This document shows, one piece after another, positions 1 to 42,336 of a stretch of 42,336 nt of DNA. Source of the DNA: Candidatus Eremiobacteraceae bacterium (GTDB lineage Bacteria > Vulcanimicrobiota > Vulcanimicrobiia > Eremiobacterales > Eremiobacteraceae); NCBI GenBank assembly GCA_035314825.1, contig DATFYX010000057.1, positions 1 through 42,336 on the forward strand, written 5' to 3'. Numbering within the stretch: the first letter of the stretch is position 1; each line of letters begins with the position of its first letter. A program made the position numbers and the translations under genes. A model generated the notes under the pieces. The model saw only the letters and a program-made list of their open reading frames with translations. It ran no database searches and was not told the origin of the DNA.

Positions 1-2
1 CA

Positions 3-446
3 CCCGAAGCCACCGAGATCATCAACGATTACGTCGACCGCGTGCGCGCCGCGTTGCCGCTGGCCCCGAGCACCCGGCTCGCGGTCGCCGACCGCCTCTA
101 TCACGACATCCTTAGCGCCTGCTGGGCCAAGGCGCAATCCGCCGGCTCGGGGACGGTCGATGCGGACATCGTCCGCGCGCATCTCGAGACGCTGGGCACG
201 CCGCAGACGTGCGCCAATTCGTTGGCGACCGCATATCGCGCCGGAACGTGGCAGTGGCCCGGCGACTACGTCGCCGATCAATTCCAAAGCGGCCGCTTCG
301 GCCAGCGCGCCGAAGAATTCGCGCGCGTGGCGGCCGAGAAGGGCGAGCACATCGCCGGCGTGACGATGGACTCGGTCGCGACTGCGCTCGACATCGCCGC
401 GAAGAAAATTCGCGAAGCGGCGGAGCGGCTCAAAACCAGGCAATAA
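3..446 (+). CDS. HAAS-like (permease-prefix) domain protein, 5' partial
   Basis: The reading frame is open from the left window edge, so the true start probably lies upstream; an internal GTG at 42 is the first possible start inside the window. The visible part opens with a short helical segment (IINDYVDRVRAALPLAP), then a helix-rich stretch and a LxxLGTPxxxAxxLA motif. This pattern is typical of the HAAS / permease-prefix module found in small proteins and at the N-terminus of membrane proteins in many Terrabacteria. The C-terminal half is charged and helical (KKIREAAERLK) with no membrane segment visible. It ends 27 bp before the DUF5693 gene on the same strand and may share its transcript. 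The function of this family is poorly known; the assignment rests on motif resemblance only. Confidence 0.6.
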   Translation, partial: PEATEIINDYVDRVRAALPLAPSTRLAVADRLYHDILSACWAKAQSAGSGTVDADIVRAHLETLGTPQTCANSLATAYRAGTWQWPGDYVADQFQSGRFGQRAEEFARVAAEKGEHIAGVTMDSVATALDIAAKKIREAAERLKTRQ

Positions 447-473
447 CCGGGCCGAACTCAAACCAGAAGAGCC

Positions 474-2522
474 ATGCGCACGAATGCCATGCAGCGCGTG
501 GCTCTTGCTGTTGTCATCATCGGGGCGCTGGCGTCGTTCATCGCGGCCGCGGTGCGCTTGCGCTACGAGCATGCCAGCAAGTATGTCGAGATCTCGATGG
601 ATCAGCAGGATCTCGCCGACTTCACGAGCGCGTACGGCTACGATCAGAACGGCCTGTTGCGGCTCATGAAGGCCGCGGGCTTGACCTCGCTCGCCATCTA
701 CGAAGAGCTCGGCAACCGCATCAACCTGGGCGACCACGCCTATGCGCAGACGGGCCAGCAGATCATCGACGCCGCGCGCACGTCGCCGCTGACCGACGCG
801 CTGCTCGCGTCGCTCGTGCGTTCGAACGCGCTCGAATCCGGCGCGGTGTACATCCTCGTGTTCGACCGGCCCACGCTCGACCGCTACGTCACCGTGCTGC
901 GCAACCAGCTCGAGCCGCGCAACGTCATCGTCCTGCGGCAGACGATGCCGGCGCTGCTCGAGGTGCGCACGCAGATCGACTACTTCAACAATCTGGGACT
1001 GGGGATACCGCAGGAGAACATCGATCAGGCGCACGCGCTCGGGCTGCTGATCGATCCGCGCGTCCAGAACAACGAACGGCTCGATGCCGATCACATCGAC
1101 GTCGTCTTCCGCCAGATGCTGGCCGGCGACACGATCGGCACGGTCATCTTCTTCGGCCTGCGCAACGAGGTGCTCGGCTTCCCCTACAACCTCGACGCGA
1201 CCGCGGACGCATTCCGGCGCTATGACGCGCAGTATCACGCGTTGTTCGGCAACGTCGAGGCGTACGATCCGACGCAGTTCCAAAAAGGCGGCGACACGCT
1301 CGGCCGCAAGATCCCAGGCTTGACGGTGCGCGTGCAGGCGATCTCGCGGCTCGAGCTCGACAAGCTCGATCTTGACACGGTGATCGCGCGTTACATCCTT
1401 GGCGTGCGGGAGCGCAACATCCGCGTCGTCTACCTGCGGCCGTTCCCGCACCTCGCGCAAGTGCATGAAAAGGACGGCACGTACAAGACGCTCACCGCGC
1501 AGCAGACGAACCTCGAGATGCTGCATCGCCTGCGCGACGGGTTGGTCGCGAACGGTTTCTATCTCGGCCGCCCGTCGACGCTGGTCGACTTCGGCGGCCT
1601 GTGGCTCGACGTGCTCTACTGCCTTGCCGCGCTCGGCGTGACGGCAGGCTTCTTGCTGCTGCTCGACATCTATGGCTGGTCGCGCGATTGGTTCGCTTGG
1701 ACGTGCTACGTGGTGACGCTCGCCGCATTCTGGGGGCTGCGCGCCGTCGGGCACGACGACATCACGCGGCGCGTCTGGGCGCTTGGCGGCGCTCTGACCT
1801 TCGCGGTGCTTGCGGGCACGACGATGGCGCGCTTCTTCAAAGGTCCGGCGCCGCCGGGCGACACCTGGTCGGCGAACGCGGCAGACGGATTGCGCTGCAC
1901 GCTGACCGCCGTCGGCGTGGCCCTGCTGGGCTGCCTATTCGTCGTGGGCCTGCTCGCGCAGACCACGTTCATGCTCGAGGTCCAACAGTTCTTCGGCGTC
2001 AAAGCGCTGCTGGTCGTGCCGCCGATCGCGCTGCTGATCTTGTATGCCTTCGCGCCGCTCTTCGGCAATGCGGTCAAGCCCGCCCAGGCGGGCGAAGCGC
2101 CGGTCAAACTGTGGCAACTGCTGGTGGGATTCGCGCTCGCGGGCGGCGCGGTGCTCCTGCTGATGCGCTCGGGCAATCAGCCCGATATCGGCGTGTCGGA
2201 TTTCGAAACGCACCTGCGAGGATTCCTCACCACATTGCTGGGGGCGCGCCCGCGTTTCAAGGAGTTCTTGCTTGGCTTTCCGGCGTTGATGCTGTTGCCG
2301 GCGCTCCTGCCCGCGCATCGCCGCGCGATCGGCTGGATCATCATCATCGCTGCAGGTATCGGGCTCTCGGACGTGCTCGACACTTTCTCGCATATCCACA
2401 CGCCGCTCATCATCAGCGTGCTGCGCCTGTTCAACGGACTGGTGGTCGGCGCGCTCATCGGCATCGTGCTGCAGTGGCTGTACCGGCGTCTGCGCACCGC
2501 GCTCCCCGCGCCCGGACCATGA
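474..2522 (+). CDS. DUF5693 family multi-pass membrane protein
   Basis: A 682-residue protein with one N-terminal membrane segment (about residues 6-24), a large extracytoplasmic domain (about 25-370), and a C-terminal block of about eight hydrophobic helices starting near residue 375. This architecture, directly upstream of csaB, matches the DUF5693 family, which is repeatedly found next to csaB and is presumed to act in secondary cell-wall polymer modification or export. The biochemical role is not established. ATG 474 is preceded by a weak AGAAG element; a second in-frame ATG lies at 486. It ends 10 bp before csaB, which implies co-transcription. I infer that it works with CsaB at the membrane on a pyruvylated wall polymer. 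Confidence 0.8.
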   Translation: MRTNAMQRVALAVVIIGALASFIAAAVRLRYEHASKYVEISMDQQDLADFTSAYGYDQNGLLRLMKAAGLTSLAIYEELGNRINLGDHAYAQTGQQIIDAARTSPLTDALLASLVRSNALESGAVYILVFDRPTLDRYVTVLRNQLEPRNVIVLRQTMPALLEVRTQIDYFNNLGLGIPQENIDQAHALGLLIDPRVQNNERLDADHIDVVFRQMLAGDTIGTVIFFGLRNEVLGFPYNLDATADAFRRYDAQYHALFGNVEAYDPTQFQKGGDTLGRKIPGLTVRVQAISRLELDKLDLDTVIARYILGVRERNIRVVYLRPFPHLAQVHEKDGTYKTLTAQQTNLEMLHRLRDGLVANGFYLGRPSTLVDFGGLWLDVLYCLAALGVTAGFLLLLDIYGWSRDWFAWTCYVVTLAAFWGLRAVGHDDITRRVWALGGALTFAVLAGTTMARFFKGPAPPGDTWSANAADGLRCTLTAVGVALLGCLFVVGLLAQTTFMLEVQQFFGVKALLVVPPIALLILYAFAPLFGNAVKPAQAGEAPVKLWQLLVGFALAGGAVLLLMRSGNQPDIGVSDFETHLRGFLTTLLGARPRFKEFLLGFPALMLLPALLPAHRRAIGWIIIIAAGIGLSDVLDTFSHIHTPLIISVLRLFNGLVVGALIGIVLQWLYRRLRTALPAPGP

Positions 2523-2532
2523 TGAGGCGCGC

Positions 2533-3648
2533 ATGAGCGACCGGCCGGCGCGCCTGCTGCTCTCCGGCTACTACGGCTTCGCCAATTTCGGGGACGAGGC
2601 GATTCTCGACGTCATGGTCGAGCAATGGCGCCGCCGCCGCCCGATGGACGAGCTCGTCGTCTTGTCCGAGAGCCCGGAGCAGACGGCCCGCACGTACGGC
2701 GTGCAAGCGGTCCCGCGCATGGCGTGGCGCGCCGTCTCCGATGCGGTGCGCGCCGCCGACGTCACCGTCAGCGGCGGCGGCGGCCTGCTGCAAAGCGCTA
2801 CCAGTTTGCGCAGCCTGCTGTATTACGCCAGCGTCATCCGCGAAGCAAAACGTGCCGGGCGCAAGGCTGCGATCTTCGCGCAAGGCATCGGACCGCTCAA
2901 CTATTTCGGCCGAGAAGTCGTCAAGCGTTCGTGTGCGCGCGTCGATCTTGCGTGCGTCCGCGACGAGCTCAGCCAAGGAACTCTCAAAGCGTTGCTTCCG
3001 GGCGTCGAGGTGCGCTTGAGCGCCGATCCGGTCTTCTTGGCGGATGCCGCAGAGTCGCCGCAAGCGCGCGCCGCGTTGGTGCGCGAGGGATTGCGCGACG
3101 ACCTGCGCGACGTCGTCGCCGTCGTCGTGCGGCGCGGTCCGGCCCTCGACCAGGTCACGGAGCGGCTCGTCTCGGTGTGCGACCGGCTGGCCTCGCGCCA
3201 CGGCGCGCACGTCGTCTTCGTGCCCTTGCAGCCCCCGCATGACGCCGAGGCCGCGATCACGGTGATCCGGCGCTGCAAGTCCGCGCCGGCGCTGCTCACC
3301 GGCGGCTACGATCTGGCGACCATGACGGCGTTGCTGTCGCGCTGCTCCGCAGTCATCTCGATGCGTTTGCATGCCTTGATCCTTGCGGCCCGCCTGGCGG
3401 TGCCGTTCCTCGCGGTGCCGTACGACCCGAAGATCGAAGCGCTGACCGCGGGACTGGCGTATCCGATGCCGCCGCTCACGCGCGAGAGCCTGGCCGAGGA
3501 GCTGACGGATCAATGGTGGTCGCGCAGGCCCGCATTGCGCGAGCATCTGCGCGCGCGGGTGCCGGGAATGCAGGTCCGCGCGATGGCGGCGTTCGACTGG
3601 CTGCAGGCGCTGGTCGAACGCGAAGGCGCGCCGCTGTCCGAGAGATAA
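2533..3648 (+). CDS. csaB: Polysaccharide pyruvyl transferase CsaB
   Basis: A 371-residue protein matching the CsaB branch of the polysaccharide pyruvyl transferase family. It transfers pyruvate ketal groups from phosphoenolpyruvate onto a cell-wall polysaccharide, creating the ligand for SLH domains. The sequence shows the N-terminal SGYYGFANFGDEAIL motif, a glycine-rich SGGGGLLQ segment near residues 79-86, and the C-terminal SMRLHALILAARLAVPF signature typical of the fold. ATG 2533 follows a GAGG element. It lies just after the DUF5693 gene, a recurrent pair. In diderm Terrabacteria, CsaB products are linked to tethering of outer-membrane SLH proteins to the wall; I infer the same here. 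No SLH protein lies within the window. Confidence 0.92.
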   Translation: MSDRPARLLLSGYYGFANFGDEAILDVMVEQWRRRRPMDELVVLSESPEQTARTYGVQAVPRMAWRAVSDAVRAADVTVSGGGGLLQSATSLRSLLYYASVIREAKRAGRKAAIFAQGIGPLNYFGREVVKRSCARVDLACVRDELSQGTLKALLPGVEVRLSADPVFLADAAESPQARAALVREGLRDDLRDVVAVVVRRGPALDQVTERLVSVCDRLASRHGAHVVFVPLQPPHDAEAAITVIRRCKSAPALLTGGYDLATMTALLSRCSAVISMRLHALILAARLAVPFLAVPYDPKIEALTAGLAYPMPPLTRESLAEELTDQWWSRRPALREHLRARVPGMQVRAMAAFDWLQALVEREGAPLSER

Positions 3649-3661
3649 ACTCGCAGGTACC

Positions 3662-4810
3662 ATGCTCGTGCGCTCAAGCTGGCGAGTCGGGAGCATCGCC
3701 GGCATCGACATCGCCATCCATCCAAGCTGGATCGTGATCTATGCGTTGTCCGCATTTGCATCGATGAGGTTCGCGCGCCTTATCGCAGACTCGCACAACA
3801 TGCCGATCCCCACCAGCAACGCCGTCATTCTGGGAATGGTAGCCGCCTTGGTCCTGTTCGTCTGCGTCGTGCTGCATGAGGTATCGCATGCCGTCGTGGC
3901 CCGCCGTGTGGGCGTACCGATCGGCAACATCACGCTGTTCTTGTTCGGCGGCGTGGCCAGTATCTTGCGTGAGCCGGGAACCCCGTCCGACGAAGTCAAG
4001 ATCGCAGGTGCTGGGCCGTTAGCCAGCCTCATGCTGGCAGCTGTCTTCGGCGCGCTCGCGGAGGCGACTGGTCTCGCACACTGGTCCTGGGTCTACACGC
4101 TATGCCTGATCCTCGCCGTGACCAATCTCGTGCTCGCGATCTTCAATCTATTGCCGGCTTTCCCGAGCGACGGCGGCCGCTTGCTGCGCGCCGCGTTATG
4201 GCGATTCACGGGCAGCCAGGCCCGTGCGACCGGCATGGCCAGCACGGTCAGCGCCGTTGTGGCGGCGCTGTTGATCGTGGCCGGCGCGTTCATGGCGTTC
4301 AATAAGATGTGGAACGGCATCTGGCTCGTGCTGATCGCGCTGTTCTTGCTTCAGGCCGCCGTCGCCAGCGGCAAACAGGCGCGCATAAGCCTTGCGCTTG
4401 AGCGCATGTCCGTCGACGATTGCATGGCGCGCACGCTCATCCCCGTGGCTGCGGACGCGCCGCTCACATCGTTTGTCGCCGAAGTATCGGACGGGAATCG
4501 GACCGGTTATCCGGTGGTCGATAACGGCGCATTCGTCGGTCTGGTGAATCCGCGCGACACCGGCAGCGTGCCGCCGGGTCTGTGGCCGCATACGCCGGTG
4601 CGTGCGATCATGACCCCAGCCGCGAAGATGCCCGCCCTCAGCGTGGACGCGCCGGCCAGCGATGCGCTCGCCGCGCTGGCCAAGAGCGGCGCCCGCAGCT
4701 TGCCGGTGTTCGAGAACGGCGAACTGACCGGCGTGGTGTCCGAGGACATCATCTTCTCGGCGCTGCGCGATCGAACGACGGCGGCGGCCACGGCGGCGAC
4801 AGCGACGTGA
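3662..4810 (+). CDS. Site-2 protease (M50 family) with C-terminal CBS pair
   Basis: A 382-residue intramembrane zinc metalloprotease. The catalytic HEVSH (HEXXH) is at residues 72-76 inside a hydrophobic helix, and the third zinc ligand is expected in the LLPAFPSDGGR motif (Asp about 170), which corresponds to the family's NPDG/LDGGR element. About six membrane helices span residues 18-230. Two CBS-type repeats follow (about 240-375), ending EDIIFSAL, and probably sense nucleotides. This architecture is common among SpoIVFB-like and Rip3-like proteases. Substrates cannot be read from sequence. It lies 13 bp after csaB, and its stop overlaps the GTG start of ileS, so translation is probably coupled. 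The last residues are a low-complexity Ala/Thr tail. Confidence 0.9.
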   Translation: MLVRSSWRVGSIAGIDIAIHPSWIVIYALSAFASMRFARLIADSHNMPIPTSNAVILGMVAALVLFVCVVLHEVSHAVVARRVGVPIGNITLFLFGGVASILREPGTPSDEVKIAGAGPLASLMLAAVFGALAEATGLAHWSWVYTLCLILAVTNLVLAIFNLLPAFPSDGGRLLRAALWRFTGSQARATGMASTVSAVVAALLIVAGAFMAFNKMWNGIWLVLIALFLLQAAVASGKQARISLALERMSVDDCMARTLIPVAADAPLTSFVAEVSDGNRTGYPVVDNGAFVGLVNPRDTGSVPPGLWPHTPVRAIMTPAAKMPALSVDAPASDALAALAKSGARSLPVFENGELTGVVSEDIIFSALRDRTTAAATAATAT

Positions 4811-7800
4811 TCGAGCCGATCGGAGACAAGCTGTTCCCCACCCCCGGCATGCTGCCCGACGCGCCGGCGCGCGAACTTGGGGTGTTGGAGTTCTGGCGCG
4901 ATGCGAAGATCTTCGAACGCTCGCTGGAGCAGACCAAGCGCGGCGCACCTTATGTGATGTTCGAAGGTCCGCCGACGGCCAACGGCAAGCCCGGCGTCCA
5001 TCACGTGCTGGCGCGCGCCTTCAAGGACTTGTATCCGCGCTTTTGGACCATGCGCGGGCATTTCGCCCTGCGCAAGGCGGGTTGGGATACGCACGGGTTG
5101 CCGGTCGAGCATCAGGTCGAAAAAGAGATCGGCATCCTGGACAAGAGCCGGCTCGAGGCCGAGGTCGGCATCGCCGAGTTCAACCGGCGCTGTCGCGAAA
5201 GCGTATATCGCTACGTCAGCGACTGGAACAGCATGACCATGCGCATGGCGTACTGGACCGATCTCGAACACCCGTATGTCACGCTCGACAACAGCTACAT
5301 CGAAACGGTGTGGTGGCTGCTCAAGCAGCTGTGGGATCGCGGACTCATCCAACAGGACTATAAGTCCGTGCCATACGACCCGCGCATCGGCGCGACGTTA
5401 TCGGACGCGGAGGTCGCGCTCGGCTATCGCGAGACCGACGACCCGTCGGTGTACGTGCGTTTCCGGCTCAAGGACGATCCGACGACCTCGTTCCTCGCGT
5501 GGACGACGACTCCGTGGACGCTGCCTGCGAACATGGCGCTCGCCGTGCATCCCGACGTCACCTATGCGGTCGTAGAGCGGGAAGGCGAAAAGCTCATCGT
5601 CGCCGAGCCGCTGATCTCAAAAGTGTTCGGTGACGATGAAGCGGCGGTCGTCCGGCGCGTGAGCGGCCGCGAGCTTGCCGGCACGCGCTACGCGCCGCCG
5701 TACGACTATTGCGTCAGCGAGAAGGACCGCTACTACGTCATCCCCGCGCCGTTCGTGACCACCGAGGACGGGACCGGCATCGTGCACGTCGCCCCGGCGT
5801 ACGGCCCGGACGATCTGGCGCTGGGCAAATCGTGCGATCTCCCTATCTATTACAGCGTCGACTACACGGGGCACGTCGTGTCCGAGGTGGCGGTCGCAGC
5901 CGGCGCGTTCTTCAAGGACGCGGATCCGCCGATCATCGCCGACCTCAAGCAGCGCGGCTTGATGTTCCGTTCCGGCACGATCCGGCATACGTATCCGTTC
6001 GGCTGGCGCACCGACGACCCGCTGCTCTATATCGCCAAGACCGCGTGGTTCATCCGCACGACCGAGTTCAAGACGCAGCTGCTCGCGAACAACGACGTCA
6101 TCAACTGGGTGCCGGAGAACGTCAAGCAGGGCCGTTTCGGCAACTGGCTGGAGAACAACGTCGACTGGGCGCTGTCGCGCGAGCGCTTCTGGGGCACGCC
6201 GCTGCCGTTGTGGACGGACGGCTCGGACCACATCTGCATCGGTTCCGTCAAAGAGCTCTCGGATCGCGCCGGGCGCGACCTCTCGGAGCTCGATCTGCAT
6301 CGGCCGGCGATCGACGAGATCACATTCATGCACGAGGGGCGCGAATACCGGCGCGTGCCCGAAGTGATCGACGCATGGTTCGATTCCGGCTCGATGCCGT
6401 ACGCGCAGTGGCATTATCCTTTCGAGAACGGGGAGCAGTTCGCGCGCTTCTATCCTGCCGATTTCATCTGCGAGGCGGTCGATCAGACGCGCGGCTGGTT
6501 CTACAGCTTGCACGCCATCGGCACCATGCTCAACGCCTTGGATCCGCAACGCTTCGCGGCGCCGGCCTATCGCAACGTCGTCTGTCTCGGCCATGTCGTG
6601 GACGAGCGCGGCGAGAAGATGAGCAAGAGCAAAGGCAATGTGCTCGATCCATGGGAGGTGTTCGATGCGCTCGGCGCAGACGCGCTGCGCTGGTACTTCT
6701 TCGCGTCGAGCCCGCCGGGCGTGGCCAAGCGCGCCTCGGTTGAGCTGGTCCGCGAAGGCACGCACGCCTTGTTCAACACACTATGGAGCACGGTCAACTT
6801 CTTCACGCTATACGCGAACGATGACGCGATCGGCATCCCCGCCGATGTGCCGCTGCGCCAACGGCCGGACATGGACCGCTGGGCGGCGGCGCGGCTGACC
6901 GAGCTGACCGCGGATGTGACCCGGCGCCTCGAGCTGTACGATGCGCAAGGCGCGGCGCGCGCGATCGAGAGCTTCGTGGACGAGCTGTCCAACTGGTACG
7001 TGCGCCTGTCGCGCGACCGCTTCTGGGCGTCCGGCACAGGCGCCGACAAAGCGGCCGCGTATCGCACGCTGTACGAGTCGCTCTACGCGATCGGCCTGCT
7101 TGTGGCGCCGTTCGCGCCCATGCTGGCGGAATCGGTGTATCAGATGCTCGTGCGATCGCTCGACAAGCAGGCGCCGGAGAGCGTGCATCTGGTGCCCTGG
7201 CCGCAGGCGCAGCAAGAACGAGTCGACGCGGCGCTGGTGGCGGCGATGCGCGTCGCCCAGGAGACGGTGGACCTCGGGCGCCAGGTGCGTGCCGCGGCCA
7301 AGATCAAGACCCGCCAGCCGCTGCCGATCGCGTACGTGCGTCCGCGCTCGGCCGCCGACGGTGCCGCGCTGACGCGCTTCCGAGCTCTCGTGCTCGAAGA
7401 GCTCAACGTCAAGGAACTGCAAGTCGTCGGGCTGGACGCTGCCTTCATCGAATATGCCATCCGTCCGAACCTGCCGCGCTTGGGTCCGCGCTATGGCAAC
7501 AAGCTGGCCGCGCTGCGCAAAGCGCTCGCCACCGTCGATGCGCGCGAGATCGCCATAGCGGCCGCTGAAGGCCGCACCTTCGACGTCTCGGCTAGCGGCG
7601 AGACCTTTTCGCTCGGGCCTGACGATGTGCTCGTCGACAGCAAGTCGGCCCGCGGTCTGGCGTCAGCCGAATCCAACGGCATGCTCGTCGCGCTGGACAC
7701 GCGCGTGGACGAGAATCTCATGAAAGAAGGGCTCGCGCGCGAGGTCGTGCGCGCGGTGCAGGACGCGCGCAAGCACGCCGCGCTGCACATCAGCGATCGG

Positions 7801-7944
7801 ATCTCCGTCACCATCGCGGCTGACGCGGATTACGAGGCGGCGGTCGACGCCTGGCGCGAGTACATCATGGAGCAGACATTGGCCGTCAAGGTCGAGGTGG
7901 TCCGCGCAGAGTCGCTCGCGGTCACCGTGCGCAAGGTGAGCTGA
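4807..7944 (+). CDS. ileS: Isoleucyl-tRNA synthetase, type 2 (GXHH variant)
   Basis: A 1045-residue class I aminoacyl-tRNA synthetase that charges tRNA-Ile. GTG 4807 overlaps the stop of the upstream protease gene; the frame stays open further upstream, but that part is only the shadow of the protease. ATG 4849 is a later alternative. Key features are the PPTANGKPGVHH segment (residues about 55-66), the GWDTHGLPVE motif, the CP1 editing domain with TTPWTLPAN, and KMSKS at about 604-608. Length, and a C-terminus with no evident zinc finger, fit the eukaryote-like type 2 (IleRS2) group, which is generally mupirocin-tolerant. The HIGH signature is inverted: the position that reads H-x-G-H in most homologues reads G-V-H-H here. 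It ends four bases before the convergent lgt stop. Confidence 0.96.
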   Translation: MIEPIGDKLFPTPGMLPDAPARELGVLEFWRDAKIFERSLEQTKRGAPYVMFEGPPTANGKPGVHHVLARAFKDLYPRFWTMRGHFALRKAGWDTHGLPVEHQVEKEIGILDKSRLEAEVGIAEFNRRCRESVYRYVSDWNSMTMRMAYWTDLEHPYVTLDNSYIETVWWLLKQLWDRGLIQQDYKSVPYDPRIGATLSDAEVALGYRETDDPSVYVRFRLKDDPTTSFLAWTTTPWTLPANMALAVHPDVTYAVVEREGEKLIVAEPLISKVFGDDEAAVVRRVSGRELAGTRYAPPYDYCVSEKDRYYVIPAPFVTTEDGTGIVHVAPAYGPDDLALGKSCDLPIYYSVDYTGHVVSEVAVAAGAFFKDADPPIIADLKQRGLMFRSGTIRHTYPFGWRTDDPLLYIAKTAWFIRTTEFKTQLLANNDVINWVPENVKQGRFGNWLENNVDWALSRERFWGTPLPLWTDGSDHICIGSVKELSDRAGRDLSELDLHRPAIDEITFMHEGREYRRVPEVIDAWFDSGSMPYAQWHYPFENGEQFARFYPADFICEAVDQTRGWFYSLHAIGTMLNALDPQRFAAPAYRNVVCLGHVVDERGEKMSKSKGNVLDPWEVFDALGADALRWYFFASSPPGVAKRASVELVREGTHALFNTLWSTVNFFTLYANDDAIGIPADVPLRQRPDMDRWAAARLTELTADVTRRLELYDAQGAARAIESFVDELSNWYVRLSRDRFWASGTGADKAAAYRTLYESLYAIGLLVAPFAPMLAESVYQMLVRSLDKQAPESVHLVPWPQAQQERVDAALVAAMRVAQETVDLGRQVRAAAKIKTRQPLPIAYVRPRSAADGAALTRFRALVLEELNVKELQVVGLDAAFIEYAIRPNLPRLGPRYGNKLAALRKALATVDAREIAIAAAEGRTFDVSASGETFSLGPDDVLVDSKSARGLASAESNGMLVALDTRVDENLMKEGLAREVVRAVQDARKHAALHISDRISVTIAADADYEAAVDAWREYIMEQTLAVKVEVVRAESLAVTVRKVS

Positions 7945-7948
7945 GGGA

Positions 7949-8839
7949 CTACGCCTTCGACGCCGGCTTGCCGGCGGCCGCGGGCTTTTTGACCGCGGCT
8001 GCGGTCGGCATCGGCTGCTGCTGCCCGAGCCAGATCATCACGACGCCCAGGATCACCATCGCAATGGTCAGATACTGCGCGCCCGTCAAGCCGAACAGAA
8101 TGATGCCCGGCTCGCGATAGAATTCGACGATCGTGCGCACCAGTCCGTAGCCGGCGATGAACGACCAAAAGACCGCACCCGGCCGGAAGAAGTCGGGCCG
8201 CGAGCGGATGAACCACACCAGCGGCAGCACGACGAGCACCATGCCGATGCCTTCGAACAGCTGCGAGGGGTAGCGGTAGCCAGGGACTCCGGGGAACAGG
8301 ATGCCGATCGGCGAGCCGGTCACGCGGCCTGGCAACTCGTCGTTGATGAAGTTCGTGCAGCGAGTCAGGAAGATCGCGACCGGCAGCCACAGCACCGCCT
8401 CGTCGAGCACTTTCCAGATGGACAGTTTGATATGGTTCACGTAGATGGCCGCGCCCGCGATACCGCCGATGAGTCCGCCGTGGAACGCCATGCCGCCGGT
8501 CCAGATCGCGATGATCTGCAGCGGGTTGGCGAGATAATAATCCAGCGAATGGCCGCCGGCTGAAAGCGGCGTGAGCATATCGGCGACGAGGAAGAAGAGC
8601 CGGCCGCCGATGATGATGCCGATCATCGTATAGACGATGAATTCCTGCGCCTGTTCGACGGTCAGTCCCGTGCGCGCGCGGCTGCTCTTGCTCTGCAACT
8701 GGAGGTAGACGAGCAGGGCGCCGATAACATACGACAGCCCGTACCAGCGGATCCCGAAATCCCCGTGGATATGGATCGCGACCGGATCGATGTGCGGATA
8801 CGAGAACCAGTGACCGGCATCGAGAAGAACGGCGAGCAA
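7949..8839 (-). CDS. lgt: Prolipoprotein diacylglyceryl transferase
   Basis: A 296-residue inner-membrane enzyme with about seven helices that transfers diacylglycerol from phosphatidylglycerol to the lipobox cysteine of pre-lipoproteins. The family hallmarks are the HGGLIGG motif (His120) and the signature around Arg160-Asn163 (TRCTNFINDELPGRV). The usual GRxGN glycines are replaced by Thr, while the essential Arg and Asn are kept. The start is a TTG, chosen because a perfect GGAGGTGA Shine-Dalgarno sequence lies just upstream (8851-8844). It is convergent with ileS and divergent from ccdA across only 47 bp. With lspA nearby and the PrsA-like lipoprotein at 25.4-26.3 kb, it shows that the cell matures lipoproteins. 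The C-terminus is an Ala/Lys-rich tail. Confidence 0.95.
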   Translation of the reverse strand: MLAVLLDAGHWFSYPHIDPVAIHIHGDFGIRWYGLSYVIGALLVYLQLQSKSSRARTGLTVEQAQEFIVYTMIGIIIGGRLFFLVADMLTPLSAGGHSLDYYLANPLQIIAIWTGGMAFHGGLIGGIAGAAIYVNHIKLSIWKVLDEAVLWLPVAIFLTRCTNFINDELPGRVTGSPIGILFPGVPGYRYPSQLFEGIGMVLVVLPLVWFIRSRPDFFRPGAVFWSFIAGYGLVRTIVEFYREPGIILFGLTGAQYLTIAMVILGVVMIWLGQQQPMPTAAAVKKPAAAGKPASKA

Positions 8840-8843
8840 TCAA

Positions 8844-8851
8844 TCACCTCC
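8844..8851 (-). promoter_or_regulatory. Perfect Shine-Dalgarno sequence for the TTG start of lgt
   Basis: Read on the minus strand, this is GGAGGTGA, an eight-base match to the 16S rRNA anti-Shine-Dalgarno sequence, followed by four bases and then TTG. It decides the lgt start and compensates for a weak start codon. Confidence 0.8.
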
Positions 8852-8886
8852 GGACCGACCCGAGCGTCTACAAGGAACCACGCCCG

Positions 8887-9696
8887 ATGAGCACCGCCGC
8901 CGGATCCGTCGAATCCGCGCCAGCTCCCATCTCAGTCCGGCGAGAACTCCTCGCGCACTCGATCGTGTTCGTGCTGGGGTTCACGCTGGTCTTCGTGCTG
9001 GCCGGTGCGTCGGCGAGCGCGCTCGGCGCGCTGTTCAAAGAGCACCAAGTGCTCATCGCGCGCGTCATCGGCGTCGTCATCATCCTTCTCGGACTCAACA
9101 TGATGGGCCTGTTCCGCATCCCATTCCTCGCTATGGATAAGCGTTTGCATTTCGCGCACACCTCCACGTCGTATCCTGCGACACTGGTGGCAGGGATCGG
9201 CTTTGCGGCCGGCTGGTCGCCGTGCATCGGGCCGGTGCTCGCGGCTGTGATCGCGCTCGCAGGCAGCACGAGCAGCGTCGGGCTCGGCGTGGCGTATCTG
9301 CTCGTCTATTCGCTCGGCTTGGGGATCCCGTTCATCTTGACCGGACTAGCGCTCAACTACGTGCTGCCCGTTCTCAAACGCTTCAGACGATATCTGCACG
9401 CCATCGAGATCGTCGCCGGCACGATCGTGATCGGCATGGGTCTCATCCTCGTCACCAATTCGTTCTTGCGCTTCACCGGTTTCCTGTACAAAGAATTTCC
9501 CGCGCTCGCCAACGTCGGCACGGGGCCGGACCTCGGCGGCGGCGCGCTCACCTTTGGGGCCGTGTTCCTCGCCGGCGTCGTATCCTTCATCTCGCCGTGC
9601 GTGCTGCCGCTCGTGCCCGCGTACATCTCGCTGCTCACGGGGCGCAGGCTTGAAACGCTGGTGGACGCGTATGAGGTCAGGCCTGCATCCGCGTAG
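8887..9696 (+). CDS. ccdA: CcdA/DsbD-type thiol-disulfide membrane transporter, apparently circularly permuted
   Basis: A 269-residue protein with six hydrophobic helices belonging to the CcdA/DsbD transmembrane family, which carries reducing power across the membrane for cytochrome c maturation or disulfide reduction. The two redox cysteines sit in GWSPCIGP (Cys113) and FISPCVLPLVPAY (Cys238). In normal CcdA the SPCVLP helix is the first membrane helix. Here the protein opens with what is normally the segment after it (RRELLAHSIVFVLGF, then ASASALG) and closes with the SPCVLP helix plus the SLLTG linker. This is a circular permutation with its break in the cytoplasmic loop between normal helices 1 and 2. 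Arg-rich ends (VRRE, GRRLE) fit both termini being cytoplasmic. ATG 8887 follows AAGGA. The gene lies between lgt and lspA. Confidence 0.88.
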   Translation: MSTAAGSVESAPAPISVRRELLAHSIVFVLGFTLVFVLAGASASALGALFKEHQVLIARVIGVVIILLGLNMMGLFRIPFLAMDKRLHFAHTSTSYPATLVAGIGFAAGWSPCIGPVLAAVIALAGSTSSVGLGVAYLLVYSLGLGIPFILTGLALNYVLPVLKRFRRYLHAIEIVAGTIVIGMGLILVTNSFLRFTGFLYKEFPALANVGTGPDLGGGALTFGAVFLAGVVSFISPCVLPLVPAYISLLTGRRLETLVDAYEVRPASA

Positions 9697-9709
9697 AACC
9701 GTCAGCGAC

Positions 9710-10228
9710 ATGTCGTTCGTGTTCTTCTTGGTGGCAGCGCTCGTCGTCGGGCTCGACCAACTCACCAAACACGCCATCGCGACGCACTTCTTGCCCGATG
9801 AGAGCCGCATCGTCATACCGCACGTGCTGTGGCTCACCTACGTGCAGAACCACCGCGGTGCGTTCGGGATGTTCGGCTCGCACCCGCTGCTCTTGGCCGG
9901 CTTCGCCTTGGCGGTCGTGTTGGTGTTCTATTACTGGTACCGCCAGGAAGGCGCGACGCTGCTCACCCACACGGCGTTCGGCCTGATACTCGGCGGCGCC
10001 GTCGGGAATATCCTCGATCGCGTGCGCCTCGGCTACGTCATCGACTTCATCGATTTCAAGACGACCGGCTATCCGGTTTTCAACGTAGCCGATTCATCGA
10101 TCACCATCGGCGTGGCCTTGCTGCTGCTGCGCATCCTGGTGCACGAACGCAGACAGCAAGCCGCCGCCGCGCCGGCCGCGCAAGCCGTGTCCCCGCCGCT
10201 GTCCGAACGCAGTCCAGCGGAGCCGTGA
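9710..10228 (+). CDS. lspA: Signal peptidase II (lipoprotein signal peptidase)
   Basis: A 172-residue, four-helix inner-membrane aspartyl protease that removes the signal peptide of diacylglyceryl-modified lipoproteins. Catalytic aspartates are Asp112 in GNILDRVRLGYVIDFID and Asp128 in FNVADSS. The early VGLDQLTKH motif and the NHRGAFG segment also fit the family. I chose ATG 9710 because the protein then begins directly with the first hydrophobic helix; the frame is open further upstream, but there it overlaps ccdA. The Ala/Pro-rich tail (about 145-172) is longer than usual. The stop overlaps the GTG start of the pseudouridine synthase. It acts directly after Lgt, encoded one gene away on the other strand. 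Confidence 0.95.
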   Translation: MSFVFFLVAALVVGLDQLTKHAIATHFLPDESRIVIPHVLWLTYVQNHRGAFGMFGSHPLLLAGFALAVVLVFYYWYRQEGATLLTHTAFGLILGGAVGNILDRVRLGYVIDFIDFKTTGYPVFNVADSSITIGVALLLLRILVHERRQQAAAAPAAQAVSPPLSERSPAEP

Positions 10229-11199
10229 GCCAGACCGTCGCGTTCACGGCGACGGACACCGAGGCGGGCGGGCGCTTGGACGCGGTGCTGGCGACACGCA
10301 CGCAGCGCTCGCGCGCCGAGATGTCCGCGCTGATCCGATCCGGTATGGTGCGCATCGACGGCCGTCCGGCCAAACCGGCGCATCACCTCAAGCCGGGCGA
10401 ACGCGTCGAAGCGGTCGTGCCCGATCGCGGCGTCCGCGAACCCGGACCAGAGAACATCCCGCTCGCCATCCTGTACGACGACGCCGATATCGCGGTCGTC
10501 GACAAGCCCGCCGGCATGGCGACGCATCCCGCGCCGGGCAGCCGGTCGGGAACGCTCGTCAACGCGCTGCTCGCGCGCATGGGCTCGCTGCCCGCGCTCG
10601 GCGACTCGGCGCGCCCCGGCATCGTGCATCGCCTCGACAAAGACACCTCGGGTTTGCTCGTCGTCGCGAAAAGCGAGCGCGCGATGCGCGCGCTGTCCGC
10701 TGCGATCGCCGCGCACCACGTCGAACGCGAATACGACGCCGTCGTCTGGGGCGTGCCGCCGGCGGACAGCGGCTCGATCGACGCGCCGCTCGCGCGTGAT
10801 CCCGCGTCGCGCACACGCTTCGCGGTACGGCACGAAGGCAAACCCGCGGTCACGCATTATCGGACGGTCGAGACGTACGAGGTCGGGCCGCAGCGCTCTG
10901 CTCGGTCGAGCAAACTCGACCGCTCGAAGGCAGCTCGGGCGGCGCTGTTGCGCGTGACGCTGGAGACGGGGCGCACGCATCAGATCCGCGTCCACTGCGC
11001 GGCGATCGGCCACCCGATTGTCGGCGATCCGATCTACGGGGCAGGCTATCCCGGCCTGGGGATCGAGCGCCAGGCGCTGCATGCCGCGAGGTTGCGCTTC
11101 GTGCACCCCGTGAGCGGCGCGCCGTTGTCGTTCGATGCGCCGTGGCCCGACGATTTCGCGGCGCTTGTCGCGCGGATCCGCACGGGCGGCGCGCCATGA
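10225..11199 (+). CDS. rluD: RluA/RluD-family 23S rRNA pseudouridine synthase
   Basis: A 324-residue enzyme converting uridines in 23S rRNA to pseudouridine. An N-terminal S4 RNA-binding domain (about 15-65) is followed by the catalytic domain, with HRLDKDTSG (catalytic Asp138) and the late GRTHQIRVH motif. Start GTG 10225 overlaps the lspA stop (GTGA). RluD is the commonest member next to lspA, as in Firmicutes, but the exact target site cannot be told from sequence. Unusual: between the VETYEV strand and the LLRVTLETG strand there is an extra Arg/Ser/Lys-rich stretch (about residues 222-238) encoded by a perfect inverted repeat, which looks like a palindromic element read in frame. The stop overlaps the tgt start (ATGA). 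Confidence 0.93.
   Translation: MSQTVAFTATDTEAGGRLDAVLATRTQRSRAEMSALIRSGMVRIDGRPAKPAHHLKPGERVEAVVPDRGVREPGPENIPLAILYDDADIAVVDKPAGMATHPAPGSRSGTLVNALLARMGSLPALGDSARPGIVHRLDKDTSGLLVVAKSERAMRALSAAIAAHHVEREYDAVVWGVPPADSGSIDAPLARDPASRTRFAVRHEGKPAVTHYRTVETYEVGPQRSARSSKLDRSKAARAALLRVTLETGRTHQIRVHCAAIGHPIVGDPIYGAGYPGLGIERQALHAARLRFVHPVSGAPLSFDAPWPDDFAALVARIRTGGAP
10903..10922. repeat. Perfect 8-bp inverted repeat inside the pseudouridine synthase gene
   Basis: The arms CGGTCGAG and CTCGACCG are separated by CAAA. They encode part of an extra RSSKLDRS-like stretch that standard RluD proteins lack, so this may be a small palindromic insertion that kept the reading frame. I saw no second copy in the window. 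Confidence 0.6.
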
Positions 11200-12323
11200 A
11201 CGTCAGCGTGGGCGCCTTCACGCTCGAGGCCACCGACGGCGCCGCCCGAGCCGGCACGCTGCGCACGGCGCACGGCGATGTGCAGACGCCTATCTTCATG
11301 CCCGTCGGCACGCAAGCCAGCGTCAAGGGCCTGACGCCCGACGAGCTGGTGGCCAGCGGCGCACACATCGTGCTGGCCAACGCCTATCATCTGTATCTGC
11401 GACCCGGCGCTGAGGTGATCGAACGCGCCGGCGGACTGCACGCGTTCATGAGCTGGCCCGGTGCGATCCTCACCGACAGCGGCGGCTTTCAGGTGTTCTC
11501 GCTCGCGACGCTCGGGTCGGTCGACGACGAAGGCTATCACTTCGCGTCGCATCTCGACGGCACGCGCCACACCTTCACGCCGGAGTCGGTGGTGCGGCTG
11601 CAAGAGCGCCTCGGCAGCGACATCGCGATGGTGCTTGACGACGTCGCGCCGGCCGGCGTGGACGAGTCGCGCGCGCGCGAAGCGGCGCAGCGGACACTGC
11701 GCTGGGCCGAGCGCGCCAAACGCGCGCGCACCCGCGACGATCAGCTGACCTTCGCCATCGTCCAAGGCTCGACGTTCGAGGCGTTGCGCCGCGAGAACGC
11801 GCGCGCGCTGGCGGCGCTCGATTTTCCAGGCTATGCGATCGGCGGGCTGTGGGTCGGCGAAGCCAAGAGCCGCGGCCTCGAGATGGTCGAGATCGCCGCG
11901 GCGCAGCTGCCGGCCGGCAAGCCGCGCTACGTCATGGGGGTCGGCACGCCTGAAGATATGCTCGCGTGCATCGGCCGCGGCGTGGACATGTTCGACTGCG
12001 TGTATCCGACGCGCAGCGCCCGGCACGCGCTCGCGCTCACGGCCGGCGGCCGACTGAACCTGCGCAACGCCCGCTATACGACTGACTTCGGGCCGCTTGA
12101 TCCGGCCTGCTCGTGCCCGACCTGCAAACGCTTCTCGCGCGCATATCTCGCGCATTGCTTCCGCGCGAACGAATCGCTCGCGCCGCGGCTGGTGAGCCTG
12201 CACAACGTGTGGATGTTGGAGCAGTTGAGCGCGGCGGCGCGCGCGGCGATCATCGACGGCCGTTTTTCGAACTGGCGGACCGGCGTGATGGAGTCGCTGG
12301 GCGCGAAGCCGGCCGAAGGATAA
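11196..12323 (+). CDS. tgt: tRNA-guanine(34) transglycosylase
   Basis: A 375-residue enzyme that swaps guanine for the queuosine precursor preQ1 at the wobble position of tRNAs with GUN anticodons. Visible landmarks are LTDSGGFQVFSL (general acid/base Asp94), the FAIVQGS segment, GGLWVGE, the nucleophile region MFDCVYPTR, and the zinc-binding CSCPTCKRFSRAYLAH. Length is normal for the bacterial enzyme. ATG 11196 overlaps the stop of the upstream gene by ATGA; the frame is open upstream, but only as a shadow. It lies 12 bp before yggS. No queuosine biosynthesis genes or queA are visible here. Confidence 0.96.
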   Translation: MNVSVGAFTLEATDGAARAGTLRTAHGDVQTPIFMPVGTQASVKGLTPDELVASGAHIVLANAYHLYLRPGAEVIERAGGLHAFMSWPGAILTDSGGFQVFSLATLGSVDDEGYHFASHLDGTRHTFTPESVVRLQERLGSDIAMVLDDVAPAGVDESRAREAAQRTLRWAERAKRARTRDDQLTFAIVQGSTFEALRRENARALAALDFPGYAIGGLWVGEAKSRGLEMVEIAAAQLPAGKPRYVMGVGTPEDMLACIGRGVDMFDCVYPTRSARHALALTAGGRLNLRNARYTTDFGPLDPACSCPTCKRFSRAYLAHCFRANESLAPRLVSLHNVWMLEQLSAAARAAIIDGRFSNWRTGVMESLGAKPAEG

Positions 12324-12335
12324 CTGGCCCGCACC

Positions 12336-13073
12336 TTGGAACGAATCGAACGTGTGAGTGATGCCGAAGCCGGTGCGCCGGTTCGGGATGTCGCGCGGGC
12401 CCTGCGGGAGCTGCGCGGACGAATCGAACGGGCGTGCGCGCTCGCCGGCAGGGACGCATCCGCAGTCCGCGTCCTTGCAGTCACCAAAGGCTTCGGGCCG
12501 GAGGCGATCGAGGCGGCTATCGAGGCGAATATCGCAGATATCGGCGAGAACTATTACCAGGAAGCGCAGGCGAAATTCGCCCGCGTCGTCTGGCCTTCGC
12601 GCTGCACGCGCCATTTCATCGGCCGGATCCAAAGCAACAAGGCGCGCAAGATCGCGGCTTTGTTCGATGTCGTCCAGACCATCGACGGCATCGAGCTCGG
12701 CCACGCGCTCGACCGCGGCGCACGCGAGGCGGGCAAGACGCTCGACGTCTTGATCCAGGTCAACGTCGCGCATGATGACCGCAACGGTGTCGCACCCGAA
12801 CAGGTCGGGATGCTGGGCAACGAATTGGCGGCGTTGGCGCATCTGCGTCTGCGCGGCGTCATGGCGGTAGGCCCGGCCGACACGTCGCAGTCGCCGGCGG
12901 CGTTCAAACACGCGGCGGCAGCGTACGACGAGCTCGCGCGCGCGCATCGCGCGGTCGATCTGCTCTCGATGGGCATGTCGGGAGATCTCGAAGCGGCGGT
13001 GGCCAGCGGTGCGACGATGGTGCGCGTGGGCACCGCGTTGTTCGGGCAGCGCCCCGCGAAAGGCAAGGTATAA
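12336..13073 (+). CDS. yggS: YggS-family pyridoxal phosphate homeostasis protein
   Basis: A 245-residue single-domain PLP-binding protein that buffers cellular pyridoxal phosphate (PLPBP/YggS/YlmE family). Lys51 in LAVTKG is the expected PLP Schiff-base lysine. Other family motifs are ADIGENYYQEA, HFIGRIQSNK and the phosphate-binding SMGMSGDLEAAVASGATMVRVGTALFG. The first 22 residues before the family core look non-conserved. The longest start is TTG 12336; GTG 12354 is an alternative, so the start is uncertain. It precedes sepF by 5 bp, the same order as ylmE-ylmF in Firmicutes and the comparable pair in Actinobacteria. Confidence 0.93.
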   Translation: MERIERVSDAEAGAPVRDVARALRELRGRIERACALAGRDASAVRVLAVTKGFGPEAIEAAIEANIADIGENYYQEAQAKFARVVWPSRCTRHFIGRIQSNKARKIAALFDVVQTIDGIELGHALDRGAREAGKTLDVLIQVNVAHDDRNGVAPEQVGMLGNELAALAHLRLRGVMAVGPADTSQSPAAFKHAAAAYDELARAHRAVDLLSMGMSGDLEAAVASGATMVRVGTALFGQRPAKGKV

Positions 13074-13078
13074 CGCTC

Positions 13079-13480
13079 ATGGGTGTTTGGTCGAGCATCG
13101 TCAACTCGATCGGGTTCAGGGACTCCGACGAGTTCGAGGATGACCTGTTCGACGACGAAGGCAAGCCCAAAGTCGTCCCGATCAACGACGCGCGCGGCGC
13201 GCGCCGGATCGGCGTGTCCGTCTTCCACCCCAGGCAGTACGAGGAGGTGACGGACATCGCGGACAACCTGCGCGCCCGCTTGCTCGTCGTCGTCAACCTC
13301 GTGGGCGCGGACCGGGCGCTGTCGCAGCGCGTCATCGACTTCCTCAGCGGGGTCGTCTATACGCTCGACGGCAAGATGCAGCGCCTGTCCGAGGGAATCT
13401 TCCTCTTCGTGCCGAGCAACGTCCAGGTCAACTCCAAAGAACCGGAGCAGGCTGTGGGCGGCTCGTACGAGGCGTGGTAG
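13079..13480 (+). CDS. sepF: Cell division protein SepF
   Basis: A 133-residue cytoplasmic protein that anchors FtsZ to the membrane and bundles it at the septum. An N-terminal segment (MGVWSSIVNSIGF) is the expected amphipathic membrane-binding helix, followed by an acidic linker (DSDEFEDDLFDDEG) and the conserved SepF core (about 43-120), with VFHPRQYEEVTDIADNLR, the VVNLVG strand and DFLSGVVYTLDGKMQRLSEGIFLFVP. Length is normal to short. SepF is characteristic of Terrabacteria (Firmicutes, Actinobacteria, Cyanobacteria) and some archaea. It sits between yggS and divIVA. The usual membrane partner ylmG is missing between them. Confidence 0.94.
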   Translation: MGVWSSIVNSIGFRDSDEFEDDLFDDEGKPKVVPINDARGARRIGVSVFHPRQYEEVTDIADNLRARLLVVVNLVGADRALSQRVIDFLSGVVYTLDGKMQRLSEGIFLFVPSNVQVNSKEPEQAVGGSYEAW

Positions 13481-13494
13481 CCGGAGAGCAGGCC

Positions 13495-14022
13495 ATGAAG
13501 ATCACACCAGTCGACATCCAGCACAAGCAGTTCAAGAAAGCGCTGCAGGGGTACGCGCGCGAAGAGGTAGACTCGTTCCTCGACGAGATCATCGAGACGC
13601 TCGAGGTCGAGATCGACGAGCGCGCCAAGCTCGAGGCGCGCGTGGGCGAGCTGCAGGAGAAAGTCGCGCAGTACAAGGCGATGGAGGAGAGCCTTCAGAG
13701 CGCCCTGGTGCTCGCGCAGCGCACGGCCGACGAGGTCAAGGCCTCAGCCCACAAAGAAGCCGATCTCGTCAAGCAGAGCGCCAAACTCGACCTCGAACAG
13801 GTGTTGGCGGACGTGCGCACGCACATCGCCGATGCCAAGCGCGAGCTGCAGCGCCACAACGATCAGGTGGCCGCGGTCAAACAGAATCTACGGGCGTTCT
13901 TGGCGCGCCACAGCGCGCTGCTCGACGAAGAGGTCGCTGCCGCGCGAGACGGCGGAATGGTTCCGTCGATCCCGCTGCCCTCGGATACCGAGCACGACAT
14001 CATCATGCGCGAGTCTTCATAA
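13495..14022 (+). CDS. divIVA: DivIVA-domain protein
   Basis: A 175-residue coiled-coil protein. The N-terminal DivIVA domain (MKITPVDIQHKQFKKALQGY, then EEVDSFLDEI) is followed by a long heptad-rich coiled coil (about 35-140) and a short tail. DivIVA-like proteins bind curved membranes at poles and septa and recruit division or growth factors. ATG 13495 has GGAGAG at a suitable distance and starts exactly at the conserved domain; a longer GTG at 13474 overlaps sepF and is less likely. It is the last gene of the plus-strand division cluster and converges with a small minus-strand gene 7 bp away. Confidence 0.92.
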   Translation: MKITPVDIQHKQFKKALQGYAREEVDSFLDEIIETLEVEIDERAKLEARVGELQEKVAQYKAMEESLQSALVLAQRTADEVKASAHKEADLVKQSAKLDLEQVLADVRTHIADAKRELQRHNDQVAAVKQNLRAFLARHSALLDEEVAAARDGGMVPSIPLPSDTEHDIIMRESS

Positions 14023-14029
14023 GACCGCG

Positions 14030-14320
14030 TCAGCGGTACACGCCGAACTCCAGTATCACGGTCCGGCCGCGAAGCACTAACGTCCGGTAGGTGCGCGTCA
14101 GCGCCGTCATGACGAATGCTCTGACGGCCAAACCGGCTCGTACGAGCGACCATGCGCGAGCGCTCAACGTGATCAGATCGAGAGCGGGGGTATGGCCTCC
14201 GGCCGGCACGATCTCATGATCGTCCACGATTTCAGGCGCGTCAGGAGCCGCCGGGGCGTTGGCGCCGTGGGTGAGCACCCGAGCAAGATCATTCGTGCCC
14301 GGAGGCCGGCCGACGCTCAT
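14030..14320 (-). CDS. Small protein of unknown function after the sigma factor
   Basis: A 96-residue product I do not recognise. Its ATG overlaps the sigma factor stop by ATGA, the same coupling as between the neighbouring flagellar genes; this is the main reason to believe it is real. The N-terminal half is Pro/Ala rich and probably disordered. The C-terminal half is basic and hydrophobic (about 50-90), possibly one weakly amphipathic membrane-associated helix. No catalytic motif is visible. It may be a partner or regulator of the sigma factor or flagellum, but that is guesswork from position. Confidence 0.5.
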   Translation of the reverse strand: MSVGRPPGTNDLARVLTHGANAPAAPDAPEIVDDHEIVPAGGHTPALDLITLSARAWSLVRAGLAVRAFVMTALTRTYRTLVLRGRTVILEFGVYR

Positions 14321-15081
14321 ATGTCAGCCGCCAGCAGCTCGAGTTTGGAGCGCAACAAAGCAAGCGCGCGGCCATGCAGCTGGGAGACGCGTTGCTTGCT
14401 CACGCCGAGCACGCGTCCGATCTCGCCGAACGTCGCTTCGCGGCAGTAGAACGCGAGCACGATCGACCGCTCGCGCGGTGGCAGGCCATCGACCGCGGTG
14501 GCGATGACCTCTCGCAGCGCGCGCTCGGCGGTCTCGGACGCAGGATCGCATTGAGGCGAGGCCAGGCGCTCGGAGATCGGCGGGCTCTGCGCGCCTGCAG
14601 ACGGACCATCGATCGACAACGAGCTGTGCTTGCCCGCTTCGTGCACGGCGGCGAGCTTGGATCGGCTCAAACAGGCGGTCCGCGCGGCTTCGCGATCGTT
14701 CGGCGCGTAGCCGGTGCGTTGCGCGACGATCCAGCGCGCCTCCTCGAGCGCTCGGGCATCGCGACGCACGCGTTCGGGCACCGCATCCATGCGGCGCAAG
14801 CCGTTGAGCATCGCGCCGCGCACGATGCGACCCGCCCACGACTCGAACGAGACGCCGAACGCCGGGTCGTATCGATCGACCGCGCGCAGCAGGCCGACGC
14901 AGCCGTCGCCGACGAGGTCTTCGTAGCTGAAGTGAGAGGGAAGCCGCCGGCGGACGACCATTGCGATGCGCCGGACTAACGGCATCGCCGCTTCGCAGAG
15001 CCGGTCGCGATCCTCGCGCGAGCGCGTCGCCGCGTGGGTGGCGGCAAGCGCATCGAGCGCGGTGCATGAAAACGCGATCAT
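14317..15081 (-). CDS. fliA: FliA/WhiG-family RNA polymerase sigma factor
   Basis: A 254-residue sigma-70 family protein of the flagellar/WhiG class. Region 2 shows EDLVGDGCVGLLRAVDRYDPAFGVSFESWAGRI and a following R-GAMLNGLR segment. Region 3 starts near the PERVRRDARALEEA motif. Region 4 has LPPRERSIVLAFYCREATFGEIGRVLGVSKQRVSQLHGRAL, a clear helix-turn-helix. In motile bacteria this class transcribes late flagellar genes. Its position behind flgF, flgG and a rod-binding gene supports a flagellar role over a WhiG-like developmental role. No FlgM anti-sigma factor is recognisable beside it. ATG 15081 overlaps the upstream stop (ATGA). Confidence 0.9.
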   Translation of the reverse strand: MIAFSCTALDALAATHAATRSREDRDRLCEAAMPLVRRIAMVVRRRLPSHFSYEDLVGDGCVGLLRAVDRYDPAFGVSFESWAGRIVRGAMLNGLRRMDAVPERVRRDARALEEARWIVAQRTGYAPNDREAARTACLSRSKLAAVHEAGKHSSLSIDGPSAGAQSPPISERLASPQCDPASETAERALREVIATAVDGLPPRERSIVLAFYCREATFGEIGRVLGVSKQRVSQLHGRALALLRSKLELLAADI

Positions 15082-15344
15082 GGTTGACGCGGTGCGAATG
15101 CACGCGCGAGCTCTTCACCCAGCCCAAGACCGCCGTCGCGGGCTAGCGCCAGCGCGAGCGCATCGGTGAACAGCGAATACATCAGACCGTCCGCGCCGGT
15201 GCCGCTGCCCGCATCGCCATCATCGGAATCCCAGCCGCGCATTCGGCCGAGTCCCATGCTTTCGATCAGCGGGCGGATCATCACGGCCTCGAACTGCCGG
15301 CAGGCGTCGAGCAATCGCGGTTCCACGGTGCTACCCGCGCTCAA
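15078..15344 (-). CDS. flgJ: FlgJ-like rod-binding protein (no muramidase domain)
   Basis: An 88-residue protein corresponding to only the N-terminal rod-binding domain of FlgJ: ACRQFEAVMIRPLIESMGLG, an acidic glycine-rich loop, MYSLFTDALALALARDGGLGLGEELARAF. In Proteobacteria FlgJ also has a C-terminal peptidoglycan hydrolase; its absence is usual outside that group. The protein caps or chaperones rod assembly in the periplasm. TTG 15344 overlaps flgG by 14 bp; GTG 15326 is a good alternative start. It is followed by the sigma factor with an ATGA overlap. Confidence 0.8.
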   Translation of the reverse strand: MSAGSTVEPRLLDACRQFEAVMIRPLIESMGLGRMRGWDSDDGDAGSGTGADGLMYSLFTDALALALARDGGLGLGEELARAFAPRQP

Positions 15345-16065
15345 GGTTGTTCGCGAGGCGCAGCATCTCGTCGGCGGCCTGCACGCTTTTCGCGTTAGCC
15401 TCGTACGCGCGCTGCGCCGCGAGCACGGACATCATCGCGTTGACCACATTGATGTTCGCGCGCTCGAGACAATGCTGGCGCAGCTTGCCGAAGCCGCCCG
15501 AGTCGGGCGCGCCGCGCACCACCGGCCCGGCGTCGCGCGAGGCGTAGAACAGACCGTCGTCGCCCAGGCGCAGCGCGGACAGATTCGCAAACGAGCACAA
15601 TCCGATGCGTCCGGCGTCGACCGCAGCGGGTTTGCCGGCGACCCGTGCGTGAATGCGCCCGTCTTGATCGAACGTCACCGACAGCGTGCCGGCCGGCAAG
15701 CGGACGTGCGCGAGCGCGGCATTGTTGGGTAAGCGGAGCATCCCTGCGACATCGCGAGCGAAGTTGCCCGCGCGCGTGTAGGCGACGGCGCCGGAGGCGC
15801 TTCGCACTTCGAATAGTCCTTGGCCGTCGATCGCGAGATCGAAATCGTTGCTGGTCGCATCGAGTTTGCCTTGGGAGAACAGGCGCACGGAGTGCTGCGA
15901 TAGTGCGCCCATGCCGCGGCCATCGGGACCGATCAGCGACGCGAACTCAGGCCGGTCGGCACGAAAGCCGGGCGTGTCGACATTGGAGAGGTTGGCGGCG
16001 ATGATATCGAGCACGTTTTGCTGCGCGGCCATGCCCGACGCGCCTGCGGCTAAAGCGCGGTTCAC
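15331..16065 (-). CDS. flgG: Flagellar basal-body rod protein FlgG
   Basis: A 244-residue distal rod protein of the flagellar basal body. It shows the N-terminal rod/hook helix (GASGMAAQQNVLDIIAANLSNVDTPGF), the FDLAIDGQGLFEV and YTRAGNFARD central motifs, and the C-terminal LERANINVVNAMMSVLAAQRAYEANAKSVQAADEML helix. It is exported by the flagellar type III system and so lacks a signal peptide. GTG 16065 overlaps the stop of the upstream flgF-like gene (GTGA). It is slightly shorter than the 260 residues usual for FlgG; the usual GTVDVAR-type strand looks degenerate. Confidence 0.92.
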   Translation of the reverse strand: MNRALAAGASGMAAQQNVLDIIAANLSNVDTPGFRADRPEFASLIGPDGRGMGALSQHSVRLFSQGKLDATSNDFDLAIDGQGLFEVRSASGAVAYTRAGNFARDVAGMLRLPNNAALAHVRLPAGTLSVTFDQDGRIHARVAGKPAAVDAGRIGLCSFANLSALRLGDDGLFYASRDAGPVVRGAPDSGGFGKLRQHCLERANINVVNAMMSVLAAQRAYEANAKSVQAADEMLRLANNLERG

Positions 16066-16700
16066 GGCTTCACCGCCGGCAGCTCGACGACCGCGCGCTT
16101 AAGCGCTTCGTCCGTCTGCTGCGCCGCTTTCTGGTCGGCCTCGAACGCCCGCTCGGCTGCGACGAGCGAGGTCATCTCCGCGATCGGGTCGACGCCGGAC
16201 TCCTCGAGATAGCCCGCGCGGACTGACGCACGCCCGCGTTGCGGTCTTCCAGTTTCGAGGTCGACGATGCGCAGGCGGTCGATGACGCGGCCGTGCGAGA
16301 AGACGCGGCCATCCGCGTGGATGGCAGCGCCAGGCGGAAGGTGTACCGCGCCGAGCGAGCCGAGCACGTGTCTGCCGCGCACGTCGCACAGCGCGCCATC
16401 GGCATCGAGCGACATCCGGCCGTCGCGCGTGTACTCGACGCCGCTCGTGCCCGCTACCGCGAAATAACCGGGACCGACCAGGGCCAGGTCGGTGGGAACG
16501 CCGGTGCGGCGCAGCGCTCCTTGGGCCGGTGCGGCGACCACCGCGTTTTGCATCTGTTCGCCGAAACCGCGTACCACCGATCGCCGTGGACTGTAACCGG
16601 GCGTCTCCGCGTTGGCCAGATTTTCGGCGATGGCGTCGAGGCGGGATGTCTGCGCCTGCATGCCGGCCGCTGCGCTCGCAAGCGCATTAGGAAGTTGCAT
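16062..16700 (-). CDS. flgF: Flagellar basal-body rod protein, FlgF-like
   Basis: A 212-residue flagellar rod/hook family protein with the N-terminal MQAQTSRLDAIAENLANAETPGYSPRR motif, a central DLALVGPGYFAVAGTSGVEYTRDGRMSLDADG block and a C-terminal ESGVDPIAEMTSLVAAERAFEADQKAAQQTDEAL helix. It pairs with the downstream flgG and is shorter, so FlgF (proximal rod) is the most likely assignment; a second FlgG copy is the alternative. ATG 16700 follows GGAGG with six-base spacing. It is the first gene of the overlapping flagellar run; the promoter may lie in the 137 bp upstream, but I see no convincing sigma-28 box. Confidence 0.85.
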   Translation of the reverse strand: MQLPNALASAAAGMQAQTSRLDAIAENLANAETPGYSPRRSVVRGFGEQMQNAVVAAPAQGALRRTGVPTDLALVGPGYFAVAGTSGVEYTRDGRMSLDADGALCDVRGRHVLGSLGAVHLPPGAAIHADGRVFSHGRVIDRLRIVDLETGRPQRGRASVRAGYLEESGVDPIAEMTSLVAAERAFEADQKAAQQTDEALKRAVVELPAVKP

Positions 16701-16819
16701 TGCGTGCCTCCGTCAGGGCCGGCTGCGCGCGAAGCTGCACCGGCTGGAGACACGAAGGCTACGCCGCTCTTATGAGCGTGCGATTATTGAGATGTTGCCG
16801 AAGTGTGAACGGGAGCCGA

Positions 16820-16833
16820 TGCGAGCGCTCGCA
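16820..16833. other. Perfect 14-bp palindrome between the coiled-coil gene and flgF
   Basis: The half-site TGCGAGC is mirrored without a spacer, 4 bp after the coiled-coil gene stop. There is no T-run, so it is more likely a weak hairpin or an operator upstream of the flagellar genes than a terminator. Confidence 0.4.
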
Positions 16834-16837
16834 GATA

Positions 16838-17239
16838 TCAAGCGTCTTGCGGGGTCTCCAGGCCGAGATGGAGCTCGATCTGGTTTAGGCGAAGCTCAAC
16901 GTGATCGAGGCGAAGCTCAACGCGATTGAGGCGAAGCTCGACGCGATCGAGGCGCAGCTCAATGCGGTCCAGGCGCTCATCGATGCGTGCCGCCCAGCGT
17001 TCAAGCCCCGCCATCCGGCTTTCCAGAGCTGTGAGCCGCCCCTCGACGCCTGCGACCCGCACATCAAGCTGCGTGACCCGGTTCTCGAGCCGCGTGAGCC
17101 GTTCGCCGAGCTCGCTTTCGAGGCGAGCGGTCTTGGCGTCGGCCCGTGCGAAGCCGAATTCCATCGCCTCTTTGAGCGTGAGGACGAGATCATAGAGCTC
17201 GCGCGGTGTCGGCTGGTAGTCCGGGGGCATGTAGATCAT
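16838..17239 (-). CDS. Coiled-coil protein with heptad tandem repeats
   Basis: A 133-residue protein of unknown function. The N-terminus (PPDYQPTPRELYDLVLTLKEAMEFGF) is conserved-looking, followed by an uninterrupted coiled coil with heptads from about residue 33. Near the C-terminus five near-identical heptads of the form RLDRVEL (about 90-124) are encoded by 21-bp DNA repeats. Such proteins usually form long helical oligomers, and repeat number can vary between strains. It lies 22 bp after gpmI and upstream of the flagellar genes on the same strand. Start ATG 17239; ATG 17230 is an alternative. I cannot link it to glycolysis or motility from sequence. Confidence 0.75.
   Translation of the reverse strand: MIYMPPDYQPTPRELYDLVLTLKEAMEFGFARADAKTARLESELGERLTRLENRVTQLDVRVAGVEGRLTALESRMAGLERWAARIDERLDRIELRLDRVELRLNRVELRLDHVELRLNQIELHLGLETPQDA
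16868..16972 (-). repeat. Imperfect 21-bp tandem repeat, about five units
   Basis: Units begin at about 16868, 16889, 16910, 16931 and 16952 and share the pattern GCGAAGCTCAACG-GATCGAG on the plus strand. The middle three are most alike. They encode heptads of the coiled-coil protein and keep its reading frame. Confidence 0.85.
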
Positions 17240-17261
17240 GTCACGCGCGACCTGTTCGCAG

Positions 17262-18794
17262 TCAAGGAAGCAGGCTCTTGCCCGTCATCTCCGCCGGTTT
17301 GCGCAGTCCCATCAACGCGCAGATCGTCGGCGCGACGTCGCACAAGCGGCCGCCGGCGTGCAGCGGCCCCGATCCATCGCCGACCAACACGAACGGCACC
17401 GGATTCGCGGTGTGCGCGGTCAGCTCTTTGCCCGTCTTGAGATCGATCTTCTCTTCAGCGTTGCCGTGGTCGGCGGTCACGATGAGCACGCTGCCAGATT
17501 CTAGCACCGCTCTTTCGACCTTGCCGAGGCAATCGTCCACGACGTCGAGCGCGGTGACGATGGGTTCCCATTTGCCGGTGTGCCCGACCATGTCGGGATT
17601 CGCATAATTCATGACGATGAGATCAAACGCACCGGACTTGATCGCGTCCACCGCGGCCTGCGTTATCTCGTTCGCCCGCATCTCGGGCTTATGATCGTAG
17701 GTGCCGACGTCGCGCGCTGACGGTATCAAGATCCGCTCTTCGCCAGGGAACGGCTCCTCCCGCCCGCCGGAGAAGAAGTAGGTGACGTGCGCGTACTTCT
17801 CGGTCTCGGCCAGCCGCAATTGGTGCAGCCCCGCGTCGGCCACCACTTCGCCGAGCGTCCGCTCCTCGAAGATGCGCCCGAACATCACCGGATTGGAGAA
17901 CGAATCGTCGTACAAGGTCATCAGCGCGAAGATGAAGTCGCTGAAATGCGCCACCGGAAATTCGCTGAACGATGGATCCGAGAAGGCGCGGGTCAGTTCG
18001 CGCGCGCGGTCGGGCCGGAAGTTGAAGAAGAGGCAGGCATCGCCGTCGTGGATCAGCGGCGCGGCCTCGCCGATGAGCGTCGGCTTGACGAATTCATCGG
18101 TCTCGCCGCGCGCGTACGCCGCCGCCAGCGCTTCCTCGGCGTTTGCGGCGCTGAACCCGACGCCGCGCACCAGCGCATCGTACGCCACCTGCGTGCGATC
18201 CCAGCGCTTGTCGCGGTCCATCGCGTAATAGCGGCCGCAGATCATCGAGATCGCGCCGTCCTGCATCTGCGCGCATTTGGTCCGCAGCTCTTCGAGATAC
18301 GGCCCCGCGCTCTTTGGCGGGGTGTCGCGACCGTCCAAGAACGCGCACACGCGCGTCCGCACGCCGGCGGTCTTGGCGGCGTCGAGCAACGCCCACAGAT
18401 GTTTCATCGAGGAGTGCACGCCGCCGGGCGACACCAGCCCGAGCAGTTGGAACGTGCCGCCCGTGCGCACGACGTGCTCGAGGCACTGGAGCAGCACCGG
18501 ATTGCGCGCGAAGCTGCCGTCGTCGATCGCCTTGTCGATGCGGGTGATGCTCTGATAGACGACGCGACCGGCGCCGAGATTGAGGTGGCCGACTTCGCTG
18601 TTGCCCTGCTGTCCGTCAGGCAGGCCGACGGCTGCGCCGCCGGCGCCGATCTCGGTGTGGGGATACGCTTCCAGCATCGCCCGATAGTTCGGCATCTTCG
18701 CCGCAGCGATCGCATTGCCGCGCGTCTCGTTTGAGATGCCGAAACCGTCGAGGATGCACAGGACCACGCGCCGCACGGCCTCAGATGCGGGCAT
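17262..18794 (-). CDS. gpmI: 2,3-bisphosphoglycerate-independent phosphoglycerate mutase
   Basis: A 510-residue cytoplasmic enzyme that interconverts 3- and 2-phosphoglycerate using a phosphoserine intermediate and two metal ions. Metal ligand Asp16 is in CILDGFG and the catalytic Ser66 in QQGNSEVGHLNLGAGR. Further motifs are FLDGRDTPPKS, CGRYYAMDRDKRWDR, FFNFRPDRARELTRAF and the late metal-site motifs NYANPDMVGHTG and VTADHGNAE. Length is typical. ATG 18794 overlaps tpiA by 14 bp; GTG 18776 is an alternative. It is the last glycolytic gene of the gap-pgk-tpiA-gpmI run. Confidence 0.97.
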   Translation of the reverse strand: MPASEAVRRVVLCILDGFGISNETRGNAIAAAKMPNYRAMLEAYPHTEIGAGGAAVGLPDGQQGNSEVGHLNLGAGRVVYQSITRIDKAIDDGSFARNPVLLQCLEHVVRTGGTFQLLGLVSPGGVHSSMKHLWALLDAAKTAGVRTRVCAFLDGRDTPPKSAGPYLEELRTKCAQMQDGAISMICGRYYAMDRDKRWDRTQVAYDALVRGVGFSAANAEEALAAAYARGETDEFVKPTLIGEAAPLIHDGDACLFFNFRPDRARELTRAFSDPSFSEFPVAHFSDFIFALMTLYDDSFSNPVMFGRIFEERTLGEVVADAGLHQLRLAETEKYAHVTYFFSGGREEPFPGEERILIPSARDVGTYDHKPEMRANEITQAAVDAIKSGAFDLIVMNYANPDMVGHTGKWEPIVTALDVVDDCLGKVERAVLESGSVLIVTADHGNAEEKIDLKTGKELTAHTANPVPFVLVGDGSGPLHAGGRLCDVAPTICALMGLRKPAEMTGKSLLP

Positions 18795-19548
18795 CGATCC
18801 CCCGCAGCCCGTTCTCGACGAGCTCGGCGAACGACGCCGGATCCAAACTCGCCGAGCCGATCAAGCCGCCATCGATGTCGGGTTGGGCGCACAGCGCTTG
18901 CGCGCTGTCGGCCTTCATCGATCCGCCGTAGACGATGGTCGCGTCGAGCAAGCCGCCGGCGGTCGAGCGTATGAATGCGATGGTGGACTCCGCGTTCTCC
19001 GGCGTGTCGGCGAGGCCCGTCCCGATCGCCCAGACCGGCTCGTAGGCGATCACGACCTCAGCGCGCTGATCGTCGCGCAGATGACCCAACCCGCCCGCGA
19101 TCTGCGCCGCTACGCGTGCGCGCGTCTTGCCCGCGCGATTCTCCTCAAGCGTCTCGCCCACGCACACGATCGGCACGATGTCCGCCGCCAGCAGCGCCGA
19201 GACTTTCTTGGCGACCGTCTCATCCGTGTCGCCGAACATGCGCCGCCTCTCCGAATGGCCGACGATGCAGTAGTCGACGCCCTCGCCGGCGAGCATCGCC
19301 GGGCTGATCTCGCCCGTATACGCTCCTTCGTTTTCCCAGAACACGTCTTGGGCGCCGATCTCGACGTACGTCTGCGCGATGAGCAGCTCTTCGTGCAGCG
19401 GCACGAGATCGATGAACGGCGCGCACAGCACGACGGCAGCGCGCTCGCGGAACCTCTCCGCCAGCGGCACGAACGCGTTGGCATAGTCGCGCGTCTGCGC
19501 CGGCGTCTTGAACATCTTCCAATTGGCCGCGAACAGCGGCTGTCTCAT
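18781..19548 (-). CDS. tpiA: Triosephosphate isomerase
   Basis: A 255-residue TIM-barrel enzyme converting dihydroxyacetone phosphate to glyceraldehyde 3-phosphate. Visible catalytic elements are the FAANWKM lysine (about 11), the electrophilic histidine in IVGHSERR, the base glutamate in AYEPVWAIGTG, and the phosphate-binding YGGSMK and GGLIGSASLD loops. ATG 19548 overlaps the pgk stop (ATGA), so translation is coupled. Normal length and no odd features. Confidence 0.97.
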   Translation of the reverse strand: MRQPLFAANWKMFKTPAQTRDYANAFVPLAERFRERAAVVLCAPFIDLVPLHEELLIAQTYVEIGAQDVFWENEGAYTGEISPAMLAGEGVDYCIVGHSERRRMFGDTDETVAKKVSALLAADIVPIVCVGETLEENRAGKTRARVAAQIAGGLGHLRDDQRAEVVIAYEPVWAIGTGLADTPENAESTIAFIRSTAGGLLDATIVYGGSMKADSAQALCAQPDIDGGLIGSASLDPASFAELVENGLRGIDARI

Positions 19549-20731
19549 GCGCTCGCGGCGCTGCGCAGCGCAGCGACTCCGGGCAGTTCCTTTCCCTCTA
19601 GGTATTCAAGCGTCGCGCCGCCGCCGGTGGAGATGTGCGTCATCTTGTCGGCGAAGCCGAGCTTGTGCGCAGCCGCGGCCGTATCGCCGCCGCCCACGAC
19701 GGACATCGCGCCCGAATCCGCGATCGCTTGGCCCACCGCTTCGGTGCCCGCTGCGAACGCGTCCATCTCGAACACGCCCATCGGGCCGTTCCACAGTATC
19801 GTCTTGGCGTCGAGGATGACGCCGGCGAACTTCTCGGCGGTCGTCGGACCGATGTCGAGGATCATCTCCTCAGGGAGTATCTGATCGACATCCGCGAAGC
19901 GGCTCTGCGCGTCCGGTTTGAGCTCCTTTGCCACCACCGCGTCCTCGGGCAGCAGCACTTCGACGCGCGTGGCCTCGGCGTCGATCTGCTCGCGGATCTT
20001 CTTAGCGGGTCCGAGGTCCGCGTCGCGCAGCGACGTGCCGACGTCGAAGCCCTCGGCTGCGAGCAGCGTGTTGGCCATGCCGCCGCCGATGAGGATCGCG
20101 TCGCAGATCTGCATGAGCCGCGTGATGACCCCGATCTTGTCGGACACCTTGGCGCCGCCGAGCACCGCCACGAAGGGCCGGCGAGGCCGCTCCAAGACCT
20201 CGTCGAGCACGTCGAGCTCGCGCTCGAGCAACGGGCCCATATAAGAAGGAAGGTAGCGGGTCACGCCGACCGTGGAGGCGTGCGCGCGGTGCGCGGTGCC
20301 GAACGCGTCGTTGACATACACATCGCCCAACGCGGCGAGCCGCCGCGCGAACTCAGGATCGTTCGCCTCTTCCTCGGGATGGAAGCGCAGGTTCTCGAGC
20401 AGCAGCACATCGCCGTCCGCCAGCGCGTCGACCGCCGCCTGGGCAGCCGGCCCGACGCAATCCGGAGCGGTCTTCACGGGCGCGCCAAGCGCGCTCGACA
20501 GGGCCGCGGCGACCGGCGCCATGCGCAGCGAGTCGACGACCTTGCCGTCGGGGCGGCCCAAGTGCGACATCACGATCACGCGCGCGCCGCGCTGCGTGAG
20601 ATTGCGCAAGGTCGGAACCGCGGCACGGATGCGCGTGTCGTCGGCGACCGCGCCGTCCGCAAGCGGCACGTTGAGGTCTTCACGCACGAGCACGCGTTTG
20701 CCGCGGACGTCGAGCTCGGCGATGCCCTTGG

Positions 20732-20735
<4 letters not shown>
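19545..20735 (-). CDS. pgk: Phosphoglycerate kinase
   Basis: A 396-residue enzyme making ATP from 1,3-bisphosphoglycerate. The family N-terminus is seen as [14 protein letters not shown], followed by [76 protein letters not shown] and the C-terminal [13 protein letters not shown] with [16 protein letters not shown] chose GTG 20735, which overlaps the gap stop (GTGA) and starts at the family N-terminus. A longer frame to 20804 would run into gap and adds an unrelated Arg/Gly-rich leader. Confidence 0.97.
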
Positions 20736-21754
<1,019 letters not shown>

Positions 21755-21762
21755 GGACGTGC

Positions 21763-21769
21763 CCTCCTT
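21763..21769 (-). promoter_or_regulatory. Shine-Dalgarno sequence for the TTG start of gap
   Basis: Read on the minus strand, AAGGAGG lies eight bases before TTG 21754 and decides this start. Confidence 0.75.
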
Positions 21770-21783
21770 AGATGTGGGGCCTC

Positions 21784-21789
21784 AATATA
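21784..21789 (-). promoter_or_regulatory. Possible -10 box upstream of gap
   Basis: Minus-strand TATATT lies in the only AT-rich spot of the 84-bp gap between whiA and gap, about 30 bp before the start codon. I find no good -35 match at the usual spacing, so this is tentative. It would give gap its own promoter in addition to read-through from whiA. Confidence 0.3.
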
Positions 21790-21838
21790 CGGATTGTGAA
21801 GGGCCGCGCCCTCCGGCGTCGTGCGTGCGGCGGTCGGA

Positions 21839-22678
21839 TTATCCGACCGAAGTAGCCATCCGTTCGATCTCGCGCAGGCGGTACGCCATCGCGGCTTTGC
21901 TGACCGGCGGCTTGGCGCGAGCTGCCAACTGCGCCAAGGTGAGATCGGGGTGCGCGATGCGCAGCCGGGCAGCTTCGCGCAATGCGCTGCTCAAGCGCGA
22001 CACGCGAGCGGGCTGCACGACGAACAGCGCCGCCTCGCGCTGGCGCACGCTGGTCGTGGCGGCGCGCGAAGCGTTGGCGGCTTCGCTGTTGACGCGCCGG
22101 CGCGTGACGTTTTTCGTATAGCGAAGCGCGAGCAGATCGTCGAGCGCGAGCATGGCGCGCGTCGCGCCCATCTGTCCCAGCAGTTCGGCGACGGCCGCCG
22201 CCCCTTTGACGTAGACGATCGGCCGGCCGCGACGGCGCGACACGCCCGCATCGATCCCCACCGCCGCCAACCCGAGCGCCAGCGCCCGTGCTGCATCGTC
22301 ATCGGGCAAGACGAACTCCAAGTGGTAGCCGCGATGCGGATCTGCGACGGAACCGCAGGCGAGGAATGCCGCCCGCAGCCACGCGCGCCTGCAGCACGTG
22401 CGCGCCGGCACGCGAGCACGGGTTACCGTCGTGCCGCCCGCCACCTCGAGCGCGCTGCGGCCGAAGCGGCGGCCTGCCGGTCTGGCCGGTGCGACTTCGA
22501 TGCCGGCGAGCTTGGCCGCGCGCAGCGTCGCGCGCACGACCGCGGCGCGGTCGGTCGAGACGATGTGCGACGGAGCGCCGCCTGAAAACGCGGCGAGCGC
22601 GCGCACGAACGTCGCCGGGCAGCATTCGCGTTCGAAGGCGACGGCGGCGACCTCGTCCTTGGCGTCCGTCGAGAACAC
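21839..22678 (-). CDS. whiA: DNA-binding regulator WhiA
   Basis: A 279-residue protein of the WhiA family, which joins a degenerate LAGLIDADG homing-endonuclease fold to a C-terminal helix-turn-helix. In Streptomyces WhiA controls sporulation-division genes; in Bacillus it affects division and chromosome segregation. Here the N-terminal FSTDAKDEVA motif, the AWLRAAFLACGSVADPHRGYHLEF repeat motif, the NVTRRRVNSEAANASRAA element and the C-terminal HPDLTLAQLAARAKPPVSKAAMAYRLREIE helix-turn-helix are visible. I chose GTG 22678 because WhiA proteins start at this motif; GTG 22714 would add 12 residues and overlap the upstream gene. WhiA next to gap-pgk-tpiA is a layout known from Actinobacteria. 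Confidence 0.88.
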   Translation of the reverse strand: MFSTDAKDEVAAVAFERECCPATFVRALAAFSGGAPSHIVSTDRAAVVRATLRAAKLAGIEVAPARPAGRRFGRSALEVAGGTTVTRARVPARTCCRRAWLRAAFLACGSVADPHRGYHLEFVLPDDDAARALALGLAAVGIDAGVSRRRGRPIVYVKGAAAVAELLGQMGATRAMLALDDLLALRYTKNVTRRRVNSEAANASRAATTSVRQREAALFVVQPARVSRLSSALREAARLRIAHPDLTLAQLAARAKPPVSKAAMAYRLREIERMATSVG

Positions 22679-22686
22679 GGCTGGTG

Positions 22687-23847
22687 TCAGAGCGCCGCTG
22701 ACGAGGGCGCGCACACCTGTGCGTATTGCTCCTCGAGCTTGTCGGTGAGCGCTTCGAGCGAATACGGCCGCGCGACGTTCTTGGCCGACGCGATGCGTCG
22801 CGCGCGTTCGTCTTCGCCGGCGCGCACCAGTGCGACCAGCGCGTCACCGAGCTCGCCGGCGCGCTCGGGCGCCAGCAGCCCGGACTCGCCCGCGACCACT
22901 TCGCGCGACACCGGACAATCGACCGCGGCCACCGGCACGCCGTGCGTCATCGCTTCGAGCAGCACCAAACCCTGGGTCTCGGTCGTCGACGCGAAGATGA
23001 ACGCATCGGCTGCCGCGTAATAGGCTCCCAGCTCGCGCTGGTCGAGCGCGCCGGTGAAGCGGATGCGCGGCGACGACGCCAGCCCGTTCGCATGGCGGCG
23101 CAGCGCTTCTTCATGCGGGCCGGAACCCACGACGATGAGCCGCAGGTCGGGGATACGCCGCGCTGCGACGTCAAAGGCGTCGAGCACCAGATCGACGTTC
23201 TTCTCCTTGCCGAGCCGGCCGACGAACAGCGCGATCGGCCCGCCGCCGGCGCGGATGCGCGGCGCGTCCGCGACGCTCAACTCGAACACGGAGACGTCGA
23301 CGCCGCTGGGCAGCACGACCACCGAGCGATCGACGCCGTAGGTCGCCAGCAGTTCGCGTATCCCATGCGTCGGCGCGATGACGCGCGTGGCGCGGTTGCA
23401 GAACTCGCGCGACACCCAGACGGCTTGCGAGCGCGTGAAGCCGGGATCGACGGGCACGTAGTGCGCGTACTCGGTCCACAGCGTGTGATAGGTGAAGACC
23501 AGCGGCATGCGGCGGACCTGCGCCAGATACGCGCCCAGGCAGCCGATGAAGAACATCGAGTGCACGTGGATCACGTCGAACGGCATGCGCGGCAGCGTCG
23601 CGAGCAGTTTGGCCGGCAGCGGAAACGCCATGCGGAACTGCGGATAGAAGGGGAAGGGCGACGATCGCAGGCGGAACACGTCCGGATCGTCGTCGACCGC
23701 GCTTTCGTGCGACGGCGCGATGACGATCACGCGATGGCCGCGGCGGCGCAGCTCGCGCGTCGAGCTCACCAGCGAGGTGACGACGCCGTTGATCTCTGGC
23801 AGGTACGAGTCGGCGAACATGCCGATCGTGAGGCGGTCGCTCGGCAA
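22687..23847 (-). CDS. Glycosyltransferase family 4
   Basis: A 386-residue GT-B fold glycosyltransferase, probably cytoplasmic and membrane-peripheral. The N-terminal domain starts DSYLPEINGVVTSLVSSTRELRRRGHRV, a motif common in GT4 enzymes that make glycolipids or mannosides. The donor domain contains FVGRLGKEKNVDLVLDAF and the EX7E-type motif region FASTTETQGLVLLEAMTHGVPVAAVDCP. The donor and acceptor are not readable, but the N-terminal motif recalls diacylglycerol and phosphatidylinositol glycosyltransferases. The start is uncertain: TTG 23847 is very close to GAGGAG, and ATG 23820 lacks a ribosome site. It lies between rqcP and whiA on one strand. Confidence 0.87.
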   Translation of the reverse strand: MPSDRLTIGMFADSYLPEINGVVTSLVSSTRELRRRGHRVIVIAPSHESAVDDDPDVFRLRSSPFPFYPQFRMAFPLPAKLLATLPRMPFDVIHVHSMFFIGCLGAYLAQVRRMPLVFTYHTLWTEYAHYVPVDPGFTRSQAVWVSREFCNRATRVIAPTHGIRELLATYGVDRSVVVLPSGVDVSVFELSVADAPRIRAGGGPIALFVGRLGKEKNVDLVLDAFDVAARRIPDLRLIVVGSGPHEEALRRHANGLASSPRIRFTGALDQRELGAYYAAADAFIFASTTETQGLVLLEAMTHGVPVAAVDCPVSREVVAGESGLLAPERAGELGDALVALVRAGEDERARRIASAKNVARPYSLEALTDKLEEQYAQVCAPSSAAL

Positions 23848-23854
23848 GGCTCCT

Positions 23855-24115
23855 CTACGCCGTTCGGCGTTCTTCGAGCACGCTATACAGCGATTCGGGT
23901 TTCACGCGCGCACCGGGCCGCTCCGGCAACGACAGCACGCGGACGCGGAGGTCGCGCGACGCGTAGTGGATGAGCAGTTCGTCTCCCACCTTCACCGGAT
24001 GCGACGGTTTTACCGCTCGCCCGTCCAGCTCGATGCGGCCCGCGTCGAGCGCCTCCTTGGCCTCGGTGCGGCGCTTGGCCAGGCGCGAGACCTTAAGGAA
24101 CTTGTCCAGTCTCAT
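23855..24115 (-). CDS. rqcP: S4-domain ribosome quality-control factor RqcP
   Basis: An 86-residue small S4 RNA-binding protein (MRLDKFLKVSRLAKRRTEAKEALDAGRI, then VKVGDELLIHY). The match to Bacillus YabO/RqcP is strong over the whole length. RqcP binds stalled 50S subunits with RqcH and helps tag nascent chains with alanine. In Bacillus yabO follows yabN (mazG); here it overlaps the end of mazG by 23 bp in the same order. HslR-type heat-shock S4 proteins are the alternative, but the context favours RqcP. No rqcH is visible in the window. Confidence 0.88.
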   Translation of the reverse strand: MRLDKFLKVSRLAKRRTEAKEALDAGRIELDGRAVKPSHPVKVGDELLIHYASRDLRVRVLSLPERPGARVKPESLYSVLEERRTA

Positions 24116-25286
24116 GGTCCTTGGCGCGCTTCCACAGCACGTCGAGGTCTTCGAGGCTGCGCCCGGCCAGCGCGGTCGCGCCGCCGCCGGCCATGCGCTC
24201 CATCGCGGCGAAGCGCTCGCGGAATTTCACATTGGCGAAGCGCAGCGCGGCTTCGGCGTCGACGCCTAGGCGGCGCGAGAGATTGACCAAAGTGAAAAAG
24301 ACGTCGCCGAGCTCCTCGCGGACGTGCGCCCGTTCGCCGCTCTTCACCGCGCTGCGCAGCTCGCGCATCTCCTCGTCGACTTTTTCGACGACGCCGTCGG
24401 TCTTGGGCCAATCGAAGTTGACCGTCGCGGCTTTTTCCTGCAGCCGCTGCGCACCGAGCAACGAGGGCAGGCTCTTGGGGATGCCGTCGAGCAGCGATTC
24501 GCGATGCTTGTGGCCCGCCTCGGTCGTCTTGATGAGCTCCCACGACTTCATCTGCTCCTGCGACGTCGAGATGCTCGCGTCGCCGAACACGTGCGGGTGG
24601 CGGCGGATCATCTTGTCGGCCAGCGCGTCGATGACGTCGGCGACGCTGAACTGACCCTTCTCGGCGGCGATCTGCGAATGGAAGACGATCTGCAGCAGCA
24701 GATCGCCGAGCTCACCGCACAGCTTTTTGGGATCGGCTTCGTCCACGGCCTCGACGACCTCGTGCGCCTCTTCGATCAGATACGGGAGCAGCGTCTGATG
24801 GGTCTGTTCGCGATCCCACGGGCAGCACGCGCGCAGGCGCGTCATGATCTCGACCAGTTCTTCCCATGAATGATGCACCGCGACCGGCGGCAGCGGCAGC
24901 AGCGGCGCCGCCGTGGCCGCTTGGAGCGAGGCGCGCGGCATGCCGGGCACGAGCTCGACGTCTATCTTGGCATCTTCGAGCGCGCGCAGCACGTGCGGCA
25001 GGCCGGGGAAGTCCAGCATCGGATGGCCGGGGACGCCGAGCGCCGCATCGCCGCCGCGCGCGAACGCGACGAGCGCCTCGACGGCGGCGGGCACGCCGCG
25101 CAGCAACGCCGCGCCTTCGAACGGCGCGCGCTCGACGTTGACGCCTTTGGAGCGCAGAAACTCGCTGACCGATGCGGGGGCGGCACAGACCGCGGTTCGC
25201 GGGGCGGCTTGCAGGCGCTCGAGCGCGCCCAGCGTGAGAAGGGAGCTATCGCTCGGCCCAAGGCCGACGATGGCTAGCGTGGGCAT
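24093..25286 (-). CDS. mazG: MazG nucleotide pyrophosphohydrolase with shortened methylase-like N-domain (YabN-like)
   Basis: A 397-residue protein. The C-terminal two-thirds is a tandem MazG: first repeat around EELVEIMTRLRACCPWDREQTHQTLLPYLIEEAHEVVEAVDE and GELGDLLLQIVFHSQIA, second repeat around VDEEMRELRSAV and REELGDVFFTLVNLSRRLG. It hydrolyses (d)NTPs to monophosphates and limits damaged nucleotides. The N-terminus (about 1-125) begins like the tetrapyrrole methylase domain of YabN (VGLGPSDSSLLTLGALERL, GVPGHPMLDFPGL). It stops after roughly the first half-domain, so it probably lacks methyltransferase activity. ATG 25286. It follows a terminator after prsA, and rqcP follows with a short overlap. 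Confidence 0.92.
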   Translation of the reverse strand: MPTLAIVGLGPSDSSLLTLGALERLQAAPRTAVCAAPASVSEFLRSKGVNVERAPFEGAALLRGVPAAVEALVAFARGGDAALGVPGHPMLDFPGLPHVLRALEDAKIDVELVPGMPRASLQAATAAPLLPLPPVAVHHSWEELVEIMTRLRACCPWDREQTHQTLLPYLIEEAHEVVEAVDEADPKKLCGELGDLLLQIVFHSQIAAEKGQFSVADVIDALADKMIRRHPHVFGDASISTSQEQMKSWELIKTTEAGHKHRESLLDGIPKSLPSLLGAQRLQEKAATVNFDWPKTDGVVEKVDEEMRELRSAVKSGERAHVREELGDVFFTLVNLSRRLGVDAEAALRFANVKFRERFAAMERMAGGGATALAGRSLEDLDVLWKRAKDHETGQVP

Positions 25287-25352
25287 GGAACCAAAAGTTT
25301 GGCGGCGCTTGCGGCAGGGCCTCTAGTGCGCCAGCCGTTCTCTTTAAAGAAG

Positions 25353-25376
25353 AGGCGCGGGCATCTGCCCGCGCCT
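25353..25376 (-). terminator. Hairpin terminator after the prsA-like gene
   Basis: A perfect inverted repeat with 11-bp arms (AGGCGCGGGCA and its complement) and a two-base spacer lies 43 bp after the prsA stop. On the minus strand it is followed by CTTCTTT, a weak T-rich tail. It probably ends the mfd-prsA transcript before mazG. The rest of the 132-bp gap holds nothing else I can name. Confidence 0.75.
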
Positions 25377-25418
25377 TGAGTCGTTGCGCCGTCGCTTCTG
25401 GAAGTTGCGCTGCGAGCG

Positions 25419-26345
25419 CTACTTGTTCGGCGTCGCTGGAGCCGGTGCCGGCGCGGCGGTCGCGGGCGCCACCGGAGCCGGCGACGGGAACAGATCCTGG
25501 TAGCGCGGGTCCTCGACCTCGATCTTCGCGCTGGCCCGCAACTGGTTCATGAACGGCTGGATCTGCAGCGATTCTTGCTGTTTCTTGATCTGGTCGATCA
25601 CCGCTTCTTTGGTCAGCGGCTTGACCCCCTCGACCTGGATGACGTGCCAGCCGAACGGCGTCTGCACCGGCGCGCTGATCTGGCCGGGCTTGAGCGCGAA
25701 CGCCGCGTTCTGGAACGCCGGCACCATCTGGCCCGGGCCGAACCAACCGAGGTCGCCGCCCTTGTCCTTGGTGCCAGGATCGATCGAGTACTGCTTGGCG
25801 AGCGTCGCGAAATCGGCGCCCTTCTTGAGCTGCGCCTCGATCATTTCCGCTTGCGCCTTGCTCTTGACGAGGATGTGGCGCGCCTGCACCTGTGCCGGCT
25901 GCCCGAGCACCAGGTGCTGCTGCTTGAGATAATCGTTGACCTGCGCATCGGTGACGGTGATGTTCTGGTCGACCGCTTTGGTCGTCAGGATGTTCTGGCG
26001 CACGAGCTTGCGCGCGTCGTCCATGCTGATGCCTTGCGACTTCAACATCGTGTCGAACTGGCCGGGCGGGAAATGCGATTCGATCTCGGTGAGCTTGTCG
26101 TTCACTTCGGCATCGGTCGCGGTGATGTTGTGCTCTTTGGCGTACTGGAAGATAAGGTCTTGCTGGACCATTCCAGCGAGGGTGTTCTTGCCGCCCTGCT
26201 GCTCGAGTTTGGCGTCGAGCTCACCTTTGGTGATCTTCTCGCCGTTGACCGTCGCGACGGTCTTCTGGTCGCCGCATCCCGTCATGAGCAGCACCGCGCA
26301 TGCGGCGGCCATGAGCGATGCGAGCGTCGCGAACCTGGACTTCAT
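25419..26345 (-). CDS. prsA: PrsA/SurA-like parvulin peptidyl-prolyl isomerase lipoprotein
   Basis: A 308-residue exported foldase. The N-terminus is a lipoprotein signal (KSRFATLASLMAAACAVLLMTGC) with a lipobox ending at Cys about 24, so Lgt and LspA encoded here would process it. A SurA-N-like helical region follows (about 30-145), then a parvulin domain (QARHILVKSKAQAEMIEAQLKKGADFATLAKQYS to PFGWHVIQVEGVKP, about 150-245), and a Pro/Ala-rich tail. It helps fold secreted or outer-membrane proteins. GGAGG sits almost against the first ATG (26348), so I prefer the next ATG, 26345. The start is 11 bp from the mfd stop. Confidence 0.9.
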   Translation of the reverse strand: MKSRFATLASLMAAACAVLLMTGCGDQKTVATVNGEKITKGELDAKLEQQGGKNTLAGMVQQDLIFQYAKEHNITATDAEVNDKLTEIESHFPPGQFDTMLKSQGISMDDARKLVRQNILTTKAVDQNITVTDAQVNDYLKQQHLVLGQPAQVQARHILVKSKAQAEMIEAQLKKGADFATLAKQYSIDPGTKDKGGDLGWFGPGQMVPAFQNAAFALKPGQISAPVQTPFGWHVIQVEGVKPLTKEAVIDQIKKQQESLQIQPFMNQLRASAKIEVEDPRYQDLFPSPAPVAPATAAPAPAPATPNK

Positions 26346-26356
26346 CATTCCTCCAT

Positions 26357-29788
<3,432 letters not shown>

Positions 29789-29881
29789 GAATAATCTCCA
29801 AAGCTCTTTGGCCGGGTCGCGCGCGACCCGGCCTATGTCAAACCGATATTACCCGAGCCTATCTCGGGCCACCTATTATAA
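29789..29881. promoter_or_regulatory. Divergent control region between mfd and the surface-polymer run
   Basis: This 93-bp gap separates mfd (minus) from the plus-strand run. It holds a 24-bp perfect palindrome, a 6-bp-stem hairpin at 29852-29868, and a TATTATAAT stretch (29874-29882) that gives a TATAAT box on either strand. I find no matching -35 element at the right distance. Confidence 0.45.
29810..29833. repeat. Perfect 24-bp palindrome upstream of mfd
   Basis: The half-site GGCCGGGTCGCG is followed directly by its complement with no mismatch or spacer. It lies 22 bp before the mfd start, overlapping the likely leader. It could be an operator for a dimeric regulator or an mRNA hairpin; sequence alone does not decide. 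Confidence 0.75.
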
Positions 29882-30295
29882 TTGAAAACAAACAGAATCG
29901 CCACCACAATTCTGACCGGCATGCTGCTCGCGGCGGGCTGCCTTGCCGTTAGGGCCGACGACGGAGCAGCCGGGCATAACGGCCTGCCGGCCGGGGTGCC
30001 ATACGCGTCGGACACTGACCCTGTGCGCATCACCGCCGTGAACTTCTCACCGAGCGAGCCCAAGCGCGGCGACACCGTCACGGCGGAGGTGACGTGCTCG
30101 AGCAACGCAGCGGCGGTCACCGTCGCAGTGGGAACGATCCGCGTCCTGGTGCCGAAGAAAGCGCCCGGCATCTTCCGCACCCAGCTGCACGTCCCCGCAT
30201 TCGCCTTCTATTCCTCGCATCAGACCGTCATCATCACCGCGATCAGGACGGACGGCGCTACCGCACAGCGCACGATCTCCGTCGACATCCGCTGA
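29882..30295 (+). CDS. Secreted protein with Ig/E-set-like domain, unknown function
   Basis: A 137-residue exported protein I cannot name. It has a signal peptide (MKTNRIATTILTGMLLAAGCLAVRA), with a plausible signal peptidase I site after AVRA and a poor lipobox-like AAGC. The mature part (about 45-137) is beta-rich (DPVRITAVNFSPSEPKRGDTVTAEVTCSS, ending RTISVDIR), resembling an immunoglobulin-like or E-set fold. The TTG start lacks a Shine-Dalgarno sequence and overlaps a TATAAT-like box, so the true start is uncertain; ATG 29921 is an alternative. It lies 3 bp before deoB and may share its transcript. Confidence 0.65.
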   Translation: MKTNRIATTILTGMLLAAGCLAVRADDGAAGHNGLPAGVPYASDTDPVRITAVNFSPSEPKRGDTVTAEVTCSSNAAAVTVAVGTIRVLVPKKAPGIFRTQLHVPAFAFYSSHQTVIITAIRTDGATAQRTISVDIR

Positions 30296-30298
30296 CCT

Positions 30299-31453
30299 GT
30301 GGCCGGCCCATCGGTCATCGTGCTCGTCATCGATTCGGGCGGCGTCGGCGCCGCGCCGGACGCCGCCGCCTTCCACGACTCCCCGACGGTCAACACGCTC
30401 GGCAACACCGCGGCGGCAGCAGGCGGCCTCGCCCTGCCGACCTTCGAGAAGTTGGGGTTAGGCAACATCACCGATATGCGCGGCGTCGCGCACGCGGCAT
30501 CCCCGCGCGCGTCGTGGGGTCGCTTGCGCGAGGTGAGCGCGGGCAAAGACACGATCACCGGACACTGGGAGATGATGAACATCGTCATCCGGACGGCGTT
30601 CCCGACGTATCCGCGCGGCTTTCCGCCGGACGTGGTGGAGCGCTTCGAATCGCTGATCGGAAGACGCGTGCTCGGCAATCGCGCGGCCTCGGGCACGCAG
30701 ATCATCGAGGAGCTCGGCGCCGAACACATGCGGACCGGCCGCCCCATCATCTACACGTCTGCGGATTCGGTTTTTCAGGTGGCCACGCATGAAGACGTCG
30801 TACCGCTGGAAACCCTATGGCACTGGTGCGAACAAGCACGGAGCATCCTCACAGGGGCCAACCGCGTGAATCGGGTCATCGCCCGGCCGTTCGTCGGCGA
30901 GCCTGGCCGCTTCACGCGGACCGCGGGGAGGCGCGACTACGCGGTGGCGCCCCCGCGGCCAAGCATCCTCGATCTGCTCGCCGCCGCAGGTGTGCCGACC
31001 TGCGGTATTGGGAAGATAGGCGACATATACTGCTGCCAGGGTATCGCAGCGGGGAGCCGAACGGGCGACAACGCAGAAGGACTAGCCCGGACGCGGGAGT
31101 GGTTGGATGCGGGACAGGGCGGTTTCTGCTTCACAAACCTCAACGATTTCGACTCGAAGTACGGCCACCGTCGCGACCCCGACGGCTACGCCAAGGCACT
31201 GCTGGCGCTGGACCGGAGTTTGCCCGATATTCTCGATCGATTGAAGGACGGAGATCGACTGATAATCACGGCTGACCACGGATGCGACCCCACCGCAGCC
31301 GGCACCGACCACACGCGTGAATACGCCCCGCTCCTCGACTACGCTCCCGGCAAACCGGGCCGCGCGTTGGGCGAGCTCATCTCGTTCGCACAAGTCGGCA
31401 GCCGCGTCATGGAGTCATTTGGTTTGACCGCACCGGAGCCGCTTCTCGCATGA
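30299..31453 (+). CDS. deoB: Phosphopentomutase
   Basis: A 384-residue alkaline-phosphatase-fold metalloenzyme that interconverts (deoxy)ribose 1- and 5-phosphates in nucleoside metabolism. Visible are the metal ligand in VIDSGGVGAAPDA, the activating threonine in GKDTITGHWEMM, IYTSADSVFQVATHE, the FVGEPGRFTRT loop, and the C-terminal ADHGCDPTAAGTDHTREYAP metal site. GTG 30299 starts three bases after the previous stop. Its own stop overlaps the sugar transferase ATG (ATGA), an unusual neighbour for a nucleoside-salvage enzyme. No deoA, deoC or cdd lies nearby. Confidence 0.96.
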   Translation: MAGPSVIVLVIDSGGVGAAPDAAAFHDSPTVNTLGNTAAAAGGLALPTFEKLGLGNITDMRGVAHAASPRASWGRLREVSAGKDTITGHWEMMNIVIRTAFPTYPRGFPPDVVERFESLIGRRVLGNRAASGTQIIEELGAEHMRTGRPIIYTSADSVFQVATHEDVVPLETLWHWCEQARSILTGANRVNRVIARPFVGEPGRFTRTAGRRDYAVAPPRPSILDLLAAAGVPTCGIGKIGDIYCCQGIAAGSRTGDNAEGLARTREWLDAGQGGFCFTNLNDFDSKYGHRRDPDGYAKALLALDRSLPDILDRLKDGDRLIITADHGCDPTAAGTDHTREYAPLLDYAPGKPGRALGELISFAQVGSRVMESFGLTAPEPLLA

Positions 31454-32157
31454 TCGCCACCAGCGCCACCGCGGCCGCTCAAACCGTCGTCGGGCGTCCG
31501 CTTCCGGAGATGCAGCGGCGGTCGCAACGGATCGCCGACAGCCGCACCGCGCCGCTCTCATGGCGCATCGCCAAGCGCGCGCTGGACATCGTCCTATCGG
31601 CGCTTCTCTTGGTGATCCTCGCGCCGGTGTTCGGGCTCATCGCCGTCGGCATCAAGCTCAGCTCGCCCGGACCGGTGTTCTTCTCGCAGATGCGCGTCGG
31701 CAAACGGGGCCGCGAGTTCCGCTTCTACAAGTTCCGCACGATGGTGGACGGCGCGCATCTGCTGCACGAACACGTCCTGCATCTCAACGAGCTCGACGGC
31801 CCGGCGCTCAAGATCGCCGACGATCCGCGCGTGCACGACTTCGGCACCGTGTTGCGGCGCACGAGCCTCGACGAACTCCCGCAGCTGTGGAACGTGCTGC
31901 GCGGCGACATGAGCCTTGTCGGGCCGCGCCCGGCATTGCCGCGTGAAGTGGCTAACTACGAACCGCACTACCTGCAGCGCCTCGCGGTGATGCCGGGGAT
32001 CACCGGGTTGTGGCAGGTGAGCGGCCGCGCCAACGTGCCGTTCCGCCGCTGGATGGCGATGGACGTCTGGTACGCCCGCCACTGGAATCCGCTGCTCGAC
32101 CTATGGATCTTGGCGCGCACCGTGCCCGCGGTTTTTCGCGGGGAAGGCGCGTGGTAA
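31450..32157 (+). CDS. Undecaprenyl-phosphate sugar phosphotransferase
   Basis: A 235-residue bacterial sugar transferase (WcaJ/WbaP C-domain family) that moves a sugar phosphate from a UDP- or GDP-sugar to undecaprenyl phosphate, the first step of many capsule or O-antigen pathways. After a Ser/Arg-rich leader comes KRALDIVLSALLLVILAPVFGLIAVGIKLSSPGPVFFSQMRVG, a re-entrant membrane helix with the KR-D motif. It is followed by FRFYKFRTMVDGA, LRRTSLDELPQLWNVLRGDMSLVGPRP and PGITGLWQVSGR. The four-helix N-terminal domain of WcaJ is absent, making it a minimal PglC-like form. The sugar is not predictable. Overlaps deoB. Confidence 0.94.
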   Translation: MIATSATAAAQTVVGRPLPEMQRRSQRIADSRTAPLSWRIAKRALDIVLSALLLVILAPVFGLIAVGIKLSSPGPVFFSQMRVGKRGREFRFYKFRTMVDGAHLLHEHVLHLNELDGPALKIADDPRVHDFGTVLRRTSLDELPQLWNVLRGDMSLVGPRPALPREVANYEPHYLQRLAVMPGITGLWQVSGRANVPFRRWMAMDVWYARHWNPLLDLWILARTVPAVFRGEGAW

Positions 32158-33548
32158 CGGCCCCCTTGCTGTTGTTGCCCCCAGTCGTCGACCAAACCAT
32201 CCACCAAACGCCGCTCACGATCGTCTCCGCCGTGCTCTTCGTGCTCGCCGGTCTCGCCGCGTTATGGTTATGCCTGCGCCGCCCCCAATGGGCGGCGGCT
32301 CTCATCGCGTTTGTGATCCCTTTTGCGTTCTACCGCGACTTCATGCACACGACCATCACCCTCGAAAAGGTCGTGATCATCGGCGTGGCGATCGGTCTGG
32401 TGCTGCGAGGCGCTCCGCTCGTCCCCGCGAGCGCGCCGGCGCGCCGCATCCTCATCGCGGGTCTGATCGTGCTCGCGGCGATCGCGATCTCCGGCATCCA
32501 GGCTACCTATCCGGGTCCGGTGCTGCGCGAAGCCCTCAAACAGGTCGAATACTTGGTGATGTTCTGGTGCGCCGCGAGCTTGGTGATCGAACAGCGCGAG
32601 GACTTGCGCTGGATCGAGGCGGGCATCATCGCGTCGGTGCTCGTCGTGTCGCTCGATGCGGTCGCACAGGGCTTGCTCGGCGGCGCGCCTTCAGGCGTGT
32701 GGATCAACGGCCACCGCCTGCCGCGGGTCGCCGGACCGCTGGAAGGACCCAATCAGCTGGGCGGCTTCTTGCAGATGGCATTGCCGGTGCTGTTCCTATC
32801 TCCGCTGCTGCTGAGCGATCGCCTGCGCGCGCTGCGCTGGATCGCGATCTTCGCCGCGGCGCTTGCGATCCCGATGACGCTGTCGCGCTCCGGCGTAGCG
32901 TTCGCGCTGGCCGCCTTCGCGTTGGTATGGTTCGTCGACCGCGCTGCGGCGCGCAAGTCGTGGATCCCGTTCGCAGCCGGCACGCTGGCCGGCTTCGCGA
33001 TCGCGATCCAATGGTATTGGGGAGCAACGCACAGCTTCGCGCTGCTCGGCGACATCTTCCGGCTTTCCGAAGTGCCGCTGCAAGACCCGGGCGGCGTCGG
33101 CACGCGCAACGAGCTGTGGAACGCCGCGCTCGCGATGTTCGGCGCGCATCCGCTGATCGGCGTCGGGGCCGGCAACTTCGAGCATCTGCTCTCGACGGTC
33201 GGTTTGGCCAACGTCCAGACGCACGCGAACAGCCTCTGGCTGCAGACGCTGGCCGAGCAAGGGCTCGTCGGGTTCATCGCACTGCTCGCCCTCTACGTCG
33301 TCGTGTTGCGCGAATGCGGGCTCGGCCTCTCGCAGTCGTGGCTCGCGCGCGCGGCGCTGGTCGCGACCATCTGCCTGCTGCTCCACCAGGTCTTCGACGA
33401 TCTGTTCTTCTTTCCGAAGGTCGGCCTGCTGTGGTGGCTGCTGATCGGCGCGGCGGCCGGCGACCTCGCCGGCGCTCGAGCGCAGGTGCGTGCGCCGGCC
33501 GCGGCGGCGTCGGCCGAGCTGCGCGAAACCGCTACGCCGATCGCCTAA
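32151..33548 (+). CDS. O-antigen ligase/polymerase-like membrane protein
   Basis: A 465-residue protein with about 11 hydrophobic helices and a large periplasmic loop of the Wzy/WaaL type. The C-terminal family region shows GTRNELWNAALAMFGAHPLIGVGAGNFE, then QTHANSLWLQTLAEQGLVGFIALL, the classic O-antigen ligase motif. It either polymerises lipid-linked repeat units or attaches them to an acceptor; the two cannot be separated by sequence. GTG 32151 overlaps the sugar transferase stop; the frame extends further upstream, but only as that gene's shadow. It is followed by the LptD-like gene with a TAATG overlap. Confidence 0.9.
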   Translation: MVTAPLLLLPPVVDQTIHQTPLTIVSAVLFVLAGLAALWLCLRRPQWAAALIAFVIPFAFYRDFMHTTITLEKVVIIGVAIGLVLRGAPLVPASAPARRILIAGLIVLAAIAISGIQATYPGPVLREALKQVEYLVMFWCAASLVIEQREDLRWIEAGIIASVLVVSLDAVAQGLLGGAPSGVWINGHRLPRVAGPLEGPNQLGGFLQMALPVLFLSPLLLSDRLRALRWIAIFAAALAIPMTLSRSGVAFALAAFALVWFVDRAAARKSWIPFAAGTLAGFAIAIQWYWGATHSFALLGDIFRLSEVPLQDPGGVGTRNELWNAALAMFGAHPLIGVGAGNFEHLLSTVGLANVQTHANSLWLQTLAEQGLVGFIALLALYVVVLRECGLGLSQSWLARAALVATICLLLHQVFDDLFFFPKVGLLWWLLIGAAAGDLAGARAQVRAPAAAASAELRETATPIA

Positions 33549-35305
33549 TGCGGGCCCGCGTCGCGCACGCGGCTGTCGCATCGCTGCTCGCGTTCGCGCC
33601 GCTGATCGCGCAAGCCGCCGGCCCGCCGGTCGATCCCCGTCTCGCCGCGCTGCCCGCTCCCATCCGCGTGTCGGCACATCGCGTCGAATACTACGGTGAT
33701 TCCGCGCTGATCGTCGCTCGCGGCGACGTTCACGTGGTCGAACCCGATGGTTCGGTCGTGCAAGGCGACGTCTTCGTCATGAATCTCGGGTTGCGCCGGT
33801 TCTTGGTCGCCGGCCACGTGCGCTTGCAGACCAAAGCCGGCGCGATGTCGGGCGCGGCCTATGCGGATTTCCTCGTGTTCCGCCGCCAGTATTTCGTGCC
33901 GCTCGACCCGGAAGCGGACCGCTGGACGTTCTTCAACTACGATTTCGCGAATCCGAAAAAGGGCCGGCAGATGCCGGGCGATGCGTTCTTCATCCCGGAC
34001 GTCTCCGGCACGAAGCCGTACATCGTCGGCCGGGCCGTGACGATCAACGCCTCTACGTATCTGCGCATGACGCCGGCGACCTTCGTCTTGTTCAACGGCG
34101 CGTTGTGGACCACGCCGCTGCCTCCGTACACGTATAATTTCTCGGCCAATCAGAACTTCGGGGTGAACGCGTTGGCCGGCGCGAGTTTCGACGTGCCGTA
34201 CAATCTGGCCGGCTCGCCCGTGTCGCTCGACGCGCTGCATTTCCGCTACGATCAGGTGCTGCCGGTCAGCACGTACTGGTCGCTCGAGCATCACTCGGTC
34301 TTCGGCGCCGGCTATGCCGTGGCGAGCCTGAATCCGGCGAGCGAACCGCCCAAACAGTGGAATCTATTGAGCTACGACCGCATGTCGCCGGCGAGCGCGC
34401 TGCGCCTCAACACGCAGCTGTTCACCTATCAGTACGGCTTGTCTCAGCCGCTCTCGTCCAGCGGTTACGCTGATCTGCAGTACAATCAGGGCATCCGCCA
34501 GTCGTCGGTGTTGGTCGACGTCACGCAAGAGTACTCAAGCCTGCTGGCGCAGCCGGCGCTCGGGTACTACGGCGATCCGTCGCATCAATGGATCCCGAAT
34601 CACCCATTCATCGGCGGCTTGCAGTGGCAGGGGTACTATCAGAAGCTCTTGCGCACCGGACTCACCTACCGGCTCGCGTCCGGGCTCGGCACGATCCACG
34701 ATGCGTTCGGGGTGAGCAACAGCGGCCAGCCGGAGGTCAACAGTTACTATTTCGCAGGTTCGCTCTTCACGCCGACCTACCGCGGCCCGCTCGGCACCGG
34801 CATCAACGCGGCGTACACGATCAGCCAGTCCTACTTCAGTTTCCCGAACATCGTGCAAGAGCAGACGACGACGGCGACGATCAGCCGGCGCGTCTCGCCG
34901 CACGTGCTGCTGATCGGGTCGGACGTCATCGACAGCGCGACCTCGCGCAACGCGTTCTCGATCATCTCGCCCAACCAGGCGACCGGAGCCGTGCCCCTGC
35001 CGTCGTCCATCGACGGCCTGCCCGTCGTGCTCGGTCCGTTCTTGCGGGCGACCAACCGCGCGTATGGCCTCAACACCGTATGGACGCCGTCGCCGGACTT
35101 CCAATTCACCGTTGCGGCGACCCAATCCGACTATTCGCCGCAACAGGCGCCTTTGGCGACCGGACCGCCGAGATATCAGATCAGCGGCGACGTGCGCATG
35201 CGCATCACCCGCGTGCTGTTCCTCGACGCGCAGCGTTCGTATTTCTTCAACTGGGGCGGGCAGACGTGGTCGCCGCACTTCCAGATCTTGATAACGTCGC
35301 AATGA
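33548..35305 (+). CDS. LptD/OstA-like outer-membrane beta-barrel protein
   Basis: A 585-residue exported protein. A signal peptide ending about AQA (residue 23) is followed by an OstA/LptA-like beta-jellyroll (HRVEYYGDSALIVARGDVHVVEPDGSVVQGD). Then comes a long region of alternating short polar-aromatic strands (about 230-585) typical of an outer-membrane barrel. LptD inserts lipopolysaccharide into the outer membrane. This protein is shorter than Proteobacterial LptD, and I cannot place its conserved cysteines, so it may act on another surface lipid or glycan. It follows a sugar transferase and an O-antigen ligase-like gene, which fits surface polymer export. ATG 33548 overlaps the ligase stop. 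Confidence 0.72.
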   Translation: MRARVAHAAVASLLAFAPLIAQAAGPPVDPRLAALPAPIRVSAHRVEYYGDSALIVARGDVHVVEPDGSVVQGDVFVMNLGLRRFLVAGHVRLQTKAGAMSGAAYADFLVFRRQYFVPLDPEADRWTFFNYDFANPKKGRQMPGDAFFIPDVSGTKPYIVGRAVTINASTYLRMTPATFVLFNGALWTTPLPPYTYNFSANQNFGVNALAGASFDVPYNLAGSPVSLDALHFRYDQVLPVSTYWSLEHHSVFGAGYAVASLNPASEPPKQWNLLSYDRMSPASALRLNTQLFTYQYGLSQPLSSSGYADLQYNQGIRQSSVLVDVTQEYSSLLAQPALGYYGDPSHQWIPNHPFIGGLQWQGYYQKLLRTGLTYRLASGLGTIHDAFGVSNSGQPEVNSYYFAGSLFTPTYRGPLGTGINAAYTISQSYFSFPNIVQEQTTTATISRRVSPHVLLIGSDVIDSATSRNAFSIISPNQATGAVPLPSSIDGLPVVLGPFLRATNRAYGLNTVWTPSPDFQFTVAATQSDYSPQQAPLATGPPRYQISGDVRMRITRVLFLDAQRSYFFNWGGQTWSPHFQILITSQ

Positions 35306-36093
35306 AGTTCGCAAATGTAGTAGCGCGATCTCTGATCGCGCTGGCAATGCTGGCGACACCGCTGACCGCGCATGCCCTGCCGACGCCGATCCCGCAGGCA
35401 TCGCAAACGCCGCCGCCCGACCTCGCTGCGCCATCGGCGACGCCGCTGCCGCTGGAGGTGAACGGCCAGGTGATCGACATCGAGCGCGGCTTCATCGTCT
35501 TCACCAGCGGCGATGCTTTGCGCCTGGCGCCGAATGCGGCACTGCTCGACGATGCGACAGGCGCGACGTTGACCAACGCGCCGGCCCCGGGTATATTCGC
35601 GCTGGCCTCGATCGACACGGCGAGCGGCATGGTGACGTCAGTACGGTTCTCGCACAAACCCTTGTCGCAGGGCACGTCCATCACGCAGATCCCGCGCCAA
35701 TACGTCGTGCAGGCATCGCCCCCGCAGGGCAATCCGGAGCTTGAACCGCCAAAGCCGAAGTACACGAGCAAGCTGAGCACGGACACGCTCGTGCGCATCA
35801 CCGTGCAAGTGCCGCCGAACACGCCGTTCACCGACGACGTGTTCATGACCACCGACACGAGCGGCTGGAATCCGCAAGCGGTGAAGATGCAGCGCCAAGA
35901 CGCGATCCATTTCTTCATCGAGCTGCGCCTGCGTACCGGGACCGATTTCCATTTCCTGTTCACGCGCGGCTCGTGGAACAGCGCGGAGCGCGATCGCAAT
36001 GGACTCGAACGCACGGCGCGCGATCTCTACATCGAGGGCAGCGATGCGCTCGCCGTCGATGCGACGGTCTACCGTTGGGCCGATATACCGTGA
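35302..36093 (+). CDS. Secreted protein with CBM20/E-set-like C-terminal domain
   Basis: A 263-residue exported protein. The signal peptide (MKFANVVARSLIALAMLATPLTAHA) is followed by a Pro-rich linker, a small beta domain (about 48-118: NGQVIDIERGFIVFTSGDALRLAP) and a C-terminal domain (about 160-262) with ITVQVPPNTPFTDDVFMTTDTSGWNP and FLFTRGSWNSAERDRNGLE. That second part resembles starch-binding-like modules, including those at the N-terminus of some esterases. Residues for glycan binding cannot be confirmed. ATG 35302 overlaps the LptD-like stop by four bases, so it may be a glycan-binding partner of that pathway. It converges with a minus-strand gene 4 bp away. Confidence 0.75.
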   Translation: MKFANVVARSLIALAMLATPLTAHALPTPIPQASQTPPPDLAAPSATPLPLEVNGQVIDIERGFIVFTSGDALRLAPNAALLDDATGATLTNAPAPGIFALASIDTASGMVTSVRFSHKPLSQGTSITQIPRQYVVQASPPQGNPELEPPKPKYTSKLSTDTLVRITVQVPPNTPFTDDVFMTTDTSGWNPQAVKMQRQDAIHFFIELRLRTGTDFHFLFTRGSWNSAERDRNGLERTARDLYIEGSDALAVDATVYRWADIP

Positions 36094-36097
36094 TGCG

Positions 36098-38353
36098 CTA
36101 CGGGCTGCCTTTGAACTGCACTGGTTGGACGGTATTGGACTGACCAAGTAAGTCGAATCCGGAAAAGGTCACATGCAACGGGGCTGCCGGACGCACCGCG
36201 GCTGCGACGAACGACAAGCGGAATGTGGCTCCCTTGGGGAAGCCCGTTGGCCGCGCGTATTTCCAGAGGTCGATAAGCAGGTCATCCGAGCTCGACTGGA
36301 CAGGCTCGACCACGTACAATCCGCCGGATTCCACCACTTGCGTGCTCGCGACGTCACCCCAGCAGAACGTCACAAAATCGTCGTCGCCATAGATCTCGAT
36401 CCCCGCGAACTGGGTCGGGTGGCCTGCTGCGTCGGCCTTGAAGAGAATCGTCTTCGACACGCGAGCGGTGATTGGCTGATCGAACGGCACATAATTCTGT
36501 TGGACCGACCGAGTCGTCCACATGAGGGCGGGGTTCTTGGTCGGCATCAGCGTGATGCCGACCGTGCCTCGCCGCCCTCCGCCGCGGACGTAGCTAATCG
36601 AACCATCAACCATATCTCCGACGTTCAAACTCCACGCCGCAGGGACGACATATCCTCGATTGACAGGGATCGCGAGCTGAGGGTTTGGGATGTGGACGAT
36701 CGGCGTCAACGCGAGAAAACGATTGCTCAGGTATTCCTCGCCGGTCCGAGCATTCACGATGCGCACTTGTGCCAGTGAGCCCGCCGGAATCGCCGCCAGG
36801 TTGTCCGGCGCGGCGATCACGACCGCTTGTGTCCCGTGCGGGGGCACCGGCTCGCACCCCGTCTCGCAGCGCCAGAGGTACTGTATGAAGTCGTAGGCCA
36901 TGAGGTAGGTTGTGCCAAGAAAATCATCACTATCATTGCGGACGCTCAACGAGACTTTGTCGATAAAACCGAGGTGGTGCGAATCATACAGGCCTGATAT
37001 GGTAGCGTGGATCGGGGGCTCCTTACCGCATCCGAATAGGGCGGTGATCAGTACAACGGCCGCGGCCGCGGGCAGCCACCGCCGCATCCGAACCGCGAAC
37101 GCCCCTGCAAGGCTCTCTTTGAGCTCGATGGCGTCGGGCAACGAACCGAACCAAGACGCCAGACACACCGGCAGTAGAAAAAGGAAGTAGTTTTCAAGCG
37201 ATCGAGGTGCGACCAACAGCGTGAGCCCTGGCGCTAGCCAAACAAGGTTCCGGACGGGTTTGAAAAAAAGTGCCGCGACCAGAAGCAGAGCTATAAAGAC
37301 GCCAGCTGCAACTCTGGTGAGGACTTCCGGCGCCCAATGGACGTGGCCGGAGAGAACGATGTTGACGAGCCCTGCGCCCCACTCGACGTGGTGGGCGATG
37401 AAGGGTTCGAAGACGCCAGCTGCCCATGCCGCGGGCTTGGTGATCGCGAAATATGCGTTCGGCAACATGAATGCGGCAAACGCCGCGGCGACGGCGCGAA
37501 CGAAATTGTGCACTCGCCGTCCGGCCGGAGCTGCCGCGATCACACCGATGAAGAAGAAAGGCGCGTCCAGCCACGGGTCCTGTTTAATGGCGCAGGCGAT
37601 GCCGAAGAATGCCCCAGCAGCGGCTGGCATCTGGGTCCAAAAAAAGGCGGCGAGCATGAGCGGCGCGAGATACAGAATATCCTGCTCGGAGCCGAAAGAG
37701 AAATCGATGCTGCCGGGATCGACCAAGAACACCAAGATCGCGACGCTTCGCAAATGCCGCGGCGCGATCGCATAGAGCAGCGCGATCGACACCAATACTG
37801 CGCAGACGTCGACCCAACGGGGGTCGACGTGTATGAGGAGAGCCGGGATGTATGACAAGAAGGCCAGCGCCGGATACGGCATGGAGCCGACGACTCCGCC
37901 CTCTATTAGGGGCGTGTTGAACGCGATTGGAACGTGGAAGATGTCATATGACGCGGCCAGGTCCAAGCCATATGGATTGATACCGCGCAGAAACAGCTCC
38001 GCCGCGTACAGGCTCAACGCCAGGCCATCTGTCGTGATCACGGGCAATACGTAATGGAGCATCGCGTATGCCCGCATGCAGAGGCCGATGCCCAAGCCGG
38101 ACAAGAGCGCGATGGGGTAATGGTGCGGGAGGGTGCCCTGCAGCGTCAGTATTGAGACGGCGAAGAACAACAAATAGGCGGCGAAGGTCACAACCGCTGC
38201 ATCGGCGTGCTCGACCGTGCCCGTGTTGACCCAGATATAATACGCGTTCCAGAGAAGCCACGCCGAAACGACAACGCCACAAACCCGCAGCACGTCGGCT
38301 TCGCGCGAGCCCGAGGTGTGCGGGATTGGCGCTTCCTGTTGAGAGTCGGACAT
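36098..38353 (-). CDS. Multi-pass membrane GT-C/GT87-like glycosyltransferase with periplasmic C-domain
   Basis: A 751-residue membrane protein with about 11-12 helices in residues 20-465. The motifs RGINPYG and SMPYPALAFLSYIPALL, then ACAIKQDPWLDAPFFF, resemble GT87/DUF2029 polyprenol-dependent mannosyl or arabinosyl transferases; the catalytic Asp is not certain. A C-terminal extracytoplasmic beta-rich domain follows (about 466-751), beginning at GCGKEPPIHA. Base composition is lower in GC than its neighbours: 36901-36960 holds 27 G+C in 60. This suggests acquisition by transfer. It stands alone between the CBM-like gene (convergent) and a methyltransferase (divergent). A function in surface glycan building is inferred from context. 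Confidence 0.72.
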   Translation of the reverse strand: MSDSQQEAPIPHTSGSREADVLRVCGVVVSAWLLWNAYYIWVNTGTVEHADAAVVTFAAYLLFFAVSILTLQGTLPHHYPIALLSGLGIGLCMRAYAMLHYVLPVITTDGLALSLYAAELFLRGINPYGLDLAASYDIFHVPIAFNTPLIEGGVVGSMPYPALAFLSYIPALLIHVDPRWVDVCAVLVSIALLYAIAPRHLRSVAILVFLVDPGSIDFSFGSEQDILYLAPLMLAAFFWTQMPAAAGAFFGIACAIKQDPWLDAPFFFIGVIAAAPAGRRVHNFVRAVAAAFAAFMLPNAYFAITKPAAWAAGVFEPFIAHHVEWGAGLVNIVLSGHVHWAPEVLTRVAAGVFIALLLVAALFFKPVRNLVWLAPGLTLLVAPRSLENYFLFLLPVCLASWFGSLPDAIELKESLAGAFAVRMRRWLPAAAAVVLITALFGCGKEPPIHATISGLYDSHHLGFIDKVSLSVRNDSDDFLGTTYLMAYDFIQYLWRCETGCEPVPPHGTQAVVIAAPDNLAAIPAGSLAQVRIVNARTGEEYLSNRFLALTPIVHIPNPQLAIPVNRGYVVPAAWSLNVGDMVDGSISYVRGGGRRGTVGITLMPTKNPALMWTTRSVQQNYVPFDQPITARVSKTILFKADAAGHPTQFAGIEIYGDDDFVTFCWGDVASTQVVESGGLYVVEPVQSSSDDLLIDLWKYARPTGFPKGATFRLSFVAAAVRPAAPLHVTFSGFDLLGQSNTVQPVQFKGSP

Positions 38354-38469
38354 GAACGCGAGTCGTCCCCAAGGATCACGTAGGTTGGCGGAGAGTTAGG
38401 TCATCCGCAGCGGCCACCTGCCCTCGCAGGCCGTCCCGCTATGAACCCGAAAGCGACGTCAGGCAGCTG

Positions 38470-39243
38470 ATGAAAAAACGTGTCGGGTTCGATTTCTACG
38501 TCGAAAGCCGCCAGTACACCGAGTATCTCAAGACCAGCGGCCGCGGTGACTACGACAAGTACGTCGCCACGATCGAGGCGCTGAATCCCAAGCAAGCGCT
38601 CGACGTGGGTTGTGGGATCGGAGCCGCCGTCGCCGCGTTGCGCGCGCTAGGACGCGATGCCTTCGGTTGCGACGTGTCCGGCCCGTCCCTCGATTCGGCG
38701 CGCGCGGAGTGCGGACAATATTTCGAGGCCATGGTATCTCAATCGAGCCTGCCCTATTCCGATGCATCGTTCGATGTGGTCGGCTGCATGAACGTGCTCG
38801 AGCACGTCGCGGACCCATCGGCGCTGCTGACCGAGATGTGCCGCGTGCTCTCGCCGGCGGGCAGTCTGGTGATATTCTCGCCCAACATGCTGTCGCTGAC
38901 GTGGCCGCGGGCGCGCTGCGGATTGCGCAATCCGTGGCTGATCAGGCTGCAGAATGCGGCGTACCTCGCCGGTCGCGCTCTGCCGATCGGCTGGCGGGCG
39001 GATCGCGAGTTCATGCTGATCGAGAATGCGGTCGACGAAAACGCGCTGGAGCCTGACGAAGATGCGATCTGCCTCATCAACGTCTTCGATCTACGGCGTG
39101 CGTTGCGCCGTCGCGGCATGCGCATCGTCGACTATTCGGCGACACAGCGCTTTCAGTCGCGACGTTGGCTCGACGCGCTGTATCGAACCCCGCTCGGTTA
39201 CATCTTGGGCTCAGTCTGCGTCATCGCAACGCCCCGGCCGTGA
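38470..39243 (+). CDS. Class I SAM-dependent methyltransferase
   Basis: A 257-residue Rossmann methyltransferase. Motif I is ALDVGCGIGAAVAALRA (about 42-58), the acidic end of strand 2 is FGCDVSG, and FDVVGCMNVLEHV marks motif IV, as in UbiE/Methyltransf_11 enzymes. The C-terminal half is unrelated to core metabolism and probably binds a glycan or lipid acceptor. It likely caps or modifies a surface polysaccharide, judging from the following glycosyltransferases. ATG 38470 has only a weak ribosome site. The 116-bp divergent gap upstream (38354-38469) shows no promoter I can support. Confidence 0.88.
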   Translation: MKKRVGFDFYVESRQYTEYLKTSGRGDYDKYVATIEALNPKQALDVGCGIGAAVAALRALGRDAFGCDVSGPSLDSARAECGQYFEAMVSQSSLPYSDASFDVVGCMNVLEHVADPSALLTEMCRVLSPAGSLVIFSPNMLSLTWPRARCGLRNPWLIRLQNAAYLAGRALPIGWRADREFMLIENAVDENALEPDEDAICLINVFDLRRALRRRGMRIVDYSATQRFQSRRWLDALYRTPLGYILGSVCVIATPRP

Positions 39244-39286
39244 CGCCGAGGGGGCAGCGGACGCGCGAGCACAGAACGTCGCACGC

Positions 39287-40450
39287 GTGAGTGAGGGCGA
39301 TGGCGCTACATCGACGCACCTGCGGCGCATCGCGTGTGTTCTTGGCGCCCCTCCCACCGCACGCACCCTAGCGGGCGGCGATCGGCACGAGTTCGAGGTC
39401 TGGCAGCGCTGGGCGGCCCGCCCCGATGTCGAGATGCATGTGATCGCCTGTTGGACCGGTGCGCAGCTCGCCGAGAACCTCGGTTACCACCTTCCGCTCA
39501 TGCTGACCGAATCGCGCGCCTCGGGCATCGGCGCTCTGCGGCTGGGTTACATCGCCCGCTGCTTGCGCGCGCTGCGCCGCCTGCCCGAGGTCGGACACCT
39601 CGACGCTGTTTACGCAGGATCGCCATTCTTCTACGACGTGCTGCCCGCGGTCGCGGCGAAGATCCAGGGGCGGACAAAGCGCATTATCGTGCCGTTCTAT
39701 CACGTGACGCCACCGCCGACCAATCGTACGGGCAATCCGCTGGCGAACCTGCTCGCGTGGATCGAACAGCGCGTCATGCTGCGACTCATCGCACGCTACG
39801 CCGACGTGGTGCTGGTCGCATATGCGGGCGCTCGCGACGACCTGATCCGCAACGGCATCGCGCCCACGGCGATCGTCACGACCGGTATGGGAGCGCGCGC
39901 TGGACTCGCAGCGAAGGCGCCGCCGCAGTTCGATGCGATCTGCATCGGCAGGTTGACGCCGGCCAAGGGGATCATCGATCTGCTCGATGCGTGGGCGATC
40001 CTTCGGCGCGCGGTTCCGGCGGCACGGCTCGCGCTCGTCGGCGGTGAGATGCCGGGCTTCGACGTCGCCCGCGAGATTCAACGGCATTCCCTCGCACCTG
40101 CGGTGCAGATATTCATCGGCCCCTCCGATGACGAGGTGCGAGAGCTCATGAGCGCGTCGCGGACTTTCATCACCGCGAGCAAAGAGGAGGGGTACGGGCT
40201 CGCGGTCGGCGAGGCGCTTGCGGCCGGTCTGCCGTGCATCACATTCGACGTGCCCGCGTTCGCCGCAGTATTTCCGCTCGGACGCCATACGGCACGCGGC
40301 ACCAGCGCGGAAGCGCTCGCGCAGGCCATCCGTGAGGTGCTCACCGATGAGGCGTTGTACCGCCGGCTCCACGACGAGGCGTGCTCGTGGCGCTATTCCT
40401 CATGGGACGAAGTAGCCGACGAGCTGTGGTGCGAATGCGTGGAGGCGTGA
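39287..40450 (+). CDS. Glycosyltransferase family 4
   Basis: A 387-residue GT-B glycosyltransferase. The donor half has ICIGRLTPAKGIIDLLDAWAIL, IFIGPSDDEVRELMSASRTFITAS and the EX7E region KEEGYGLAVGEALAAGLPCITFDVP. The N-terminal half begins ACVLGAPPTARTLAGGDRHEFEVWQRW. GTG 39287 is the only reasonable start after the methyltransferase stop; the open frame upstream overlaps that gene. The sugar and acceptor are unknown. Its stop overlaps the GTG of the next methyltransferase, so the two are coupled. No membrane segment is visible. Confidence 0.87.
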   Translation: MSEGDGATSTHLRRIACVLGAPPTARTLAGGDRHEFEVWQRWAARPDVEMHVIACWTGAQLAENLGYHLPLMLTESRASGIGALRLGYIARCLRALRRLPEVGHLDAVYAGSPFFYDVLPAVAAKIQGRTKRIIVPFYHVTPPPTNRTGNPLANLLAWIEQRVMLRLIARYADVVLVAYAGARDDLIRNGIAPTAIVTTGMGARAGLAAKAPPQFDAICIGRLTPAKGIIDLLDAWAILRRAVPAARLALVGGEMPGFDVAREIQRHSLAPAVQIFIGPSDDEVRELMSASRTFITASKEEGYGLAVGEALAAGLPCITFDVPAFAAVFPLGRHTARGTSAEALAQAIREVLTDEALYRRLHDEACSWRYSSWDEVADELWCECVEA

Positions 40451-41169
40451 GCAAGCCCGCAGACGAGTTCTACGCGAAGACCGAAACCGACTATCCTGTT
40501 CTCGACGACCGCTTGCGCAAGGTGCTCGCGCAGTGCGTGCGCGCGCGGCCTTCGAGTCTGCTGGACATCGGTTGCGGCCGGGGCTTTTTCGCATCCGCCC
40601 TGCGCGAGAAGCTGCCCGATGTGCGTTGCTACGGCGTCGAGCTCTCGCCTGGTCTCGCCGATCAGGCCGAGCGCAGCGGAATGACCGTGTTTCGCACGGA
40701 CGTGGCGGATGGGATTCCGTTGCCCGACGGCAGCGTCGATCTCGCGTTGATGGGCGAAGTCATCGAGCACGTCTTCGACCCAGATGCGTGCGTGCTCGCG
40801 GTGCGCCGTGTACTTCGGCCTGGGGGCACGCTCATCGTCACGACGCCCAATCTCGCAAGCTGGACGAATCGCGTGCTTTTGCCGCTCGGCATCCAGCCGC
40901 TGTACTCAGAGACGAGCACCCGCAAGCGCTACGGGCGATGGTTGAAGGTGCTGGGCCAGGGCGGGCAGAGCCTGCAAGGACACCTGCGTTTGTTCACGCG
41001 CGGCGCGCTGGTCGAGATGCTGCGCGACCTTGGCTTCACGATCGAGCGTGTGCTCGGCAATCGTTTCTTCGAATTGGATCGAGTGCCGCTCGCGAATCTC
41101 GTGGACGCGATCATGTGCGCACGGCCGTCCCTCGCGAGCGGCCTCATCGTGGTCGCGCGCAAGACATGA
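40447..41169 (+). CDS. Class I SAM-dependent methyltransferase
   Basis: A 240-residue methyltransferase with motif I LLDIGCGRGFFASAL (about 38-52), CYGVELSPGLADQAE, and VDLALMGEVIEHVFDP with RRVLRPGGTLIVTTPN, a Methyltransf_23-like layout. The C-terminal part may recognise a sugar chain. GTG 40447 overlaps the glycosyltransferase stop (GTGA); ATG 40435 would add four residues. It is a second methyltransferase in the same run, so the polymer may carry more than one methyl group or a methyl end-cap. It converges with the GT2 gene 17 bp away. Confidence 0.87.
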   Translation: MSKPADEFYAKTETDYPVLDDRLRKVLAQCVRARPSSLLDIGCGRGFFASALREKLPDVRCYGVELSPGLADQAERSGMTVFRTDVADGIPLPDGSVDLALMGEVIEHVFDPDACVLAVRRVLRPGGTLIVTTPNLASWTNRVLLPLGIQPLYSETSTRKRYGRWLKVLGQGGQSLQGHLRLFTRGALVEMLRDLGFTIERVLGNRFFELDRVPLANLVDAIMCARPSLASGLIVVARKT

Positions 41170-41186
41170 CGCCGCTCGTTGCGGTG

Positions 41187-42050
41187 TTAGCGTGAAGCCC
41201 GGCTGCGACCGTAAAGCTCTCCCGGACGTCGCGGTCGCCTATCGAGCAACCCAAGAACGGCGCCGACGAGTTCCCAAGATTTCATCACGATAAGTCCGCC
41301 CCCGAGCACCGGGTGGCGCACGAACTGTCCGGCGTTGTTGAGGAGCGCCTGGCGCATCGGTGTGAGCCGCGCCATCGCCGCATTGCCGTGTTTGCGCACG
41401 AACTGCGGCAAGGCCCGCGCATAGTAGTACTTCTTGGCGAACAGCAAGGCGAGCGTTTGGCGGCCCTCATCGTGACGGATCAGTCCGGCGCAGAACACCA
41501 TCGGCGCGGCGCCGAGGGCGCGGATCGACATGTCCCAATCCTCGGTGCCCGTCATCGTCTCGTCATAGCCGCCGAGCTCGAGGATATGCTCGCGCTCGAA
41601 GAAACGAGCCGCTGTCACTGTCTGGTCGAAGCGATAGAAATCCCGTTCGAACGCTTTGCAACGCGACCAAAAGCCGGACCCGAACGACTCCTCGGGGATG
41701 CAGATGCCGCGCGCACCACTCCGCTGGGCTGCGGCCACGCAGCTGCTCACCACGTCAGGATCGAGCACCATGTCTGAATCGAGGATCGCCACATACCGGC
41801 CGCGCGCCGCGCGGATGCCCGCATTGCGCTGAGCCGAGCGCTCGGGTCCGGCTTGCAACACGACGTCGGCCAGCTCGTGCGCGATCTGGAGCGTGTCATC
41901 GCTCGAGCCGTTGTCGACGACGATGATCTCGAGGCGCGCATGATCTTGCCGGCGTGCGCTCTCAAGACAGGCGCGGAGCACCGCACCCGAGTTCTTGGTG
42001 GTCACGACCAGCGAGACGAGCGGGTTCGTCTCAGGCTTTGTCTCGATCAC
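41187..42050 (-). CDS. Glycosyltransferase family 2
   Basis: A 287-residue GT-A enzyme. It starts LVSLVVTTKNSGAVLRACLESARRQ, then IIVVDNGSSDDT and the metal-binding region VAILDSDMVLDPDV; GYDETMTGTEDWDMSIRA is the acceptor/base segment. The C-terminus has one weak hydrophobic stretch (about 250-275) that may contact the membrane. GTG 42050 overlaps the upstream SDR gene by 20 bp; longer starts would only read the SDR gene out of frame. It probably adds a sugar to the polymer of this region; donor unknown. Confidence 0.87.
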   Translation of the reverse strand: MIETKPETNPLVSLVVTTKNSGAVLRACLESARRQDHARLEIIVVDNGSSDDTLQIAHELADVVLQAGPERSAQRNAGIRAARGRYVAILDSDMVLDPDVVSSCVAAAQRSGARGICIPEESFGSGFWSRCKAFERDFYRFDQTVTAARFFEREHILELGGYDETMTGTEDWDMSIRALGAAPMVFCAGLIRHDEGRQTLALLFAKKYYYARALPQFVRKHGNAAMARLTPMRQALLNNAGQFVRHPVLGGGLIVMKSWELVGAVLGLLDRRPRRPGELYGRSRASR

Positions 42051-42336
42051 TCGCGATCGTCTTTTGCAGGCCCTCTTGGAGTTCGACGCGCGGAGCCCAA
42101 CCGAGGAGCGTCGTAGCGCGCGAGATGTCGGGGCAGCGCCGCGCTGGATCGTCCTCCGGCATCGCAGCGAAGCGGAAGCGCTCCTGGACACCGCACAGCC
42201 GGCTCACAAGCTTCGCGACCTCGAGCACCGTGTACTCGCGAGGATTTCCCAGGTTTATCACTTCGCCCAGCGCGCGCTCCGACGTCGCCGCTTTGAACAG
42301 ACCGTCGACCAGATCGCTGACATAGCAGAACGACCG
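42031..42336 (-). CDS. NAD-dependent nucleotide-sugar epimerase/decarboxylase, 5' part beyond window
   Basis: Only the last 101 residues are in the window, and the frame runs off the right edge. RSFCYVSDLVDGLFKAA, VINLGNPREYTVLEVAKLV and DISRATTLLGWAPRVELQEGLQKTI are the C-terminal landmarks of extended SDR enzymes such as UDP-glucuronate decarboxylase (UDP-xylose synthase). The catalytic YxxxK lies outside, so the exact reaction is uncertain. It would supply a nucleotide sugar to the neighbouring glycosyltransferases. Confidence 0.85.
   Translation of the reverse strand, partial: RSFCYVSDLVDGLFKAATSERALGEVINLGNPREYTVLEVAKLVSRLCGVQERFRFAAMPEDDPARRCPDISRATTLLGWAPRVELQEGLQKTIASDRDKA

Follow-up and report, generated by a model that had tools for sequence, protein, structure and literature searches.

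The window analysed here is the whole 42,336-nucleotide stretch of contig DATFYX010000057.1, from an assembly of 89 contigs that is 97.25% complete; the family of this genome, within the phylum Candidatus Eremiobacterota (NCBI name now Vulcanimicrobiota), is labelled f1 below. It carries a gene for a type 2 isoleucyl-tRNA synthetase (ileS2, product IleRS2), set in a gene order, DUF5693-csaB-M50-ileS-lgt/lspA-rluD-tgt, that is common to f1 and its sister families. The features are as follows:

474..2522, forward strand: DUF5693 protein, conserved upstream neighbour (Pfam, synteny)
2533..3648, forward strand: polysaccharide pyruvyl transferase (CsaB-like), upstream of ileS in both families (Pfam, synteny)
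3662..4810, forward strand: M50 metalloprotease with CBS domain, directly upstream of ileS2; also precedes ileS1 in several sister-family genomes (Pfam, synteny)
4807..7944, forward strand: ileS2, isoleucyl-tRNA synthetase type 2, 1045 aa (open reading frame, TIGR00392, Pfam)
4993..5004, forward strand: GVHH where class I enzymes have the HXGH (HIGH) signature, residues 63-66 (translation, phmmer alignment)
5503..5814, forward strand: CP1 editing-domain signatures WTTTPWTLP (Thr233-235) and GIVHVAPAYGPDD (His327, Asp336), intact (alignment with 1ile)
6412..6426, forward strand: HYPFE motif, residues 536-540 (translation; motif from PMC4861432)
6616..6630, forward strand: KMSKS signature, intact, residues 604-608 (translation)
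7949..8839, reverse strand: Lgt, prolipoprotein diacylglyceryl transferase, running towards ileS2 with a gap of 4 bp (Pfam, synteny)
9704..10228, forward strand: LspA, signal peptidase II; ileS also lies near lspA in E. coli and in ileS1-bearing families (Pfam, synteny)
10228..12323, forward strand: RluD-type pseudouridine synthase and Tgt; both families keep them close to ileS (Pfam, synteny)

The ileS2 reading frame begins with a GTG codon at 4807, overlapping the stop of the M50 gene (GTGA), and is open over its whole length to a stop ending at 7944. Codons GGC GTC CAT CAC encode the tetrapeptide in the context EGPPTANGKP-GVHH-VLARAF. In phmmer alignments it falls on the HVGH of the IleRS2 of Thermus thermophilus (1ile) and Priestia megaterium, and it matches residue for residue the engineered GVHH of the P. 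megaterium mutant 8c8w. With glycine at position 1 and histidine at positions 3 and 4, it belongs to the G/AXHH class (G or A at position 1, His at 3 and 4). An earlier note on this DNA had read G-V-H-H after PPTANGKP, at the HXGH site of an otherwise full-length IleRS2 with intact KMSKS; both the alignments with HXGH- and GXHH-bearing enzymes and the complete frame bear this out.

The product is an isoleucine--tRNA ligase (TIGR00392, 909.6 bits against a curated equivalog cut-off of 621.4) of type 2 rather than type 1. In phmmer searches of the PDB it scores 882 and 871 bits to the IleRS2 of T. thermophilus and P. megaterium, but only 365 and 341 bits to the IleRS1 structures (P. megaterium and Sa, respectively); E. 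coli IleRS1 gives 282 bits. It contains the HYPFE motif, which has been reported to tell eukaryote-like IleRS2 apart (PMC4861432). Pfam recognises the domains tRNA-synt_1, Anticodon_1 and a C-terminal DUF5915, the anticodon-binding domain being intact, and Trp140, the counterpart of PmIleRS2 Trp130, is conserved. Thr233-235, His327 and Asp336 are presumably the editing residues of the CP1 domain. An AlphaFold model (mean pLDDT 53.9, from 11 rows) was set aside.

The earlier note had advised looking for a second ileS1 in the genome. A TIGR00392 search across the assembly found a single IleRS and no second ileS, the remaining matches being sub-threshold fragments of related synthetases. Likewise, no match with an IleRS1 signature was found in the genomes of the same family, GVHH being present in 14/14 f1 genomes under six different DNA spellings. 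This fixation, together with the open frame, rules out a frame error, a sequencing error or chance as its source, and reflects purifying selection on the protein. Judged from sequence, ileS2 is thus the sole housekeeping IleRS of its bacterium, and of the GXHH type. An assembly 97% complete, in 89 contigs, leaves some room for a true IleRS encoded outside the assembled sequence, the window enzyme then being inactive or a paralogue with a side function. However, the 13 related genomes, most of them more than 90% complete, likewise lack ileS1, and the catalytic, editing and tRNA-binding parts of the window enzyme are conserved and intact; we consider this reading extremely improbable and close to refuted. 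In one genome of the same genus (G002) two pieces of GXHH IleRS2 were found (C63:16-858 and C118:70-2559), one of them cut by a contig end, representing either a strain mixture or a duplication.

The swapped motif is ordinary among the relatives of this enzyme. Glycine at position 1 with histidine at position 3 occurs in 99 of 103 aligned IleRS2 rows (the other four show HXGH; every row has histidine at position 4). Of the 80 IleRS2 in named genomes that lie nearest to the window enzyme, 77 carry GXHH. These shares are no census, since the set was selected by likeness to a GXHH query. These 80 relatives span many phyla, including Chloroflexota, Armatimonadota, Actinomycetota, Deinococcota, Caldisericota, Cloacimonadota, Balneolota, Ignavibacteria and Myxococcota, with one Hyphomonadaceae record. 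A broad distribution has also been published, with G/AXHH in 86 of 163 bacterial IleRS2 (Brkic 2023, PMC10485003). The suggestion of the earlier note that this occurrence widens the known range of the motif therefore holds in a modest sense, by the addition of an Eremiobacterota member, but is otherwise overstated.

The biochemistry of the swap has been published. It raises the mupirocin Ki about 200- to 1000-fold; GVHH introduced into two IleRS2 raised it about 200- to 430-fold, and the natural ALHH enzyme of Deinococcus radiodurans (DrIleRS2) has a Ki of 6.6 mM with a normal kcat, G/AXHH IleRS2 retaining normal efficiency (Brkic 2023, PMC10485003). In these enzymes the third-position His stands in for the first, catalytic His of HXGH, the HIGH helix of IleRS2 is displaced so that ATP is still accommodated, and resistance is ascribed to a modelled steric clash of the third-position His with mupirocin (PMC10485003). 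The link that the earlier note drew between the type 2 swap and very strong resistance is thus on record, with little loss of activity. Given that the window enzyme has fold family, motif and Trp140 in common with them, the published mechanism is the best inference for it. The third-position His of GVHH would provide the catalytic imidazole, the shifted HIGH helix would hold it without disturbing ATP, and in the mupirocin-bound state the same His would clash with the drug, giving a millimolar Ki. By analogy, mupirocin hyper-resistance of the window IleRS2 is likely, and isoleucine charging, and probably the whole cell, would thereby be insensitive to mupirocin-like IleRS inhibitors.

Comparison with known systems places the enzyme more precisely. 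DrIleRS2 and the IleRS2 of Streptomyces griseus (SgIleRS2) resemble it in the swap of HIGH positions 1 and 3, the intact KMSKS and the housekeeping role. However, these are measured natural enzymes distant from the window IleRS2, which is known from sequence alone, comes from an uncultured Eremiobacterota and occupies the place that natively belongs to ileS1 in its class. Mutant 8c8w carries the identical GVHH at the same place within a full-length match (871 bits), but there it was engineered from HVGH, whereas in the window it is natural. The plasmid-borne MupA and MupB are also of the IleRS2 type, the window protein scoring 763 and 794 bits with their profiles (NF000257 and NF000258), far under the 1900-bit cut-offs; unlike them, the window gene is chromosomal and encodes the sole IleRS, with no acquired second copy.

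A different view of the motif deserves consideration, in which GXHH is a neutral or catalytically tuned signature that came down with its IleRS2 clade, resistance is a side effect and the spread of the motif owes nothing to inhibitors. Its standing as the majority state in near IleRS2 across many phyla and the normal efficiency of the published swap-bearing enzymes would fit such a view, as would the fact that Pfam recognised no resistance or producer gene around ileS2 within the window. We regard it as a serious contender that falls somewhat short of an even chance: the published 200- to 1000-fold change in Ki speaks against it, as do the repeated origin of the swap, at least twice within IleRS2 (PMC10485003), and its entry into Eremiobacterota at least twice (below). 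Full-length ketosynthase frames number just two in the assembly (469 and 490 aa); a mupirocin-type polyketide cluster is therefore not apparent and, as far as the assembly goes, the lineage is a non-producer, as had been assumed.

The neighbourhood of ileS2 adds a result that the earlier note did not claim. In the genomes looked at from f2 and f3, sister families within the same class, no IleRS other than IleRS1 was found, and its gene lies in the layout DUF5693 - csaB - (M50) - ileS1, then tgt/rluD/lspA/ccdA/lgt, then yggS - divIVA. The tgt-to-lgt block is inverted in many f2 genomes, while f3 has the order of the window; some f2 genomes carry the downstream half at another place. In f1 the same neighbour genes flank ileS2 instead of ileS1. 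The f2 and f3 enzymes share chromosomal slot and cellular role with the window IleRS2 but are of the other type: compared with E. coli IleRS1 they score about 600-710 bits, compared with the window protein about 250-310, and their signatures (HMGH, HMGT or HMGG with AMHKS, PMSKS or AMSKS) differ from GVHH with KMSKS. Since the more distant families f4-f10 keep ileS1 adjoining lspA, as in E. coli, the ileS-lspA neighbourhood is ancestral. In f1, GVHH ileS2 thus occupies the slot where close relatives keep the ordinary drug-sensitive IleRS1 type, a probable family-wide replacement in place accompanied by the absence of ileS1. The GC and GC3 of ileS2 equal those of the neighbouring genes; with no compositional trace, any transfer would be old. 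One f2 genome (G027, 96% complete) has no IleRS above the family cut-off, probably owing to an assembly gap.

Phylogenetic analysis, by quick tree searches, recovers the f1 IleRS2 as one clade (SH-aLRT 100), beside which stands L057 ('bacterium bin.39'), distant although the nearest row. The GXHH IleRS2 of the Eremiobacterota families f13-f16 group with a Thermaceae record, apart from f1. A single clade of Eremiobacterota GXHH IleRS2 is rejected (lnL difference 151, p-AU 9e-52; AU test on the quick tree under LG+G4), and with it vertical descent of GXHH within the phylum; the swap was therefore acquired there on at least two occasions. Two acquisitions, that of f1 by replacement in the native slot, would be the simplest reading; that ileS2 spreads horizontally, perhaps driven by resistance, has been proposed earlier (PMC4861432). 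In an alternative scenario the ancestor of the class had both ileS1 and ileS2, f1 lost the former and its sisters the latter, and nothing was transferred into f1. Two genomes of the phylum (G067 and G069) do bear both types, and duplication followed by loss could mimic replacement. Nevertheless, this scenario requires one more move to bring ileS2 into ileS1's own slot, and f1 IleRS2 is not sister to the other Eremiobacterota IleRS2. We therefore judge it unlikely, the identity of the slot favouring replacement. Overall, we think it highly probable that the sole IleRS of this bacterium is a GXHH enzyme working by the published mechanism, insensitive to mupirocin-like inhibitors, and that the ancestor of f1 received a foreign ileS2, which took over the chromosomal slot of the native ileS1.

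Altered IleRS signatures are found elsewhere in the phylum. In f4-f10, IleRS1 carries HXGQ with TMHKS, SMHKS or AMHKS (L217, L218, L220, L221, L223, L209, L210, L222 and L224); L217 scores 906 bits to P. megaterium IleRS1, and in near-complete f4 genomes the HXGQ enzyme is the only IleRS. The same change of the fourth His to Gln occurs in laboratory-selected mupirocin-resistant IleRS1 (PMC10485003), and outside the phylum we saw HXGQ once (G950). Within f2, HMGT (L025, L031, L238-L241, L244-L248) and HMGG (L226, L228, L229, L243) both occur, and a tree of 26 rows shows seven changes of the fourth HIGH residue. Position 4 thus varies in IleRS1, the statement of Brkic et al. holding for positions 1 and 3. 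HMGT was dropped as a novel signature of the sister families: at the IleRS1-type site, HXGT (ACA/ACG codons only) occurs in 58/398 Bacillota and 10/398 Pseudomonadota genomes, and in none of 43 Armatimonadota genomes. Two very divergent IleRS2 have DMHKS instead of KMSKS, namely L259, alongside an HLGQ IleRS1 in G067, and L225, apart from which no other IleRS was found in G070. Besides an HAGH/KMSKS IleRS2 (L208), G069 has an IleRS1-like frame of 938 aa adjoining lspA (L260, contig C112), with LPVH in place of HIGH and without KMSKS, which looks like the native ileS1 after loss of its active site following the arrival of ileS2.

The swapped motif, its mechanism and its broad spread were already published, and the known mechanism is unchanged by the window enzyme; what is new is this further member, the finding that it is fixed across an Eremiobacterota family that has no other IleRS, and the probable displacement of IleRS1 in place. 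The GVHH observation is thus real and ordinary in kind, with an informative displacement attached. An entire environmental family relies for its IleRS on one class I enzyme whose most conserved motif is swapped, which makes f1 a clear example of a drug target replaced at its native locus. The sister families, where IleRS1 fills that slot, allow paired comparisons to test what drives such swaps. It is possible, though doubtful, that the displacement in f1 by a foreign GXHH IleRS2, the independent gain in f13-f16 and the repeated alteration of retained IleRS1 (HXGQ, HXGT, HXGG; TMHKS, AMHKS, PMSKS) together are the mark that prolonged exposure to IleRS inhibitors in nature has left on Eremiobacterota.
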